Assembly: GCA_903891095.1 (NCBI GenBank)
Contig: CAITDI010000037.1
Span: 1-56,772, forward strand
Direction of reading: 5' to 3'
Length of the DNA: 56,772 nt
Source: an uncultured bacterium
GTDB taxonomy: Bacteria > Planctomycetota > Phycisphaerae > Phycisphaerales > SM1A02
This document shows positions 1 to 56,772 of the stretch, piece by piece. The notes under the pieces are model-generated. The model saw nothing but the letters and a program-made list of their open reading frames with translations, did no database searches and was not told the origin of the DNA. Position numbers and translations under genes: made by a program. Within the stretch, counting starts at the first letter, position 1, and the number at the start of each line of letters is the position of its first letter.

Positions 1-23
1 CGTTGAACTGGAGATGCCGAGGG

Positions 24-413
24 ATGCGGGTGTTGATCGATGTCAACCTCTCCGTGCGCTGGGTCTGTGTGCTTGAAAGCCACGGGTTCGAGGCGGCGCA
101 CTGTTCGGAGGTCGGCGCGCGTGCGGCTGTAGATGCCACGTTGCTCCAGCACGCCGCGCGCGCTCAAGCGGTCTTGCTCACCGCGGAACTCGATTTTGGT
201 CAGATGCTTGCGGCGTCAGGCGCGCGGGGTCCGAGCGTGATTCAGCTTCGCGGGGGTTGCGGCGACGATCCCGCGGAGTTTGGATTTCGGCTCGTCGTGC
301 TCCTGCGGTCGTTCGCGGTGCCGCTCGCGGAGGGTGCGTTTCTCTCGACGGATGGCGTGGCGGTTCGGATCCGTGCGCTTCCGCTCAGGGGATGGAGCCG
401 CTCGCCCCTGTAA
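24..413 (+). CDS. DUF5615 PIN-like family protein
   Basis: Small single-domain protein of about 129 residues resembling the DUF5615 family of PIN-like (Mut7-C-like) proteins, which often act as the toxin half of two-gene modules with a DUF433 antitoxin. Visible family features are the N-terminal MRVLIDVNLS segment with an early acidic residue, the VLLTAELDFGQ motif near residues 54-64, and the conserved GPSVIQLR strand. These acidic positions correspond to the putative metal site. The ATG at 24 is preferred over a TTG at 3 because the family starts at this strand. A frame running in from the left edge stays open to about base 76 and could be the tail of an overlapping DUF433-type antitoxin, but too little of it is present to identify. 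Ribonuclease activity is an inference from the family, not something the sequence proves. Confidence 0.75.
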   Translation: MRVLIDVNLSVRWVCVLESHGFEAAHCSEVGARAAVDATLLQHAARAQAVLLTAELDFGQMLAASGARGPSVIQLRGGCGDDPAEFGFRLVVLLRSFAVPLAEGAFLSTDGVAVRIRALPLRGWSRSPL

Positions 414-437
414 ACAGGGCGATGTCAGGCGATCGGT

Positions 438-449
438 TAGTGTCCCCCC
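438..449 (+). promoter_or_regulatory. -10-like box TAGTGT placed for a leaderless transcript
   Basis: TAGTGT at 438-443 is followed by six C residues and then the ATG at 450. That spacing would start transcription at or beside the start codon. There is no Shine-Dalgarno sequence and no clear -35 box. It is one of a series of similarly placed boxes in this window. Confidence 0.45.
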
Positions 450-1700
450 ATGCCCAACTGGCACGACGTCTCCGTGTGGGAGCGGCTCGCGGCGATGCCC
501 GACGCGCAGGCCGCGGCGGCCGCGGTCGACTCGCGCGATGCGGCGAGCGTGGCGCGGCTTCGCAAGCGGTTCGACGCCGATGTCGTGGCGGCGGCGCTCG
601 AGCTTGCGGATGCGCGGCGCAAGGCCGGTGGGACCAGCGGCGGGGCGCCCGCGAAGTTCGCGCGCGCGGCCGAGCTCTGGTGCGATGTCCAGGGCGTCGA
701 GCAGGCGTCCGACGATGCGGTCGCGCGTTGGAAGGCGCAGCGCATGCGCGAGGTGCTCGGCGCGGGCGCGGAGATCTCCGACATCTGCTGCGGCATCGGC
801 GGCGACGCGATGGCGCTCGTCGCGGCGGGGCTTCGCGTGACCGCGATCGACCTCGACGCGCGCCGCGCGTGGATGGCCGCGCGCAACGCGGGCTGCGCGT
901 CGCGCGTGGCCGACGCGGAGTCGCTCGACCTCGCGGGCATCGCGCTGCACGCCGATCCCGCGCGGCGCGATGAGCGCGGCGGCACGCGCAGCTGGAACAT
1001 CGACGATCACCAGCCTGGTCGCGCGTGGATGGAGCGCGCGTTCACGCAGGCGCGCGCGGCGGCGATCAAGTTCTCGCCGGGCGTCGATCGCCGCGAGTTT
1101 GGCGCGCTGGTGGATCGACTCGGAGGGGCAGTTCGCGGCGCGGACATTCTCGAATGGGAGTTCATCGAGTCGCGCGGCACGCTCGTGCAAGCGGTCGCAT
1201 GGAGCGGCGCGTTTGCGCGCGATGCGGGCAAGACGCGTGCGACGGTGCTGCTCGCCGGCGGCGCTGCGCACACGATCGTCGGCATGCCCGACGACGCGCG
1301 CGCGGATCGTCTTGGCGCGTTCCGCGATCCGCGCGCGGGCGCGTTCCTGTGCGAGCCGACGCCTGCGCTCGAGCGCGCGCAGTTGCTGACCGAGGCCGCG
1401 CGCGGGTTCGACGCGTGCGAAGTCACGCGCGGCATGGGGCTGGTCGAGAGCACGGCGCCGATTGCGGGCCCGTGGTTCGAGAGCTTTGAGATCGTGTGCG
1501 AGTCGACGGTCCGCGCCGATGCGCTCGCCGCCGCGATGCGCGCGCATGGTCTCGCGCCGCGCAGTGTGCGCGTGCGCGGGAACGCAGCCGATGCCAACGC
1601 GATCACGCGTGCGCTCGGCTGCAATCCGAAGGGCGACGGCGTGGTGTTCGTGTGGCGTCAGGGCACGCGCGCGCGGGCGTTTGTGACGCGCGCGAGGTGA
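450..1700 (+). CDS. Class I SAM-dependent methyltransferase with THUMP-like domain
   Basis: Protein of 416 residues. Residues about 100-175 form a Rossmann methyltransferase core: the SAM-binding loop DICCGIGGDAMAL lies near 110-122, an acidic strand VTAIDLDARRA follows, and the signature ADPARR comes near 170. This matches the family of methyltransferases that carry a C-terminal THUMP-like domain. The C-terminal part ends with a strand-rich segment containing the GNAADANAITRALGC region. The substrate is unknown; a nucleic-acid base, probably in RNA, is an inference from the THUMP-like region. The start is the ATG at 450, which sits six bases after a -10-like hexamer. The gene stands alone and is followed by a repeat array. 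Confidence 0.75.
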   Translation: MPNWHDVSVWERLAAMPDAQAAAAAVDSRDAASVARLRKRFDADVVAAALELADARRKAGGTSGGAPAKFARAAELWCDVQGVEQASDDAVARWKAQRMREVLGAGAEISDICCGIGGDAMALVAAGLRVTAIDLDARRAWMAARNAGCASRVADAESLDLAGIALHADPARRDERGGTRSWNIDDHQPGRAWMERAFTQARAAAIKFSPGVDRREFGALVDRLGGAVRGADILEWEFIESRGTLVQAVAWSGAFARDAGKTRATVLLAGGAAHTIVGMPDDARADRLGAFRDPRAGAFLCEPTPALERAQLLTEAARGFDACEVTRGMGLVESTAPIAGPWFESFEIVCESTVRADALAAAMRAHGLAPRSVRVRGNAADANAITRALGCNPKGDGVVFVWRQGTRARAFVTRAR

Positions 1701-1725
1701 AGCGCTCGGTCAACGACGCTTGGCG

Positions 1726-1980
1726 TCCAGCGTGCCGCAGGCTTCCGCCTGCGGGCATTCACGGTCATGCACGGTCATGCACGGCGATGGGGTTGCGAGG
1801 TTGCACGTCCGGCGTGCCGCAGGCTTCCGCCTGCGGGCATTCACGGTCATCGGGCGTTCACGGTCATGCACGGCGATGGGGTTGCGAGGTTGCACGTCCG
1901 GCGTGCCGCAGGCATCCGCCAGCGGGCATTCACGGTCATCGGGCATTCACGGTCATCGGGCATTCACGGTCATCGGGCAG
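1726..1980. repeat. Array of palindromic and short tandem repeats
   Basis: Between the methyltransferase stop and the convergent Cys-rich gene there are three copies of a unit built around a small palindrome (stem GCAGGC, loop TTCC, stem GCCTGC) near 1736-1752, 1815-1831 and 1907-1924. The third copy has changed bases. Each unit continues with CATTCACGGTCAT, and the first two also carry a conserved link GGCGATGGGGTTGCGAGG. The array ends with three exact head-to-tail copies of the 17-bp unit GGGCATTCACGGTCATC at 1924-1940, 1941-1957 and 1958-1974. No open reading frame explains it. The spacing is irregular and there are no unique spacers, so it is not a CRISPR array. It could act as a transcription-end structure for the two converging genes. 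Confidence 0.85.
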
Positions 1981-2009
1981 GCACGGCGGTCGCGACCGCT
2001 CAAATCACA

Positions 2010-4994
2010 TCACGGTCCGCAGCCGCAGAACGCCTGCGCCAGCTGCACGCATGTCGTGTCCCACGCCGCTGTGCAGCACAACTCGTCGAACGAGCAGACC
2101 GTCGAGCAGCACGAGATGTCGTTGCAGAACGGCGTCGCATGCTCGTTGCAGCAGCTGCCCGCGGTTGGATCGCCGCAGGCGAGTCCGCCGCCGCACAGGC
2201 TGCATTCGGTGTTGGCGATGCCGGCACAGACCGCATCCCACACCGTGTTGCAGCAGGTCGGGTCGATGGCGCACACGTCGGTGCAGCACGTCTGGTCGTT
2301 GCAGTTGGCGTTGTTGTGCGGGAAGCAGCAGTTTCCAGCCTCGGGCGTGCCGCACTTCGGGTCGGGGCATGCCGTGTTGCAGGCGGGGTTGATGTTCGCC
2401 GCTGCAGCGCAGAACGCGTCCCACTCGGATTCGCAGCAGAAGATGTCGATCAGGCAGATCGCGTTGCAGCAGGTCTTGTCGTTGCACCACGGCGAGCGGT
2501 GCGGCTCGCAGCACGGACCCGCGCACGAGCCGCCGCAGTCGAACTGGTACGCCGCGCAGCCAGAGGTCGTGTACGAGCGCTGGGCGCAGGTCGCGTCCCA
2601 CTCGGTGTCGCAGCAGAACGAGTCAAGCGTGCAGATCGCCTGGCAGCACGTCTGGTCGGAGCATGCCGGCTTGTTGTGCGGGATGTTGCAGCTGGGGAGA
2701 CCGACGTCGCCGCAATCGGGCATCGCGGCGGCGCAGACCTTGCGCGCGTGCGCAGCGCACTCGGCGTCCCACGAGTTGAAGCAGCAGTACTCGAAGTCAG
2801 GATCCGCGCAGACGATCTTGCAGCAGCTGCCGTCGGCGCAGCCGGCGGTCGCGTGCTCGGCAAAGCAGTTGCCGCTCACGACCTGGCCGCAGCCGCCGTC
2901 GCAGGTGACAGACGCCGCAAGCACGCAGGACGAATCCCAGCGGACTTCGCAGCAGAACGGCTCGAAGCGGCAGACTGCCTCGCAGCACGCAGGATCGTTG
3001 CAGCTCGGCGAGGTGTGCGGCACGAGGCAGCTTCCCGCGCAGCTGTCGCCGCAACCGGGAACGCCACAGCACGTGAATCGCGCGATGGTCGCGCAGCCCG
3101 CGTCCCAGCTCTGCGTGCAGCACAGCGGGTCGACGTGGCAGACGCCTGCGCAGCAGACTTCATCGTCGCAGCCAGCGGTCTCGGCGTGCGACTCGAAGCA
3201 GCTTCCGCTGCAGGGGCAATCCCACGAGGCGAGCGGCACGCAGTTGTTCTTGGCGAGGTTGACGCAGGTCGTGTTCCACTGCACGTCGCAGCAGAGCGGG
3301 TCGACCGAGCAGACGACCGAGCAGCACGTCGCGTCGGAGCAGCCGGGGCTGAGGTGCGACTTATTGCAGGGCTCCGCGCCCGGGCAATCGCCGTAGCTCC
3401 AGCAGACGCCCTTGGCGAGGGTCACGCAGCGCTCGTTCCATCCGAAGGAGCAGCAGATCGGGTCGACCGAGCAGACGGCCGCGCAGCACTCGGGATCGGA
3501 GCAGCCGGGCTGCGCGTGGACGACGAGCGGCGAGCCGGCGCCTGGGCAGCCGTTGGGCTGCGCGCAGGTCACTCCCGCAGTCGCGGCGCAGGTTTCGTCC
3601 CACGCGCGCTGGCAGCAGGTCGGGTCGTAGACGCAGATCGTGAGGCAGCACTCCTGGTCCTCGCACGCGGGCAGGAAGCTCGCGATCGAGCACGGGCGCG
3701 TGCGCGGATCGCCGCAGGTGATGCCCGAGTCGACGCAGAGCGTGCCCGCGTTGAGCACGCAGAAGATGTCCCACTGCGTCACGCAGCAGAGCGGGTCCGC
3801 GTCGCACACGAGGCTGCAGCAGGCGCGGTCGAGGCAGCTCGGCGTGCCGTGCGGGTAGAAGCAGCTGCCCGCGGTGATCTCGCCGCAGCCGTTGCAGAGG
3901 ATGTTCGCGCGCGCGGCGCAGTTCGCGTCCCAGCGGCTTGCGGTCTGGTCGCAGCACAGCGGGTCAGAGGAGCACACCGACGCGCAGCACGCGGCGTCGG
4001 AGCAGCCAGGGCCCTGGTGTTCGACAAAGCAGCTGCCCGTCGCGGTCGAGCAGACGGCGTTGATCGCGGGATCCGGGCTCAGTGAGCAGATCGCCGCAGC
4101 GGCCTGCACGCAGGTGAAGTCCCAGCTCGCGCTGCAGCAGAAGTCGTCGAAGTAGCAGACGTCGTCGCAGCAGACGCGGTCGGAGCAACCGGGCTGCACG
4201 TGCACGACGCGGCAAAGGCGCGCCGAGGGATTCGCCGGATCGGTGTATCCGCACACGCGCTGGCAGAGACCGCAGGTCTGCGTGGCGGCTTCGGCGCACA
4301 TCGTGTCCCAGCGCGTCTCGCAGCAGAACGAGTCGAGCGCGCACACGCTCTCGCAGCAGACGCGGTCGTCGCAGTAGGCCGACGAGTGCTGGTGGCAGCA
4401 GCTGCCCGCGCGCGGATTGCCGCAGCTGAAGCAGTAGCGCGAGGCCCAGCCGACGCAGGTCTGGTCCCATGTCACGGTGCAGCAGGCGGGGTCGATGTCG
4501 CAGATGTTCGAGCAGCAGTTCGCGTCGGAGCAGTTGGGATTCTCATGCACCGTCAGGCAGGAGCCCGCGGCGGGCTCGCCGCAGGTGTCGGTGAGCTTGA
4601 TCGCCTCGTTCACGCAGTTCTGGTCCCACTGCAGGTTGCAGCAGTACTCGAAGCCCGGCGTGGAGCACACGGCCTCGCAGATCGCGCCGTTGTTGCACGA
4701 TGGCGTCTTGTGCGCCTCGAAGCAGCTCTCCGGGACCGCGCCGCAGCTCGAGCAGTACTTCTTGGCGAGCGCAACGCAGACGTCGTCCCACGCCACGTCG
4801 CAGCACGCGGGCTCGACGGTGCACACGAGACCGCAGCAGTCGGGGTTGTTGCAGCCCGGAGTCTTGAGGCTGGTCGTGAAGCAGCTGTTGACCGCGGTCG
4901 AGCACGATGCCTGTGCGTGCGCGCGGCCGGCCAGCAGCATCAGCGCCGCGGCAAGCAGGATGGAGAAGATCGCGATGGGGCTCGGGAGTCGCAT
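2010..4994 (-). CDS. Secreted protein of 17 Cys-rich tandem repeats
   Basis: Protein of 994 residues. Residues 1-28 are a classical Sec signal peptide ending in AHAQA. The rest is 17 consecutive repeats of about 45-62 residues with the pattern (S/N/P)C-x4-H-x2-(P/A)-x-C-x-D-x2-CC-x2-(V/I)C-x2-(D/E)-x2-CC-x4-WD-x2-C-x3-A-x4-C. Most repeats have eight or more cysteines in fixed positions plus invariant Trp-Asp. Repeat 2 has IC in place of the first CC pair and repeat 9 lacks the first Cys. Linkers between repeats often read CGxPxAG. The regular Cys pairing predicts a rod of disulfide-stabilised modules outside the cytoplasm. I know of no named domain that fits. The gene lies 53 bp downstream of the FG-GAP gene in the same direction, so the two may be co-expressed. 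The function is unknown; a surface or matrix role is an inference. Confidence 0.85.
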   Translation of the reverse strand: MRLPSPIAIFSILLAAALMLLAGRAHAQASCSTAVNSCFTTSLKTPGCNNPDCCGLVCTVEPACCDVAWDDVCVALAKKYCSSCGAVPESCFEAHKTPSCNNGAICEAVCSTPGFEYCCNLQWDQNCVNEAIKLTDTCGEPAAGSCLTVHENPNCSDANCCSNICDIDPACCTVTWDQTCVGWASRYCFSCGNPRAGSCCHQHSSAYCDDRVCCESVCALDSFCCETRWDTMCAEAATQTCGLCQRVCGYTDPANPSARLCRVVHVQPGCSDRVCCDDVCYFDDFCCSASWDFTCVQAAAAICSLSPDPAINAVCSTATGSCFVEHQGPGCSDAACCASVCSSDPLCCDQTASRWDANCAARANILCNGCGEITAGSCFYPHGTPSCLDRACCSLVCDADPLCCVTQWDIFCVLNAGTLCVDSGITCGDPRTRPCSIASFLPACEDQECCLTICVYDPTCCQRAWDETCAATAGVTCAQPNGCPGAGSPLVVHAQPGCSDPECCAAVCSVDPICCSFGWNERCVTLAKGVCWSYGDCPGAEPCNKSHLSPGCSDATCCSVVCSVDPLCCDVQWNTTCVNLAKNNCVPLASWDCPCSGSCFESHAETAGCDDEVCCAGVCHVDPLCCTQSWDAGCATIARFTCCGVPGCGDSCAGSCLVPHTSPSCNDPACCEAVCRFEPFCCEVRWDSSCVLAASVTCDGGCGQVVSGNCFAEHATAGCADGSCCKIVCADPDFEYCCFNSWDAECAAHARKVCAAAMPDCGDVGLPSCNIPHNKPACSDQTCCQAICTLDSFCCDTEWDATCAQRSYTTSGCAAYQFDCGGSCAGPCCEPHRSPWCNDKTCCNAICLIDIFCCESEWDAFCAAAANINPACNTACPDPKCGTPEAGNCCFPHNNANCNDQTCCTDVCAIDPTCCNTVWDAVCAGIANTECSLCGGGLACGDPTAGSCCNEHATPFCNDISCCSTVCSFDELCCTAAWDTTCVQLAQAFCGCGP

Positions 4995-5018
4995 GGAGTG
5001 TTCGTCGTATCAGTCAGG

Positions 5019-5041
5019 CGCGCGGGTCGTGTCCCCGCGCG
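5019..5041 (-). other. GC-rich hairpin between two secreted-protein genes
   Basis: CGCGCGGG at 5019-5026 pairs with CCCGCGCG at 5034-5041 around a 7-base loop. It lies in the 53-bp gap between the FG-GAP gene and the Cys-rich gene. No T-run follows on the minus strand, so it may be a processing or attenuation structure rather than a full terminator. Confidence 0.4.
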
Positions 5042-5047
5042 TGAGGT

Positions 5048-7876
5048 TCAGGGGGTGGTCATCAGTCGCGCCTTGCCGGAATTGAGTCCGGTGACGTCGC
5101 TGAACGGCGCGCCGGTCAGCGAGAAGCCGCGGGTCGATGCGGCGCTGTAGCCGAACTGATCGCCCGTGGCGGGGTTGGTCGAGGCGCGGATCGCGGTGAG
5201 CACCGCTCCGGTCTGTCCGATGGTCTTGCGGAGCACATAGATCTTGCCGGCATCGGTGCGCACGCCGCCCGGCACCGTGAGGTCGGCCTTTGGTGCGCCG
5301 ACGACGACGGTGAATCCGTTGCCGTCCACCGCGGGCGCGATGCTGATCGAGGAGCCGAGCGCGTCGCCAGCGACGCCATCCGGGGCCTTGAAGGTTCCGC
5401 GGTACGCGTAGCTCGCGACGTTGGGAGTGATGACCGTGGTCGAGCGCTCCCAGAAGTGCACGACGCCCGCGCCATTCGACGCGCCAGGCGCGCCGACGGC
5501 GACGAGGTTGCCGCTGATCGCGACGGCGGTGCCGAACAGATCGCCCACCGCGAGCGCACCGCCGCCCGTCGGAGTGAGCGTGAATCCTGCAGTCGGGAAG
5601 GTTCCGACGCCGCCCGTTGCCGACGGCGGACGGTCGTACACGTACGCGCCGCCCTTGCCGCCATCGCGGCCAGGCGCGCCGACGACCATGATCACGCGCG
5701 AAGTCGGGCCGACAGGCAGGAACGGCTCCAGCGCAACTGCAGCGCCAAAGTTGTCGCCGTCGGTTGGAGTGCCGAGCAGCGCACGCGTGGTCTGCAGGCC
5801 AGCGCGCTCGACGCCGCCGACGAAGTAGTTGCGGATGATGTAGACCGCGCCGCGGCCGGCGTTTCGTCCTGGCGCGCCGACCACGATCTGATCGACGCCT
5901 TCGCGCGGGTTGCGGCCCATCGCGAGCGCGTAGCCGAACAGCGAGTAGTCGCGCGCCTGGAAGCCACCGGTCGCCGGCGGCGTGTAGCGCCACAGCTGGT
6001 TCCAGCCGTTGATGTCCTCGGCGAAGAGGTAGATCGCGCCCTTCGACGGGAAGGTCCCGACGGTCGCGGTCTCGGTCCAGCGGTAGGCGCCGACGAGTGC
6101 AAAGTTGCGCGCGGGGAACAGCGGAGTCACCAGGCTCTGCGCGCGCTTGTACACCGTCGCGCCGCGGCCGAAGAACGCATTCGCGAGCGGGTCCGCTGCG
6201 CGCAGGATGGCGAGCGGCGCGATCTGTCCATTGGCGATCGCGACGAGGTACGCGGCGCCTGCGTTGGACGCGCCGACATCGCTGCCGGGCGCGCCGATCA
6301 CGGCAATCGTGGTCGGGTCGCCGGACTTGGACGCGATGCCGACCGCGGAGCCGAGCGTGTCGAGCGTGGTCACGCCACCCGCGGCGAACTCGACGTCGGT
6401 GAGCGGGCACTCGTCGGGAATGCCGTCGTTGTTGAGGTCGAGGCTGATGCCGAGCGCGATGTCGCAGCTGTCGGGAATGCCCGTGAAGTTGCAGTCAGGA
6501 ACGATGTTGTTCGCGATCGCCTGTTCGTCAGGAACTCCGTCGCCGTCGCAGTCGATCGCAGCCGAGCTCGAGCAGCGGTAGTTCGCCACGATGTTCGCGG
6601 TGAGGCTCGCGGTGCGCGCGTTGTTGGCGGTGGCGGTGCCGGTCGGTTCCTGCAGCCACTGGACGAGCGGATTCGAGTAGACGGGCACGACCTCCGCCGT
6701 GCCGCTGGCCATGACCGTCTGGAACTGTGCAGCGCCAGCGGTGAACTCCCACGCGTGCGAGAACGCGTAGTAGCCGGTGCATGCGGGAGTCGCGCCGGTC
6801 TGCGAGCAGCAGCCCATGTTGGCGCCGAGGGCGCGCGCGGTGCTGATGTTCGGGGCGATGCCGCCGCTGCGGCCGATGACGCTGAACGCAGCCACATCGC
6901 CGTTGTCGATGCCGATGTACGCCGCGCTGCCGCTGGTCGCGGAGTCGGAGTAGAGCACGACGAGATCGGCGAGCTCGAGGTTGCGCTGGGCGTGGACCGC
7001 GTCGTTCCAGTTGTCGTTGGCGATGACGAGCTGGTTCAGGTCGGTCGTGAGCGAACCCGTGCCGTTGTCGGCGGTCTGGTAGAAGCCCGCGATGCGGAAA
7101 CGCGGCACCGCGTTCGAGTTCGCCAGCGCGGAGTTCGCGAGGCCGATGTCGGCGGTGAGCGCAGCCTGCAGGTCGGCGGGCGTTGCGAAGAGCGTCGCGA
7201 AGTTCGGCGTGTACGCGAGCAGCACGTCGATGATCTGGCCGGTGTCCTGGCAGTTGCCCGCGACGCCGCCTTCGCCGTTGGCCGCGAGGAGCGCCGCCGG
7301 CGGATCGATCGACTCGTGCACGCCGTCCGCGCCGTTGTCGCCGGCGGGGATGTCGTCGTAGTAGTCGCCCGCGAGGCCGTTCGCGTCGGTGCGGCTGGAA
7401 AGGCTCCACGCGAAGTGCTGCTTGCCGATGGTCACGCGCAGCGTGCCGCGCACGACGCCTTCACGCACGGTGATCTCGGCGGCGTTGCCGGCAGCGAGAT
7501 CGGCAAAGGTGAACTGGATCGAGCGCTCGTCGAGGAGCATGCGCTCGACGAGAGGCATCTCGATGCCGCTGCCGCCCGGAAGCATGAACACCATCGACTC
7601 GCCCGGCTGCAGCTGCGCCGCGCGCGCGGTCGGAAACGACCAGCGGCGGTCCGCGCCGGGAACGTTGTCCGTCTCCGCAAAGTGCATCGACTCGGTGAAG
7701 CCGCCATGAGAGCCAAGCTTGGCGAGCTGCGCGTCGAGTTTGCGGTTCGCGTTGGCGGCGTCGAAGCCGAGCATGCTCGGCATCGCAAACAGCAGGCCGG
7801 CGGTGACCACGCCAAGGCCCATCGTGGCGCGGAGCCCAGAATCGCGGAAGGCAGAGTCGCGGGGTGAGGTCGTCAT
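5048..7876 (-). CDS. Reprolysin-like protein with lost zinc site, plus FG-GAP repeats
   Basis: Exported protein of about 942 residues from the ATG at 7876. A hydrophobic signal segment lies near residues 17-40. Residues about 210-435 align by eye with reprolysin (M12B-type) metallopeptidases: the IIDVLLAYTP start, the ADLVVLYSDS strand, and a C-terminal VMASGTAEVVPVYSNP turn ending IVANYRC. The place where the family has HELGHNMGC reads RALGANMGC (about residues 347-355), so the zinc-binding histidines and catalytic Glu are missing. Next come thrombospondin-3-like calcium loops (DCDGDGVPDE, DLNNDGIPDEC), then several FG-GAP beta-propeller repeats with VIGAPGSD, VVGAPGRN and VAVGAPGA motifs to the C-terminus. 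A noncatalytic adhesion or binding role is an inference. The frame stays open further upstream, so the start is moderately uncertain. Confidence 0.8.
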   Translation of the reverse strand: MTTSPRDSAFRDSGLRATMGLGVVTAGLLFAMPSMLGFDAANANRKLDAQLAKLGSHGGFTESMHFAETDNVPGADRRWSFPTARAAQLQPGESMVFMLPGGSGIEMPLVERMLLDERSIQFTFADLAAGNAAEITVREGVVRGTLRVTIGKQHFAWSLSSRTDANGLAGDYYDDIPAGDNGADGVHESIDPPAALLAANGEGGVAGNCQDTGQIIDVLLAYTPNFATLFATPADLQAALTADIGLANSALANSNAVPRFRIAGFYQTADNGTGSLTTDLNQLVIANDNWNDAVHAQRNLELADLVVLYSDSATSGSAAYIGIDNGDVAAFSVIGRSGGIAPNISTARALGANMGCCSQTGATPACTGYYAFSHAWEFTAGAAQFQTVMASGTAEVVPVYSNPLVQWLQEPTGTATANNARTASLTANIVANYRCSSSAAIDCDGDGVPDEQAIANNIVPDCNFTGIPDSCDIALGISLDLNNDGIPDECPLTDVEFAAGGVTTLDTLGSAVGIASKSGDPTTIAVIGAPGSDVGASNAGAAYLVAIANGQIAPLAILRAADPLANAFFGRGATVYKRAQSLVTPLFPARNFALVGAYRWTETATVGTFPSKGAIYLFAEDINGWNQLWRYTPPATGGFQARDYSLFGYALAMGRNPREGVDQIVVGAPGRNAGRGAVYIIRNYFVGGVERAGLQTTRALLGTPTDGDNFGAAVALEPFLPVGPTSRVIMVVGAPGRDGGKGGAYVYDRPPSATGGVGTFPTAGFTLTPTGGGALAVGDLFGTAVAISGNLVAVGAPGASNGAGVVHFWERSTTVITPNVASYAYRGTFKAPDGVAGDALGSSISIAPAVDGNGFTVVVGAPKADLTVPGGVRTDAGKIYVLRKTIGQTGAVLTAIRASTNPATGDQFGYSAASTRGFSLTGAPFSDVTGLNSGKARLMTTP

Positions 7877-8222
7877 CGTTTGAGCTTCGGCAGGAACTTT
7901 CAGCAGTCGAGAAGGCACCATGGACGCTGGGGCGACTCGTCGTCGCGCCAAAGCCACTCCGCGGGGACAAGCCTCGCGATCGTTTCCCAGCGAGCCGCGA
8001 TGCGGATTCTCTTGCACGGCGGGCGCCGTCAGTCCGAGAGTCCATTCGGACGAGCGATCGCAACCGCACGCCTCAATCGCAGAGCCTGACATCATCCTCT
8101 CTACGCCCCACATTGCAAGCCAAGCGCAGGCTGTGGGCGGGATTCCGCAGGATTCCGAGGTCGGTCAGGGTGTCCAATCGGACGGTGCCTGACTGCGGCG
8201 GATTGCGGCCTTCGTCGATGCG
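7877..8222. other. 346-bp intergenic region, no gene seen
   Basis: Lies between the uppS stop and the start of the reprolysin-like gene, both on the minus strand, so it should hold the promoter of the latter. I see no convincing -35/-10 pair. A weak hairpin pairs GTCCGA (8032-8037) with TCGGAC (8046-8051). The open frames here have no recognisable family features. Confidence 0.5.
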
Positions 8223-9014
8223 TCAGTGCGGCGTTGAGGCATGCGCCGCGGGAGCGGCGGGGACCCCGCCAAAGCGCCGTTCGCGGGCCGAGAAGTCCGC
8301 CAGCGCGCGGTGCAGATCCGCGACCGTGAAGTCGGGCCAGAGCACGTCGGTCACGTGGATTTCCGCGTAGGAGATCTGCCACAGCAAGTAGTTGGACACG
8401 CGCATCTCGCCCGCCGTGCGGACGAGGAGGTCGGGGTCGGCGATCCCGGCGGTGTAGAGGTGCGCGGCGACGGCGGACTCGTCGATCGAGTCGAGCGACC
8501 GCTTGCCCGCGGCGACCTCGGCGGCGAGCGCCCGCGCAGCGTCGGCGATCTCGGTCCGAGAGCCGTAGTTCAAGGCAAGGCAGAGGGTTAGCCCAGTGAG
8601 GTGCGCGGTGGCACGCTCGGTCTCGTCGAGCTCGGCGAGGACCTCGGCGGGGAGTCCTTCGCGGCGACCGATGCGGCGGAAGCGGATGTTCTCACGCAGC
8701 ATCGTCGGCCGCTCGAGCCTGAGGAACTCGCAGCAGAGGAACATCAGCGCGGCGACCTCGTCGGCGGGGCGCTTCCAGTTCTCGCTGGAGAACGAGTACA
8801 GCGTGAGCGCGCCGAGCCCGAGACGGGCCGACTCGGTCACGATCCGACGGACCGTCTCGACGCCCTCGCGGTGACCAGCCGCGCGCGGAAGCCCGCGCGC
8901 CTGCGCCCATCGCCCGTTGCCATCCATGATGACCGCCACATGCCGCGGCCACCGCTCGCGCGGGATCGCGGCGAGCGGCGAGTCGGCAGGAAGGGCGGGC
9001 GCCGCGTTCGACAT
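8223..9014 (-). CDS. uppS: Isoprenyl transferase (undecaprenyl diphosphate synthase)
   Basis: Protein of 263 residues, the normal length for cis-prenyltransferases. It condenses isopentenyl diphosphate onto farnesyl diphosphate to make the C55 lipid carrier for cell-envelope polysaccharides. Diagnostic motifs are HVAVIMDGNGRWA near residues 25-37 (catalytic Asp in MDGN), the LYSFSSENWKRP segment, LALNYGSRTEI, and the C-terminal DLLVRTAGEMRVSNYLLWQ and AEIHVTDVLWPDF motifs. It starts 12 bp after the purA stop on the same strand, so the two are probably co-transcribed. The acceptor chain length cannot be read from the sequence. Confidence 0.95.
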   Translation of the reverse strand: MSNAAPALPADSPLAAIPRERWPRHVAVIMDGNGRWAQARGLPRAAGHREGVETVRRIVTESARLGLGALTLYSFSSENWKRPADEVAALMFLCCEFLRLERPTMLRENIRFRRIGRREGLPAEVLAELDETERATAHLTGLTLCLALNYGSRTEIADAARALAAEVAAGKRSLDSIDESAVAAHLYTAGIADPDLLVRTAGEMRVSNYLLWQISYAEIHVTDVLWPDFTVADLHRALADFSARERRFGGVPAAPAAHASTPH

Positions 9015-9026
9015 CGCACAGACTCG

Positions 9027-10382
<1,356 letters not shown>

Positions 10383-10394
10383 GCGCGCAGTCTA
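10383..10394 (-). promoter_or_regulatory. -10-like box TAGACT directly upstream of the purA TTG start
   Basis: On the minus strand TAGACT (plus-strand 10389-10394) is separated by GCGCGC from the TTG start. The TAG of this box is also an in-frame stop, so translation cannot start further upstream. No good -35 hexamer is visible. Confidence 0.45.
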
Positions 10395-10438
10395 GCGCGA
10401 CCGCGCGTGCAGGTAGGGGCCGCGGATCAGGCCGCGAA

Positions 10439-10645
10439 TTAGGCAGCGGGGCGCTGCTGCTGCTGGGACGGCGGGTTCTGCGCGATCGGGGTCGTGTCGC
10501 CCGATGCACGCGTGGCGGGGATGCGGATGTTGGAACCGCATCCACGGCAGCGAACCAGCTTGCCGCGAGCGCTCGAGGGAACAGCGAGCACGCGCTGGCA
10601 GCCAAGGTTCGGGCACATGATTCGAATGACTTCGTCGCCTGGCAT
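10439..10645 (-). CDS. Small zinc-ribbon protein
   Basis: Protein of 68 residues. Residues 9-36 hold two Cys pairs, CPNLGC (C-x4-C) and CRGC (C-x2-C), about 20 residues apart, forming a probable zinc ribbon. The tail after residue 45 is Thr/Pro/Gln-rich with four consecutive Gln. The ATG at 10645 is supported by a good ribosome-binding site, GGGAGG, about eight bases upstream. It is divergent from hemW and 56 bp upstream of purA on the same strand. The function is unknown; small ribbons of this kind can bind nucleic acid or act as metal-site scaffolds, but nothing here decides between these. Confidence 0.7.
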   Translation of the reverse strand: MPGDEVIRIMCPNLGCQRVLAVPSSARGKLVRCRGCGSNIRIPATRASGDTTPIAQNPPSQQQQRPAA

Positions 10646-10762
10646 CGGAACGCCTCCCTGGATCGCAGCCAAGTCGAATGATTGGCTGACCGTGCGGGAT
10701 CGGCACTTTGCGGACCCCGCTTGAGGACAGTTCGCAGGCTCGGCGATTGTTTCGGGACTCCC

Positions 10763-10774
10763 TATCCTGCGACG
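10763..10774 (+). promoter_or_regulatory. -10-like box TATCCT six bases before the hemW GTG
   Basis: TATCCT at 10763-10768 is followed by six bases and then GTG at 10775. There is no Shine-Dalgarno sequence in the gap, consistent with a leaderless hemW mRNA. The -35 region is not recognisable. Confidence 0.45.
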
Positions 10775-11992
10775 GTGGCGAACCTCAGGCTTCATGACAG
10801 CGGATCGGTGCCGACGCCGGCGGCTCAGCCGCTCGGGGCGTGTCTCCCGGCGGGGCGGCATCGCGCGCGCGGGCTCTATGTCCACGTGCCGTTCTGCTTT
10901 CACAAGTGCCACTATTGCGACTTCTATTCGTTCGTCGACCGCGAGGGGCGGAGCGGCGACTACCTCGCGCAGCTCGCGCGCGACGTCGACTGGACGCTCG
11001 CGCGCGTCGAGGGCGAGATCGACACGGTGTTCGTCGGCGGCGGCACGCCGACCTTGCTCACGGCGGACGAGCTGCGGGAGTTCACGGCGCAGATCAGGCG
11101 CTTTCCCCTGTCCGCCGGCTTCGAGTGGACCGTCGAGGCCAACCCCGAGACGATCGACCTCGAGAAGGCGCGCGTGCTCGCCGCGTCGGGCGTGAACCGC
11201 GTGTCGATCGGCGCGCAGAGCTTCGACCCGCGCCACCTCAAGACGCTCGAGCGCTGGCACGATCCCGCGAACGTCGCGCGCGCCGCGGGATTCCTGCGCG
11301 AGGCGGGCATCGCGAACTTCAACATCGATCTCATCTTCGGCATTCCGGGGCAGACGCTCGCCGAGTGGCGCGAGGATCTCGCGCGGGCGCTCGCGATCGG
11401 ACCCGAGCATCTCTCGTGCTACGGGCTCACCTACGAGCAGAACACCGCGATGACCAAGCGTCTCGAGCGCGGCGAGTTCGAGCCGTGCGACGATGCGCTC
11501 GAGGCGGAGATGTACGAAGCGACGGTCGACACGCTCGCGGCCGCGGGCTTCGCGCGATACGAGGTGTCGAACTACGCGCGCGCGGGGCGCGAGTGCCGGC
11601 ACAACCTCGTGTACTGGCGCAACGAGCCGTGGTGGGCGATCGGTCCGAGCGCGAGCGGGTTTGTCGCGGGGCATCGCTACAAGGTCGTGCCGCGGTTGGG
11701 TGATTGGCTCGCGCGCGCGAGCGGCGATGATGCGGGGCAGCCGGTCGTCGATCACGAGGCGCCCGATGAGGCGCGGCACGCGAGCGAGGCGTTGATGATC
11801 GGCTTGCGGTTGGCGGAGGGGATTGGCGCAGAGCTCGAGCGGCGCGCGGTGGAGATCCAGCCTGCGCGCGCGGCGGTGATCGCGAAGGCGATCGCGGATG
11901 GGTTGCTCGAGCGCGATCTGGCGGCGGAGAGGTTGCGGTTTACGCGGCGGGGGATGCTGTTGGCGAACGAGGTGTTGACGGAACTCGTGTGA
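10775..11992 (+). CDS. hemW: HemW-type radical SAM protein
   Basis: Protein of 405 residues of the HemN/HemW radical SAM family. The 4Fe-4S motif C-x3-C-x2-C appears as CFHKCHYC at residues 41-48, followed by FVGGGTPTLL, SIGAQSF and the IDLIFGIPGQT motif. The C-terminal HNLVYW motif and the lack of the longer N-terminal part of true HemN favour HemW, which is reported to act as a heme chaperone rather than a coproporphyrinogen dehydrogenase. The GTG at 10775 is chosen because a -10-like hexamer lies six bases before it; an in-frame ATG much further upstream would add an unconserved extension. Divergent from the zinc-ribbon gene. Confidence 0.9.
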   Translation: MANLRLHDSGSVPTPAAQPLGACLPAGRHRARGLYVHVPFCFHKCHYCDFYSFVDREGRSGDYLAQLARDVDWTLARVEGEIDTVFVGGGTPTLLTADELREFTAQIRRFPLSAGFEWTVEANPETIDLEKARVLAASGVNRVSIGAQSFDPRHLKTLERWHDPANVARAAGFLREAGIANFNIDLIFGIPGQTLAEWREDLARALAIGPEHLSCYGLTYEQNTAMTKRLERGEFEPCDDALEAEMYEATVDTLAAAGFARYEVSNYARAGRECRHNLVYWRNEPWWAIGPSASGFVAGHRYKVVPRLGDWLARASGDDAGQPVVDHEAPDEARHASEALMIGLRLAEGIGAELERRAVEIQPARAAVIAKAIADGLLERDLAAERLRFTRRGMLLANEVLTELV

Positions 11993-12306
11993 GGGGGAGG
12001 CGGGGTGCCGAGTCGATGCGGGTATCGAGTCGCCTCGCGCCCACCCTCAGTCTCGGCCGTGGCGGTCGGTGTGGAACGCCGCGGCCCTCGACTGGCCGGA
12101 CATGAGGGCACCCATGATGCGGCGATGGAAGTCTCGTGCGTGGCACAACGGCGGGTGCCCGCAGGCCGCCGAGTCGAGTGACCATCGAATCAAGTTCAGC
12201 GCCGTCGGCGAGCCTGAGGGTGGGCGTGAGGACTCTCACGCACCGAGTCGACTCGGCTTCGGAATCTCCCGTACCCGGCTCCCGTACCCGACTCCACGAC
12301 CCCGAC
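11993..12306. repeat. Intergenic region bounded by an 18-bp inverted repeat
   Basis: The gap between the convergent hemW and sdhB genes holds no convincing gene. An 18-bp inverted repeat with one mismatch is formed by 12033-12050 and 12214-12231 (core CGCCCACCCTCAG and its complement), enclosing about 163 bp. Near the sdhB end is a perfect 14-bp palindrome CCGAGTCGACTCGG at about 12244-12257, followed by two close copies of CCCGTACCCG. The layout could be a degenerate repetitive element or a structured transcription end. No transposase is present. Confidence 0.55.
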
Positions 12307-13137
12307 TCATCGTCCGCTGAAGAACTTCTTCACGCCGTGCACCGTGACCGCGCGGCCGATGGCGGCGATCGATTCGGTGAGCGGGATTTCCTTCGGGCAG
12401 ACCTTGACGCAGTTCTGCGCGTTGCCGCAGTCGTTGACGCCGCCCTTGGCCATGAGCACATCGAGTCGCTCGCCTTCGAGCGTCGCGCCCGTCGGGTGCG
12501 AGTTGAAGAGCCGCGCCTGGCTGATCGCGTGGGCGCCGATGAACTCGCTGTCCCACTTGTCGGCGTTCTCCTCGAGGTTGAACTGCGGGCACGCCTCGAG
12601 GCAGCACGCGCAGGTCATGCAGGTCGACAGCGTGTAGCGCGTCTCCTGGTTCGCGGGAGTGTCCTTCGGGCCGGCGCCGAGGCTGTAGGTTCCATCGACC
12701 GGCACCCACGCCTTCACGCGCTCGAGGTTGTAGAACGCGCGCTGGCGATCGACCGCGAGGTCGCGCACGACGGGGAACTTCGACAGCGGCTCGAGGGTGA
12801 TCGAGCCGTCCTCGGCAACGACATTGTCGACGAGCGCAGAGCACGACGGACGCACGCGGCCGTTGATGACCATCGCGCACGAGCCGCAGACTTCCTCAAG
12901 GCAGCCCGAGTCGTAGCACACGGGGGTCGTGGCCTTGCCGTCGGCGGTCTTGGACTTGAGCGCGATCTGCTGGAGGCACGCGATCACGTTCGCGCCCGGC
13001 TCGACGTCGACGATGAACTCCTCCCAGCGCGCGGCCTCGCCCGGGCGGTCCTGCCGCTTGATGCGGAAGCGGACCGAGCGGTTGGCGGTGGCGGCAGCGG
13101 GGGTACGAGTCGGGGAGTTCGCGATTTCGGTGGCCAT
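12307..13137 (-). CDS. sdhB: Succinate dehydrogenase iron-sulfur subunit
   Basis: Protein of 276 residues carrying the three iron-sulfur centres of succinate dehydrogenase/fumarate reductase. The 2Fe-2S ligands are in CYDSGCLEEVCGSC near residues 73-86, and the 4Fe-4S and 3Fe-4S ligands in CMTCACCLEACP and NCVKVCPKEIPL. It passes electrons from the SdhA flavin to the membrane anchor SdhC. The ATG at 13137 is preferred; an in-frame TTG at 13170 would add 11 residues that overlap a promoter-like box. The gene is on the same strand as sdhCA but is separated from them by the opposing ubiA-like gene, so it must have its own promoter. The short Ser/Thr/Ala N-terminus is not conserved. Confidence 0.95.
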   Translation of the reverse strand: MATEIANSPTRTPAAATANRSVRFRIKRQDRPGEAARWEEFIVDVEPGANVIACLQQIALKSKTADGKATTPVCYDSGCLEEVCGSCAMVINGRVRPSCSALVDNVVAEDGSITLEPLSKFPVVRDLAVDRQRAFYNLERVKAWVPVDGTYSLGAGPKDTPANQETRYTLSTCMTCACCLEACPQFNLEENADKWDSEFIGAHAISQARLFNSHPTGATLEGERLDVLMAKGGVNDCGNAQNCVKVCPKEIPLTESIAAIGRAVTVHGVKKFFSGR

Positions 13138-13157
13138 GGAGGTCTCGAGGAGGGGCG

Positions 13158-13163
13158 ATGATA
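13158..13163 (-). promoter_or_regulatory. Possible -10 box for sdhB
   Basis: TATCAT on the minus strand lies 20 bases upstream of the sdhB ATG. sdhB has no co-directional gene close upstream, so a promoter is needed here. No matching -35 hexamer was found. Confidence 0.35.
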
Positions 13164-13269
13164 GTCCCAATCCGAGGCGTTTGCCCCTGATCCTTCAATG
13201 CTCGCCTCAGGATGCGCCCGCGAAACCGCCGATAGAGGTCCGACCGAGAAACCCTCGGCCAGACCCCTG

Positions 13270-14220
13270 ATGCCGTCACCTCGCGACATCCTCCGACTCG
13301 CCCGTCCCGGCGACTGGACGAAGAACAGCTTCGTGCTGCTCGCGTTCGTGTTCTGGCTCGCCAACACCAACCCGCCGCACACGCCCGAGCAGGTCTCCGC
13401 GAAGCTGACGGCCGCTCTGGTTGCGTTCGCGTCATTCTGTCTGGTCGCGAGCGGCTTCTACAGCATCAACGACGCGATCGACGCCGAGAAGGACCGCGGC
13501 CATCCCGTCAAGTGCCGCCGGCCGGTGGCGTCGGGCGCGATCTCGCAGCGTGCTGCGGTCGTGATCGGCGTGATCCTCGTGTCGGCTGCGATCGCAGCGG
13601 CCGCGTCGGTGAGCAAGGCGCTCGCCGCGACGGTCATCGCGTATGCGCTGCTGCAGGTCGCCTACAACGCGCGGCTCAAGCGGGTCGCGTTCATCGATGT
13701 CCTGACGATCGCCACGGGTTTCGCGCTGCGCGCAGGCGCAGGCGCGCTCGCGATCGAGGTGCAGGTCAGCGTGTGGCTGCTGCTGTGCGTGTTCTTCCTG
13801 TGCATGTATCTCGGCTTCATCAAGCGCATGTGCGACTTGGTCTCCGCGGAGCGCGCGGGGAGCGCGTGGAAGTCGCCCGCCGGCTACCGAGGGCGCGAGG
13901 AAATCCAGTGGTTGCTCGGTGTTTCCGCAGTGATCACGACGATCGCGTACCTCTCGTACACGATGTCCGACCACACGTGGAAGATCTTCGGCGCGCGCGC
14001 GACCGGCCTTGCGCTGCTCACGCCGCTGGTGCTTGCGGCGATCCATCGCTTCTGGCGCCGAGCGAACGAAGGCAGCTCCGACAGCCCGCTCGACGCGCTG
14101 CGCAGCGACCCCGTCGTGTTCGCGACGATCACGATCTACGGCGCGCTGCTCGGCGTGGTGCTGTTCGTGCCCGCCGCGAAGGACATGCTCGAGCGCGTGT
14201 TCCTGCAGCACTACGGCTGA
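13270..14220 (+). CDS. UbiA-family prenyltransferase, decaprenyl-phosphate phosphoribosyltransferase-like
   Basis: Integral membrane protein of 316 residues with about eight hydrophobic helices. The UbiA signature is clear: NDAIDAEKDRGHPVKCRRP near residues 68-86 (the first Asp-rich Mg site) and the second motif region YNARLKRVAFIDVLTIATGF. The pattern RPGDWTKNSFV at the N-terminus and ID(V/I)LxIATGFxLRAxAG are closest to the branch that includes decaprenyl-phosphate phosphoribosyltransferase, which makes the polyprenyl-phosphoribose precursor of decaprenylphosphoryl arabinose. The exact substrate cannot be settled from sequence; quinone or other prenylation is possible. It sits between sdhA and sdhB in the opposite direction, which is unusual for the sdh genes. 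Confidence 0.8.
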   Translation: MPSPRDILRLARPGDWTKNSFVLLAFVFWLANTNPPHTPEQVSAKLTAALVAFASFCLVASGFYSINDAIDAEKDRGHPVKCRRPVASGAISQRAAVVIGVILVSAAIAAAASVSKALAATVIAYALLQVAYNARLKRVAFIDVLTIATGFALRAGAGALAIEVQVSVWLLLCVFFLCMYLGFIKRMCDLVSAERAGSAWKSPAGYRGREEIQWLLGVSAVITTIAYLSYTMSDHTWKIFGARATGLALLTPLVLAAIHRFWRRANEGSSDSPLDALRSDPVVFATITIYGALLGVVLFVPAAKDMLERVFLQHYG

Positions 14221-14310
14221 CGGCGAAGCCACGCGTGCGAGCGCGCAACCGTCCTAACACCAAAGCGAGCAAAGACCGCGGACGCGGCGAAGCCGCACCG
14301 CGGTCAGTTG

Positions 14311-14402
14311 CGAGCGCTCAAATCACGGCGCCCCGCGTTGAGTTGCGAACGCTCAAGTACGCGAGCGCTCAAGTACGCCAACGCTCAATCACGCCAACGC
14401 TC
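14311..14402. repeat. Degenerate 16-bp tandem repeats after ubiA-like and sdhA genes
   Basis: Five imperfect copies of a roughly 16-bp unit, consensus CRACGCTCAAKYACGC, run from 14311 up to the sdhA stop codon at 14401. The last copy contributes the stop itself. A related GCTCAAATCAC string also occurs at about 1997-2008, just beyond the stop of the Cys-rich gene. It lies between convergent genes, so a transcription-end role is possible. There is no reading frame of interest. Confidence 0.7.
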
Positions 14403-16248
14403 AACCGCCGACCTTGCCATACGTACGCGCGCGCGGCTGCACCAGCGCGAGTTCGTACCGCTCGAACGAGATCGACGGCTTCGACGACTCGGGGTTGAAC
14501 TTCGCGACCGTGGTCTTCATGAAGTTCGCGTCGTCGCGCTGCGGGTAGTCGGTGCGGTAGTGGCTACCGCGCGACTCCTTGCGCTCGAGGCCGCCCTCGA
14601 TCATCGCCTCGGCGAGGATGAGCATGTCGTGCGTGGCGCGCGCGAACGAGAGGTTCTGGTTGGTCCAGAGTCCCGTGTCGGAGAGCGACATGCGACGGAA
14701 GCGCTCGCGGAGCTCGGCGAGCTTCGTGCGCGCCTGCATGAGGCGCTTCGCGTCCTTGACGACGGTGCTGGCCGCGGTCATCTCGTCGCCCATCTCCTTC
14801 GCGATCTGGTACGGGTTCTCCGTGCCGCGCGAATCGACGAGCTTCTGCTGCTTGTCGGACTCGAGCTTCTCGCCGTTGGCAAATACCGACGCGTCGCACT
14901 CCGCCGCGCCCGACTTGCGGTCGCGCACGTAGTTGGCCACGCCCGCGCCGCAGAAGAGTCCGTCGAAGATGCACGAGAGCAGGGCGTTCGCGCCGAGGCG
15001 GTTCGCGCCGTGGTACTGGTAGTTCGCCTCGCCGAACGCGTAGAGGCCCTCGATGTTGGTCATCATCGAGTTCGGCGCGCCGTAGACCAGGCCCTTGTTG
15101 TCGGGCTTGGCGGTGTAGGTGGTCCACAGGCCGCCCATCGAGTAGTGCACGCCGGGGAAGATCTTCATCGGGAGCTCAGCGGGATCCTCGCCCACGAACT
15201 TGCGGTAGATCTCGATGATGCCGCCGAGCTTGCGCTCCATGTACTCGCGCCCGAGGTGCGTGAGGTCGAGGAACACCATGTTGCCGCCGCCGACGCCGAG
15301 GCCGTCCTTGACGCAGATCTCGAAGATCTCGCGGGTCGCGATGTCGCGGGGCACGATGTTGCCGTACTTCGGATAGCGCTCCTCGAGGAAGTAGTAGCGC
15401 TCCGCCTCGGGGATCTGGCGCGGATCGCGCGTGTCGCCCTTCTTGCGCGGAACCCACACGCGTCCGCCTTCGCCACGCGCCGACTCGCTCATCAGGCGCA
15501 GCTTGTCCGCGCCCGGGATCGAGGTCGGGTGGACCTGGATGAACTCGCCGTTGGCGTACCACGCGCCGAGCTGGTAGCAGCGGCTCGCCGCGCCGCCCGT
15601 GCACATGACGGAGTTGGTGCTCTTGCCGAACACGAGGCCGTTGCCGCCGGTCGCCATCACCACGGCGTCGGCGCGGAACGCGCGGATCGTCATCGTGCGG
15701 AGATCCTGCGCGACGATGCCCTGGCAGACGCCGTTCGCATCGAGGATCGGGCGGAGGAACTCCCAGTGCTCGTACTTGGTGACCTTGCCTTCGCTCTCGA
15801 AGCGGCGGACCTGCTCGTCGAACGCGTAGATCAGCTGCTGGCCCGTGGTCGCGCCCGCGAAGTGCGTGCGCTTGTACAGCGAGCCGCCGAAGAGGCGCAG
15901 GTCGCGCTGGCCTTCGAGCGTGCGGTTGAACGGCACGCCCATGCGGTCGAGGAGGTCGATGATCTTGGGCGCCCAGTGCGCCATCTCGTAGACGGGCGGC
16001 TGGTGCGCGAGGAAGTCGCCGCCGTAGATCGATTCGTCGAAGTGCTCGTACTCCGAGTAGCCCTGCTGGCGGGCGATCTCGTTGCACGCATTGATGCCGC
16101 CCTGCGCGCACACCGAGTGCGAGCGCTTGACGGGGACGATCGAGAAGAGGTCGACGGAGGTGCCGGCTTCGGCGATGCGGAGTGCGGCCGAGAGGCCTGC
16201 GAGTCCGCCGCCGACAACGATCACGCGACGCTTGGTGGGAGCTGCCAT
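14401..16248 (-). CDS. sdhA: Succinate dehydrogenase flavoprotein subunit
   Basis: Protein of 615 residues that oxidises succinate to fumarate with covalently bound FAD. The dinucleotide-binding loop VVGGGLAGLSAALRIAEAG lies near residues 9-27, the FAD-attachment motif RSHSVCAQGGINA near 42-54, the active-site motif HPTSIPG in the middle, then HYSMGGLWT and GEANYQYHGANRLGANALLS. The ATG at 16248 lies 22 bp after the sdhC stop, so sdhC and sdhA form one unit. The C-terminal part is the normal helical domain ending with QPRARTYGKVGG. No residue expected for catalysis is visibly missing. Confidence 0.95.
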   Translation of the reverse strand: MAAPTKRRVIVVGGGLAGLSAALRIAEAGTSVDLFSIVPVKRSHSVCAQGGINACNEIARQQGYSEYEHFDESIYGGDFLAHQPPVYEMAHWAPKIIDLLDRMGVPFNRTLEGQRDLRLFGGSLYKRTHFAGATTGQQLIYAFDEQVRRFESEGKVTKYEHWEFLRPILDANGVCQGIVAQDLRTMTIRAFRADAVVMATGGNGLVFGKSTNSVMCTGGAASRCYQLGAWYANGEFIQVHPTSIPGADKLRLMSESARGEGGRVWVPRKKGDTRDPRQIPEAERYYFLEERYPKYGNIVPRDIATREIFEICVKDGLGVGGGNMVFLDLTHLGREYMERKLGGIIEIYRKFVGEDPAELPMKIFPGVHYSMGGLWTTYTAKPDNKGLVYGAPNSMMTNIEGLYAFGEANYQYHGANRLGANALLSCIFDGLFCGAGVANYVRDRKSGAAECDASVFANGEKLESDKQQKLVDSRGTENPYQIAKEMGDEMTAASTVVKDAKRLMQARTKLAELRERFRRMSLSDTGLWTNQNLSFARATHDMLILAEAMIEGGLERKESRGSHYRTDYPQRDDANFMKTTVAKFNPESSKPSISFERYELALVQPRARTYGKVGG

Positions 16249-16270
16249 GGTGGTGGGTCCGTTCAGTGGT

Positions 16271-17062
16271 TCAGTGATTGCTGGCGTCGACGAGCTTGCT
16301 CTCGATTTCCTTGGCCTTGGCCACGTCGAGCGTGGCGAAGCCGACGACGGCGGTGAGGCCGGCCCCGGCGAGCGAGAGGCCGATCGCCGTGCAGACATAG
16401 CCCCAGCGCTGCTGGGACTGCTTGCTGATGGTCAGGCCCCAGGTGATCGCTGCGGTCCAGAGGCCGTTCGCGAAGTGGTAGACGAGCGCCGTGACGCACA
16501 CCGCGTAGAAGATCGCGTTGCAGTAGTGGAACAGTCCGCCCTGCATGTGTTCCGCAGTGGTGCTCGATGCGTGGTGTCCGTCGAAGGTCGGCATGAGTCC
16601 GCCGAAGGTCAGGCCCCAGCGCAGGCTCGCGATGTGCATGAAGATGAACAGCACGCCGATGTAGCCGGTGATGCGCTGCATCGTGTAGCGCTTGTTGGCC
16701 TGGTAGCCGTAGCGCTCGGTGTTCGACTTGCCGCTGCGCGCGAAGTACACGCCGAGGATGGCGTGGTACGCGATCGGCAGCCAGAGCACGAAGATCTCGA
16801 TGAGGATCAGCGCGGGCAGGTTGTGGATGAAGTCGACCTCGTGCTGGAAGGTCGCGACGCCGGCGGCGCCTTCGCCGAGGCCCGCGTACTTCTTGGCGTT
16901 GAGGGCGCCGCCCCACACGATCGACGAGTTGGTCGTCAGGTGCGGGAACAGGAACACGCCGATCGGGAGGATGCCGCTGAGCGAGTGCAGCCGCCTGAGG
17001 AGGTGGTAGTGGCGCTCAAGGAACGGGGTGTGCTGGGTGGCGTGCGCGTTGGTGGCTGACAC
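16271..17062 (-). CDS. sdhC: Succinate dehydrogenase cytochrome b subunit
   Basis: Membrane anchor of 263 residues with five hydrophobic helices, as in the SdhC/FrdC single-anchor type that binds two b hemes and reacts with quinone. Helix-embedded histidines likely to hold heme occur in RRLHSLSGILPIGVF, YHAILGVYF, GVLFIFMHIASL and ALVYHFANGLW. The GTG at 17062 is selected because it follows a Shine-Dalgarno-like GGAGA seven to eight bases upstream. The longer in-frame ATG lies inside the terminator hairpin of the preceding gene and would encode that hairpin. It heads the sdhC-sdhA unit. Confidence 0.9.
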   Translation of the reverse strand: MSATNAHATQHTPFLERHYHLLRRLHSLSGILPIGVFLFPHLTTNSSIVWGGALNAKKYAGLGEGAAGVATFQHEVDFIHNLPALILIEIFVLWLPIAYHAILGVYFARSGKSNTERYGYQANKRYTMQRITGYIGVLFIFMHIASLRWGLTFGGLMPTFDGHHASSTTAEHMQGGLFHYCNAIFYAVCVTALVYHFANGLWTAAITWGLTISKQSQQRWGYVCTAIGLSLAGAGLTAVVGFATLDVAKAKEIESKLVDASNH

Positions 17063-17092
17063 GGGTTGTCTCCGGACCGATGGGGATCGGGG

Positions 17093-17098
17093 AGTATA
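17093..17098 (-). promoter_or_regulatory. -10 box for sdhC-sdhA
   Basis: TATACT on the minus strand lies directly after the T-run of the upstream terminator and about 30 bases before the sdhC GTG. Transcription from here would give a short leader that includes the GGAGA ribosome-binding site. No clear -35 hexamer was seen. Confidence 0.5.
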
Positions 17099-17127
17099 GA
17101 AAAAGCCGCCCATCGGATGGGCGGCTT
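17099..17127 (-). terminator. Rho-independent terminator of the DUF1844 gene
   Basis: On the minus strand a stem of about 12 bp (AAGCCGCCCATC pairing with GATGGGCGGCTT) closes a 2-base loop and runs into TTTTTC. It lies 65 bp after the stop of the DUF1844 gene and before sdhC. Confidence 0.85.
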
Positions 17128-17191
17128 GGACGGCCTGAAATCTTTGAAGGGTCGAGTTGCTGCGAGTGCGCAGCGAGGCGTCACTCGGTGA

Positions 17192-17731
17192 TCAGTCGGG
17201 CATGACCAGGCCACCCGGCGAGGTCGGCGGGCGGCTCATGCCGATCGAGCCGGCGACGTCGGCGCCCATGCTTGAGCCCATGCTTCCGCCCATGCGGGCC
17301 TGCGCCTCGCGGCGCATCTGCGCGGCGACGAGGTTGGCGACCTGCACGAAGCGCTGGCGCAGCTGGTCGAGGATCTCGGTGAGCTCGGTGTTTTCTTCGG
17401 GCGTGAGGTTGCCCTTGGTCTTCTCGGCGATCACGCCGAGCAGGTCGATGGCGAACTGCGCGCCGGGGAGGTCGATCATCACGCCGCCCGTGTTGGGATC
17501 GGTGTACGCGCCGAGGCCCATCATGGCCTGGCTGCCGAGCGTGGCGATGAGCGCGCGGAAGTTCGCCTCGGGGAGCTCATTCGGATCCATCGAGCCGTCG
17601 GCGTCGGCGGGCGCGCCGGGCGCTGCCGCGGGGTGCCGCGCGGACTCCTTCTCGGCGAGGCGTTCTTTTTCCGCCTGTGCCTGTGCCTTCCAATCCGAGT
17701 CGATGTGCAGCCGGGGAGTTTCGTCGCTCAT
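17192..17731 (-). CDS. DUF1844 domain protein
   Basis: Protein of 179 residues. After a charged N-terminus (HIDSDWKAQAQAEKERL) comes the DUF1844 core, near residues 55-130: NFRALIATLGSQAMMGLGAY, then NLPGAQFAIDLLGV-like and TKGNLTPEENTELTEILDQLRQRFV helices. The C-terminus is a Met/Gly/Ser-rich tail. Family members are small, widespread in Planctomycetota, Acidobacteria and others, and have no known function. The ATG at 17731 lies six bases after a -10-like TATTCT, and a strong terminator follows, so it is a single-gene unit divergent from the PPIase-like lipoprotein gene. Confidence 0.8.
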   Translation of the reverse strand: MSDETPRLHIDSDWKAQAQAEKERLAEKESARHPAAAPGAPADADGSMDPNELPEANFRALIATLGSQAMMGLGAYTDPNTGGVMIDLPGAQFAIDLLGVIAEKTKGNLTPEENTELTEILDQLRQRFVQVANLVAAQMRREAQARMGGSMGSSMGADVAGSIGMSRPPTSPGGLVMPD

Positions 17732-17743
17732 GCCGCGAGAATA
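17732..17743 (-). promoter_or_regulatory. -10-like box TATTCT six bases before the DUF1844 ATG
   Basis: On the minus strand TATTCT is followed by CGCGGC and then ATG. No ribosome-binding site fits in the gap, so the transcript is likely leaderless. Confidence 0.5.
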
Positions 17744-17775
17744 GCCGAGCCGCCGCCGCAGATGCGCGCGTTCGC

Positions 17776-17788
17776 TAGGATTCCGCCA
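17776..17788 (+). promoter_or_regulatory. -10-like box TAGGAT seven bases before the ATG at 17789
   Basis: TAGGAT at 17776-17781 is followed by TCCGCCA and the ATG. The divergent DUF1844 start is only 57 bp away with its own box, so both promoters share the short gap. Confidence 0.45.
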
Positions 17789-19123
17789 ATGTCCTCGGCG
17801 CCTCGCCCCGTGCTTCTCTCCATCGCCGCGATCGCAGCGGCGTCGCTGCTCGGGTGCGATTCCTCGAAGCCTGCGGTGAGCAGCGCGCGGCATATCGACA
17901 TCGGCGACTTCGCGAATCCGCCAGCGGATCTCAAGGCCGATGTGATCGAGATGTCGCCCGAGGTGGTCGCCGGGCCGGAAGAACTGATCGTCGTCGAGGA
18001 ACTCGACGTCAAGCGTCGTGGCGCCAAGCGCGAAGCGGCGGCTGCAGACAAGTCGGCCAAGCTCACCGAGGCGCGCGGAGTCGTGGCGGAGCAACTCGCC
18101 GACGGCGAGACCGCGATCGACGCGGTGTCGCCCGACGTGACGTCCTCGCGCGTCAAGCCCGGCGAGACCTGGCCCGTCGACGCGCTCGTCGGACAGATCA
18201 ACGGGCGGCCGATCTTTGCCGATGCGTTCCTCGAGCCGATCGCGGACCGACTCGTGCAGGCCGCTGCGATGCCCGACCGCGTGTCGGGACGCAGGGTGTT
18301 CCTCGACAGCGTGCAGCGCACGTTCAAGGACACCGTCGACAGCGAGCTCATCGTCGCCGAGGCGGAGTCGCAGCTTTCGCCCGAGCAGCAGCAGGGCCTG
18401 TTCGCGTGGCTCCGCACGATCAAGGAAGAGACCATCGCGCAGCGTGGCGGCAGCCGCGCGCTCGCCGAGGCCAGCCTCGAGGCCGAGAAGACGCAGTCGC
18501 TCGAGCAGTTCATGCAGGAGCGCCGCGACGTTGCGCTCGCGGGACGGCTCCTCAACCAGCGCGTGCGTCCGCGCGCGATCGTCTCGTGGCGCGAGGTCGT
18601 GCAGGCGTACGAGCGCGACCGCAAGATCTACAGCCCGCCGCAGCAGATCAAGATCGGCCGCATTCGCTTCGACACGCAGACCGACGCCGACAAGATCGAG
18701 AAGGTCAAGGCGATGGTGGCGGAGGGCAAGAAGTTCTCCGAGATCGTGGCCGCGATGGGCATCGCCGACGGCGGCCTGTGGCAGTCCGAGGAGCTTCCCG
18801 AGAGCGGCATCGCCGGCCTGCAGCAGCTGAGCGACGGCGTGCGCACGCGGCTCACGGGGCTCGATGTCGACAAGGTGAGCGAGCCGCTGCAGCAGCGCGA
18901 CTTCCTGTCGTGGTTCACGGTGATCTCGCTCGAGAAGCCGCCGTCGCGCTCGATCTACGACCGCGACGTGCAGCTCACGATCACCGAGCGCCTGCGCGCG
19001 ATCCGCGAGACGGTCGAGCGTGATCGCTACATCAACTCGCTGCGCACCCGCTGGGTGACCGACGACATCAACGAGATGTACCAGCGCCTCGAGGCGTTTG
19101 CGCTCGACCGCTACTGGCGCTGA
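17789..19123 (+). CDS. Lipoprotein resembling SurA/PrsA-type peptidyl-prolyl isomerases
   Basis: Protein of 444 residues with a lipoprotein signal peptide (lipobox SLLGC ending at residue 24). After a low-complexity linker, residues about 135-255 form a helical chaperone-like region (VDALVGQINGRPIFADAFLEP onward) of the SurA/PrsA type. A parvulin-like segment follows near residues 290-380: IKIGRIRF, then GKKFSEIVAAMGIADGGLW, and DFLSWFTVISLEK. The parvulin part is degenerate, so isomerase activity is uncertain. A role in folding exported proteins, tethered by lipid to a membrane, is an inference. The ATG at 17789 is chosen because it directly precedes the signal peptide. Confidence 0.7.
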   Translation: MSSAPRPVLLSIAAIAAASLLGCDSSKPAVSSARHIDIGDFANPPADLKADVIEMSPEVVAGPEELIVVEELDVKRRGAKREAAAADKSAKLTEARGVVAEQLADGETAIDAVSPDVTSSRVKPGETWPVDALVGQINGRPIFADAFLEPIADRLVQAAAMPDRVSGRRVFLDSVQRTFKDTVDSELIVAEAESQLSPEQQQGLFAWLRTIKEETIAQRGGSRALAEASLEAEKTQSLEQFMQERRDVALAGRLLNQRVRPRAIVSWREVVQAYERDRKIYSPPQQIKIGRIRFDTQTDADKIEKVKAMVAEGKKFSEIVAAMGIADGGLWQSEELPESGIAGLQQLSDGVRTRLTGLDVDKVSEPLQQRDFLSWFTVISLEKPPSRSIYDRDVQLTITERLRAIRETVERDRYINSLRTRWVTDDINEMYQRLEAFALDRYWR

Positions 19124-19128
19124 ATGCA

Positions 19129-19722
19129 TCACGGCGGCCGGCGCGCGCGGGCGAACACTCCGCACGCCTGCTCGATCGCGACCGCGCTGCGGCCTTCGCC
19201 GCGAACCCCCACGAGATCGACGCGGATGGCATCGACGCGCGACGCGAGCCTGCGCAGCTTCGCGTTCGTCGGTGCATCCGTCGGCGCATCCGTCGGCGCA
19301 TCCGTCGGGGTGCGGGCGCGTCGCGGCAGTTCCTCGAGATCGACGAGCAGCCGCCAGAGGACTTCCTTCTTGCGCGAGTCGACGCGTTCGAGCGCGTCCC
19401 ACGGGCCGGCGGCGCGCTTGACCTCGACGATCACGAGTTCGCGCGCGTCGGGCGAGAGCACGATGAGATCCGCCTCGTCGCGGCGGTCGCGCGGGCTGCG
19501 CCAGTTGCGTGCGATCACGCGGTAGCCGAGGGTCCGCAGGAAGCGCTCCGCCGCGCGCTCGCCCGGATCGCGCGGCGGGCGCTGGAGCCACGCGCGCACG
19601 CCGCGGAGGGCGAACGCGATCGCGACCGCCACGCCGTCGATGCGGAGATGCGCGAGCAGGTGGCGGGGCCAGCGGGCGATGGCTTCAAGGCGACGGGCGG
19701 GGTCGGTTCGAACTGTGGACAT
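19129..19722 (-). CDS. yraN: YraN/UPF0102 family nuclease-like protein
   Basis: Protein of 197 residues. The UPF0102 core (residues about 53-125) has the features of a restriction-endonuclease-like fold: GERAAERFLRTLGYRVIARNWR, then DEADLIVL and ELVIVEVKR, giving the E...D...ExK-type set. The first 50 residues are an Arg-rich extension not usual in the family. Near residues 138-152 four copies of Pro-Thr-(Asp/Asn)-Ala are encoded by a 12-bp tandem repeat (about 19268-19310). The function in the cell is unknown; family members are thought to be Holliday-junction-resolvase-like. Its stop lies 5 bp from the stop of the convergent lipoprotein gene. Confidence 0.8.
   Translation of the reverse strand: MSTVRTDPARRLEAIARWPRHLLAHLRIDGVAVAIAFALRGVRAWLQRPPRDPGERAAERFLRTLGYRVIARNWRSPRDRRDEADLIVLSPDARELVIVEVKRAAGPWDALERVDSRKKEVLWRLLVDLEELPRRARTPTDAPTDAPTDAPTNAKLRRLASRVDAIRVDLVGVRGEGRSAVAIEQACGVFARARRPP
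19268..19310. repeat. 12-bp tandem repeat inside the yraN-like gene
   Basis: Three to four copies of GTCGGCGCATCC in tandem encode a Pro-Thr-Asp-Ala repeat on the minus strand. The unit is a multiple of three, so the reading frame is kept. Confidence 0.8.
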
Positions 19723-19881
19723 GGGACAACGCTCCCGCGTGCAGGGTCGATTCCCGCCGAGAGCGGGGGCTGATTGCGGCGCGCCACCGTGGAGCGTCGA
19801 CGGAACGCATCATCGCACGGCGCGCAGGTGCTTCTGGAAACGCACGCACTTTTACGCGCGAATTCTCAACCGCGTCCGCGG

Positions 19882-21099
19882 TCAGCGCGCAGGCTCGACC
19901 ACGAGTTCCGAAGCCGCGATCCATTCGTCGCCGAGCTTGACGCCGATGATCGTGCAGCCGACGGCCGGCGTGAACAGCGCGAACAGCTGGTCCTTGCCTG
20001 AGCCCGGCAGGTTCGGAAACGTTCCGATCTGCTGGAGCGCACCGTCGTGCTGCAGCTTGATGGTCACGCGGCGATCGCCCGTCGAACTCGCGTGGATGAA
20101 CCCGATCGGGAAGTACACGTGGCCGCTGTCGTCGATGAGCGAGAGCTTGGCCTGCTCGCCGGCGCGGCTGCGCGCCTTGTTGCGGTCGTTCCACACGTCG
20201 ATGGAGCTCGAGCTGCCGCGGGCGATGTTGAGTCGCACGACGCGCGTATCCGTCGGCGCCCAGATGCCGCGCACCGCCACGCTCTTGCTGCCGCGGTAGC
20301 CGTCTTGCTCGTACTCGCCGACGCCGCTGCTGAGGTAGTACGTGTCCCTGACCTCCATCGCACCGAGATTGTTGAGGTCGGCGTTGGCGGGCAGAATCGT
20401 GTCGTTGACGACCAGGTCGCCGGCGCCGATGCGCGAAGTGTTCGCGGGAGCGCGGGAAGGCTCGGGCATCAGTGACGCGAGCCACGCGCCCGAGTTTCGA
20501 TTGGCAGGCGACCGGCTCGCTTCGGCGATGCGGGCGAGCAGCGACGCCACTTCGGCGACCGCGGCTTGGCGCGGCGCCCGGCCGCCGAGCGAATGGTCGG
20601 TGGCGACGAGCGACTGCTCCGCCGCCGTCATCGCTCTGCCGGTCAGCATGAGCGAGTCTGCGTCGACGTCGAGCCACGCGGTCTCCGATTTGGTGGCGTC
20701 CGAAAGGCGCTTCGCGTCATCGGCGGTGATGGCGCGGCGCTTCGACGCGTCGTCGAGGTTCCGCTCGAGCTGCTGCGCGACGCGGCGCGCCTCAACGAGC
20801 TTCGCGTCGACGGAGTCGTGCAGCGCATGCGCTTCGGGAGCCTTCGCGAGGAGCGCTGCGATTTCGGCGGCGAAGGCGCCGGGAGCCGCTGGCGGCGCCT
20901 GCATGAACTTGCGCACCGCCTTGATCGAGTCGGCGCACCAGGCCTGCAGCTTCTGCAGGTCGGCCTCGGCCTGCGCGCGGTTCGACTGCAGCGTGGCCAG
21001 CTCGCGCGCGGGAGATGTCGCGCCGCCGCAGCCGGCCATGGCTGCGAGCGCGAGCACGAGCGTGAGAGCGAGCGCCGACGCGCGGTGTGATGCCTTCAT
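19882..21099 (-). CDS. Lipoprotein sharing its C-terminal domain with the upstream CvpA-like protein
   Basis: Protein of 405 residues. The N-terminus is a lipoprotein signal peptide with lipobox MAGC near residue 23. Residues about 30-200 are helical, Ala/Leu/Arg-rich and probably coiled. Residues about 222-405 (DLVVNDTILPANADLNNLG to the end) are by eye about two-thirds or more identical to the C-terminal domain of the CvpA-like protein encoded upstream. This points to a local duplication. The shared domain has no family name that I recognise. A strong terminator separates this gene from the upstream one, and TATGTT lies six bases before the ATG, so it should have its own leaderless transcript. 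Confidence 0.75.
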   Translation of the reverse strand: MKASHRASALALTLVLALAAMAGCGGATSPARELATLQSNRAQAEADLQKLQAWCADSIKAVRKFMQAPPAAPGAFAAEIAALLAKAPEAHALHDSVDAKLVEARRVAQQLERNLDDASKRRAITADDAKRLSDATKSETAWLDVDADSLMLTGRAMTAAEQSLVATDHSLGGRAPRQAAVAEVASLLARIAEASRSPANRNSGAWLASLMPEPSRAPANTSRIGAGDLVVNDTILPANADLNNLGAMEVRDTYYLSSGVGEYEQDGYRGSKSVAVRGIWAPTDTRVVRLNIARGSSSSIDVWNDRNKARSRAGEQAKLSLIDDSGHVYFPIGFIHASSTGDRRVTIKLQHDGALQQIGTFPNLPGSGKDQLFALFTPAVGCTIIGVKLGDEWIAASELVVEPAR

Positions 21100-21111
21100 C
21101 GTGGCAACATA
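21100..21111 (-). promoter_or_regulatory. -10-like box TATGTT six bases before the ATG at 21099
   Basis: On the minus strand TATGTT is followed by GCCACG and ATG. The terminator of the upstream gene ends only about 15 bases before this box, so a promoter must lie here and its leader can be at most a few bases long. Confidence 0.55.
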
Positions 21112-21124
21112 GCACGCCGCGGAT

Positions 21125-21162
21125 TACAAAAAGAACCGCGCCCCTCGCAAGGAGGGGCGTGG
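21125..21162 (-). terminator. Rho-independent terminator after the CvpA-like gene
   Basis: On the minus strand a stem CGCCCCTC / GAGGGGCG with a short loop is followed by CGGTTCTTTTTG. It lies about 25 bp after the stop at 21187. Confidence 0.85.
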
Positions 21163-21186
21163 TGGATTGGTTCATCTGCCTTGTGA

Positions 21187-22860
21187 TCAGCTCGCGGGCT
21201 TGATCTCGAGATCCGACGCCGCGATCCACTCGTCGCCGAGCTTGACGCCGACGATCTTGCGACCGACGGCGGGGGTGAACAGCGCGAACAGCTTGTCCGC
21301 GCCCGAGCTCGGCTGGTTGGGGAACGTGCCGATCTTGTAGTACGCACCGTCGCGCTGCAGCTTGATCGACACGCGGCGGTCACCCGACGCGACCGCGTGG
21401 ATGAAGCCGATCGGGAAGTACATGCGGCCGAGGTCGTCGACGAGCGCGAGGTTCGCGTCGTCGCCGACGCGGCTGCGCACCTTGCTGCGGTCGTTCCACA
21501 CGTCGATGGAGCTCGAGTTGCCGCGGGCGATGTTGAGTCGCACGACGCGCGTGTTCGGCGGGGCCCAGATGCCCTTGACGATCACGCTCTTGCTGCCGCG
21601 GAAGCCGCCTTGCTCGTACTCGCCGATGCCCGAGAAGAGGTAGTTCGTGTCCTTGACCTCCATCGCGCCGAGGTTGTTGAGGTCGGCGTTGGCCGGCATG
21701 ATCGTGTCGTTGATGACCAGATCCTCGGGGCTGATGAGCGGGGTGTTGCCAGGCACCTGCACGCCGCCCGTGCCGCCGCCGAGCAGCATCGCGCTGGCGT
21801 CGGCCATGGTCGCCTGCTGGCCGACCATGGGGAACGGAATGCGAAGACCGAGCGCGTGGAGGAACTTCGGGGGCGCCGACGCGAACGGACCCGCGGGGTA
21901 GATCAGCGTGGCGTCGACCATCTGCGTGCCCGGGGGCGACGAGATGTACGCGCCGATGTCGTCGAACATGAACACCGTGCGTCCGCCGCCGGAGTTCGGC
22001 TGCGCCCACGCGGCGGGGTATGCGACCGGCGGAACGCCACCGGCCTTCGCATCGGGAGCGCCGATCAGGCGGAGCTGCGACGACGAGATGGCGAAGCCCT
22101 GGCCTTCGGTGCTCGCGCCCGCGTCGAAGTGCACGTCGACGACGTACGCGCTCGTCGTCGTTCCATCGGGCAGCGTGACGTCAGGCACGAGGATCGCCTT
22201 GCCGATGGTGATCGATCCCGGCGTGGCCGCGGTGCGCGCGAGCTTGCCGTTGCGGTTGTACGTGTCGCGGTGCAGGCCGAGGGACTGCTGCGCGAGGTTC
22301 GGGTACTGGGTGGCGAGGGTCGCGGACTGAAGGGTCGGCGCAAACGCGCCGTTCGAGAGCTTCGCGTAGAAGTTCGCCGTGATCGTGTGCATCGGCACCC
22401 AGAGCGCCGTCGCGTTGAGGTTGGGCTGGCCCTTGGTCGACGACGAGCGCGCGGCGCCCTTGACGCCGAGCAGGTCCGCGGTCGAGTGCGTGTGGCCCAT
22501 GCCGATCAGCGAGATGCCGACGGTGAGCACCGCGGCGCACGCGCCGAGCAGGCCGCCGAGACCGAGGTTCGCCCAGTGCGGGAAGTTCAGGTTGTCGGGC
22601 GCGAGCTTGTCGGCCGCGATGCGCAGCACGAGCAGGTAGAGCGCGAACGGCAGCAGGAGGCCGATGCCCCACGCGTACGCCTGCAGCCCGCCGACGCCGA
22701 GCAGCGCCTCGCTCGCAGGCTCCCAGGTTGCGAACGCGAGCGCGCCCGCGGCGATCACGCACGCGAGGTGCAGCATCGCGCTGAAGAGGCCCTGGTTGGC
22801 CCACCAGTAGGCGATCAGCGCTGCGAATCCGAGGACGAGAATGTTGAGGACAGCATCCAT
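21187..22860 (-). CDS. CvpA-like membrane protein with a large exported C-terminal region
   Basis: Protein of 557 residues. Residues 1-130 hold four hydrophobic helices in the CvpA arrangement, starting MDAVLNILVLGFAALIAYW. The remaining 420 residues lack helices and probably face the periplasm: a central region with VVDVHFDAGASTEGQGFAIS, then a C-terminal domain (about 375-557) that is repeated in the neighbouring lipoprotein. The ATG at 22860 is preferred over upstream starts because AAGGAA lies six bases before it. It is the third gene after the PilT-type and GspE-like genes and ends at a strong terminator, so the three form one likely operon. The function is unknown; coupling to the secretion/pilus-type ATPases is an inference. 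Confidence 0.75.
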   Translation of the reverse strand: MDAVLNILVLGFAALIAYWWANQGLFSAMLHLACVIAAGALAFATWEPASEALLGVGGLQAYAWGIGLLLPFALYLLVLRIAADKLAPDNLNFPHWANLGLGGLLGACAAVLTVGISLIGMGHTHSTADLLGVKGAARSSSTKGQPNLNATALWVPMHTITANFYAKLSNGAFAPTLQSATLATQYPNLAQQSLGLHRDTYNRNGKLARTAATPGSITIGKAILVPDVTLPDGTTTSAYVVDVHFDAGASTEGQGFAISSSQLRLIGAPDAKAGGVPPVAYPAAWAQPNSGGGRTVFMFDDIGAYISSPPGTQMVDATLIYPAGPFASAPPKFLHALGLRIPFPMVGQQATMADASAMLLGGGTGGVQVPGNTPLISPEDLVINDTIMPANADLNNLGAMEVKDTNYLFSGIGEYEQGGFRGSKSVIVKGIWAPPNTRVVRLNIARGNSSSIDVWNDRSKVRSRVGDDANLALVDDLGRMYFPIGFIHAVASGDRRVSIKLQRDGAYYKIGTFPNQPSSGADKLFALFTPAVGRKIVGVKLGDEWIAASDLEIKPAS

Positions 22861-22908
22861 CTTGTGTTCCTTCATGCAGCCGCGCATGGCGCGCGGCACG
22901 CGGTTGCA

Positions 22909-24627
22909 TCACTGGTTGTTGGAGGCGGGGGACGACGGTGCGCTGGACGCCGGCTTGGCCGACGACGCCTGCTTGGGAGCAAACACGCGCTGCACTTCCT
23001 CGAGGCTGGTTTCGCCGGAGCGAACCTTGAGGAGCGCCGCTTCCTGGATCTGGATCATCTTGTGCTCGCGGATCGCGCGAGCCTGCGCGGTGCGGAAGTC
23101 GTTCTCCGAGAGGAGGCGACGGCCTTCGTCATCGAGCGCCAGCACCTCGAACACGCCGGTCTGGCCGAAGTACGCGGTGCCTTGGCACACGGGGCAGTCC
23201 TCGATGCGGTTCTTGACCTGCACCTTGCCGCTCGGGCGGAAGAGCTCCGCCTGCTTGCCCGCGGGGATGCCGAGCTTCTTCGCCTGCTCGGCGCTCGGCG
23301 TGAACGGCGAGCGGCAGTTCGGGCACAGCGTGCGCATGAGGCGCTGCTGCACGACGCCCGACAGGCAGCGGGTCGCGACCTTCGGGTCGCCGACGGCCTG
23401 CATCCAGGTGGCGATCGCGGTCGCCATGTTTTCCGCAGGAATCAGCACGTACACGATCGGCGACTCCATGCCCATGAGCGCGGCGGCCTTGGCGCTGCCG
23501 GGCTCGGAGATGTCGCCGCACAGGACGACGTCGGGGTCGCGGCGGATGATCTTGGTCAGCGCGGCAGCGAAGTCCTCGACGCCCGGCTCGGGCTCGAACT
23601 TCTTGTGGTCGACGCCTTCGACGCGGAACTGCGGCTCGCGCTCGAGGGTCTTGATGTTGCTGGTGTACGCGTCGTGACGGCCGATCAGCGTGTAGCCGAG
23701 GGTGGTGAGGCCCTGTCCCGGCGGGGCGCTGACGAGGATCACGCCCTTGCGGCGGTCCTTGGCCTCGAAGATGCGGAGCGCGTCGAGCTGCGCGGGCGCG
23801 AGGCCGACCGTGTCGATCGACTTGCCGAAGCGGGACTCGCGGTCGAAGTCGATGCGCACCGTCTGGCCCGTGCTCGAGCCGAGCGACGTGATCGAGAGGA
23901 CGGTCTTGCCCAGCGGGCCTTCCATCGTGAACTTGCCGGTCTGGCGACGGCGGCGGTCCTTCACGTCGAGGCCACCGAGGCGCTTGACCATGTCGATCAC
24001 GGCGTTGCCGACGTCGGGCGCCATCGGGTCGCGCTTCACGCGGACACCGTCGACGGTCATCGTCACGGCGACGCCTTGCTGCGCGCTGGCGAGGTCGACG
24101 CGCGATGCGCGCGCCTCGAGCGGACCCGTGAGCAGCTGCTCCGCGGCGATGTACATCGGGAGCGCGGCGTCTTCCTTCTGCGGAACGGGCTCGCGTCCGC
24201 CTGCGGCGTTCGTGAAGAGCACGGTCGCGCCCTTCTCGGCCGAGGCCTTGCGGCGCGCTTCCATCGCCTTGGCGAAGCCTTCGCCGCCGAGCTTGAACTT
24301 GGCGCTCTCGGGGACCTGCTTGTCGCGGAACTTCCAGTACCAGTACATCGTGCCGACGAGCATGCCCGCGGCGACGACCATGGAGATGTAGAACCACGGC
24401 ACGAACACCATGAGCGCGAACGCCGCGATCGCGACGCCGATGAACAGGAAGTTGAGCTTGAGGACGGGCAGGTTGAACCTGCGCGCATCGGGCTCGAACA
24501 TCGCGACGAAGCGCGAGTACGCGACGAGCAGCGCGACGAGGACGAGCGGCTTGAGGACGCTCATCAGGATCAGCGCGGGCGCGTCGGCGAGGATCGTCGT
24601 GGCGGGCATGGAGATCAGGTCTTGCAT
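22909..24627 (-). CDS. Membrane-anchored GspE/PilB-like protein with degenerate ATPase motifs
   Basis: Protein of 572 residues related to type II secretion/type IV pilus assembly ATPases. Residues about 10-95 contain three hydrophobic segments, unlike the soluble family members. The C-terminal half shows the family order, but the key motifs are changed. The Walker A site reads APPGQGLTT instead of GPTGSGKTT, with Leu at the catalytic Lys. The Walker B region reads DPDVVLCGDISEPGSA, and the His-box strand reads VYVLIPAEN. The zinc motif is retained as LCPNC and CPVC. Nucleotide hydrolysis therefore looks unlikely. It lies between the pilT-like and CvpA-like genes on the same strand. Acting as a noncatalytic partner of the intact PilT-type ATPase is an inference. 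Confidence 0.8.
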   Translation of the reverse strand: MQDLISMPATTILADAPALILMSVLKPLVLVALLVAYSRFVAMFEPDARRFNLPVLKLNFLFIGVAIAAFALMVFVPWFYISMVVAAGMLVGTMYWYWKFRDKQVPESAKFKLGGEGFAKAMEARRKASAEKGATVLFTNAAGGREPVPQKEDAALPMYIAAEQLLTGPLEARASRVDLASAQQGVAVTMTVDGVRVKRDPMAPDVGNAVIDMVKRLGGLDVKDRRRRQTGKFTMEGPLGKTVLSITSLGSSTGQTVRIDFDRESRFGKSIDTVGLAPAQLDALRIFEAKDRRKGVILVSAPPGQGLTTLGYTLIGRHDAYTSNIKTLEREPQFRVEGVDHKKFEPEPGVEDFAAALTKIIRRDPDVVLCGDISEPGSAKAAALMGMESPIVYVLIPAENMATAIATWMQAVGDPKVATRCLSGVVQQRLMRTLCPNCRSPFTPSAEQAKKLGIPAGKQAELFRPSGKVQVKNRIEDCPVCQGTAYFGQTGVFEVLALDDEGRRLLSENDFRTAQARAIREHKMIQIQEAALLKVRSGETSLEEVQRVFAPKQASSAKPASSAPSSPASNNQ

Positions 24628-24720
24628 GTTGGACTCTCGGACGGTTCGATTCGGAGCGCGATTCGGCGCGGTTCCTGCGCGTGTCGTGATTGGTTGGATG
24701 GTCGCCGACGGCGACTCGCC

Positions 24721-25884
24721 TTAACCGATGCCCTTGAGGCGCATCTTGAGTTCCTCGGGCTTCGGCGTCGCCTCGAGCGCGACGCGCTGGTGGATCATGT
24801 TGGTCTCGACGAGCTTCACCAGCGCGCTGGTGAAGTCGAGCATGCCTTCGTCGTGGCTGTTCTTGATGATGTCGAGGAGCTCGCCTTCGCGGCCTTCGAG
24901 GATGAACTTCTGCACGCCCGGGGTGTTGAGCAGGATCTCGAGCGCGGGGATGCGCGCGATGTGCGCGTGGAGCGTCGGGAGCAGCTTCTGGTAGATGATC
25001 GCGCGCAGGTTGTAGGCAAGGAGCTTGCGGATCTGCTCGCGCTCGTTCTCGGGGAAGAGGTCGTAGATACGGCCGAAGGTCTGCCAGGCCGAGCTCGCGT
25101 GGATGGTTCCGAACACGAGGTGGCCGGTCTCTGCGGCGCGGATGGCGGCTTCGAAGGTCTCGTAGTCTCGCATTTCGCCGACGAGCACGACGTCGGGGTT
25201 CTCACGCACGAGGGCGCGGAGCGCGTCGTTGAAGTTCGTCGCGTCGATGCCGATCTCGCGCTGGTTGATCGTGGCCTTGGCGTCGTTGAAGATGTACTCG
25301 ATCGGGTCCTCGATCGTGATGATGTGGACCTTCTTGCGCTGGTTCACGTAGTCGAGCATCGAGGCGATCGAGGTCGACTTGCCGGAGCCGGTGACGCCGG
25401 AGAAGAGGATGAGTCCCTGCGCCGCCATCGCGACGTCGCCGAGCGCGGGCGGGAGGTAGAGCTCCTCGAACTTCTTGATCTGGCTGGTGATGAGACGCGC
25501 GGCGAGCGACGGGTTGCCGCGGGCCATGAAGAGGTTCACGCGGAAGCGGCGCTGCGTGGTGCCGTCCTCGTCGCCGTCCTTGCGGTAGTCGTAGGCGAAG
25601 TCGATCGAGCCGTGGCGCGCGAGGTAGTCGAGCTGGTTCGGGTCGAGGATGTCCTTGGCGACCTGGAACATCACGTCCGGCGTGCAGACGGCGGTCTCGA
25701 GGTCCTTGAGCACGCCGCGGTGGCGGACGCGGGGGCGGAGGCCGCTCTTCACGATCAAGTCGGAGCCCTCGACGCGGATGATCGCTTCCAGCCAGGAGAC
25801 CCAGGCCTTCTTGCCCTCGCCCTCGGCGGTGCCGCGGTGCTTGATCGAGAGTGGGACGAGCAGTTCGTTTCGGGCGGCTGACAT
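24721..25884 (-). CDS. PilT-like type IV pilus retraction ATPase
   Basis: Protein of 387 residues with intact secretion-ATPase motifs: Walker A GVTGSGKST near residues 168-176, the Asp box IITIEDPIEY, Walker B NPDVVLVGEMRDYET and the His box HLVFGTIHAS. The overall length and the C-terminal region fit PilT/PilU-type ATPases, which power pilus retraction. The ATG at 25884 is chosen because the family fold starts soon after and GAGG lies eight bases upstream. The open frame continues far upstream but with no family similarity. It is the first gene of the three-gene unit with the degenerate GspE-like and CvpA-like genes. No pilin or other pilus gene lies in this window. Confidence 0.85.
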   Translation of the reverse strand: MSAARNELLVPLSIKHRGTAEGEGKKAWVSWLEAIIRVEGSDLIVKSGLRPRVRHRGVLKDLETAVCTPDVMFQVAKDILDPNQLDYLARHGSIDFAYDYRKDGDEDGTTQRRFRVNLFMARGNPSLAARLITSQIKKFEELYLPPALGDVAMAAQGLILFSGVTGSGKSTSIASMLDYVNQRKKVHIITIEDPIEYIFNDAKATINQREIGIDATNFNDALRALVRENPDVVLVGEMRDYETFEAAIRAAETGHLVFGTIHASSAWQTFGRIYDLFPENEREQIRKLLAYNLRAIIYQKLLPTLHAHIARIPALEILLNTPGVQKFILEGREGELLDIIKNSHDEGMLDFTSALVKLVETNMIHQRVALEATPKPEELKMRLKGIG

Positions 25885-26022
25885 GGAAGATGCCTCGCGT
25901 AGTGCTTCTGAACAAACCACAGGCGGAGCCCGGACGGGGACCCTGTGAAGAGCCACGCACCTTACCGCAAACGCCCTCTTGGCGAAACGCACGACGAGTG
26001 CCGAGTTGGTTCTCGGGCGGGA

Positions 26023-26058
26023 TTGACGGACGGACCACGGTCCTGCATGATCCCCCCG
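26023..26058 (+). promoter_or_regulatory. sigma70-type promoter of guaB, leaderless
   Basis: A -35 box TTGACG (26023-26028) and a -10 box CATGAT (26046-26051) are exactly 17 bp apart. The ATG at 26059 follows seven bases after the -10 box, so transcription should begin at or next to the start codon. This is the clearest promoter in the window. Confidence 0.65.
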
Positions 26059-27540
26059 ATGGAAGCCAAGATCGTCCTCGAGGGCATCACGTTTGATGAT
26101 GTCCTGCTCATTCCGGCATACAGCGAACTCACGCCCGATCTCGTTGACACCACGACGAGACTCACCCGCGGAATCTCGCTTCGCATCCCGATCATCAGCG
26201 CGCCGATGGACACGGTGACCGAAGGGTCGCTCGCGATCGCGCTTGCGCAAGAGGGCGGGATCGGCATGATCCACAAGAACCTGCCCGCCGAGGTGCAGGC
26301 CCGCGAGGTCGCGAAGGTCAAGCGCAGCGAGAACGGCGTCGTCGTCGACCCGATCACGCTGTCTCCCGAAGACACCGTCGGCCGCGCCGCGCAGCTCATG
26401 GCCGTGCATGGCGTGTCTGGATTCCCCGTGACCGCCGACGGAACCAGCCGCGGCGAGGTGGTGGGCATCCTCACGCGCCGCGACATGAAGTTCCTCAACG
26501 GCCGCAGCGAGGCGAAGGTCGGCGAGGTGATGACGAAGGACAAGCTCGTCACCGCCGCGCACGACACCAAGCCCGAGGACGCCGAGCGGCTCATGAGCCA
26601 GGCGCGCGTCGAGAAGCTGATCCTCGTCGACGCGCAGCGCCGGCTGAAGGGCATCATCACGATGCGCGACCTCGAGATGGTCCGCACGCATCCCAACGCG
26701 TGCCGCGATTCGCGCGGCCGCCTGCGCGTCGGTGCGGCGATCGGCGTGCGTCAGTTCGAGCGCGCGGAGAAGCTGCTTGCCGCCGAAGTCGATGTGCTCG
26801 TGATCGACACCGCGCACGGCCACTCGAAGAACGTGATCGAGACCGTGCAGGGGATCAAGAAGCGCTTCAAGATCGAGGTCATCGCCGGCAACGTCGGCAC
26901 CGCCGACGGCGCGAAGGCGCTGATCGACGCGGGCGCCGACGCGGTCAAGGTCGGCATCGGTCCTGGCTCGATCTGCACCACGCGCGTGGTGACGGGCGTG
27001 GGCATTCCGCAGATCACCGCGGTGATGGAGGCCGTCAAGGCCGCCGACGCGCAGGGCGTTCCCGTGATCGCCGACGGCGGCATCCGCCAGTCGGGCGACA
27101 TCGCCAAGGCGATCGCGGCAGGCGCGTCGAGCGTGATGCTCGGCTCGATGCTCGCGGGCCTCGACGAGAGCCCGGGCGAAGTCGTGCTGCACCGCGGCCG
27201 TCGCTTCAAGAGCTACCGCGGCATGGGCAGCGAAGGCGCGATGGCGCTCGGCTCGGGCGACCGCTACGGCCAGGCGTCGATCAAGGACACGCGCAAGTTC
27301 GTGCCCGAAGGCGTCGAAGGCATGGTGCCGTACCGCGGCGCGCTCGCCGACTACATCTATCAGATGGTCGGCGGCGTCCGCAGCTCGATGGGCTACTGCG
27401 GCTGCCAGACGCTCGAGGACTTCCGCAAGAAGGCGCGCTTTGTGAAGGTCTCCGGCGCGACGGTCATCGAGAACCACCCGCACGACATCACGATCACCAA
27501 GGAAGCGCCGAACTATTCGGCGTCGATCCGCGGGGAGTAA
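26059..27540 (+). CDS. guaB: IMP dehydrogenase
   Basis: Protein of 493 residues that oxidises IMP to XMP with NAD, the committed step to GMP. The barrel begins with [15 protein letters not shown], and the core is interrupted by two CBS domains near residues 95-215. The catalytic loop [15 protein letters not shown] carries the active-site Cys, followed by [16 protein letters not shown], the flap region with [10 protein letters not shown] and the C-terminal GMVPYRG motif. An in-frame ATG at 26047 also exists, but the promoter geometry favours 26059. It diverges from the pilT-like gene. Together with purA in this window it covers both branches from IMP. Confidence 0.95.
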
Positions 27541-27548
27541 TGCGGGCA

Positions 27549-27580
27549 GTGACGCGCCGCGTGCACGCGACGCGCGTCAC
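27549..27580. terminator. Possible hairpin between convergent guaB and DUF1501 genes
   Basis: GTGACGCG (27549-27556) pairs with CGCGTCAC (27573-27580), and the loop itself contains the palindrome CGCGTGCACGCG. It lies between the two stop codons and overlaps the minus-strand one. There is no T-run, so terminator function is uncertain. Confidence 0.35.
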
Positions 27581-29076
27581 GCGATGATCGGCTCGATCAC
27601 GTGCCCGTGCACGTCGGTCAGGCGGCGGTCGCTGCCGTTGTGCCGCCAGGTGAGCTTGGTGTGGTCGATGCCGAGCAGCCGCAGCATCGTGGCGTGGATG
27701 TCGTAGACCGTCGTGGGATTCTTGCGGTCGAGCGGCTTGTAGCCCCAGTTGTCGCTCTCGCCGTGCGTGACGCCGCCCTTGATGCCGCCGCCGCACATCC
27801 AGTTGGTGAAGACGAACGGATTGTGATCGCGCCCGCGGCCCGCCTGCGAGCTCGGCATGCGGCCGAACTCGGTGGTCCAGATCACGAGCGTGTCGTCGAG
27901 CATGCCGCGCTGCTTGAGGTCGGCGATGAGCGCCGCCGCGCCGCGCGCCATGCCGCGCGAGAGCGGACCGTGATCGCGGCGGATGTCCTCGTGCGAATCC
28001 CAGTTGCGCCGTGGGAACGAGTTGTCGTTGCCGCTCCACACCTGCACGAAGCGCACTCCGCGCTCGAGGAGGCGCCGCGCGGTGAGGCACTTCTGCGCGA
28101 AGACGTACGACTCCTCGGCCTCGTTGATCGCGGTGTCCCACGACTGCGGATTGCGGTCGAGGCCGTAGAGCTTGAGCACATGCTCGGGCTCGGCCTTCAT
28201 GTCGAGCGCTTCGGGCGCGGCGAGCTGCATGCGCGCGGCGAGCTCGTAGCTCTTGATGCGCGCATCGAGCCGCGTGTCGCGCTCGCGAGAGGCCTCGTGC
28301 GCGCGGTTGAGCTCGGCGAGAAGCTCCTGCGCGTCGCGTTCGCTGGCGTCGTTCACGAACTTGCCGACGGCGTTCGGGCGGAGATCCGCGATCGGATTCG
28401 CCGTGCCCGGATAGATCACCGTGCCGCTGTGCTCGTTGGGGAGGAACGCGGCGTCCCAGTTCTTGACGCCGCTCGACGGCAGCCCGCGGTGATCGGGCAG
28501 CACGACGAACGTGGGAAGGTTCTCGTTGATCGAGCCGAGTCCGTAGCTCACCCAGCAGCCCGCGCCGGGGAAACCCGGCAGCTGGAAGCCCGTCGACTGC
28601 AGCATCGTCGCCGTCGAGTGCACCCCCGAACGGCTGGTGACATTGTGGATGAACGCGATGTCGTCGACATGCGCGCCGAGCTCGGCGACGGTCTCGCCGA
28701 GCAACTTGCCGCACTGGCCGTAGGGCTTGAAGTCCCACACGGGCTTGAGCCACGGGCCGAGGCCGTCTTGGAAGGTCTCGACCTTCTCGCCGAAATCGCT
28801 CGGCTTGCCGTCGTACCTGATGAGGTCGGGCTTGTAGTCGAAGAGATCGATGTGGCTCGCCGCGCCCGCCATGAAGAGCTGCACGACGCGCTTGGCCTTG
28901 GGCGCGAACGCGAGCGGCGGCGGCGATCGGTCGTCGCCGAACATCGAGAACGCGTCGCGCGAGAGCATCGACGCGAGCGCCACGCCGCCGAGTCCGCCGC
29001 CCGCATGCCACAGGAACTCGCGCCGGTCGATCGGGCGCTGCGCGGAAGTGCGGTGGAATGGCGAGTCGTTGCGCAT
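27577..29076 (-). CDS. DUF1501 (sulfatase-like) exported protein
   Basis: Protein of 499 residues typical of Planctomycetota. The N-terminus has a Tat-type signal (DRREFLWHAGGGLGGVAL near residues 18-35), suggesting export in a folded state. The DUF1501 domain fills the rest and is distantly related to alkaline phosphatase/sulfatase folds. Motifs seen include FMAGAASHIDLFDYKPDL, HNVTSRSGVHSTATM and the metal-site-like VIWTTEFGRMP followed by GRDHNPFVF. It begins 15 bp after the stop of the PSD1 gene, and this pair is found many times per genome in the phylum, probably acting as one unit. The substrate is unknown. Confidence 0.9.
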   Translation of the reverse strand: MRNDSPFHRTSAQRPIDRREFLWHAGGGLGGVALASMLSRDAFSMFGDDRSPPPLAFAPKAKRVVQLFMAGAASHIDLFDYKPDLIRYDGKPSDFGEKVETFQDGLGPWLKPVWDFKPYGQCGKLLGETVAELGAHVDDIAFIHNVTSRSGVHSTATMLQSTGFQLPGFPGAGCWVSYGLGSINENLPTFVVLPDHRGLPSSGVKNWDAAFLPNEHSGTVIYPGTANPIADLRPNAVGKFVNDASERDAQELLAELNRAHEASRERDTRLDARIKSYELAARMQLAAPEALDMKAEPEHVLKLYGLDRNPQSWDTAINEAEESYVFAQKCLTARRLLERGVRFVQVWSGNDNSFPRRNWDSHEDIRRDHGPLSRGMARGAAALIADLKQRGMLDDTLVIWTTEFGRMPSSQAGRGRDHNPFVFTNWMCGGGIKGGVTHGESDNWGYKPLDRKNPTTVYDIHATMLRLLGIDHTKLTWRHNGSDRRLTDVHGHVIEPIIA

Positions 29077-29091
29077 GGCGTGTCCCGCGGG

Positions 29092-32000
29092 TCAGTCGAT
29101 GAAGGAGAACTCGTTGAGGTTGAGGATCACGCGGCACGCGTTGGCGAGGCCGTGTTTCTCGGTGAATGCGACGAGGCGCTGCGATTCGTCGGCGGTCGGC
29201 GCGCGGCCGAGCGCGAGGCGGAAGGCGTGCGTGATGCGCGCGGCGTTGCTTGCGGTGTCGCCTGCGGAGTCGTTCGCCGGCACCTCGCGCTCGACGCGAT
29301 CGGCAAATCGCTGCGCCTGCGCGAGCATGAAGCCGTTGTTGAGGTACGCGAGCGCCTGGTTGGGCGACAGGCTCTCGTTGCGCTTGTCGACGCGCATCGA
29401 GGGATCGGCGCAATCAAGCGCGGTCATGAACGGCTGCATCTGCGAGCGAACGACGAAGCGATACACGCTGCGACGGAAGGTGCGCGGATCGTTCGGATCG
29501 GCGAGGTCGTAGCGGTAGTGCGGCGAATGCTCGGGCTGCTCGATCACGAAGTCCTGCCAGCCTGGGCCGCTGGCGGTGAGATCGAGCGAGCCGCTCGTCG
29601 CGAGCACCGCGTCGCGCAGCGCGTCGGAGTCGAGCTTGCGTGCGTTCGCGCGCCAGAGAAGGGTGTTGCTGCGGTCGATCGACTCGGAGTTTTGCGCGGC
29701 GGCTTGCGTGGAGGCCGCATTGTCCACGCTCGATCGCTGCTTGTACGCGGCGCTCGTCACGATGAGCTTGTGCAGCGACTTGATCGAGCCGCGCATGTCG
29801 TCGCGGAATGTCGCCGCGAGCCAGTCGAGGAGCTCGGGCTGCGTGGGCCTGGCGCCCATGCGGCCGAAATCGTTCGGCGTGTCGGCGATCGCGCGGCCAA
29901 AGTGATACTGCCACACGCGGTTCACGATCGAGCGCCAGGTGAGCGGATTGCGCGGATCGGTGAGCCAGTGCGCGAGCGCGGCGCGTCGCGCGGATTCGCC
30001 GTCGCTTGGCGAGATGTTGTCGAACTTCGCGGGTAAGAGCGGGGCGAGTGCGGCCAGCGCCGCGGGCTCGACGACCTTGCCTGGCGCCGTGACCTGGCCG
30101 CGCGCGAGCACGCGGATCTCGCGCGGCCTTCCGCCGTTGGCGCCCGTCCCGACGAATGTCCCTGAGCCCGTGAACACCGTGCCCGCGTAGACGAGCTCTG
30201 GCGCAGGCAGCGCTGCGAGCGTTTGCGTCGCGTGCGCGAGCTCCGCATCGGCGTTCGCGCGCGCGTCGCGCGAGGTGGCGTCGAGCACGCGATCGCGGAG
30301 CGCGATGCGCTGGGCCTTGAGCATGTCGAGTTCGCGCGCGCGCTGGTCCACGAGCTTCGCATCTGCGTTCGCCGCGGGATAGATGCCGTCGGTGAGGTTC
30401 ACGCGCCGCCAGCGTTCGGCGTACTCGATGCTGTCGGCGCTGGTGACGGCCGCGCCGAGCGCGATGTTGCGCTGCGTCGCGTCGATCGCCTCCAGTTCCG
30501 CGAGCGCGAAGATGAAGTCGTCCTTGCGCGGCGCGAGCGTGGTCGCGGTCACGCGGATGTAGCGGGCGACCGTGCCCTTGGCGTCGAAGCGCTGTGGCGC
30601 GATGCTCGCCGCGCCGGCTTCGCCTTCGTTTCGCACGGCGATCGTGCGCACGCTCGACGGATCGGCGGCATTGAAGCCAGCGTCATCGCTCGCCTCGATG
30701 CGGAACGCGCGCGGAAAGCCGAACCCATCGCCGATCCCGTTGAAGTCGTCGTGGCACGGCGCAAGCACGATCGCGTCGAGCGCGACCGAGCGACCGAGGT
30801 CGACCTGCACCCATTTCTTCCCGGCGTGCGCGTCGAGCGCGATCTCGCTGTGGTAGCCGAACTCGGGCGCGTTCGCGCCCATCGGCTTGCTCGCCGCGGC
30901 GATCGCGCGGTCGAGCGCGAGGAGTTCGTCGCCCGCAGACTTCGCGAACGCGCTGTCGATGCGCGCAAGCTCCGCCGTCGCCTTCGCGCGTGCCGCGGTG
31001 AGCGCGGCGCGCTGCGCGGCGATCGCGGGATCCGCGTCGAACGCCTTGTCCGCGCGGTCGACCGCCGCGAACACCGCCTGCAGCGCGTAGTAGTCGTCCT
31101 GCGTCACCGGATCGAACTTGTGGTTGTGGCACTGCGCGCACTGCACCGTCACGCTCGCGAAGGTGCCGATCGCGTTGCCCACCATGTCGTCGCGGTCGAA
31201 GTGCCGCGCGAACTTGCCGTCGATCTTGTCCTCGCTGACTTCCGCGTGGCCGATGAAATCCCACGGTCCCGCCGCGATGAAACCGAGCGCCTCGACTCCG
31301 TCGCGCGTGTTCGGATAGAGCGCGTCGCCTGCGAGCTGCTCCTCGACGAATCGCGCGTACGGCTTGTCGTCGTTGAGCGCGCGGATCACATAGTCGCGGT
31401 ACGGCCACGCGTGGTCGCGCGGCTTGTCCTTGTCGTAGCCGTGCGTGTCGGCGTAGTGCACGACATCGAGCCAGTGCCGCGCCCAGCGCTCGCCGTAGCG
31501 CGGCGAGGCGAGCAGGCGATCGACGAGCCGCTCGTACTTGTCGGCCGCGGGATCGGCGGCGTAGGCGTCGATCTCGTCCGCCGTCGGCGGCAGGCCGATC
31601 AGGTCGAAGTACACCCGGCGGCACAGCGTGCGCGCGTCGGCTTCGGGCGACATGGCGAGCGCGTTCTCGGCGAGCTTCGCGGAGATGAACGCGTCGATGG
31701 GATTCGCGCCTGCTCCAGGAACCGCAGGCTTCACGATCGGCTTGAGGCTCCACCAATCCAGCGGGTTCGCGACCTGCACGCTCGCGGTCACGGGCCATTC
31801 GGCGCCGTCGTCGATCCAGCGGCGAATCACGCCGATCTCGGCGTCGCTCAGCCGGGCGCCTTTCGGAGGCATCTGCATGTCGGGCTCGAGTCCCGCGATG
31901 TAGCGCACGAGCGGACTCGTGGCGCTGTCGCCAGGCTTGATGTTCGGCGCCGACGACTCGCCGCCGTTGAGCGCGATCGTCTTCACATCGAGCCGGAAAC

Positions 32001-32163
32001 CGCTCTTCTGCTTCTCAGGTCCGTGGCAGGCGAGGCAGCGCGCGGCGAGGATCGGCGCGACATCACGCTCGAAGTCGACGGCCTGCGCGGCGGGCGGCGG
32101 CAACTCGGCAGCCTGCAGGCTGGTGCATGCGGCGATTCCGATGATGAGCGACGCAAGCGGCAA
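29092..32163 (-). CDS. PSD1 protein: planctomycete cytochrome c, DUF1549, discoidin-like and DUF1553 domains
   Basis: Exported protein of 1023 residues. A signal peptide covers residues 1-19. Next is a planctomycete-type cytochrome c domain with one heme site CLACH near residues 43-47, ending MPPKGARLSD. DUF1549 follows from about residue 140, with a second CAQCH site near residue 338. A central segment (about 430-560) resembles an F5/8 type C (discoidin-like) carbohydrate-binding domain, and the C-terminal part is DUF1553. The start must be the TTG at 32163: an in-frame TAG lies 12 bases upstream. TAGGCT ends six bases before it and TTGGCT lies 17 bp further up. It heads a unit with the DUF1501 gene. 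An electron-transfer role in polysaccharide breakdown is an inference. Confidence 0.9.
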   Translation of the reverse strand: MPLASLIIGIAACTSLQAAELPPPAAQAVDFERDVAPILAARCLACHGPEKQKSGFRLDVKTIALNGGESSAPNIKPGDSATSPLVRYIAGLEPDMQMPPKGARLSDAEIGVIRRWIDDGAEWPVTASVQVANPLDWWSLKPIVKPAVPGAGANPIDAFISAKLAENALAMSPEADARTLCRRVYFDLIGLPPTADEIDAYAADPAADKYERLVDRLLASPRYGERWARHWLDVVHYADTHGYDKDKPRDHAWPYRDYVIRALNDDKPYARFVEEQLAGDALYPNTRDGVEALGFIAAGPWDFIGHAEVSEDKIDGKFARHFDRDDMVGNAIGTFASVTVQCAQCHNHKFDPVTQDDYYALQAVFAAVDRADKAFDADPAIAAQRAALTAARAKATAELARIDSAFAKSAGDELLALDRAIAAASKPMGANAPEFGYHSEIALDAHAGKKWVQVDLGRSVALDAIVLAPCHDDFNGIGDGFGFPRAFRIEASDDAGFNAADPSSVRTIAVRNEGEAGAASIAPQRFDAKGTVARYIRVTATTLAPRKDDFIFALAELEAIDATQRNIALGAAVTSADSIEYAERWRRVNLTDGIYPAANADAKLVDQRARELDMLKAQRIALRDRVLDATSRDARANADAELAHATQTLAALPAPELVYAGTVFTGSGTFVGTGANGGRPREIRVLARGQVTAPGKVVEPAALAALAPLLPAKFDNISPSDGESARRAALAHWLTDPRNPLTWRSIVNRVWQYHFGRAIADTPNDFGRMGARPTQPELLDWLAATFRDDMRGSIKSLHKLIVTSAAYKQRSSVDNAASTQAAAQNSESIDRSNTLLWRANARKLDSDALRDAVLATSGSLDLTASGPGWQDFVIEQPEHSPHYRYDLADPNDPRTFRRSVYRFVVRSQMQPFMTALDCADPSMRVDKRNESLSPNQALAYLNNGFMLAQAQRFADRVEREVPANDSAGDTASNAARITHAFRLALGRAPTADESQRLVAFTEKHGLANACRVILNLNEFSFID

Positions 32164-32198
32164 GTCCGCAGCCTACTGGAGGGTGCGGCGGCAGCCAA
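32164..32198 (-). promoter_or_regulatory. Promoter of the PSD1-DUF1501 unit, leaderless TTG start
   Basis: On the minus strand a -35 box TTGGCT and a -10 box TAGGCT are separated by 17 bp, and the TTG start follows six bases after the -10 box. The TAG in the -10 box is an in-frame stop, so no start further upstream is possible. Confidence 0.55.
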
Positions 32199-32238
32199 CC
32201 TGATTCTTTACGGGATCGAGGTCGGTGCGCGCTGCGAA

Positions 32239-32323
32239 TGCCGGTGACAGGAATCGAACCTGCAAGCCTTTAGGGGGCGGCGGATTTTGAATCCGCTGCG
32301 TCTGCCAGTTCCGCCACACCGGC
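32239..32323 (-). tRNA. trnL(caa): tRNA-Leu (anticodon CAA)
   Basis: An 85-base class II tRNA on the minus strand. The 7-bp acceptor stem is GCCGGTG / CACCGGC with discriminator A. The anticodon stem GCGGA / TCCGC holds the loop TTCAAAA, giving anticodon CAA. A long variable arm follows, and the T-loop reads GGTTCGATTCC. The CCA end is not encoded in the next bases. Confidence 0.95.
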
Positions 32324-32341
32324 GAGTGTGAGTGGGGGCGC

Positions 32342-32369
32342 AGTGTAGCGGCTGTGCGAACGATGTTGA
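32342..32369 (-). promoter_or_regulatory. Likely promoter of tRNA-Leu
   Basis: On the minus strand TCAACA and TACACT are separated by 16 bp, and the -10 box lies 18 bases before the mature 5' end of the tRNA. Confidence 0.5.
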
Positions 32370-32504
32370 GTTTCCCCGTTTTTGAGTTTCTTCGGGAGGG
32401 AACTGAGAGACCGCCTGCGCTCGCGCGGAAGGCGGTGACGTCGCGGTCCCGTGCCGTCATGTCGCGCGCCCGTCTTGTCTCACGACCCGAACACTGGAGA
32501 AACC

Positions 32505-35072
32505 ATGAAGACCCGTATCCGTGCATTCGCCCTCACATCCATCTTCGCCGCACTTTCCGCGGCGTTGCCCGCGTTTGCGGGCGACAGCTGCGCGGCGCCG
32601 ACCCCTGTGGCTGGCTCCGTGATCGTCCCCTTCGACTTCACGGGCAGCACCCTCGACGGCCAGGGCAACCTCAACGGCTGCCTGGTCAACGGCTCGACCA
32701 TCGCCCGCGACCTCTGGTTCTGCTTCACGTCCGACGTCGACGGCACGGTCACCATCTCGACCTGCGGATACACGCAGCTCGACACCGCGCTCGCGATCTA
32801 CCCCGACAGCGTCGGCTGCGGATGCCCAGGCGACACGCCGCCGACCTGCTGTGCGGACGACGTCTGCGGCAAGCAGGCGGAGCTCACCTGCGATGTCCGC
32901 TGCGGACACCGCTACATGGTCCAGCTCGGCGCGAAGGCAGGCGGAAGCAACCCGATCGGCCAGATCAAGTTCAGCACCGTGGGCAATCCCTGCGACAACG
33001 GCGGCGGCGGCAACAACACGCCGATCAGCTGCGACTGCTGCGGTGAGCGTCCGCCGCTCGCGGACAGCCTCGCGACGCCGTTCGATCCGGGCCTGGTGTC
33101 GGCGGTGACCAACTACCAGCCGAGCGCGAACTCGCCCGCGGTGTACCTCATCGATCTCGGCGGACAGGGCTCCGCGCCGCTCGGCGCGAACTGGGCGACC
33201 GACCGCTACTCGCATCCCGATTGGTCGATGGGCAAGCTCGGCGGCGTGTTCGGCGTGACGCTGGACAGCACGGGCAACATCTTCGCCGCGCACACGTCGG
33301 TGTACAGCATGGGCAACGATCCGCTCGGTTTCGGCGGTCCAGGCGCGATCTATCGCCTCGACGGCAACACCGGCAGCGCGTCGCTTGTCATCGCGCTTCC
33401 GCAGCAGCTCGATCCGACCGAGCCTGTCGGACAGCAGTACCCAGGCATCGGCCAGCTCACGTGGGACTGCGGCTCGAACCGCCTCTACGCGTCGAACTTC
33501 GAGGACGGCCGCATCTACGCGATCGATCCGAGCGCGCCCGCGGGCAGCCGCATCAAGGCGATCCTCGATCACAACGGCACGGCGAATCCTCCGGTGAGCG
33601 TGCCCGCGAGCGACGGCACTGCGTCGATCCCCGGTGAACCCGCAGGCTTCTCGCCGCTCGGCGAGCGCGTGTGGGCGCTCAAGGCAACGGGTGGCCGTCT
33701 CTACTACTCGATCTGGGAGGAGGATCTCTCTCGTCCGAACGCGACCAAGGACAACACCGTCTGGTCGGTCGGCCTCGATGCGAACGGCAACTTCGTCGCG
33801 AACTCCGCGCGCTTCGAGCTGTCCCTCCCGCAGTACAGCGGCAACGCGTCGATGCCCATCGCCGACATCTCGTTCGATGACAACTGCTGCATGCTCGTCG
33901 CCGAGCGCAGCATGTACGACGACGGCGGCACCACGGCGCACTCCTCGCGTGCCTTCCGCATCTGCCAGGATGCAGCGGGCGCTTGGGGCGTCGGACAGCA
34001 GTACGTCGTCGGCGGCTACAGCGTCGGCGACAACGCGACCGGCGGCATCGGCTACGCAGGCGGCGGACTCGACCAGGTGTGGAACATGTCCGACGCGATC
34101 AGCTATCCGAATCCCGCGGTGTACGGCCTCTACGGCCAGTCTGCGGCGGGCTCGACGCCGGCGCAGTCGCTCTGGGTCGACGTCGACGGCAACACCGGCA
34201 ACGGCCAGACGCAGAAGACGCAGCTCGGCTCTATCGAGCTCAACTGCCTCGCCGCCGAGCAGCCGTGCAAGTTCAGCACCCAGGACATCGAGTGCAAGCC
34301 GAACGCCGACGGAACCATGGGCTTCGTGTGGCACGTCCAGATCACGAACAACTCGGCGATCCCCGCGAACCTGCTGATCCTTCCCGACAACGCGTTCTCG
34401 CCGAACAACGTGCTCGTGATCAATCCGCCGCTTGCTCCGGGCGCGTCGACCACGCTGGTGATCCCGATCAACATCGGCGTGCCCGGCTCGCAGTTCTGCT
34501 TCGGCGCGACGCTCGCAGGCAGCACCGGCGACGCGTGCTGCACCGAGGAAGTCTGCATCGACCTGCCCGACTGCACCTGCATGCAGACCGGCGTCTCGAC
34601 GCAGGATGTCGCTGGTGCGAACAACTTCCAGTTCTCGATCAGCCTCACCAACCTCACGCCGTTCCCGGGTCCGGGCTTCGCGGGTGAATGGGTGAGCCTC
34701 GCGGTGGCTCCTGGCTATGCGGCCACGATCACGCCGACGCTCATCGACATCCCCACGCTGCCGCTGCTCGCGTCGACCACCGTCGGCCCGATCTCGGTCA
34801 GCACCGCGCTGCCCGCGGGAACGCAGATCACGGTGATCGTCGGCCTGCACTCGCAGACCTTCCATCCGTGCTGCTTCCGTGAGATCACGGTCACGGTGCC
34901 GGCCGCCAACGCGAGCACGGTTCCGGGCGATGCGACCGGCGACGGCGTCGTGAATGCGAAGGACCTGGGCTCCGTGCTCTCCAACTGGGGCGGCGCAGGC
35001 TCGACCGACTTCAACCATGACGGCACGACCAATGGGCAGGACCTCGCGATCCTGCTCGCGAACTGGGGCTGA
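32505..35072 (+). CDS. Large secreted protein with C-terminal dockerin-like repeats
   Basis: Protein of 855 residues. Residues 1-26 are a Sec signal peptide (ending LPAFAG). An N-terminal segment to about residue 165 has a DTALAIYPDSVGCGCPGD-like beta-sandwich typical of planctomycete surface proteins. A long central region follows with repeated beta-strand motifs of the NHL/quinoprotein type (GVFGVTLDSTGNIFAA, GQLTWDCGSNRLYASNFE). Later segments are Ig-like. The last 50 residues contain two dockerin-type calcium loops, DATGDGVVNAKDLGSVLSNW and DFNHDGTTNGQDLAILLANW. The ATG at 32505 has a ribosome-binding site GGAGA six bases upstream, and a strong terminator follows. The ligand is unknown. 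Confidence 0.85.
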   Translation: MKTRIRAFALTSIFAALSAALPAFAGDSCAAPTPVAGSVIVPFDFTGSTLDGQGNLNGCLVNGSTIARDLWFCFTSDVDGTVTISTCGYTQLDTALAIYPDSVGCGCPGDTPPTCCADDVCGKQAELTCDVRCGHRYMVQLGAKAGGSNPIGQIKFSTVGNPCDNGGGGNNTPISCDCCGERPPLADSLATPFDPGLVSAVTNYQPSANSPAVYLIDLGGQGSAPLGANWATDRYSHPDWSMGKLGGVFGVTLDSTGNIFAAHTSVYSMGNDPLGFGGPGAIYRLDGNTGSASLVIALPQQLDPTEPVGQQYPGIGQLTWDCGSNRLYASNFEDGRIYAIDPSAPAGSRIKAILDHNGTANPPVSVPASDGTASIPGEPAGFSPLGERVWALKATGGRLYYSIWEEDLSRPNATKDNTVWSVGLDANGNFVANSARFELSLPQYSGNASMPIADISFDDNCCMLVAERSMYDDGGTTAHSSRAFRICQDAAGAWGVGQQYVVGGYSVGDNATGGIGYAGGGLDQVWNMSDAISYPNPAVYGLYGQSAAGSTPAQSLWVDVDGNTGNGQTQKTQLGSIELNCLAAEQPCKFSTQDIECKPNADGTMGFVWHVQITNNSAIPANLLILPDNAFSPNNVLVINPPLAPGASTTLVIPINIGVPGSQFCFGATLAGSTGDACCTEEVCIDLPDCTCMQTGVSTQDVAGANNFQFSISLTNLTPFPGPGFAGEWVSLAVAPGYAATITPTLIDIPTLPLLASTTVGPISVSTALPAGTQITVIVGLHSQTFHPCCFREITVTVPAANASTVPGDATGDGVVNAKDLGSVLSNWGGAGSTDFNHDGTTNGQDLAILLANWG

Positions 35073-35124
35073 ACGGCGGGACGAACTGCCGCGAAAGCGG
35101 CGGTGCCGAAGCTCCTCTCCTCAC

Positions 35125-35165
35125 GCGGCCCGCGGGTTTCCTCCCCGCGGGCCGCGGACTTTTTT
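35125..35165 (+). terminator. Strong Rho-independent terminator
   Basis: A perfect 12-bp stem (GCGGCCCGCGGG at 35125-35136 with its complement at 35144-35155) closes a 7-base loop and is followed within five bases by six T residues. It ends the dockerin-like gene. Confidence 0.92.
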
Positions 35166-35190
35166 GCGCGATGGCGCGCAGCGGCTTCGG

Positions 35191-35204
35191 TAGCATCCCT
35201 CGCA
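35191..35204 (+). promoter_or_regulatory. -10-like box TAGCAT eight bases before the kinase ATG
   Basis: TAGCAT at 35191-35196 is followed by CCCTCGCA and the ATG at 35205. The preceding terminator ends at 35165, leaving only 39 bp for a promoter, which supports a leaderless start. Confidence 0.45.
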
Positions 35205-37070
35205 ATGCCGCAGGCCTTCTCAGACTCGATCGTCGCAGCGCTGCCCGATGCCGTGATCACCATCGATCGCACGAGCACGATCCTCGAGGTCAACGACGCG
35301 GCGGTGCGGCTCTTCGGCTACCCGCGCGAGGCGTTCGTCGGCCGCACGCTGGCGGAGACGATCATTCCCGCCGACCTCGCCTCGCAGCACGCGCGCGGCA
35401 TGGAGAAGCACCAGCAGACCGGCCACGGTCCCGTGATCGGCCGCCGCGTCGAGATCACCGCGCGCGACCGCAGCGGACGGCGATTTCCGATCGAGCTGTG
35501 CGTGTTCGTGAACCCCGAGCGTCCGCGGGAGATCTTCCACGCGACGATCCGCGAGACGTCCGACCGCGTCGCGCGCGATGCAGTGGTGAGCGCCGAGCGC
35601 GAGCGACTGAAGCAGATCCTCGACGCGACCGCGGATGCGTGGTGGGACTGCGCCGTCGGCGGCGAGACGCGCTACAGCGGATCCGCCACGCAACTGCTCG
35701 CCGCGTCGGATGCGGCGCTGCACGCGACCAATCCCGCGTCGCTGCCGTCGATCCACGCAGACGACCGCCAGCGCGTCGCCGACGCCTGGGCCGCGCATCT
35801 CGAGGGAGCCGTCGCGCGCTTCGAGTGCGCGCACCGCGTGGTCGGCGACGACGGCTCGATCCGCTGGCTGCGGCAGCGCGGGCGCGCGGTCGAGTTCAAC
35901 GCGGGCCGTCCCGCGCGCATCGTCGGCACCATCGCCGATGTGACCGAGCAGCAGGCCGCCGAGGAAGGCCTCCGCAACGCGCAGCGCCTCGAGATGCTCG
36001 GCCTGCTCGCAGGCGGATTCGCGCACGACCTGAACAACATGCTCGCTGCGATCCGCGGTCACGCGGCGCTCGCCGCGACGGAGCCCGGCATCGTGCCCGC
36101 GGCGCTCGAGTCGCTCGCCGCGATCCAGCTCGCGACGACCAAGGCGAAGATGCTCACGCGCAACATGCTCTCGCTCGGCCGGCCGTCGCGCGAGTCGATC
36201 GTGCGCTTTCCGCTGCGTTCCGCGATCGAGGAGGCGCTCGAGCTCGTGCGTCCGAGCCTGCCCAAGACGATCGCGGTCTCGGCGGACCTCATGCAGGTCG
36301 AAGGCATCGAGGTCGAGATGGACCCGAGCGCGTTCCAGCAGGCGGTGCTCAACCTCGTGATCAACGCGCGCGACGCGATGCCGAGCGGCGGACGGTTGCG
36401 CGTCTCCGCGACGCCCGCGGCGTCTGACGGCAGCGGCGATTCGGTGCAGATCCTCTTCGAGGACACGGGCTGCGGCATCGCGCCCGAGGTGCTCACGCAT
36501 GTGTTCGAGCCGTTCTTCACGACCAAGCCGAAGGGCGTTGGCACCGGCCTCGGGCTCTCGGTGGTGCAGCAGGTGGTCGCGAGCGCGCACGGCACGGTCA
36601 AGGTGGACAGCGACGCCGGCCGCGGCACGCGGTTCACGATCGTGCTGCCGGCATCGCGCGTGCTGCAGGCTTGGGGCTCGCAGCCGTCGCGCCGCGCCGC
36701 GCCGCAGGTGATCGTCCTCGCGGAGACGCACCCGCTCCTGCGTCCGATGCTCTGCGAAGCGCTGCGCGCCGAAGGTCACACGGTGATCGAGGCGCCGACC
36801 AGCGACGACGCGCTGCGGCATGCATCCGATCCGAGCCTCGGCGTGACCATGCTCGTGGCCGAAGTCGGTCTCGCGCCCGTCGGCGGTCCGCAGGTGCATG
36901 TCCAGATCGAGGCTGTGCGCGGTTCCGCGCTGCCGGCGGTGTTCATGTCGGCGTCGCCGGCGTTCGCGCTCCCACTGAGCGACCGTCGCGACATCACGCT
37001 CCTGCAGAAGCCGTTCGAGATCGTCGATCTCGTGACCGCGCTCGCCGACTGCACGCTCGGCCGCGTGTGA
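35205..37070 (+). CDS. Soluble PAS-PAS hybrid sensor histidine kinase with degenerate receiver
   Basis: Protein of 621 residues with no membrane helix, so sensing is probably cytoplasmic. PAS 1 covers about residues 5-120 (PDAVITIDRTSTILEVNDAAV), and PAS 2 about 130-250 (ending in GTIADVTEQQ). The dimerisation helix has GGFAHDLNNMLAAI with phospho-acceptor His274. The ATPase domain shows the N box NLVINARDAMPSGG, G1 FEDTGCGIA, FFTTKPKG and G2 GTGLGLSVVQQ. The C-terminal receiver-like domain (about 510-620) keeps the LLQKPF lysine, but the phosphorylated Asp is replaced by Glu (MLVAEVGL, residue 553). The HDLNN-type box is common in hybrid kinases. No partner regulator is adjacent. It lies just upstream of the SOS mutasome operon with a separate promoter between. 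Confidence 0.85.
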   Translation: MPQAFSDSIVAALPDAVITIDRTSTILEVNDAAVRLFGYPREAFVGRTLAETIIPADLASQHARGMEKHQQTGHGPVIGRRVEITARDRSGRRFPIELCVFVNPERPREIFHATIRETSDRVARDAVVSAERERLKQILDATADAWWDCAVGGETRYSGSATQLLAASDAALHATNPASLPSIHADDRQRVADAWAAHLEGAVARFECAHRVVGDDGSIRWLRQRGRAVEFNAGRPARIVGTIADVTEQQAAEEGLRNAQRLEMLGLLAGGFAHDLNNMLAAIRGHAALAATEPGIVPAALESLAAIQLATTKAKMLTRNMLSLGRPSRESIVRFPLRSAIEEALELVRPSLPKTIAVSADLMQVEGIEVEMDPSAFQQAVLNLVINARDAMPSGGRLRVSATPAASDGSGDSVQILFEDTGCGIAPEVLTHVFEPFFTTKPKGVGTGLGLSVVQQVVASAHGTVKVDSDAGRGTRFTIVLPASRVLQAWGSQPSRRAAPQVIVLAETHPLLRPMLCEALRAEGHTVIEAPTSDDALRHASDPSLGVTMLVAEVGLAPVGGPQVHVQIEAVRGSALPAVFMSASPAFALPLSDRRDITLLQKPFEIVDLVTALADCTLGRV

Positions 37071-37124
37071 GTTGCGATTTGCGATTTTTCCTGCGTTGCC
37101 TCTAGGCGAGACGCGATCTGGTCG

Positions 37125-37153
37125 TATACTAACAAACGCCGAACATCGGTTCG
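37125..37153 (+). promoter_or_regulatory. -10 box and LexA (SOS) box of the imuA-imuB-dnaE2 operon
   Basis: The -10 box TATACT (37125-37130) is followed by CGAAC-ATCG-GTTCG at 37140-37153, an exact match to the LexA operator type CGAAC-N4-GTTCG known from Gram-positive bacteria and others. It would cover about +4 to +17 of the transcript, where a bound repressor blocks initiation. Induction by DNA damage is the known control of this operon type elsewhere. Confidence 0.75.
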
Positions 37154-37316
37154 GCACATCTCGGTTGCGAATGGCGGGCTCAAGATCCAGCGCGGCGACG
37201 TGCTGTTGCTGTTCTGTTGCGAGCACGCGCGGATGCGCGTCTTCTCTTGCTCCCGATTGCTGTTCCCGATTGCTGTTCACGGATGAACGACTTCCAGCTT
37301 GGCTTGTGGGTGAGGC

Positions 37317-37364
37317 GCGTGCGTTGTTGCGTGCGTTGTCGCGTGCGTTGTCGCGTGCGTTGTC
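37317..37364. repeat. Four 12-bp tandem repeats in the imuA leader
   Basis: GCGTGCGTTGTC is repeated four times head to tail; the first copy differs at one base. Confidence 0.85.
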
Positions 37365-37388
37365 GCATGGGGGAAGTCTTTCGTGGGT

Positions 37389-37498
37389 GCGGGCATGTTG
37401 CGGGCAATGTGGTGGGCGATGTGGTGGGCGATGTGGTGGGCGAGGTTGCGGGCATGTTGCGGGCAATGTGGTGGGCAAGGTCGCGGGCAATGTTGTGG
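37389..37498. repeat. Degenerate 12-bp repeat array in the imuA leader
   Basis: About nine imperfect 12-bp units of the type GTGGTGGGCGAT / TTGCGGGCAATG, including a larger internal duplication of the GGGCATGTTGCGGGCAATGT string. Confidence 0.75.
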
Positions 37499-37507
37499 AG
37501 ATGCGTC

Positions 37508-38962
37508 ATGGCGATTCAGGGATTCATTCAGGGACTCATTCAGGAGAGCACTCAGGAGAGCACTCAGGAGACCGACGCGCGTTCGCGCGAGGCTCACGCT
37601 GCGAAGTTGGCGCGCGCTCGGTTGGCGCTGGAGGGAGCATTTGTTGCTGCTGAAGCAGTGACCGAAGTCGCTCTTTCGCAAGCAGCGGCGCCGGTGCCGC
37701 AGGTGGATCCGCAGTCGTCGCGTGGCGTGCGCAAGCGGACCACGCGGCGCGCGCGAGTGAAGGACCGAGTGAAGGACCGAGTAAAGGACCGTGTAAAGGA
37801 TGTGGCGCGGTCGGTTCAGAGGATGCTTGCTGCGGCGGACGCTGTGGCCGACGCCGTGGTCGACGCTACAGGGTCAGGGGCGAGGCGGGTGTCGCGTGGC
37901 GCGCACACGGTTGAGTTGGATGCGGAGCATTCGAACTCGGCGGACCAGGATTGTGTCGGTTTCGCGGGGCTTGCGCGCATTGCTCCAGTTCCGCCACGGA
38001 GCTCAGGCCTGCAACGCAAGATGCAGCACGACAAGCACCAGGTTCGGATCGATTCCGCATGGTGCGATGCTGCGCTGGGCGGAGGCCTTGCCTGCGGCGC
38101 GCTTCATGAAATCTGCGGTGTCTGTGTAGGTGCGGCGCAGAAGGCCGGCAGCAACAGCAACAACAAGAGCTGGATCGTGCCGTTTGGTTGCGTGCTGCAC
38201 ATTCTGCGGGGCATGCGCGTGGGCAACGCCCATGGTCGTCGGCTGATCGAGCAAGGCGTCGCATGGATCGGCGACCGAGTGCATCCGAATCCGCAGGCGC
38301 TCGTCGATGTCGCGTGCGCGCCGTCGGCGGAATCGTTCGAGCTTGTTTCCGACGACACATTGCTCGCGCGGTCGGTGTTTGTGCGCGATGCGGAGGCGCA
38401 TAGCGAAGCTGGGCGAAATCCCAAGGCCGATGCGCGCATGTGCAACCGAGTCTGGTGCTGCGAACAGGCGCTTCGGCTCGGCGGGGTCGGGGTGATCGTG
38501 GTCGATGGCACTGGTTTCGATGCGATGGCGTGGCGGCGGCTTCAGTTGGCGGCGGGGGAGTCGCGGCATCCGCTGGTGCTAGTGCTCACGCAGCCGGCGG
38601 ACGTTGCGTCTGGTGAAAGCAGTCTCTCGCGTCGCGGCTGCACCGCGCAGACACGGTGGACGGTGCACCCCAGTATCGCCAGCGATGACGAGAGCGCGGA
38701 TATTTCTCGGCGATTCGACTGTCGGTGGAGCATGCGGCTCGAGGTGATCAGGTCGTCCGCAGGAGCGCCTGCCGATGCGGCGGAGTTTCGTTCGCGCATG
38801 GCGGAGGGCAGGCTGGTTGCCCCGATCTCATTGTCTCGCGCTTCGTTTGGCACGGAGGAGTGGGCGGCTCTTCGCGAGCGCGTCGTGGATGCGCGCGAGG
38901 CGTGTTCGATCGTCGAAGCGTTCGACGCAGCACCGAGTAGTTGGTTGGCACGGTCGGCGTAG
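37508..38962 (+). CDS. imuA: ImuA, RecA-like component of the SOS mutasome
   Basis: Protein of about 484 residues from the ATG at 37508. The conserved part starts near residue 162: RIDSAWCDAALGGGLACGALHEI matches the ImuA/RecA-like entry motif, followed by SWIVPFGCVLHILRG, the VWCCEQALRLGGVGVIVVDG strand and a C-terminal DCRWSMRLEVIRSSAG segment. The first 160 residues are low complexity. They include two 12-bp tandem arrays, at 37518-37565 (Gln/Glu/Ser/Thr) and 37757-37804 (Val-Lys-Asp-Arg). Family members are usually much shorter, so the true start may lie downstream of 37508 or the extension may be real. In other bacteria ImuA supports mutagenic translesion synthesis with ImuB and DnaE2, which follow here in the same direction. 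Confidence 0.8.
   Translation: MAIQGFIQGLIQESTQESTQETDARSREAHAAKLARARLALEGAFVAAEAVTEVALSQAAAPVPQVDPQSSRGVRKRTTRRARVKDRVKDRVKDRVKDVARSVQRMLAAADAVADAVVDATGSGARRVSRGAHTVELDAEHSNSADQDCVGFAGLARIAPVPPRSSGLQRKMQHDKHQVRIDSAWCDAALGGGLACGALHEICGVCVGAAQKAGSNSNNKSWIVPFGCVLHILRGMRVGNAHGRRLIEQGVAWIGDRVHPNPQALVDVACAPSAESFELVSDDTLLARSVFVRDAEAHSEAGRNPKADARMCNRVWCCEQALRLGGVGVIVVDGTGFDAMAWRRLQLAAGESRHPLVLVLTQPADVASGESSLSRRGCTAQTRWTVHPSIASDDESADISRRFDCRWSMRLEVIRSSAGAPADAAEFRSRMAEGRLVAPISLSRASFGTEEWAALRERVVDAREACSIVEAFDAAPSSWLARSA
37518..37565. repeat. 12-bp tandem repeats at the imuA 5' end
   Basis: Four units, two of AGGGA(T/C)TCATTC and two of AGGAGAGCACTC. The pattern keeps the reading frame. Confidence 0.85.
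37757..37804. repeat. 12-bp tandem repeats encoding Val-Lys-Asp-Arg in imuA
   Basis: Four units of GTGAAGGACCGA with a few substitutions in the last two, encoding four successive charged tetrapeptides that would extend a helix. Confidence 0.85.
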
Positions 38963-38999
38963 CGGTCGTGTGTTCGTTTCTTGGGTTTCGATCTTGCGT

Positions 39000-41327
39000 G
39001 TGAATCAATCAACATCTCCACGGAGCGCCGGCCCGCGCTTTCTCGGGATCTTCTTCACCCATTGGCTGGTGGATCTCGAGGTTGCCCTCCTGCGACGCGC
39101 GATCGCGCGGCGCGCGTCGCAGGAGGCGGCACAGATTCCGGCGCAGATTCCTGTGCAGCTCGCGCTGCCGCTCCCCGTTGTCGTCGTCGAGGAGCGAAGC
39201 CGGGTGCTGCACGTCGTCGGTTGCTGCGACCAGGCGCTCGCGCATGGCGTTCGCATCGGCATGACCGCGAGCCAGGCCGAGACGATGTGTCCGCCGCACC
39301 AGGCGGACGCGCGGTTCATCGCGCTGCTTTCGGATCTTCGGCAGCGGCACGGTCGCATCGCGGCGTTGAGCGATCGCTTGCTGGCGATTCAATGGGATCC
39401 GAAGGTCGCCGCGCGCGCCATGCACAAGCTTGGCCGCTGCCTGGAGCGATGGATCCCCGTCGTCGCGCTCGATGACGATGCACAGAGGCACGGGCGCGCG
39501 CCCTGCGTGGATGCGCTGATCGGCGACTTCACGGGTTGCGCGCGGCTCTTCCGCGGCAAGCATGGCACGGAGCAGGAGCTGCTTCGGCGCATCGAGGCGT
39601 CCTTCGCGCGACGCGGGCTGCGCACGCAGATCGCGAGTGCGTCGACCATTGGCGCGGCGTCGGGCATGGCTCGTTCCATGGCGCGTTCCATGGTTCGTTC
39701 CATGGTTCGCAGCACGCAGACCACGCGCGTCGCCATTCCCGCGGGTGCCGAGGCTGAGATGCTCGATCCGCTTCCGATTGAATCGCTGCGCATCGCTCCC
39801 GCTGCGGTCGAAGCACTTCGCTCAGTGGAGATCGAGACGATCGGCCAGCTCGCGCGGCTTGGACGGACGGGCGTTGCCGAGCGGCTGTCGGGGCGTTCGG
39901 ACAGCGAACCTCGTGCGACGGGAGTGGCGAAAGTGCGCCGATCATCAAGCTTGGCATCAAGCTCGGCATCAAGCTCGGCATCAAGCTCGGCATCGCGGCG
40001 ATCTTCGCGGCGATCTTCGCGGCATGTCGCGTCGGCGCCGTTGCTGCCGTCGGCGTCGCTGTTCGATCCCGAGCCGGTTGTCGTGGCGGCGGTGTGTGAT
40101 TCCCCGTCCGTTTCGCGCGGGTCGGTCCGCGTGCAAGACGACGTGCTGTTGAGACTTGATCAGGCGTTCGGACGTGCGCCTGAAATGCCAACGCCGATCC
40201 GTTCGGGCGAGCCCTTGGTGTTCAGGCACCATTTCGATGGTCCATGCGCGCGCGTCGAGCCGCTCTATCTTGCGTGCGGTGGGTTGATCGACAAGATCGC
40301 GTCGTCGCTGGCTGGCCGCCGCGAGGCGTTGCGTTTCGCGATGTGGACGTTTCATCACGCGGAGCTGCCGGCCGATCTGTCGACGGACCAATCTCGCGAC
40401 GCGCAGCACGGGCGCCCAGTGGGCGCGTTCGATTCGCACATCGAGCTGAGGCTTGCGCGGCCGAGCTCCCGGCGCGCGCATCTGTGGAGCGTGTTTCGCA
40501 CCAGGCTTGAGCGACTGCCGCTCGACCACGGCGTCGAGAGCATCGAGTGCAAGGTGGAGCAGTCGGTGCTGCAGCGCTTTCGCCAGGCACAGCTTGTGGA
40601 AGAGGATGGGCGCGATGGAGCTGGCGCTGGTGAGATCGGTGCATGGATCGACCTCGTCGCGTCGCGCATCGGTGACGCCGCGATCGTCAGACCGAGCACC
40701 AACACGCAGGCGGTGGGCAAGTTGCGCGAGGCGTATCTCGAGACCGATCCACATGCAGCGCAGCGCACGCGCATGCCGACGATCAAGTTCGAAATGCCCG
40801 AGGTCGCCACATTGGTCGCGGGCCCGGCATCCACGGCGATCGCGAGGGCGCTCGCCACGCGCACGGCGTGGGCGGCGAGCAGCGTCTTGCGCCCCGGCAA
40901 CTTCAACCCCGGCAACTTTCACCCCGGCAACTTTCACCCTGGGACTTTCAATCCAGGCACTTTCAATCCAGGCACTTTCAATTCAGGCACTTTCAATCCA
41001 GGCACCACGCCGCACGCGGACCCCGCAGACGCAGTGCTTCACTGGCGTGGCGTCGCGTGGCCACTTCGCGCCATCGACGGGTGGGAACGAAGAGCCGAGA
41101 CATGGTGGGGCGCCTTGCTTGCTCGCACGCCTGCGGCCAAGGCGTCGCGCGCACTTGTCGGACTGGTGGCCGCGCGCATGCAGATCGGCGAAGGCTTGTG
41201 GGTGCTGGTGCGTTTCCCTGCGTCGCTGCCTGCGCGCGTGCATCACTCCGCGACCGACTGGCTTGCAGGAAGCGCTGCATCGATCACGCACGGCGTCGAT
41301 CTCGGCGTGATCGGGGTGTGGGGATGA
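39000..41327 (+). CDS. imuB: ImuB, inactive Y-family polymerase subunit of the SOS mutasome
   Basis: Protein of about 775 residues. The N-terminal strand RFLGIFFTHWLVDLEVALLRR matches the ImuB start (LCLWLPHWPxDxL in relatives), where Y-family polymerases have the catalytic aspartates; these are absent, as expected for ImuB. Palm and finger segments follow (VHVVGCCDQALAHGVRIGM-like; AIQWDPKVAARAMHKLGRCLERW; VDALIGDFTGCARLFRG), then little-finger-like sequence. Three repeat arrays sit inside: 39666-39713 (Met-Ala/Val-Arg-Ser), 39944-39991 (Ser-rich) and 40896-41000 (Pro-Gly-Asn/Thr-Phe-Asn). The start is uncertain: GTG at 39000 or at 38970 both follow the imuA stop closely. Its stop overlaps the dnaE2 start (ATGA), indicating translational coupling. 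Confidence 0.85.
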   Translation: MNQSTSPRSAGPRFLGIFFTHWLVDLEVALLRRAIARRASQEAAQIPAQIPVQLALPLPVVVVEERSRVLHVVGCCDQALAHGVRIGMTASQAETMCPPHQADARFIALLSDLRQRHGRIAALSDRLLAIQWDPKVAARAMHKLGRCLERWIPVVALDDDAQRHGRAPCVDALIGDFTGCARLFRGKHGTEQELLRRIEASFARRGLRTQIASASTIGAASGMARSMARSMVRSMVRSTQTTRVAIPAGAEAEMLDPLPIESLRIAPAAVEALRSVEIETIGQLARLGRTGVAERLSGRSDSEPRATGVAKVRRSSSLASSSASSSASSSASRRSSRRSSRHVASAPLLPSASLFDPEPVVVAAVCDSPSVSRGSVRVQDDVLLRLDQAFGRAPEMPTPIRSGEPLVFRHHFDGPCARVEPLYLACGGLIDKIASSLAGRREALRFAMWTFHHAELPADLSTDQSRDAQHGRPVGAFDSHIELRLARPSSRRAHLWSVFRTRLERLPLDHGVESIECKVEQSVLQRFRQAQLVEEDGRDGAGAGEIGAWIDLVASRIGDAAIVRPSTNTQAVGKLREAYLETDPHAAQRTRMPTIKFEMPEVATLVAGPASTAIARALATRTAWAASSVLRPGNFNPGNFHPGNFHPGTFNPGTFNPGTFNSGTFNPGTTPHADPADAVLHWRGVAWPLRAIDGWERRAETWWGALLARTPAAKASRALVGLVAARMQIGEGLWVLVRFPASLPARVHHSATDWLAGSAASITHGVDLGVIGVWG
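39666..39713. repeat. 12-bp tandem repeats in imuB (Met-Ala/Val-Arg-Ser)
   Basis: Four units of ATGGTTCGTTCC with small differences. The frame is kept. Confidence 0.85.
39944..40019. repeat. 12-bp tandem repeats in imuB (Ser-rich linker)
   Basis: Four units of ATCAAGCTCGGC (39944-39991), directly followed by two of GCGGCGATCTTC. In the imuB frame they encode Ser/Ala- and Arg/Ser-rich sequence between polymerase-like domains. Confidence 0.85.
40896..41000. repeat. Seven 15-bp tandem repeats in imuB
   Basis: Seven units of the type GGCACTTTCAATCCA encode a run of pentapeptides Gly-(Asn/Thr)-Phe-(Asn/His)-(Pro/Ser). The units drift from GGCAACTTTCACCCC at the 5' end to GGCACTTTCAATCCA at the 3' end. 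Confidence 0.9.
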
Positions 41328-44300
41328 CGTGCGTGCTGCGAACGTCGCGGCGGTGGGGCGAACTCGCCGTGCAGAGCAATCACAGCTTCCTGCTCGGGGC
41401 GAGCCATCCCGAGGAACTCGTGCGCGAAGCGGCGCGGCTTGGGCACGCGGGGATCGCGCTGACCGACTTCGAGACGGTCGGTGGTGCCGTGCGCGCGCAC
41501 GTCGCCGCGCGCGATGCGGTCGCGCCCGATGGCGAGCGCATTCGGCTTGCGCATGGCGCGCGGGTTCGACTTGCGATCGTCGAGTCGCGCGCGCCCTGCG
41601 ATGGGGACGCTCCCGCGTCGCCGCCGCTCGATTTGCTGCTCTACGCCTCGGACCGCGCATCGTGGGGCGCGTTGTGCAGGTTGCTGAGCGACCGCCTTTC
41701 GTCGGAGGGTGATCGTTCGCGACAGCCATGCACGCGCACCGTGCACGATCTCGTCGCGATGCTCGCCGATCACGCGGGCGGCGCGGGGCTGCTCGGCGTG
41801 CTGCTGCCGCCGTTGGTTCCCGCGCGCGCCTTTCTCGAGGCGGCCGAGGGACTCGCGGCGATCATGCGCGATCGGCTCGCGGTCGCGATGCGGCGCACGG
41901 ATGATCCCGGCGGCGTGGTCGACGCCGAGCGTGCGCGCGTGCTCGCCGAGGCGCTCGGGCTCCAGGTGGCCGCGGTCAACGACATTCGCATGCACCATGT
42001 GGATCGGCGGCCGCTGCTCGACACGCTGACGTGCATTCGCGCGGGCACGTCCATGCAGCGCGCCGGCGGGTTGCTGCTGCCGAACGCGGAGCGCCGGCTC
42101 CGTGCGCCCGAAGAGGTGTTCCGCCGCTACGCCGATTGTCCCGAGGCGCTCGAGACATCGTGGCGGTTTCTCGAGCGTGCGTCGCGGTTCTCGCTGGATG
42201 AACTGCGCTACGAGTATCCCGACGAGATCATTCCCGCCGAGGCGCGCGCGGCGGGGTGGACCGCGATGGAGTACCTGCGCGCGCTGACGTGGAAGGGCGC
42301 GCGCGAGCGCTATCCGCGCGGCGTTCCGCAGAAGGTCGCGCGGCAGTTCGAGCACGAGTTCGCGATCATCTCCGACCTCGGCTACGCGCCGTACTTCCTG
42401 ACCGTGCATGAGATCGTCGCCTTCGCACGCGAGCGCGGCATCCTCTGCCAGGGGCGCGGGGCTGCTGCGAACAGCGCGGTGTGCTTCGCGCTCGGCGTGA
42501 CGGCGGTCGATCCCGATCGCGTCGACGTGCTGTTCGAGCGCTTCGTGAGCCGCGAGCGCAACGACCCGCCCGACATCGACATCGACTTCGAGCACGAGCG
42601 GCGCGAGGAGGTCATCCAGCACATCTACGCGAAGTACGGGCGCGACCGTGCGGCGCTGGTGTGCGAGATCATCAGCTACCGCGGACGAAGCGCGGTGCGC
42701 GATGTCGGCAAGGCGCTCGGCATCGCGCCCGACGCCGTCGAGCGGCTCGCGAAGGAGGTCGATCGATGGGGCGGCGGCGGGCTTGCCACGCGCGACGACA
42801 TCACGAGCGATGCGGGGGCGCAGGTGGGGGCGCACGCGCGGGCGCGCGCGGAGATGCACGCTGTGCATGGCGGCGCGGGCGCCGGCCTTCTCACGCCGCT
42901 TCCCCCGCGCGCGGCCGAGCGCATGCGCGCCGCGGGCCTCGAACCAACCGCGCCGCTGGTCGTCCAGTACGCGCGTCTGGTCGACGAGATCCTCGGGTTC
43001 CCGCGTCATCGGTCGCAGCATGTCGGCGGCTTCGTCATCTCGCGTGGGCCGCTGGTCGAGACCGTGCCCATCGCGAACGCCGCGATGCAGGACCGCACCA
43101 TCATCGAGTGGGACAAGGACGACATCGACGCGCTCGGGATGCTCAAGATCGACGTCCTCTCGCTCGGCATGCTCACGGCGATCCGCAAGACGATCGACCT
43201 CGTCAACGGCGACCGCGCTGCGATCGCCGCGGGCGCATCGTCGGCGCGCGCACCCGACGCGCCGCCGGTGCGCGCCGACCTGCGGGATGTCAGTCCGCCC
43301 GCGCCCGCGCCGGACGTGCTCGGCGAACCGCGGAACGATCCAAACGCGCGGTCGGATCCAACGGGCCTGCCCGAGCCGCTGCGCTTTCACGCGATTCCGC
43401 CCGAGGATCCGTCGACCTACGACATGGCCTGCAAGGCCGACACGATCGGCGTGTTCCAGATCGAGTCGCGCGCGCAGATGTCGATGCTGCCGCGGCTGCG
43501 GCCGCGTTGCTTCTACGACCTCGTGGTCGAGGTGGCGCTCGTGCGCCCCGGGCCGATCCAGGGCGACATGGTCCATCCGTATCTCCGCCGTCGCAATGGC
43601 GAGGAGCCGGTCGAGTATCCCGACGACGCGATCCGCAAGGTGCTCGGCAAGACGCTCGGCGTCCCGCTCTTTCAGGAGCAGGCGATGTCGCTCGCCGTCG
43701 TGGCGGCGGGCTTCACGCCTGGACAGGCCGACGAGCTGCGCCGCGCGATCGCCGCGTGGAAGCGGCAGGGCAACCGCATCGCGCAGTTCGGCGAGGCCCT
43801 CGAGTCGGGCATGCTGTCGCGCGGCTATTCGCGCAAGTTCGCGCAGCAGGTGTTCGAGCAGATCAAGGGGTTCTCGGGGTACGGCTTTCCCGAATCGCAC
43901 GCTGCGAGCTTTGCGCTGCTGGTCTACGCGAGCGCGTGGCTCAAGCGCCATCACCCGGCGGCGTTCGCGGCGTCGCTGCTCAACAGCCAGCCGATGGGCT
44001 TCTACGCGCCGGCGCAGATCCTTCGCGACGCGCGCGACCACGGCGTCGCGGTGCGCGGAGTCGACGTGCATTGCTCGCTGTGGGACTCGACGCTCGAGCG
44101 CGGACTGGATCTTGCGCGCGATCTGGCGCGCGATCTCGCGCCCGCGGCGGTTGCATCGGGATCGACATCCTCATGTCGCCGCACGCAGCAGGAGCTTGAC
44201 GAGGCGTACATCCGCATGCGCGTGCGGAAGTCCTACCTGCGCAACTCCGCCGCACGCGGGCTCGAGCATTGGAACGCTGGCTGGTTGCGCGACGCCGACG

Positions 44301-45331
44301 GGGCCCGGGATGCGCAGGCTTGCAACGGCGATTTCATCCGTCTCCACTCGCGCGGGCGCAGCGTGCTCGCCGCGCGTGGCGCCGTGCCGTCATCCGCGCC
44401 GCCCGCCGAGCCTCGCCCCGAGCCTCGCCCCGAGCCTCGTCCCGAGCCTCTTTGCGCGCCGTCTGCGGACGACGCGTCGACGGCAGCCGCTCCGCGCGGC
44501 GACGCGTTCCATGTTCCGTCGCAGCCGGCGATCCGCCTCGGTCTTCGCATGGTGCGCGGCCTCGACGTCGAGGATGCGCATCGCATCATCGAGGCCGTCG
44601 CGCGTCACGGTGCGTTCCGGCGGATGAGCGACCTCCTCGAGGCATCCGGCGCGAGCGTCGTCGCGCTTCGCCGGCTCGCGGCGGCCGACGCGTTCCTCTC
44701 CATGGGGCTCGACCGGCAGCAGGCGTCGTGGCAGATCCTCGCGCTGCGCGACCACGAGCGTCCGCTTTGGTCGTTTGCCGAGAGCGTCAAGGAAGAGGCC
44801 ATCGCGGAGAAGGCCATCAAGGAGAAGACCATCAAGGAGGCTTCTCCGCCAACACGGGATCCGCACGAGCCCAACCTTCCCGCCGTGGGCGAGATTTCCG
44901 ACATCGCCAAGGACTTCGAGGCGACGGGTGTCACGCTCAAGCGTCATCCGATCGCGTGCATTCGCGAGCGGCTGCAGCGCGAGCGCGTCGTACCGTGCGG
45001 ATTTCTTCGCAACGAGGAGCGCACGCCGGCCGGGCGCATCCTTTCGCTGGTCGGGCTCGTGCTCGTGCGTCAGCGTCCATCGACGGCGAAAGGCATCGTC
45101 TTCATGACCATCGAGGACGAGACCGGCGTGGCGAACCTCATCTTCCGTCCCAAGGTCTACGAGCGGCTGCGCTCGCAGGTCCGCCATGCGGTGGCGATCT
45201 GCGTGCGCGGCAAGGTCGAACGACGCGACAGCGTGACGCATCTTCTCGTGGCGAATGCGCGCGACGTGACTGCGTCGCTCGCGGGCCAGCATGGAGCTGC
45301 AGCGGTCGCGAACTCTCGCGACTTTCATTAG
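41324..45331 (+). CDS. dnaE2: DnaE2/ImuC error-prone DNA polymerase III alpha subunit
   Basis: Protein of 1335 residues, longer than usual for DnaE2 because of inserts. The N-terminal PHP domain starts AVQSNHSFLLGASHPEELV, with the metal-binding HxH of replicative enzymes degraded, as in DnaE2. The palm holds the catalytic aspartates in PDIDIDF (Asp417, Asp419, Asp421), preceded by GRGAAANSAVCFALG. Later come DTIGVFQIESRAQMSMLPR, the FSGYGFPESHAASFALL segment, a helix-hairpin-helix region and a C-terminal OB-fold (GIVFMTIEDETGVANLI). Linker inserts hold tandem repeats at 44411-44446 and 44792-44836. It shares four bases with the imuB stop. It is the catalytic part of the ImuA-ImuB-DnaE2 translesion complex. 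Confidence 0.95.
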   Translation: MTCVLRTSRRWGELAVQSNHSFLLGASHPEELVREAARLGHAGIALTDFETVGGAVRAHVAARDAVAPDGERIRLAHGARVRLAIVESRAPCDGDAPASPPLDLLLYASDRASWGALCRLLSDRLSSEGDRSRQPCTRTVHDLVAMLADHAGGAGLLGVLLPPLVPARAFLEAAEGLAAIMRDRLAVAMRRTDDPGGVVDAERARVLAEALGLQVAAVNDIRMHHVDRRPLLDTLTCIRAGTSMQRAGGLLLPNAERRLRAPEEVFRRYADCPEALETSWRFLERASRFSLDELRYEYPDEIIPAEARAAGWTAMEYLRALTWKGARERYPRGVPQKVARQFEHEFAIISDLGYAPYFLTVHEIVAFARERGILCQGRGAAANSAVCFALGVTAVDPDRVDVLFERFVSRERNDPPDIDIDFEHERREEVIQHIYAKYGRDRAALVCEIISYRGRSAVRDVGKALGIAPDAVERLAKEVDRWGGGGLATRDDITSDAGAQVGAHARARAEMHAVHGGAGAGLLTPLPPRAAERMRAAGLEPTAPLVVQYARLVDEILGFPRHRSQHVGGFVISRGPLVETVPIANAAMQDRTIIEWDKDDIDALGMLKIDVLSLGMLTAIRKTIDLVNGDRAAIAAGASSARAPDAPPVRADLRDVSPPAPAPDVLGEPRNDPNARSDPTGLPEPLRFHAIPPEDPSTYDMACKADTIGVFQIESRAQMSMLPRLRPRCFYDLVVEVALVRPGPIQGDMVHPYLRRRNGEEPVEYPDDAIRKVLGKTLGVPLFQEQAMSLAVVAAGFTPGQADELRRAIAAWKRQGNRIAQFGEALESGMLSRGYSRKFAQQVFEQIKGFSGYGFPESHAASFALLVYASAWLKRHHPAAFAASLLNSQPMGFYAPAQILRDARDHGVAVRGVDVHCSLWDSTLERGLDLARDLARDLAPAAVASGSTSSCRRTQQELDEAYIRMRVRKSYLRNSAARGLEHWNAGWLRDADGARDAQACNGDFIRLHSRGRSVLAARGAVPSSAPPAEPRPEPRPEPRPEPLCAPSADDASTAAAPRGDAFHVPSQPAIRLGLRMVRGLDVEDAHRIIEAVARHGAFRRMSDLLEASGASVVALRRLAAADAFLSMGLDRQQASWQILALRDHERPLWSFAESVKEEAIAEKAIKEKTIKEASPPTRDPHEPNLPAVGEISDIAKDFEATGVTLKRHPIACIRERLQRERVVPCGFLRNEERTPAGRILSLVGLVLVRQRPSTAKGIVFMTIEDETGVANLIFRPKVYERLRSQVRHAVAICVRGKVERRDSVTHLLVANARDVTASLAGQHGAAAVANSRDFH
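44411..44446. repeat. 12-bp tandem repeats in dnaE2 (Glu-Pro-Arg-Pro)
   Basis: Three units of CCTCGCCCCGAG; the last has one substitution. The frame is kept. Confidence 0.8.
44792..44836. repeat. 15-bp tandem repeats in dnaE2
   Basis: Three units of the type GAGAAGGCCATCAAG encode a Lys/Glu/Ile/Ala helix-like linker before the OB-fold. Confidence 0.8.
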
Positions 45332-45360
45332 GAGCCGTGTGGCAATCGGCCGCGTGGCTT

Positions 45361-45399
45361 CCAAAAACAACCCCGACCGAGCGGAAAGTTCGGTCGGGG
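45361..45399 (-). terminator. Rho-independent terminator of the PEP-CTERM gene
   Basis: A perfect 10-bp stem (CCCCGACCGA at 45371-45380 with its complement at 45390-45399) is followed on the minus strand by TTGTTTTTGG. It also lies 40 bp after the dnaE2 stop and may stop transcription from both sides, although the plus side lacks a T-run. Confidence 0.8.
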
Positions 45400-45447
45400 G
45401 CCGCGCGCGAGCGTGGGCTCGCGCGCAAGAGTATTGAGTTGGTCCAC

Positions 45448-46209
45448 TCAGCGGCGACGGCTGCGCGCGGCGAAACCCGCGAGACCGATCAGCGCCAGCG
45501 CGCCAGGAGCAGGAACGGTGCCGAGCGTGAACGATCCCGACGCGTGGAAGATCGGATGCTCGCCGTCCGGGCTGATGTCGTCGGCGCCGCGCGAATAGAT
45601 GATGTCGAGGTTCATGGTGCGCGCCGCGTGTCCTGCGGAAAGCACGAACTGCCCGAGGCGCACATCGAGGATGCCGAGGCCAGCGGAGTTGCCGGCGCGG
45701 CCCTGGCCGCCACCTTCATCCGCGTACCAGCCGAGGCCGCCGTTGTCGGGCAGGTCGGGGCGGTTCCATCCGCGGGTGTCTGCGTTGCCACCCGTGTACC
45801 AGGCGACGTTCGCCTCGGTCTGGTTGCCGGCGCGAGCGACCGAGCCGATCGTGAGATACGAGTCGTACGGACGGTTGTAGGTCGACGAGCCGGTATCGAG
45901 CGGCGACCACGAGCCGACGGTCTGCGAGAGGACCGCGCCGAGGTCGTTGTTGCCGCTGTTGTCCTTGTGCCAGAAACCGGTGAGGTCGCCGGAATCGGTG
46001 GCGGTCAGGTTGTCGGCCGCGAAGACCGTGTCCTTGGTGTAGTCAAAGCGGGCGGCGAGGGTGTAGACCACCAGGCTCTGCCCGTCCAGGCTCGTGTTGG
46101 TCGAGGTCACGACGTAACCGACGAACGATGCAGAGGCCAGGTTGGCCGAAGCAAGCGCAGCGGCGACGCTAGGGATAGCGACAACGATAGAAGTGCCCGA
46201 GATGCCCAT
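45448..46209 (-). CDS. PEP-CTERM secreted protein
   Basis: Protein of 253 residues. An N-terminal signal peptide covers about residues 1-27 (SIVVAIPSVAAALASANLASAS). The mature part is beta-rich with repeated Asn/Asp/Gly turns and no recognised enzyme motif. The C-terminus carries a PEP-CTERM-type sorting signal, VPAPGALALIGLAGFAARSRRR: the VPAPG tag, a hydrophobic helix and an Arg cluster, normally processed by an exosortase. The ATG at 46209 has a Shine-Dalgarno-like AAGGAAG just upstream. A damaged paralogue lies at 46777-47441 on the same strand. No exosortase gene is in this window. Confidence 0.85.
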   Translation of the reverse strand: MGISGTSIVVAIPSVAAALASANLASASFVGYVVTSTNTSLDGQSLVVYTLAARFDYTKDTVFAADNLTATDSGDLTGFWHKDNSGNNDLGAVLSQTVGSWSPLDTGSSTYNRPYDSYLTIGSVARAGNQTEANVAWYTGGNADTRGWNRPDLPDNGGLGWYADEGGGQGRAGNSAGLGILDVRLGQFVLSAGHAARTMNLDIIYSRGADDISPDGEHPIFHASGSFTLGTVPAPGALALIGLAGFAARSRRR

Positions 46210-46533
46210 TTTCTTCCTTCTCTCTTTGCGCTCGCGGGGAGCGCGGCCGGAATTGCGGAGTGGAGGTGACCGCAACGCCGCCGTGAGAGAAGGGACTCTC
46301 GCAACGCGCCCGATTTCGCCAATGCCACTCCGTCGAACAAGACGATGCGCTCAGTGCCGCGGTAGGGACCGCAGCAAGGAGCAACAACAGAAGGTCGAAA
46401 CATCCACCGACCGATAGAGAAGAGCGCGTCGGGCGGATTTTCTGCGCGTCACAGCCGAGAAATTCACGGATACAAGACGGGCATCACAGTCACGGTCGAG
46501 ATCGTCGATCGCAGGCGACTTTGGAAGGCCAGC
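46210..46533. other. 324-bp divergent intergenic region, no gene seen
   Basis: It separates the PEP-CTERM gene from the small lipoprotein gene and should hold both promoters. A 5-bp hairpin GAGAG/CTCTC lies at 46285-46300. No convincing -35/-10 pair and no conserved open frame were found. Confidence 0.5.
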
Positions 46534-46737
46534 ATGAACAGACACTTACGTGCAACAGTCGCAGCGCGGCGACGCAATCGCCTCACGCCGTTCATCGCAA
46601 TTTTGTTTGCAACGGTCGCCGCACAGGCCATGGCGTGCGGCAGCGTGAAGAGCACCAACCGCCCGCTCCTGCAGCAGCCCGAGTCGACGGCAAAGCCTGC
46701 CCAGACGCCGACAGGCGCCGCCGCGACCGGCAAGTGA
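46534..46737 (+). CDS. Small predicted lipoprotein
   Basis: Protein of 67 residues. An Arg-rich N-terminus is followed by a hydrophobic stretch (LTPFIAILFATVAAQAMA) and Cys-Gly at residues 35-36, giving a lipobox-like AMAC. The remaining 30 residues are Pro/Thr/Ala/Gln-rich. The ATG has a good ribosome-binding site, GGAAGG, about six bases upstream, which is the main support for it being a gene. The last 12 bp, including the stop codon, are duplicated directly downstream (46726-46749). The function is unknown. Confidence 0.6.
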   Translation: MNRHLRATVAARRRNRLTPFIAILFATVAAQAMACGSVKSTNRPLLQQPESTAKPAQTPTGAAATGK

Positions 46738-46755
46738 ACCGGCAAGTGAACCGGC
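46726..46755. repeat. 12-bp duplication including a stop codon
   Basis: ACCGGCAAGTGA occurs twice in tandem, followed by a third half-copy, so the small lipoprotein gene ends in two in-frame stops each preceded by Thr-Gly-Lys. Confidence 0.85.
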
Positions 46756-46776
46756 GGCCGCGCGCGTCAGCGCAAC

Positions 46777-47441
46777 TCAGCGGCGCCGACGGTCGCGTCG
46801 AGCTGCAAGTCCGGCGACCGCGAGCAGGGACATCGCGCCAGGCGCCGGCACCGCTGCCGAGCGTGAACGTTCCCGTCGCCAGCGTGCCATTGCTCTCGTC
46901 GATCGCGAGGTCTTCGCCCCCGTTGTAGAGGATGGACAGCGAGTAGGTTCGGGCCGCATGGCCCGTGCTCAGCACGAACTGGCCAAGCCGCACGTCGGTC
47001 CCGAGGACGCCCGCCGAATTGCCGACTCGGCCCTGCGCGCTGTCATTCGAGGTGCGCCAGCTGAAGCCCGTCGACGGAAGCATCGAACCGCCCCAGCTCG
47101 AGTCAAGCAGCTGGCTGCTGCCAAGGTCGTTGGAGGCCGCGCGTGTGGAGTTGCCCGACGACGCAATGCCGCCGATCGTGAGATACGAGTCGAACGGACG
47201 GTTGAGCGTGTTCGATCCAGTACGCGTCGGGTCCCACGTGCCGTCGGTCTGCGAGATCGGCGAGCCGCTCAGGTCCATCGTCGCGTTGTCCTTGCGCGAG
47301 GTCCTTCTGCCAGAAGTCGACAAGCCAAGGCGAGTAACTGGTGTTCAGGTTGAGCGCGCGGAACACGGTGTCGCTATCGCCGTCGAAGCGGGCGGTCAGC
47401 GTGTAGACCGTGAGGTCGAGCTTATGCGTCGGTCCGCTCAA
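46777..47441 (-). pseudogene. Broken PEP-CTERM paralogue
   Basis: The three minus-strand reading frames here join to give a relative of the PEP-CTERM protein at 45448-46209. Frame 1 covers about 47441-47300 (VYTLTARFDGDSDTVF). Frame 2 runs to about 46852 (NRPFDSYLTIG, GRVGNSAG, VRLGQFVLSTGHAARTYS). Frame 3 has the sorting signal VPAPGAMSLLAVAGLAARR. The first shift is a 13-bp duplication (47288-47300) flanked by GTCCTT copies; removing it restores the frame as FWQKDNATMDLSG, parallel to FWHKDNSGNNDLG. The second is one extra base near 46851. The 5' end also lacks a signal peptide. A sequencing error could explain the single base but hardly the 13-bp duplication. Confidence 0.8.
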
Positions 47442-47480
47442 GAGAAATTTCGCGCGTCTTCAGCCGCAGTGCCGAGCGCG

Positions 47481-47532
47481 CGGTTCTATCCCTCGGTTCT
47501 ATCCCTCGGTTCTATCCCTCGGGTTTAACCCT
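47481..47532. repeat. 13-bp tandem repeats beyond the MFS gene stop
   Basis: Three exact copies of CGGTTCTATCCCT and a fourth degenerate copy that covers the MFS stop codon. Confidence 0.9.
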
Positions 47533-48859
47533 CGGCGCCAAGCCCGCGATGCTCCTCTTCCTCGACCTCCGCGTGGCGGACGTCTTCCTTCGTCTCCTGC
47601 AGGCGCTTCATGCGGCGCAGCGCGGGGAAGGCGAGCGCGATGAACGCGACGACGGCGAGTGTGCCGAACCCGCCGCTGACGACCGAGCCAACAGGCCCGA
47701 TCCACGAGGCCACCGCGCCTGATTCAAACGCGCCGATCTCGTTGGAGCACTCGATGAACACCGAGTTGACCGCCGTCGCGCGGCCGCGGAGCTCGTCCGG
47801 CGTGCGCGTCTGCACCAGCACGTGGCGGATGACCACCGACACGTTGTCGACCGCGCCGCTCACGGCGAGCGCCGCCAGCGAGAGCCAGAGCGACGTGCTC
47901 CAGCCGAACACGATCATGCAGACGCCGAAGATCGCAACGCTCCACAGCAGCGCGCGGCCCGCGTGGCCGAAGCTCGGCCGCGCCGCGAGCCAGATCGCCA
48001 TCAGGAACGCGCCGACGTACGGCGCCGCACGCAGCGCGCCGAGGCCGATGGGGCCGCAGTGGAGGATTTCCGACGCATACACCGGGAGCAACGCCGTCGC
48101 GCCGCCGAAGAGGACGGCGAGCAGGTCGAGCGTGAGTGCGCCGAGGATGGTCTTCTCGCGCCAGATGTGCTCGGCGCCCTGGAACATGTCGGCGAGCCGA
48201 GGCGGCGCATTCTTGCGCTGCACCGGCCGCGGCTTGAGGAACAGCGCCGCGATGCCTGCGCCCGTGCAGAGCACCGACGTCGCGAGATACACCATCCACG
48301 TGCCGCCCGCCTGCGCGATCACGATGCCCGCGATCATCGGCCCCGCGACCGCGGCGAACTGGAAGAACCCCGACTGCCACGCGATCGCGTTCTCGAAGCG
48401 CTCGGGCGACATGAGCGACGGCAGCAGCGCGCCGCGCGACGGCGCGTTGAAGCTGCGCACGCAGCCCGAGATCAAGAGCAGCGCGAAGAACGTCCAGATC
48501 GGCGCCTCGAAGTAGCTCGAGAGCGACATGCCGAGCGCGACCAGCGCGAAGCCGATCTGGGTGACCGAAAGGATGCGCTGTCGATTGCCGCGGTCGACGA
48601 TCGTGCCCGCGGGCAGCGTGAGCGCAATCACCGGCAGCGCGCGCGCGAGGCCGGTCGCGCCGAGGATCAGCGCGCTTCCCGTGCGGTGGTAGATCTCCCA
48701 GCCGATCGCGGTCGAGAGCATCTGCAGTCCCATGCTCGACGCGACGAACGCGAACGCGAAGAACCGGTAGTTCGGCTCGCGCATGGCGGCAAAGGCGTCG
48801 TGCACCGGCGCGGGAACGGCATTCGGGTTGTTCGTGAAGTCGGCCAAGCGGGGCCGCAC
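47525..48859 (-). CDS. MFS transporter (EntS/MFS_3-like)
   Basis: Protein of 444 residues with about twelve hydrophobic helices. The loop between helices 2 and 3 reads LPAGTIVDRGNRQRI, the MFS signature (G-x3-D-R-x-x-R-R type), and the repeat-related RSFNAPSRGALLPSLM in helix 5 is typical of the MFS_3/EntS-like branch, often drug or siderophore exporters. The C-terminus is a charged tail rich in Glu and His. It starts with a GTG three bases after the stop of the YbjQ-family gene, so the two are co-transcribed. The substrate is unknown. Confidence 0.85.
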   Translation of the reverse strand: MRPRLADFTNNPNAVPAPVHDAFAAMREPNYRFFAFAFVASSMGLQMLSTAIGWEIYHRTGSALILGATGLARALPVIALTLPAGTIVDRGNRQRILSVTQIGFALVALGMSLSSYFEAPIWTFFALLLISGCVRSFNAPSRGALLPSLMSPERFENAIAWQSGFFQFAAVAGPMIAGIVIAQAGGTWMVYLATSVLCTGAGIAALFLKPRPVQRKNAPPRLADMFQGAEHIWREKTILGALTLDLLAVLFGGATALLPVYASEILHCGPIGLGALRAAPYVGAFLMAIWLAARPSFGHAGRALLWSVAIFGVCMIVFGWSTSLWLSLAALAVSGAVDNVSVVIRHVLVQTRTPDELRGRATAVNSVFIECSNEIGAFESGAVASWIGPVGSVVSGGFGTLAVVAFIALAFPALRRMKRLQETKEDVRHAEVEEEEHRGLGAEG

Positions 48860-48862
48860 AGG

Positions 48863-49234
48863 CTACATGGTTTCCGTCACGATGGTGACCGCGGTTCCGT
48901 AGCAAAGCACCTCGGTGGTGTTTGCGAGGGTCGACGCGTCGTAGCGGATGCCGACGACGGCGTTCGCGCCGAGCGCGCGCGCGTGCGCGACCATCTGATC
49001 GAACGCCTGTTGCCGCGTCTGCTCGCACACGCTGGTGAACTCGCTGATCTCGCCGCCGAAGATCGACTTGATGCCCGCGGTAAAGCCCTGAATCGCGTTC
49101 GGCGAGCGCACGGTGATGCCGCGCACGACGCCGATGGTGCGGGTGATGCGGCAGCCGGCGATCTCGAACGAGGTGGAGGTCGGGATGGAGGCGGGGTAGG
49201 CCGCGCGGGGAGGAACGGGGACAGACGCATTCAT
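48863..49234 (-). CDS. YbjQ/UPF0145 family protein
   Basis: Protein of 123 residues of the YbjQ (UPF0145, heavy-metal-binding-like) family. Typical motifs are GCRITRTIGVVRGITVRSPN near residues 27-46, the DQMVAHARALGANAVVGIRYD segment and the C-terminal VLCYGTAVTIV strand. Family members assemble as pentamers; the function is unknown despite the historical metal-binding label. The ATG at 49234 faces the ATG at 49253 of the divergent lipoprotein gene with only 18 bp between. The MFS gene follows after three bases. Confidence 0.85.
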   Translation of the reverse strand: MNASVPVPPRAAYPASIPTSTSFEIAGCRITRTIGVVRGITVRSPNAIQGFTAGIKSIFGGEISEFTSVCEQTRQQAFDQMVAHARALGANAVVGIRYDASTLANTTEVLCYGTAVTIVTETM

Positions 49235-49252
49235 GCGGCTAGTATGCGTCCC
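49235..49252. promoter_or_regulatory. 18-bp bidirectional promoter between two start codons
   Basis: On the plus strand TAGTAT (49240-49245) is seven bases before the ATG at 49253. On the minus strand CATACT (plus 49241-49246) is six bases before the ATG at 49234. The two -10-like boxes overlap almost completely, and both genes must be leaderless or nearly so. Each -35 region would lie within the coding sequence of the opposite gene. Confidence 0.5.
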
Positions 49253-50773
49253 ATGCCCTTCGCGCGCCACCATCGCCCCGCGGTCCGCATCACGCTCGCG
49301 CTTGCGACGGCGGGCGCGCTTTGCGGCCAGCTCTGCTTCGGTCTCGGCTGCCAGAACCGCAAGGTCAAGGTCGAGATCGCCGCGAGCGGCGAGCAGACCG
49401 GCCGCACCTTCCTCACCAACCAGACCGACCGCGACAGCCTCGCCGACGCGAGCAAGGCCTACGGCTCCAAGGGCGAGGCCGACGAGGAGCTCGGGCGCAA
49501 GTTCACGGGGACCTTCGTCGAGGGCGAGCTTCCGAGCGAGATCGGCAACCGCGGCGCGATCGGACGGCTCGACAGCTCGCTCGGCAGCGCGCGCGCGTAC
49601 TACGAGCAGTTCGCCGACCGCCGCGACGAGTGGACCGCGATGCGCGACCGCGTCGAGAGCGGCCTGCTGTGGATGCGGCTCTTCGGCCGCTTTGTCGAGG
49701 TGCGCAAGCTCAAGGACGACGCGGCCAAGGCCGAGTTCCACACCTGGTGGAACGGCGAGGCCATCCCGCTCGTGTCCGACGCGTACCTGATGTACTCGGG
49801 CATGCAGGCGGTCGTGCAGGCCCAGCGGATCGGCGCGATGCCGCGCCGCGCGGAGGACTTCGGCGCGCGTTCAGCCGACGAGTCGTTCCGCATCTCGGTG
49901 TTCGAGCCGCTCGCGGTGCTCTTCGCCGAGCGCGGATGGCTCAACGCGAACGAGTTCGCCACCGTGCAGATGATCGGCCTCAACGGCAACTTCTCCGCGC
50001 GCGAGCGCGAGTGGGCGAGCGAGAAGGTCTTCATGCCCGCGGTCTCGCGCGTGATCGCGCGCTTCGATCCCGCGCGAAAGGAGATGAAGCTCAAGGACTT
50101 CGCGCCGATGGGCGTCGAGTTCCTGCTCTGGCTCAAGCTCTCGCGCGAGTACCGCGACATCGTGCTCGAGTCGCCGGCGGTGTCCGAAAAGACCAAGGCC
50201 GAGATCCGCGCGGGCAAGTGGGAGTTCGAATTGCCCGCGCCGTTCGGCTTCCGCGTGATGCAGCGTCCGAAGGTCACCGACGCCGAGGTCCAGCTCGACA
50301 CCGGCGCGCAGCCGTTCCTCACCAACGGCGTGTGGAACGAGAAGTCCAAGCGCGTCGAGTTCAAGGGCGGCTTCTACGAGGGCGAGTCGCGCTACACGCC
50401 GTACAGCGCGCCGTACTACGCGATGTGGGCGTTGCCGTCGCAGCGGCAGGAGTCGGTGTTCGGCGCCGTGCTCCTCCAGAGCGAGCATCTCGCCGAGTAC
50501 TGCGCGTGGGAGGCCGCGCTCGACGAAGCCACCCGCGAGCGCTGGACCAAGGCGCTCGACGCGATCGCCGCGACCAAGGACGCGCAGGCCGCGTTCGCGA
50601 TCATGGTCGAGCTCGCGAAGGACCACCCCGTGCCGCTGCCGCTCGCGAAGTGGATCTCCGACCGCGCGGGCAAGCCGCTGCCGGAGGAGTTCAAGCCGAA
50701 GCCGGAAGATGATGCCGCCGACCAAGCGCAACGCGCGGCCGCGGACAAGAAGCTGTCCGCAGCCGCGCGTTGA
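49253..50773 (+). CDS. Uncharacterised lipoprotein
   Basis: Protein of 506 residues. The signal peptide ends in a lipobox (FGLGC near residue 30). The mature protein is hydrophilic, helix-rich, and has no repeat or motif that I recognise. Notable segments are NQTDRDSLADASKAYGSKGEADEELGRKF, which I cite only by its position near residues 48-77, and the C-terminal Ala/Lys/Asp-rich tail. An in-frame ATG at 49244 would add three residues, but it overlaps the -10-like box, so 49253 is preferred. It is a single-gene unit, followed 24 bp later by the convergent lpoB-like gene. Confidence 0.7.
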   Translation: MPFARHHRPAVRITLALATAGALCGQLCFGLGCQNRKVKVEIAASGEQTGRTFLTNQTDRDSLADASKAYGSKGEADEELGRKFTGTFVEGELPSEIGNRGAIGRLDSSLGSARAYYEQFADRRDEWTAMRDRVESGLLWMRLFGRFVEVRKLKDDAAKAEFHTWWNGEAIPLVSDAYLMYSGMQAVVQAQRIGAMPRRAEDFGARSADESFRISVFEPLAVLFAERGWLNANEFATVQMIGLNGNFSAREREWASEKVFMPAVSRVIARFDPARKEMKLKDFAPMGVEFLLWLKLSREYRDIVLESPAVSEKTKAEIRAGKWEFELPAPFGFRVMQRPKVTDAEVQLDTGAQPFLTNGVWNEKSKRVEFKGGFYEGESRYTPYSAPYYAMWALPSQRQESVFGAVLLQSEHLAEYCAWEAALDEATRERWTKALDAIAATKDAQAAFAIMVELAKDHPVPLPLAKWISDRAGKPLPEEFKPKPEDDAADQAQRAAADKKLSAAAR

Positions 50774-50797
50774 TGATCGCACTCGGAGTCGCGCGCG

Positions 50798-51406
50798 TCA
50801 GAAGCCGACGCCGGCCTTCTCGCCTTGCTTGACGACCTGCGCCTCGCCTTCCCAGATCGCGCGGCCGGTGTTGGTGTCGGTCAGGCTCATCTGCAGCACG
50901 TAGGCGACCTGGCGGGTGTTGCCCGCGCGCACGCGGTCCTCGATCAGCTTCGCGGTGAGCGTCGCGTCGGGGACGTTGGCCATGTTGACCTCGCCGCCGC
51001 GGCCGGCCTTCTGCTCCTTGATCGCCTGCGCCTTGGCCGCGATCTTGTCCTCAGGCGTGCCGCCGAGGTCGGAGGTCATGATCACCTGCACGCGGCCCGT
51101 GTTGAGCAGCGAGATGCGGATCTTCTTCATGATCGCGTCGGTGTCGAACTGCTGCGTGGTGGTGTTGATCGGCTGGTTGAGCAGGATGCCCGCGGGCTGG
51201 TTGGGGAGCCGCGTGAGCACGCCCGAGCCGACCATCGACTGCACGGTCTGGTCGGCGAGCATGCTCCAGTCCTGGATGTTCATGCGGTCGACGCTCACGA
51301 CGAGGTCGTTGCCCTTCGGATCGACGTACTGCGCCTTCTGGCAGCCGGTGGCGGAGAGGAGCGAGCAGAGAGCGAGGGCGGCGATGGTGGTTGCGGTGGT
51401 GCGCAT
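50798..51406 (-). CDS. lpoB: LpoB-like penicillin-binding protein activator lipoprotein
   Basis: Lipoprotein of 202 residues (lipobox SATGC near residue 22). The mature part matches the LpoB/YcfM family: VDRMNIQDWSMLADQTVQSM, then RISLLNTGRVQVI, and a C-terminal QVAYVLQMSLTDTNTGRAIWEGEAQVVKQ. In E. coli LpoB spans to and activates the peptidoglycan synthase PBP1B. In this organism group the partner is not established. It is the last gene of a three-gene lipoprotein cluster with YcfL and COG3014-type proteins, the same set found together in proteobacteria. Confidence 0.85.
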   Translation of the reverse strand: MRTTATTIAALALCSLLSATGCQKAQYVDPKGNDLVVSVDRMNIQDWSMLADQTVQSMVGSGVLTRLPNQPAGILLNQPINTTTQQFDTDAIMKKIRISLLNTGRVQVIMTSDLGGTPEDKIAAKAQAIKEQKAGRGGEVNMANVPDATLTAKLIEDRVRAGNTRQVAYVLQMSLTDTNTGRAIWEGEAQVVKQGEKAGVGF

Positions 51407-51466
51407 GGTGGTGTCGTTCGTGCCTGGATGTTGATGGGTGATCGGGATCGCGGATCTGGCGGTGAC

Positions 51467-51886
51467 TCAGCGCTGCTCGTCGAGGAAGGTGAGCCGCCAG
51501 TCGGTGGCCGTCGGCGCGGGTGCGACCGAGGTCAGCGTGATGGTCTCCTTCGGCTTGATCGTGACGCTGGTGCTGGTGGTCGACGGGTTCGCGACCGGGA
51601 TGCCCGACGCGTCGAACCACTCGAACTTGTACGTGAAGCGCTGCGGCGTCGACTGGTCGCTGTACACGTCGACGGCGATGCGCTTGATGTCGCCGTTCAC
51701 GGTGCCTTCATGCACGCCGACGATGTTCGCCTTGTACTTGAGCCAGCCGTTGGTGATGATCTGCTTGTACGGCGCGCCGTTGAAGCCCGACTTCGCGGTG
51801 TTCGCGGTGTTGCAGGCGGCGAGCGCCGTCATGGCAAGCAGGGCGGAAGCAAGCGCGGGTCGGATGTGGGCGTTGGTGGTCTTCAT
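51467..51886 (-). CDS. ycfL: YcfL (DUF1425) family lipoprotein
   Basis: Lipoprotein of 139 residues (lipobox TALAAC near residue 25). The mature domain has the DUF1425 pattern: a beta-sandwich with RFTYKFEWFDASGIPV and a final TITLTSVAPAPTATDWRLTF strand. It lies between the COG3014-type gene (38 bp upstream) and lpoB (60 bp downstream). The function is unknown apart from its conserved neighbourhood with LpoB. Confidence 0.8.
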   Translation of the reverse strand: MKTTNAHIRPALASALLAMTALAACNTANTAKSGFNGAPYKQIITNGWLKYKANIVGVHEGTVNGDIKRIAVDVYSDQSTPQRFTYKFEWFDASGIPVANPSTTSTSVTIKPKETITLTSVAPAPTATDWRLTFLDEQR

Positions 51887-51924
51887 GGTCGTCGGTCCTG
51901 CGTGTGGTGCGGGTCTCTCTCGGA

Positions 51925-53385
51925 TCATCGTTGCTGCGGGAATCGCATGGTACGCACGGCCGGCGGCGCGCCGGCGCGTGGAGCGCGCACATGGACGATG
52001 GTCGTCCCGCCCGATTCCACCGCGATCGGTCCGATTTTCTGGCCGTCGCCGAGGTCGACCTCGAACGAACCATCGGCGGGCGCAGGGAACCTTGCGTACA
52101 GCACCTGCTTTGGCAGCGTGAGCCAGGTGCGCAGATCGGCGCTGTTGGTCGCGAGCTGGTAGATCGCGCCGCCGATCGAGGCGATCCACGCGGCGGTCTT
52201 GCTGCTGCGGTTCGCGGCCTCCTCGGCGAGGTAGGTCGCGATCGCCTTGGTCGCGCTCGACACGAGCGTCATGGTGATGATCGCGGGCAGCCTGCGGTTG
52301 AAGTCGCCGCCGATCACGCTGTCCATGTCGGTCAAGGTCGACGACGAGTAGCGCGCGTTGCCCGCGCGCACGATGAAGCTGCTCGCCGCGCCGCCCTGGA
52401 ACTTGAGCACGGGAAACGCCGCGCCCACGTACGGCACCTGCCGGATGAAGAGCGGGATGCTGATCTTGAACTCGACGAGCTCGGGCGCCATGCCCGTCTC
52501 GCAGAGGACATACACCATCGACGGCATCGGCGCGCCTTGCGAGACGGCCTCCGCGAGCTTGGCGTCTTCCTCGACATACGCACGGTCGGCCTCGGGCAGC
52601 ATGCCCACGACGCGCCGGTACGCGACGGTCGCCTGCGCCATCTCGTCCGAGCGGCCCGTCAGCTGGAACCGCAGCGCCTGCAGGTAGGTCGAGTAGGGCA
52701 CCGCGAACTCCGCGTAGCCCTTCATGTCGCGGATCTCGCCGTAGGCCGAGTCGAGGCCCGCGCGCGTGTTCGGGTCCTTCTGCGCGGCCTTGGCGTCGTA
52801 GCCCTTGGAGGCACCCGCGGCGTTGGCCTTCTCCTCGAGCGCCTCGATTTCCTTGGCGTTCTTCTCGACGGCGTCGCGTTGCCATTCGTAGGCGCGGCGC
52901 AGCGAGACGCCCGCGGCCTCGAGGTTCCCGCGCGCGAGGTGGTTGAGCGCCTGGTAGGTCGAGCACATCACGCGGTCGTAGGTCGTGCCGCGGTAGGTGA
53001 CGATGGTCTGGTTGGTCAGGATCGCCGCAGCCTGCTCGGTCACGCGGACATCGGGTGCCTCGTCGAGGTACTTCCACATCTCCTCGTCGGCGTAGTTGAG
53101 CGCGCCCATCGAGCGCTCGATGTCGCCCGCGGCCGCGAAGATCGCTCCGCCCTCGAGCTCGTACAGCGTGCGGTCCTTGTTGCTTTCGCGGCGACCTTCG
53201 AGGAGCGACTCGTAGGTGCTCTCGGCCTTGGCGTAGGAGCCCGACTCGAACGCCTGGATCGTCGGCTTCATGCGGTCGAGGTGCGAGCAGCCGGCGGCGC
53301 CCGCGGTGATGAGCGTCGCCATCAGCGTCGCGAAGAGCATGCGCTGGAATGCTGCGAGGACGAAGTTGGGTGCTGCGGCAGGCAT
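51925..53385 (-). CDS. COG3014-type lipoprotein
   Basis: Lipoprotein of 486 residues (lipobox TAGAAGC near residue 33). Residues about 40-250 form helical TPR-like hairpins (YAKAESTYESLLEGR, LNHLARGNLEAAGVSLRRAYEWQ). A later beta-rich part follows with IPLFIRQVPYVGAAFPVL and YLAEEAANRSSKTAAW segments. This fits the COG3014 family that accompanies YcfL and LpoB in many genomes. It is the first gene of the cluster. The ATG at 53385 is chosen because it opens a credible signal peptide; a longer open frame exists upstream without support. A role in cell-wall or envelope assembly is an inference from the neighbours. Confidence 0.8.
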   Translation of the reverse strand: MPAAAPNFVLAAFQRMLFATLMATLITAGAAGCSHLDRMKPTIQAFESGSYAKAESTYESLLEGRRESNKDRTLYELEGGAIFAAAGDIERSMGALNYADEEMWKYLDEAPDVRVTEQAAAILTNQTIVTYRGTTYDRVMCSTYQALNHLARGNLEAAGVSLRRAYEWQRDAVEKNAKEIEALEEKANAAGASKGYDAKAAQKDPNTRAGLDSAYGEIRDMKGYAEFAVPYSTYLQALRFQLTGRSDEMAQATVAYRRVVGMLPEADRAYVEEDAKLAEAVSQGAPMPSMVYVLCETGMAPELVEFKISIPLFIRQVPYVGAAFPVLKFQGGAASSFIVRAGNARYSSSTLTDMDSVIGGDFNRRLPAIITMTLVSSATKAIATYLAEEAANRSSKTAAWIASIGGAIYQLATNSADLRTWLTLPKQVLYARFPAPADGSFEVDLGDGQKIGPIAVESGGTTIVHVRAPRAGAPPAVRTMRFPQQR

Positions 53386-53596
53386 GTGGTTGAGTAACGC
53401 GCGACGGCTTGCGCCGCGGAGGGGTGACAGTTTACCTCGCTCCCTGCGCATTCCCTGCGACACGACGGATTTCCCGCGCTTCCCGGCGTCGCCGCGGCAC
53501 GCACGCGCCGCGCGGCAAGCAACCCTCGGATCGGTCATACTCCCCGCCCCGCGGCCGGGATGTCCGAGCCAGCGGTGTCCACCCGCCGGAGCCCCC

Positions 53597-54541
53597 ATGC
53601 ACGCCGTCCGCCTTCTCCTCGATTCCGTCCTCGACTACGCGGGGCTCTTTCCGCCCGCGAAGCTCGACATGCAGCCGACGGTCGCCAACTTCGCCCGCTA
53701 CCGCAAGGGGCCCGACAGCTGGATGCTTGCGCGCCTGATCGTGCCGGTCACGCGCTTCCCCGAGTTCGTCGAGCATGCGGAGGAGTTCCTGCCCGTGACC
53801 GCCGACGCCGAGGGCGAGGAGCCGTGGCCGCTCTCGGTGCTCGTCGCGCCCGCGTCCGACCGGCAGATCGTCGCCGATCTCGAGCGCATCGAGAACTTCA
53901 ACGAGCGCATGGGCGACCGCGACTTCAGCCGCGTCGAGGGCCGCGCGGTGATCGACACGATCGAGACGAAGGCCGCCACGCCGCACGAGATCGATCGCGC
54001 GCTCGAGTATGTGCCCGACGACATCTTCGCGTACTTCGAGGTGCCGGTCGACGCCGATCCGCGCGGGCTCGTCGCCGCGATGGCGTCGCTCGACGCCGGC
54101 GCCAAGATCCGCACGGGCGGGCTCACGCCCGACGCGCATCCGACGCCCGAGCAGGTCGCGCGCTTTCTCAAGGCGTGCCGCGCGGCCGAGGTGCCGTTCA
54201 AGGCGACCGCGGGCCTGCACCACCCGTGCCGCCGCATGGCGACCGACGTCGGCTGCATGCAGTTCGGCTTCCTCAACATGTTCGCCGCGGGCTGCATGCT
54301 GTGGAACGACGACGCGATGAGCGAGAAGGAACTCGAGCAGATCCTCGTCGAGGAGAACGCCGCCGCGTTCGAGTTCGGCCCGACCGGGCTCGCGTGGCGC
54401 AAGCGCTTCCTCAAGTTCGATCAGATCGCGACCGCGCGCGAGCGCTTTGCGCACAGCTTTGGCTCGTGCTCGTTCGACGAGCCGCTTGCCGACCTGCGTG
54501 CGCTCGGGCTGCTGCCGGCCGCGGAAGGAGCACAGTCGTGA
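53597..54541 (+). CDS. Conserved uncharacterised protein coupled to fahA
   Basis: Protein of 314 residues. I recognise no named family. It has the look of a barrel-type enzyme: DYAGLFPPAKLDM near residues 12-24, PFKATAGLHHPCRRM near 196-210 with His and Arg residues likely in an active site, FGFLNMFAAGCML after it and FGSCSFDEPLADLRALGLL at the C-terminus. The ATG at 53597 has GGAG about six bases upstream. It overlaps the next gene, fahA, by four bases (GTGA), so the two are translated together. An enzymatic or accessory role in tyrosine/homogentisate breakdown is an inference from that coupling. Confidence 0.75.
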   Translation: MHAVRLLLDSVLDYAGLFPPAKLDMQPTVANFARYRKGPDSWMLARLIVPVTRFPEFVEHAEEFLPVTADAEGEEPWPLSVLVAPASDRQIVADLERIENFNERMGDRDFSRVEGRAVIDTIETKAATPHEIDRALEYVPDDIFAYFEVPVDADPRGLVAAMASLDAGAKIRTGGLTPDAHPTPEQVARFLKACRAAEVPFKATAGLHHPCRRMATDVGCMQFGFLNMFAAGCMLWNDDAMSEKELEQILVEENAAAFEFGPTGLAWRKRFLKFDQIATARERFAHSFGSCSFDEPLADLRALGLLPAAEGAQS

Positions 54542-55890
54542 GCGGCCCAGGCAACAGCAGCAACAACAACAACAACAACAACAACGTCCTCGTCGATCCC
54601 AGCGATCCCAAGCTCCGCTCGTGGGTCGAGAGCGCGAACGATCCGAACGGCGACTTCCCGATCCAGAACCTGCCGTACGGCACGCTCGACGGCGCCGTCG
54701 CGGTGCGCATCGGCGACCGCGCGCTCTGCCTGCGCGACGCGCTCGACGCGGGGCTCTTCGTGAAGAAGCTCGCGTCGGACGACGGCTTTCTCGCCGCGCT
54801 CGATGTCGCGTGGCTCAACGGACTCGCCGAGCTCGAGCCCGCGCAGCTCACGATGCTGCGGCAGAACCTCGCGTACTTCTTCGCCGAGGGTTCGCCGGTG
54901 CGCGGCAAGGTCGAGCGCCTGCTGATCGACGCCGATGAACCCGCCGATCAACCCGGCGAGGACGCGCCGTTCGTCGTCGGCGACTACACCGACTTCTACG
55001 CGTCGCTCCATCATGCGACCAACGTCGGCTCGATGTTCCGCCCGACCAATCCGCTGCTCCCGAACTGGAAGCACGTGCCGATCGGCTACCACGGCCGCGC
55101 GAGCTCGATCGTGCCGTCGGGCACGCCGATCGTGCGACCGAAGGGCCAGACCGTCGCCAGCGACGACGGCCCGCCGAGCTTCGGCCCCGCGAAGCTGATG
55201 GACTACGAGCTCGAGGTCGGCTTCTTCGTCGGCACGGGCAACGAGCTCGGCACGACGATTCCCGTCGCCGACGCGTGGCGGCACATCTTCGGATTCTGCC
55301 TCGTCAACGACTGGTCCGCGCGCGATGTCCAGAAGTGGGAGTACCAGCCGCTCGGGCCGTTCCTCGCGAAGAACTTCGCGACGACCGTGTCGCCGTGGGT
55401 CGTGACGCGCGAGGCGCTCGAGCCGTTCCGCGTGCCGGGCCCGCCGCGTTCGAGCGACGATCCCAAGCCGCTCGCGTACCTCGACGACGCCAACGGCACC
55501 AACCTCGACATCACGCTCGAGGTGTACATCTCGAGCGCGAAGATGCGTGAGCAGGGCATGGCGCCGACGATGGTGTCGCGCGGCTCGTTCAAGGACATGT
55601 TCTGGACGCCCGCGCAGATGCTCGCGCACCACGCGTCGAACGGCTGCAACATGCAGATCGGCGACCTGCTCGCGTCGGGCACGGTGTCGGGCGCGACCAA
55701 GGACTCGCGCGGATGCCTGCTCGAGCGCACCTGGCGCGGCACCGAGCCGATCACGCTCGGCGACGGCACGGAGCGCAAGTTCCTGCAGGACGGCGACGAG
55801 GTCGTGATGCGCGGCTACTGCCAGAAGCCCGGCTATCCGCGCATCGGCTTCGGCGAGTGCCGCGGCACGATCGTCGCGGCGCGTGCGTGA
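54538..55890 (+). CDS. fahA: Fumarylacetoacetase
   Basis: Protein of 450 residues that cleaves fumarylacetoacetate to fumarate and acetoacetate, the last step of tyrosine catabolism. The active-site motif YTDFYASLHHATNVGSMFR near residues 146-164 contains the metal-binding Asp and catalytic His. Later come PIGYHGRASSIVPSG, the metal-site YELEVGFFVG, NDWSARDVQKWEYQPLGPF and KNFATTVSPWVV. The N-terminus begins with an unusual run of eight Asn (CAACAA-type repeat), which is an extension compared with usual family members. It starts with GTG overlapping the stop of the uncharacterised gene. No other gene of the tyrosine pathway is in the window. Confidence 0.95.
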   Translation: MSGPGNSSNNNNNNNNVLVDPSDPKLRSWVESANDPNGDFPIQNLPYGTLDGAVAVRIGDRALCLRDALDAGLFVKKLASDDGFLAALDVAWLNGLAELEPAQLTMLRQNLAYFFAEGSPVRGKVERLLIDADEPADQPGEDAPFVVGDYTDFYASLHHATNVGSMFRPTNPLLPNWKHVPIGYHGRASSIVPSGTPIVRPKGQTVASDDGPPSFGPAKLMDYELEVGFFVGTGNELGTTIPVADAWRHIFGFCLVNDWSARDVQKWEYQPLGPFLAKNFATTVSPWVVTREALEPFRVPGPPRSSDDPKPLAYLDDANGTNLDITLEVYISSAKMREQGMAPTMVSRGSFKDMFWTPAQMLAHHASNGCNMQIGDLLASGTVSGATKDSRGCLLERTWRGTEPITLGDGTERKFLQDGDEVVMRGYCQKPGYPRIGFGECRGTIVAARA

Positions 55891-55910
55891 CGGCGGACGC
55901 GGCGACGATG

Positions 55911-55946
55911 ACGACACTCACGACGACAGTCACGACGACAGTCACT
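55911..55946. repeat. 12-bp tandem repeats between fahA and DUF192 genes
   Basis: Three units of ACGACAGTCACG (first and last with one substitution) lie between the two convergent stop codons; the last covers the DUF192 stop. Confidence 0.8.
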
Positions 55947-56550
55947 TCGCGCGCTTGTCGAGGCTCGCCCAGTCGATCTCGATCTTCTGGCCGAGCGTCG
56001 GCTTGAGGCGCTCGATCGTGCCCGGCGGGAATTCCAGCGCGTACTTCACGCGACGGTTCGAGCTGTAGCGCAGCAGTCCGCCTTCGTAGCCCTCGAGCAT
56101 CTGGCCCTTCGCGCGCAGCATCTGGTGCTTGGCCTGGTGCATCGCGGCGATCTTGCCGTCGGCGTCGACAAAGACGATGTCGATGTCGACGAGGCAGTCC
56201 TTCATCCAGTATGACATCAGCGCGGGCTTCGTGTGCACGAAGATCATCGCCGTGCCCGCGGGAAACTCCGCGCGCGCGCCCATGCCCGTCGTGCGCGACG
56301 CGTCGTCGAGGCAAAGCTCGCAGTTGAACTCCTCGCCGAAGAACTTGAGCTTCTCCCGCGGGAGCCCCGTCTGCGGCGCGCAGTTGAGGATGAAGTCGCC
56401 TGGCACCGCGGGCGGAACGACCTTCTTCGCCGGCGGATCGGCAGGCTTCGCAGGCGCAGCGGGTGCCGCAGGTGGATCGCCAGCGCCGAGCAGTGCGGCG
56501 GTTGCGATCACGAGCGCGGAGCGGAGAAGTGCGTTGCGCGGGTGTTGCAT
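55942..56550 (-). CDS. DUF192 family exported protein
   Basis: Protein of 202 residues. A signal peptide covers about residues 1-25 (LVIATAALLGAGDP), followed by a Pro/Ala/Lys-rich linker. The DUF192 domain starts near residue 72: FNCELCLDDASRTTGMGAR, then the family's GTAMIFVHTKPALMSYWMKDCLVDIDIVFVDADG region, cited here only as residues about 98-130 (key motif SYWMKDC), and a GLLRYSSNRRVKYALEFPPG end. DUF192 proteins are small beta-barrels of unknown function. The ATG at 56550 overlaps the stop of the upstream gene (TGATG), indicating translational coupling. Confidence 0.85.
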   Translation of the reverse strand: MQHPRNALLRSALVIATAALLGAGDPPAAPAAPAKPADPPAKKVVPPAVPGDFILNCAPQTGLPREKLKFFGEEFNCELCLDDASRTTGMGARAEFPAGTAMIFVHTKPALMSYWMKDCLVDIDIVFVDADGKIAAMHQAKHQMLRAKGQMLEGYEGGLLRYSSNRRVKYALEFPPGTIERLKPTLGQKIEIDWASLDKRAK

Positions 56551-56772
56551 CACGAGCCCCATGTATCTGCAGACTTTGTATCTGCAGACTTCGTGTTTGC
56601 AGTCTTGGTGTTTGCAGACTTCGTGTTTGCAGTCTTCGCCTTCGAACTCTTCTTCGCAGCCGTCTTCTTCGACGCAGCAGGCTGCTTTGCGCTGGTGGTC
56701 GCGGCGCTCGCCTCGCTCGGCTCCCAGCCGTGCTCCCAGCTGCGCGGGTAGTTGAGGTCGTCGAGATCGAGC
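56550..56772 (-). CDS. Partial gene: C-terminal end of a Lys/Ala-rich protein
   Basis: Only the last 73 or so residues lie in the window. They begin LDLDDLNYPRSWEHGWEPSE and continue into a basic tail of Lys, Ala, Thr, Ser and Asn built on five 15-bp tandem repeats (56564-56638), ending GS and a TGA that overlaps the start of the DUF192 gene. Such a tail could bind nucleic acid. The identity of the protein cannot be told from this fragment. Confidence 0.6.
   Translation of the reverse strand, partial: LDLDDLNYPRSWEHGWEPSEASAATTSAKQPAASKKTAAKKSSKAKTANTKSANTKTANTKSADTKSADTWGS
56564..56638. repeat. 15-bp tandem repeats in the partial gene
   Basis: Five units of the type TGTTTGCAGACTTCG encode Lys-(Thr/Ser)-Ala-(Asn/Asp)-Thr pentapeptides on the minus strand. 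Confidence 0.85.

Follow-up and report, generated by a model that had tools for sequence, protein, structure and literature searches.

Judged from its sequence, the repeated unit of a long protein encoded by an uncultured planctomycete is a real ten-cysteine domain that has no name in the domain libraries searched, and it deserves a family entry of its own. The module is a mobile domain that is nearly confined, in the samples searched, to one family of Phycisphaerales-type planctomycetes. Its long form, to which the protein described here belongs, may serve as a disulfide-stiffened rod or spacer of defined length located outside the cell or in association with the envelope, a proposal whose chances we put at about even. 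For this reading we infer the oxidation of the cysteines, the stiffness of the array, its surface location, and selection for its length. The gene lies on contig CAITDI010000037.1 of assembly GCA_903891095.1, and the whole 56,772-nucleotide stretch that was analysed is called the window below (Table 1).

A ten-cysteine module without a library match

The window ORF encodes 994 amino acids, with an ATG start and a stop codon at positions 2010–2012. The protein contains 179 cysteines (18% of its residues) and consists of a signal-peptide-like start, a few residues, and 17 tandem modules of about 55 amino acids, with no other parts. The initial annotation had recognized these 17 tandem cysteine-rich modules, and the reading of the ORF (2010–4994, minus strand) is borne out by profile analysis. 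Specifically, when the window protein is left out of the profile, its 17 modules all still score 40.6 to 63.1 bits, and 200 residue shuffles of the protein yield no module match. At the DNA level, the window contains a form of the module motif 10 times, versus 0 times in 100 shuffles.

The same annotation had described a CC...CC...WD pattern as invariant in every module. The second CC pair is indeed kept in 17 of 17 modules, but the first is present in 16, with module 2 reading IC, and W-D is present in 15, with W-N in modules 9 and 10. Each of the modules therefore retains a W-D or W-N anchor; 18 such dipeptides occur overall, and the one at residue 591 belongs to the tail of module 10. Further single cysteines had been placed at fixed spacing, which holds in that ten cysteine positions are invariant or mostly present, although module 9 is without its first cysteine.

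An N-terminal signal peptide is apparent by inspection (MRLPSPIAIFSILLAAALMLLAGRAHA/QA), and the 15-residue hydropathy reaches 2.91 at this leader compared to no more than 1.67 elsewhere in the protein. Given the leader sequence, the protein is probably a Sec substrate. Neither an anchor nor a sorting signal was seen in the window protein, which counts against its being a surface rod.

Across 428 modules, the majority consensus reads G-x-C-x3-H-x2-P-G-C-x-D-x2-C-C-x2-V-C-x2-D-P-x-C-C-x3-W-D-x2-C-x3-A-x3-C-x3-C, with ten fixed cysteine positions in the order C-C-CC-C-CC-C-C-C (numbered C1 to C10). The tryptophan is present in 427 of the 428 modules, and a histidine lies between C1 and C2 in 258 of them (464 of 754 in a larger set). 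The remaining columns, those other than Cys, W, D, A, H, and G/P, vary among modules.

The module had earlier been left without a match to any named domain, and a profile built from its 17 copies had been proposed as a check. Searches of Pfam, NCBIfam, and the PDB agree with that assessment and returned no named or characterized domain. The full window protein matches no family at E ≤ 1 in either Pfam-A (24736 models) or NCBIfam (18950 models). When 136 modules were scanned singly, five unrelated Pfam families (best E 0.059) and seven unrelated NCBIfam families (best E 0.023) appeared, each with one module and at a level expected by chance. This set of 136 is made up of 11 modules from the window protein (out of 17) and 125 from a group of 130 diverse modules, itself picked from 144 near-full-length modules of loci L065–L180. 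Profiles of 17 and of 136 modules searched against the PDB, which provides the coverage of eukaryotes through solved structures only, gave best E-values of 0.53 and 0.73 for a 17-residue match in an aldolase. Searches of the open-licence literature, judged by titles and the starts of abstracts, turned up no paper on the module.

Table 1. Features of the array gene and its neighbours in the window
Feature	Coordinates	Strand	Evidence
CDS, 994 aa, signal-peptide-like start and 17 tandem 10-Cys modules	2010..4994	-	ORF and module alignment
Putative Sec signal peptide, residues 1-27 (AHA/QA)	4914..4994	-	sequence reading, hydropathy
Module 1	4731..4889	-	module alignment
Module 2, C3 and C9 both missing	4566..4730	-	module alignment
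Module 3, part of AlphaFold2 (AF2) triple	4407..4565	-	module alignment, AF2
Module 4, part of AF2 triple	4221..4406	-	module alignment, AF2
Module 5, part of AF2 triple	4038..4220	-	module alignment, AF2
Module 6, 3-residue insertion before W	3870..4037	-	module alignment
Module 7	3699..3869	-	module alignment
Module 8	3537..3698	-	module alignment
Module 9, without C1, WN	3375..3536	-	module alignment
Module 10, WN, tail W-x-C-P-C	3207..3374	-	module alignment
Module 11, most position-specific, tail CCG..GCG..C	3036..3206	-	array comparison
Module 12, AF2 single-module query	2874..3035	-	module alignment, AF2
Module 13	2697..2873	-	module alignment
Module 14	2520..2696	-	module alignment
Module 15	2337..2519	-	module alignment
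Module 16	2160..2336	-	module alignment
Module 17, C-terminal end of protein	2013..2159	-	module alignment
FG-GAP-repeat protein, upstream neighbour, weakly metzincin-like, no HExxH; first-ATG ORF, true start may be further in	5048..8113	-	profile matches, motif reading
uppS, undecaprenyl diphosphate synthase, conserved upstream neighbour	8223..9014	-	PF01255, E 9.6e-79
purA, adenylosuccinate synthetase	9027..10382	-	PF00709, E 6.7e-167
Methyltransferase-like gene, convergent, 3' side	450..1700	+	sub-threshold Pfam matches only

Predicted structure of the module

Structure prediction for one and for three consecutive modules, as had been proposed for this protein, gives a recurring fold. The AlphaFold2 model of a single module (module 12, with an alignment of 136 rows) has a pLDDT of 85.9 and a pTM of 0.68. 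It contains helices at residues 15–24, 27–30, and 35–44, along with isolated bridge residues at positions 7 (His) and 33 (Trp). Modules 3 to 5 modelled in tandem, with an alignment of 144 of 163 triplets, have a pLDDT of 88.2 and a pTM of 0.61, and each of the three carries the same short helices as the lone module. The module also occurs among varied domains in 13 other ORFs of the window's genome, and thus behaves as an independent unit in differing architectures. The pTM of the triple leaves the relative orientation of the modules, and hence the stiffness of the array, uncertain, which counts against a rod.

Structural comparisons likewise yielded no counterpart. Foldseek returned one PDB match at an E-value of 9.7 for the single module and none for the triple, noting that small cysteine-rich folds are hard for this program. 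VIA gave no match, and the triple aligned with viral structure models only at E-values of 0.9 to 1.2.

Number and order of modules in the long array

Long-array matches at E ≤ 1e-60 are present in 71 of 181 family genomes, including 48 of the 104 high-quality genomes, and in 15 of 45 genera. The matches total 74, several of which are fragments. Twenty of these copies, chosen for long matches and for their spread over 14 genera, were compared. Seventeen modules are present in 14 copies (from 8 genera), 18 modules in three, 19 in two, and 16 in one. The number is not strictly fixed, ranging from 16 to 19, which counts against a fixed-length reading. Also counted against a rod is the absence of a long-array match from 110 of the 181 family genomes, some of which are incomplete. 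The loci contain 85 closed module ORFs, of which 79 have one to four modules (once seven) and the other six have 17 to 19. The long form thus stands apart as a separate class.

The order of the modules was compared among 19 distinct 17-module arrays, with those of 16, 18, or 19 modules left out. Pairing module i with module i gives the best register in each of the 171 pairs, and 3785 of 5814 modules (65%) find their best match at their own position versus 6% (1 in 17) expected by chance. Mean same-position identity per array pair is 43–81%, indicating that the number of modules has been maintained while the sequences diverged widely. Conservation is highest at position 11, with a mean identity of 0.55 in distant pairs versus 0.42 for unmatched positions. 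When one array is counted twice, the fractions of same-position best matches are 0.88, 0.99, and 0.79 for modules 10, 11, and 12, but 0.28 for module 2 and 0.27 for module 13. The flanks of the array vary. A leader and modules are all that is present in the window's genus, many other genera have an N-terminal dockerin-like domain and further domains, and some have C-terminal extensions (domains recognized by eye).

The leader, the repeated independent fold, the near-constant number of modules, and their constant order together favour a rod or spacer. In such a model, a ten-cysteine, mainly helical disulfide mini-domain would be the mobile extracellular building block of one planctomycete family. 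The long form would be exported by the Sec route, and its 17 modules would fold individually, with about five disulfides stabilizing each. Strung together, the modules would create a stiff, protease-resistant rod or spacer of set length that is extracellular or associated with the envelope.

A constant number of modules could reflect either a selected length or modules that are individually specialized. The latter possibility corresponds to a multivalent adhesin, whose modules would bind a ligand such as a glycan or protein on particles, on algae, or in the organism's own matrix, with the array providing avidity and the near-constant length arising as a by-product. Such a function would be consistent with modules 10, 11, and 12 being more position-specific than most, and with the occurrence elsewhere in the genome of proteins in which single modules adjoin lectin, peptidase, and GBD-like domains. 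However, the variability of the module between its conserved columns and the lack of a match to any known binding fold argue against this explanation, which we consider unlikely but deserving of serious attention.

Genes neighbouring the array

In 18 of the 20 array loci, uppS is encoded upstream on the array's strand, immediately adjacent to the array or separated from it by an FG-GAP-type gene; it was not found near the array in the remaining two loci. The intervening gene is present in the window's genus and in some relatives, and this inconstant adjacency counts against the proposed reading. A purA gene is found near the array in 17 of the 20 loci, and a methyltransferase-like gene lies beside six of the arrays. 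The proximity of uppS is suggestive, and no more than suggestive, of a link to envelope building.

The gene immediately upstream of the array in the window encodes FG-GAP_2 repeats, which agrees with the initial annotation in that the array gene follows another unusual surface protein. An FG-GAP protein is present in nine of the 20 array loci, although two of these are weak matches only, and no homolog was found in the other 11 (L208–L218). The HExxH motif is present in this protein in five of the eight loci inspected, and is missing from the window copy and from those of L199, L200, and L081. Because the window copy is without HExxH, the FG-GAP protein here may be a pseudopeptidase.

These observations bear on the idea that the array arose next to a secreted zinc peptidase and either controls the metzincin-like protein encoded beside it, as an inhibitor or partner, or is processed by it as a substrate. 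The relatives of the upstream protein that do have the zinc motif are consistent with this view, as are the M12 and S8 peptidase domains within other module proteins. However, the array has been kept in the loci whose copy is without the zinc motif, and also in the 11 loci where no FG-GAP homolog was found. We therefore judge a peptidase partner to be improbable.

Paired loss of cysteines and candidate disulfide bonds

Patterns of cysteine loss were examined in 754 unique modules (from 776, with identical ones counted once), and the same trend is seen in a set of 427 unique modules. C5 and C7 are lost jointly in 19 of the 21 modules without either one (18 ORFs; Fisher 1.3e-35, a p-value that, like those that follow, overstates independence because the module rows are mutually related). 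C1 is absent in all 12 modules without C2 (7e-20; 12 ORFs) and is lost alone in 12 more. C3 and C9 are jointly lost in 12 modules (1.7e-9; 10 ORFs) and singly in 13 and 33, respectively. This paired loss supports candidate bonds between C5 and C7, between C1 and C2 and, less strongly, between C3 and C9. The near-absence of C6 and C8 loss fits a possible C6-C8 bond without proving it, and a C4-C10 bond would be a guess. In addition, an extra cysteine at column 3, beside C1, is accompanied by an extra tail cysteine in 64 of 66 modules compared to 53 of 354 others, a pattern suggestive of one more bond.

C4 is lost in 60 of the 754 modules without a constant partner, and in 16 of these together with its neighbour C3. 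Some modules that are missing both C3 and C4 look like a subtype with a cysteine two columns later. The behaviour of C4 leaves two of the five cysteine pairs unassigned, which counts against the disulfide model. Thus, the consistent disulfide pattern anticipated for the modules is backed for three of five possible bonds, but not for the remaining pairs.

A protein in which cysteines are 18% of the residues, and in which histidine is frequent between C1 and C2, might instead bind or store metal by using these two types of residue as ligands. This function is very unlikely given that the cysteines are lost in discrete pairs rather than as whole ligand sets, the histidine is missing in about four of ten modules, and the window protein has a signal-peptide-like start.

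The formation of disulfides raises the question of how the cysteines would be oxidized. No match to DsbA (PF01323), Thioredoxin_4 (PF13462), DsbB (PF02600), or VKOR (PF07884) was obtained in the window's genome, which is 98.6% complete. The corresponding models matched 8, 9, 6, and 3 of 14 control genomes, and VKOR matched 38 of 101 family genomes, the window's genome not among them. Given these missing matches, either another oxidase is used, or oxidation occurs outside the cell, or the cysteines are partly unoxidized.

Distribution and domain architectures

The module is found at E ≤ 0.001 in 163 of 181 family genomes, including 93 of the 104 high-quality genomes, and in 43 of 45 genera. In a sample of the phylum, none of the 382 genomes outside the family has the module, and its eight positives all fall among the 10 family genomes. 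In a sample of the order, a wider profile at E ≤ 0.01 matches 158 of 170 family genomes versus 2 of 230 others (a split counted from rows with family genomes first). This family is presumably the GTDB family SM1A02. The earlier suggestion that the domain may be particular to Planctomycetota was right in direction but too wide, because these counts place it almost entirely in one family within one order.

A degenerate DNA pattern for the module identified at least 116 loci, and 115 of the 116 among the matches listed carry the module by profile (L157 has none). The listed matches come mostly from Phycisphaerales, Phycisphaerae, or other Planctomycetota MAGs, with some labelled 'bacterium' and a few bearing other names. 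Presence outside planctomycetes was considered for bins assigned to Wenzhouxiangella (L067) and to a proteobacterium (L137), and was rejected; each has one module match in its entire bin, and we take these to be mis-binned contigs, although this is unproven. A locus assigned to Limnohabitans (L147) is also among the matches listed for the DNA pattern. Separately, one contig from a viral collection (L219) carries the module inside a 3128-amino acid ORF, and no module was found in the phage records searched.

The window's genome has 39 modules by profile search, 17 of which are in the window protein. Thirteen other ORFs carry one to four modules each, and hydrophobic leader-like segments are visible by eye in these proteins. 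Among the 10 of these 13 ORFs that were scanned, Pfam domains above cut-off occur in one protein each: an M12 peptidase (L190), an S8 peptidase (L193), RCC1, a C-type lectin, and GBD_T9SS_assoc. These are domains of an extracellular kind, which favours the extracellular role proposed for the module. A dockerin-like EF pair is located at the end of 12 of the 13 ORFs by eye. Dockerin_1 matches 10 of the 13 at E ≤ 0.01 and exceeds the curated cut-off in two, and dockerin_GC (NF041540) matches two of the 10 scanned (L196 at 28.6 bits and L192 at 23.4 bits, both below the cut-off of 29). The window protein itself ends in module 17, with no dockerin-like end and no NF041540 match.

Despite these dockerin-like ends and the dockerin_GC matches in 175 of 181 family genomes, a scaffoldin-like role for the array, in which modules would take the part of cohesins and receive other secreted proteins by their dockerin-like C termini, is scarcely tenable. 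It was rejected as the leading explanation because the two kinds of domain do not rise and fall together across genomes: three genomes (G423, G531, G418) have 29–31 dockerin matches and no module match, and five (G360, G490, G498, G499, G486) have 10–13 module matches and no dockerin match. In addition, a simple pattern for the dockerin-like end motif is present in only 26 of the 85 closed module ORFs from all loci, and single modules also reside inside dockerin proteins.

Relation to known cysteine-rich proteins

Tandem cysteine-rich extracellular modules are known as a kind, whereas this particular domain is absent from the libraries searched. The best-known tandem arrays of disulfide-rich modules belong to extracellular proteins of animals. 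Fungal hydrophobins have two CC pairs, and plant eight-cysteine lipid-transfer proteins have a CC within a helical disulfide core. The module shares CC pairs with both, but has ten cysteines in its own order and no Pfam match to either family. The ADAM and ADAMTS metzincins carry ancillary cysteine-rich domains, reminiscent of the modules attached to a metzincin-like protein in L190 or encoded beside one here. However, there is no profile or fold match to these proteins, and the window array is without a peptidase.

Granulin modules of animals each contain CC pairs, more than are present here, and adopt a stacked beta-hairpin fold. Progranulin (PF00396; PMC4527844) resembles the array in being a secreted chain of small cysteine-rich modules. 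It differs in that neither the window protein nor its modules match PF00396, in the helices predicted here by AlphaFold2, and in its occurrence in animals rather than bacteria. Secreted cysteine-rich repeat proteins (SCREPs), which are described from venom peptides (PMC6262176), are alike in the idea of multi-domain secreted cysteine-rich repeats. The GC-type dockerin (NF041540), to which the EF pair ending other module proteins of the genome is similar, is a companion domain rather than the family of the module.

Implications for the planctomycete family

A bolder account is that a new small disulfide fold arose within this family and that, prior to the divergence of many of the genera, it was assembled into a rod of some 17 modules at the cell surface. 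The length and module order of this rod would be held as a molecular ruler for the envelope, encoded beside UppS, with the cysteines oxidized independently of DsbA/DsbB and VKOR. We regard this account as doubtful and offer it tentatively. The observations nevertheless define a puzzle: one molecule could contain as many as about 85 disulfides (17 × 5), yet the genome gives no match to the enzymes that usually carry out oxidative folding.

More broadly, the module is a definable domain and a marker for its planctomycete family. This bacterial family has a module of its own, which in the window's genome is distributed over 13 further ORFs in addition to the long array, and which across 14 genera forms arrays of 16 to 19 units, mostly 17. 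The array may also provide a protein rod that is both stable and of defined length.

Other occurrences of the module

Judged by eye, the C terminus is dockerin-like in 12 of the 13 other module-carrying ORFs from the genome of the window (loci L188 to L198), with most of these ends falling below the Pfam and NCBIfam cut-offs. The dockerin_GC model is matched in 175 of the 181 family genomes. Profiles for DsbA, Thioredoxin_4, DsbB and VKOR gave no matches in the window's own genome, yet this genome is rich in Cys-rich, probably secreted proteins.

One module is also encoded on an IMG/VR contig classed as viral (L219, 61750 bases), within a 3128-aa ORF that includes other Cys-rich stretches. This contig may derive from a virus of the module-bearing planctomycete family, or may be mis-classed bacterial DNA.

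Surroundings of the array gene

Features flanking the array gene
Feature	Position	Strand	Remarks
Tandem repeats and palindromes	1735-1979		Intergenic; the array gene lies on one side, the convergent methyltransferase-like gene on the other
FG-GAP protein gene	5048-8113	-	Weak metzincin resemblance

Two repeat periods, 89 and 17 bases, occur in this intergenic stretch, along with three copies of the palindrome CCGCAGGCNTCCGCCNGCGGG; it may represent a mobile repeat or a transcription terminator.

The FG-GAP protein matches the Mep72 model with an E value of 8.6e-4, far under the model's cut-off, and inspection of its sequence revealed no HExxH motif. Its relatives in the array loci L201-L205 do carry HE[LVF]GH; in the lineage of the window the protein is perhaps a pseudopeptidase.
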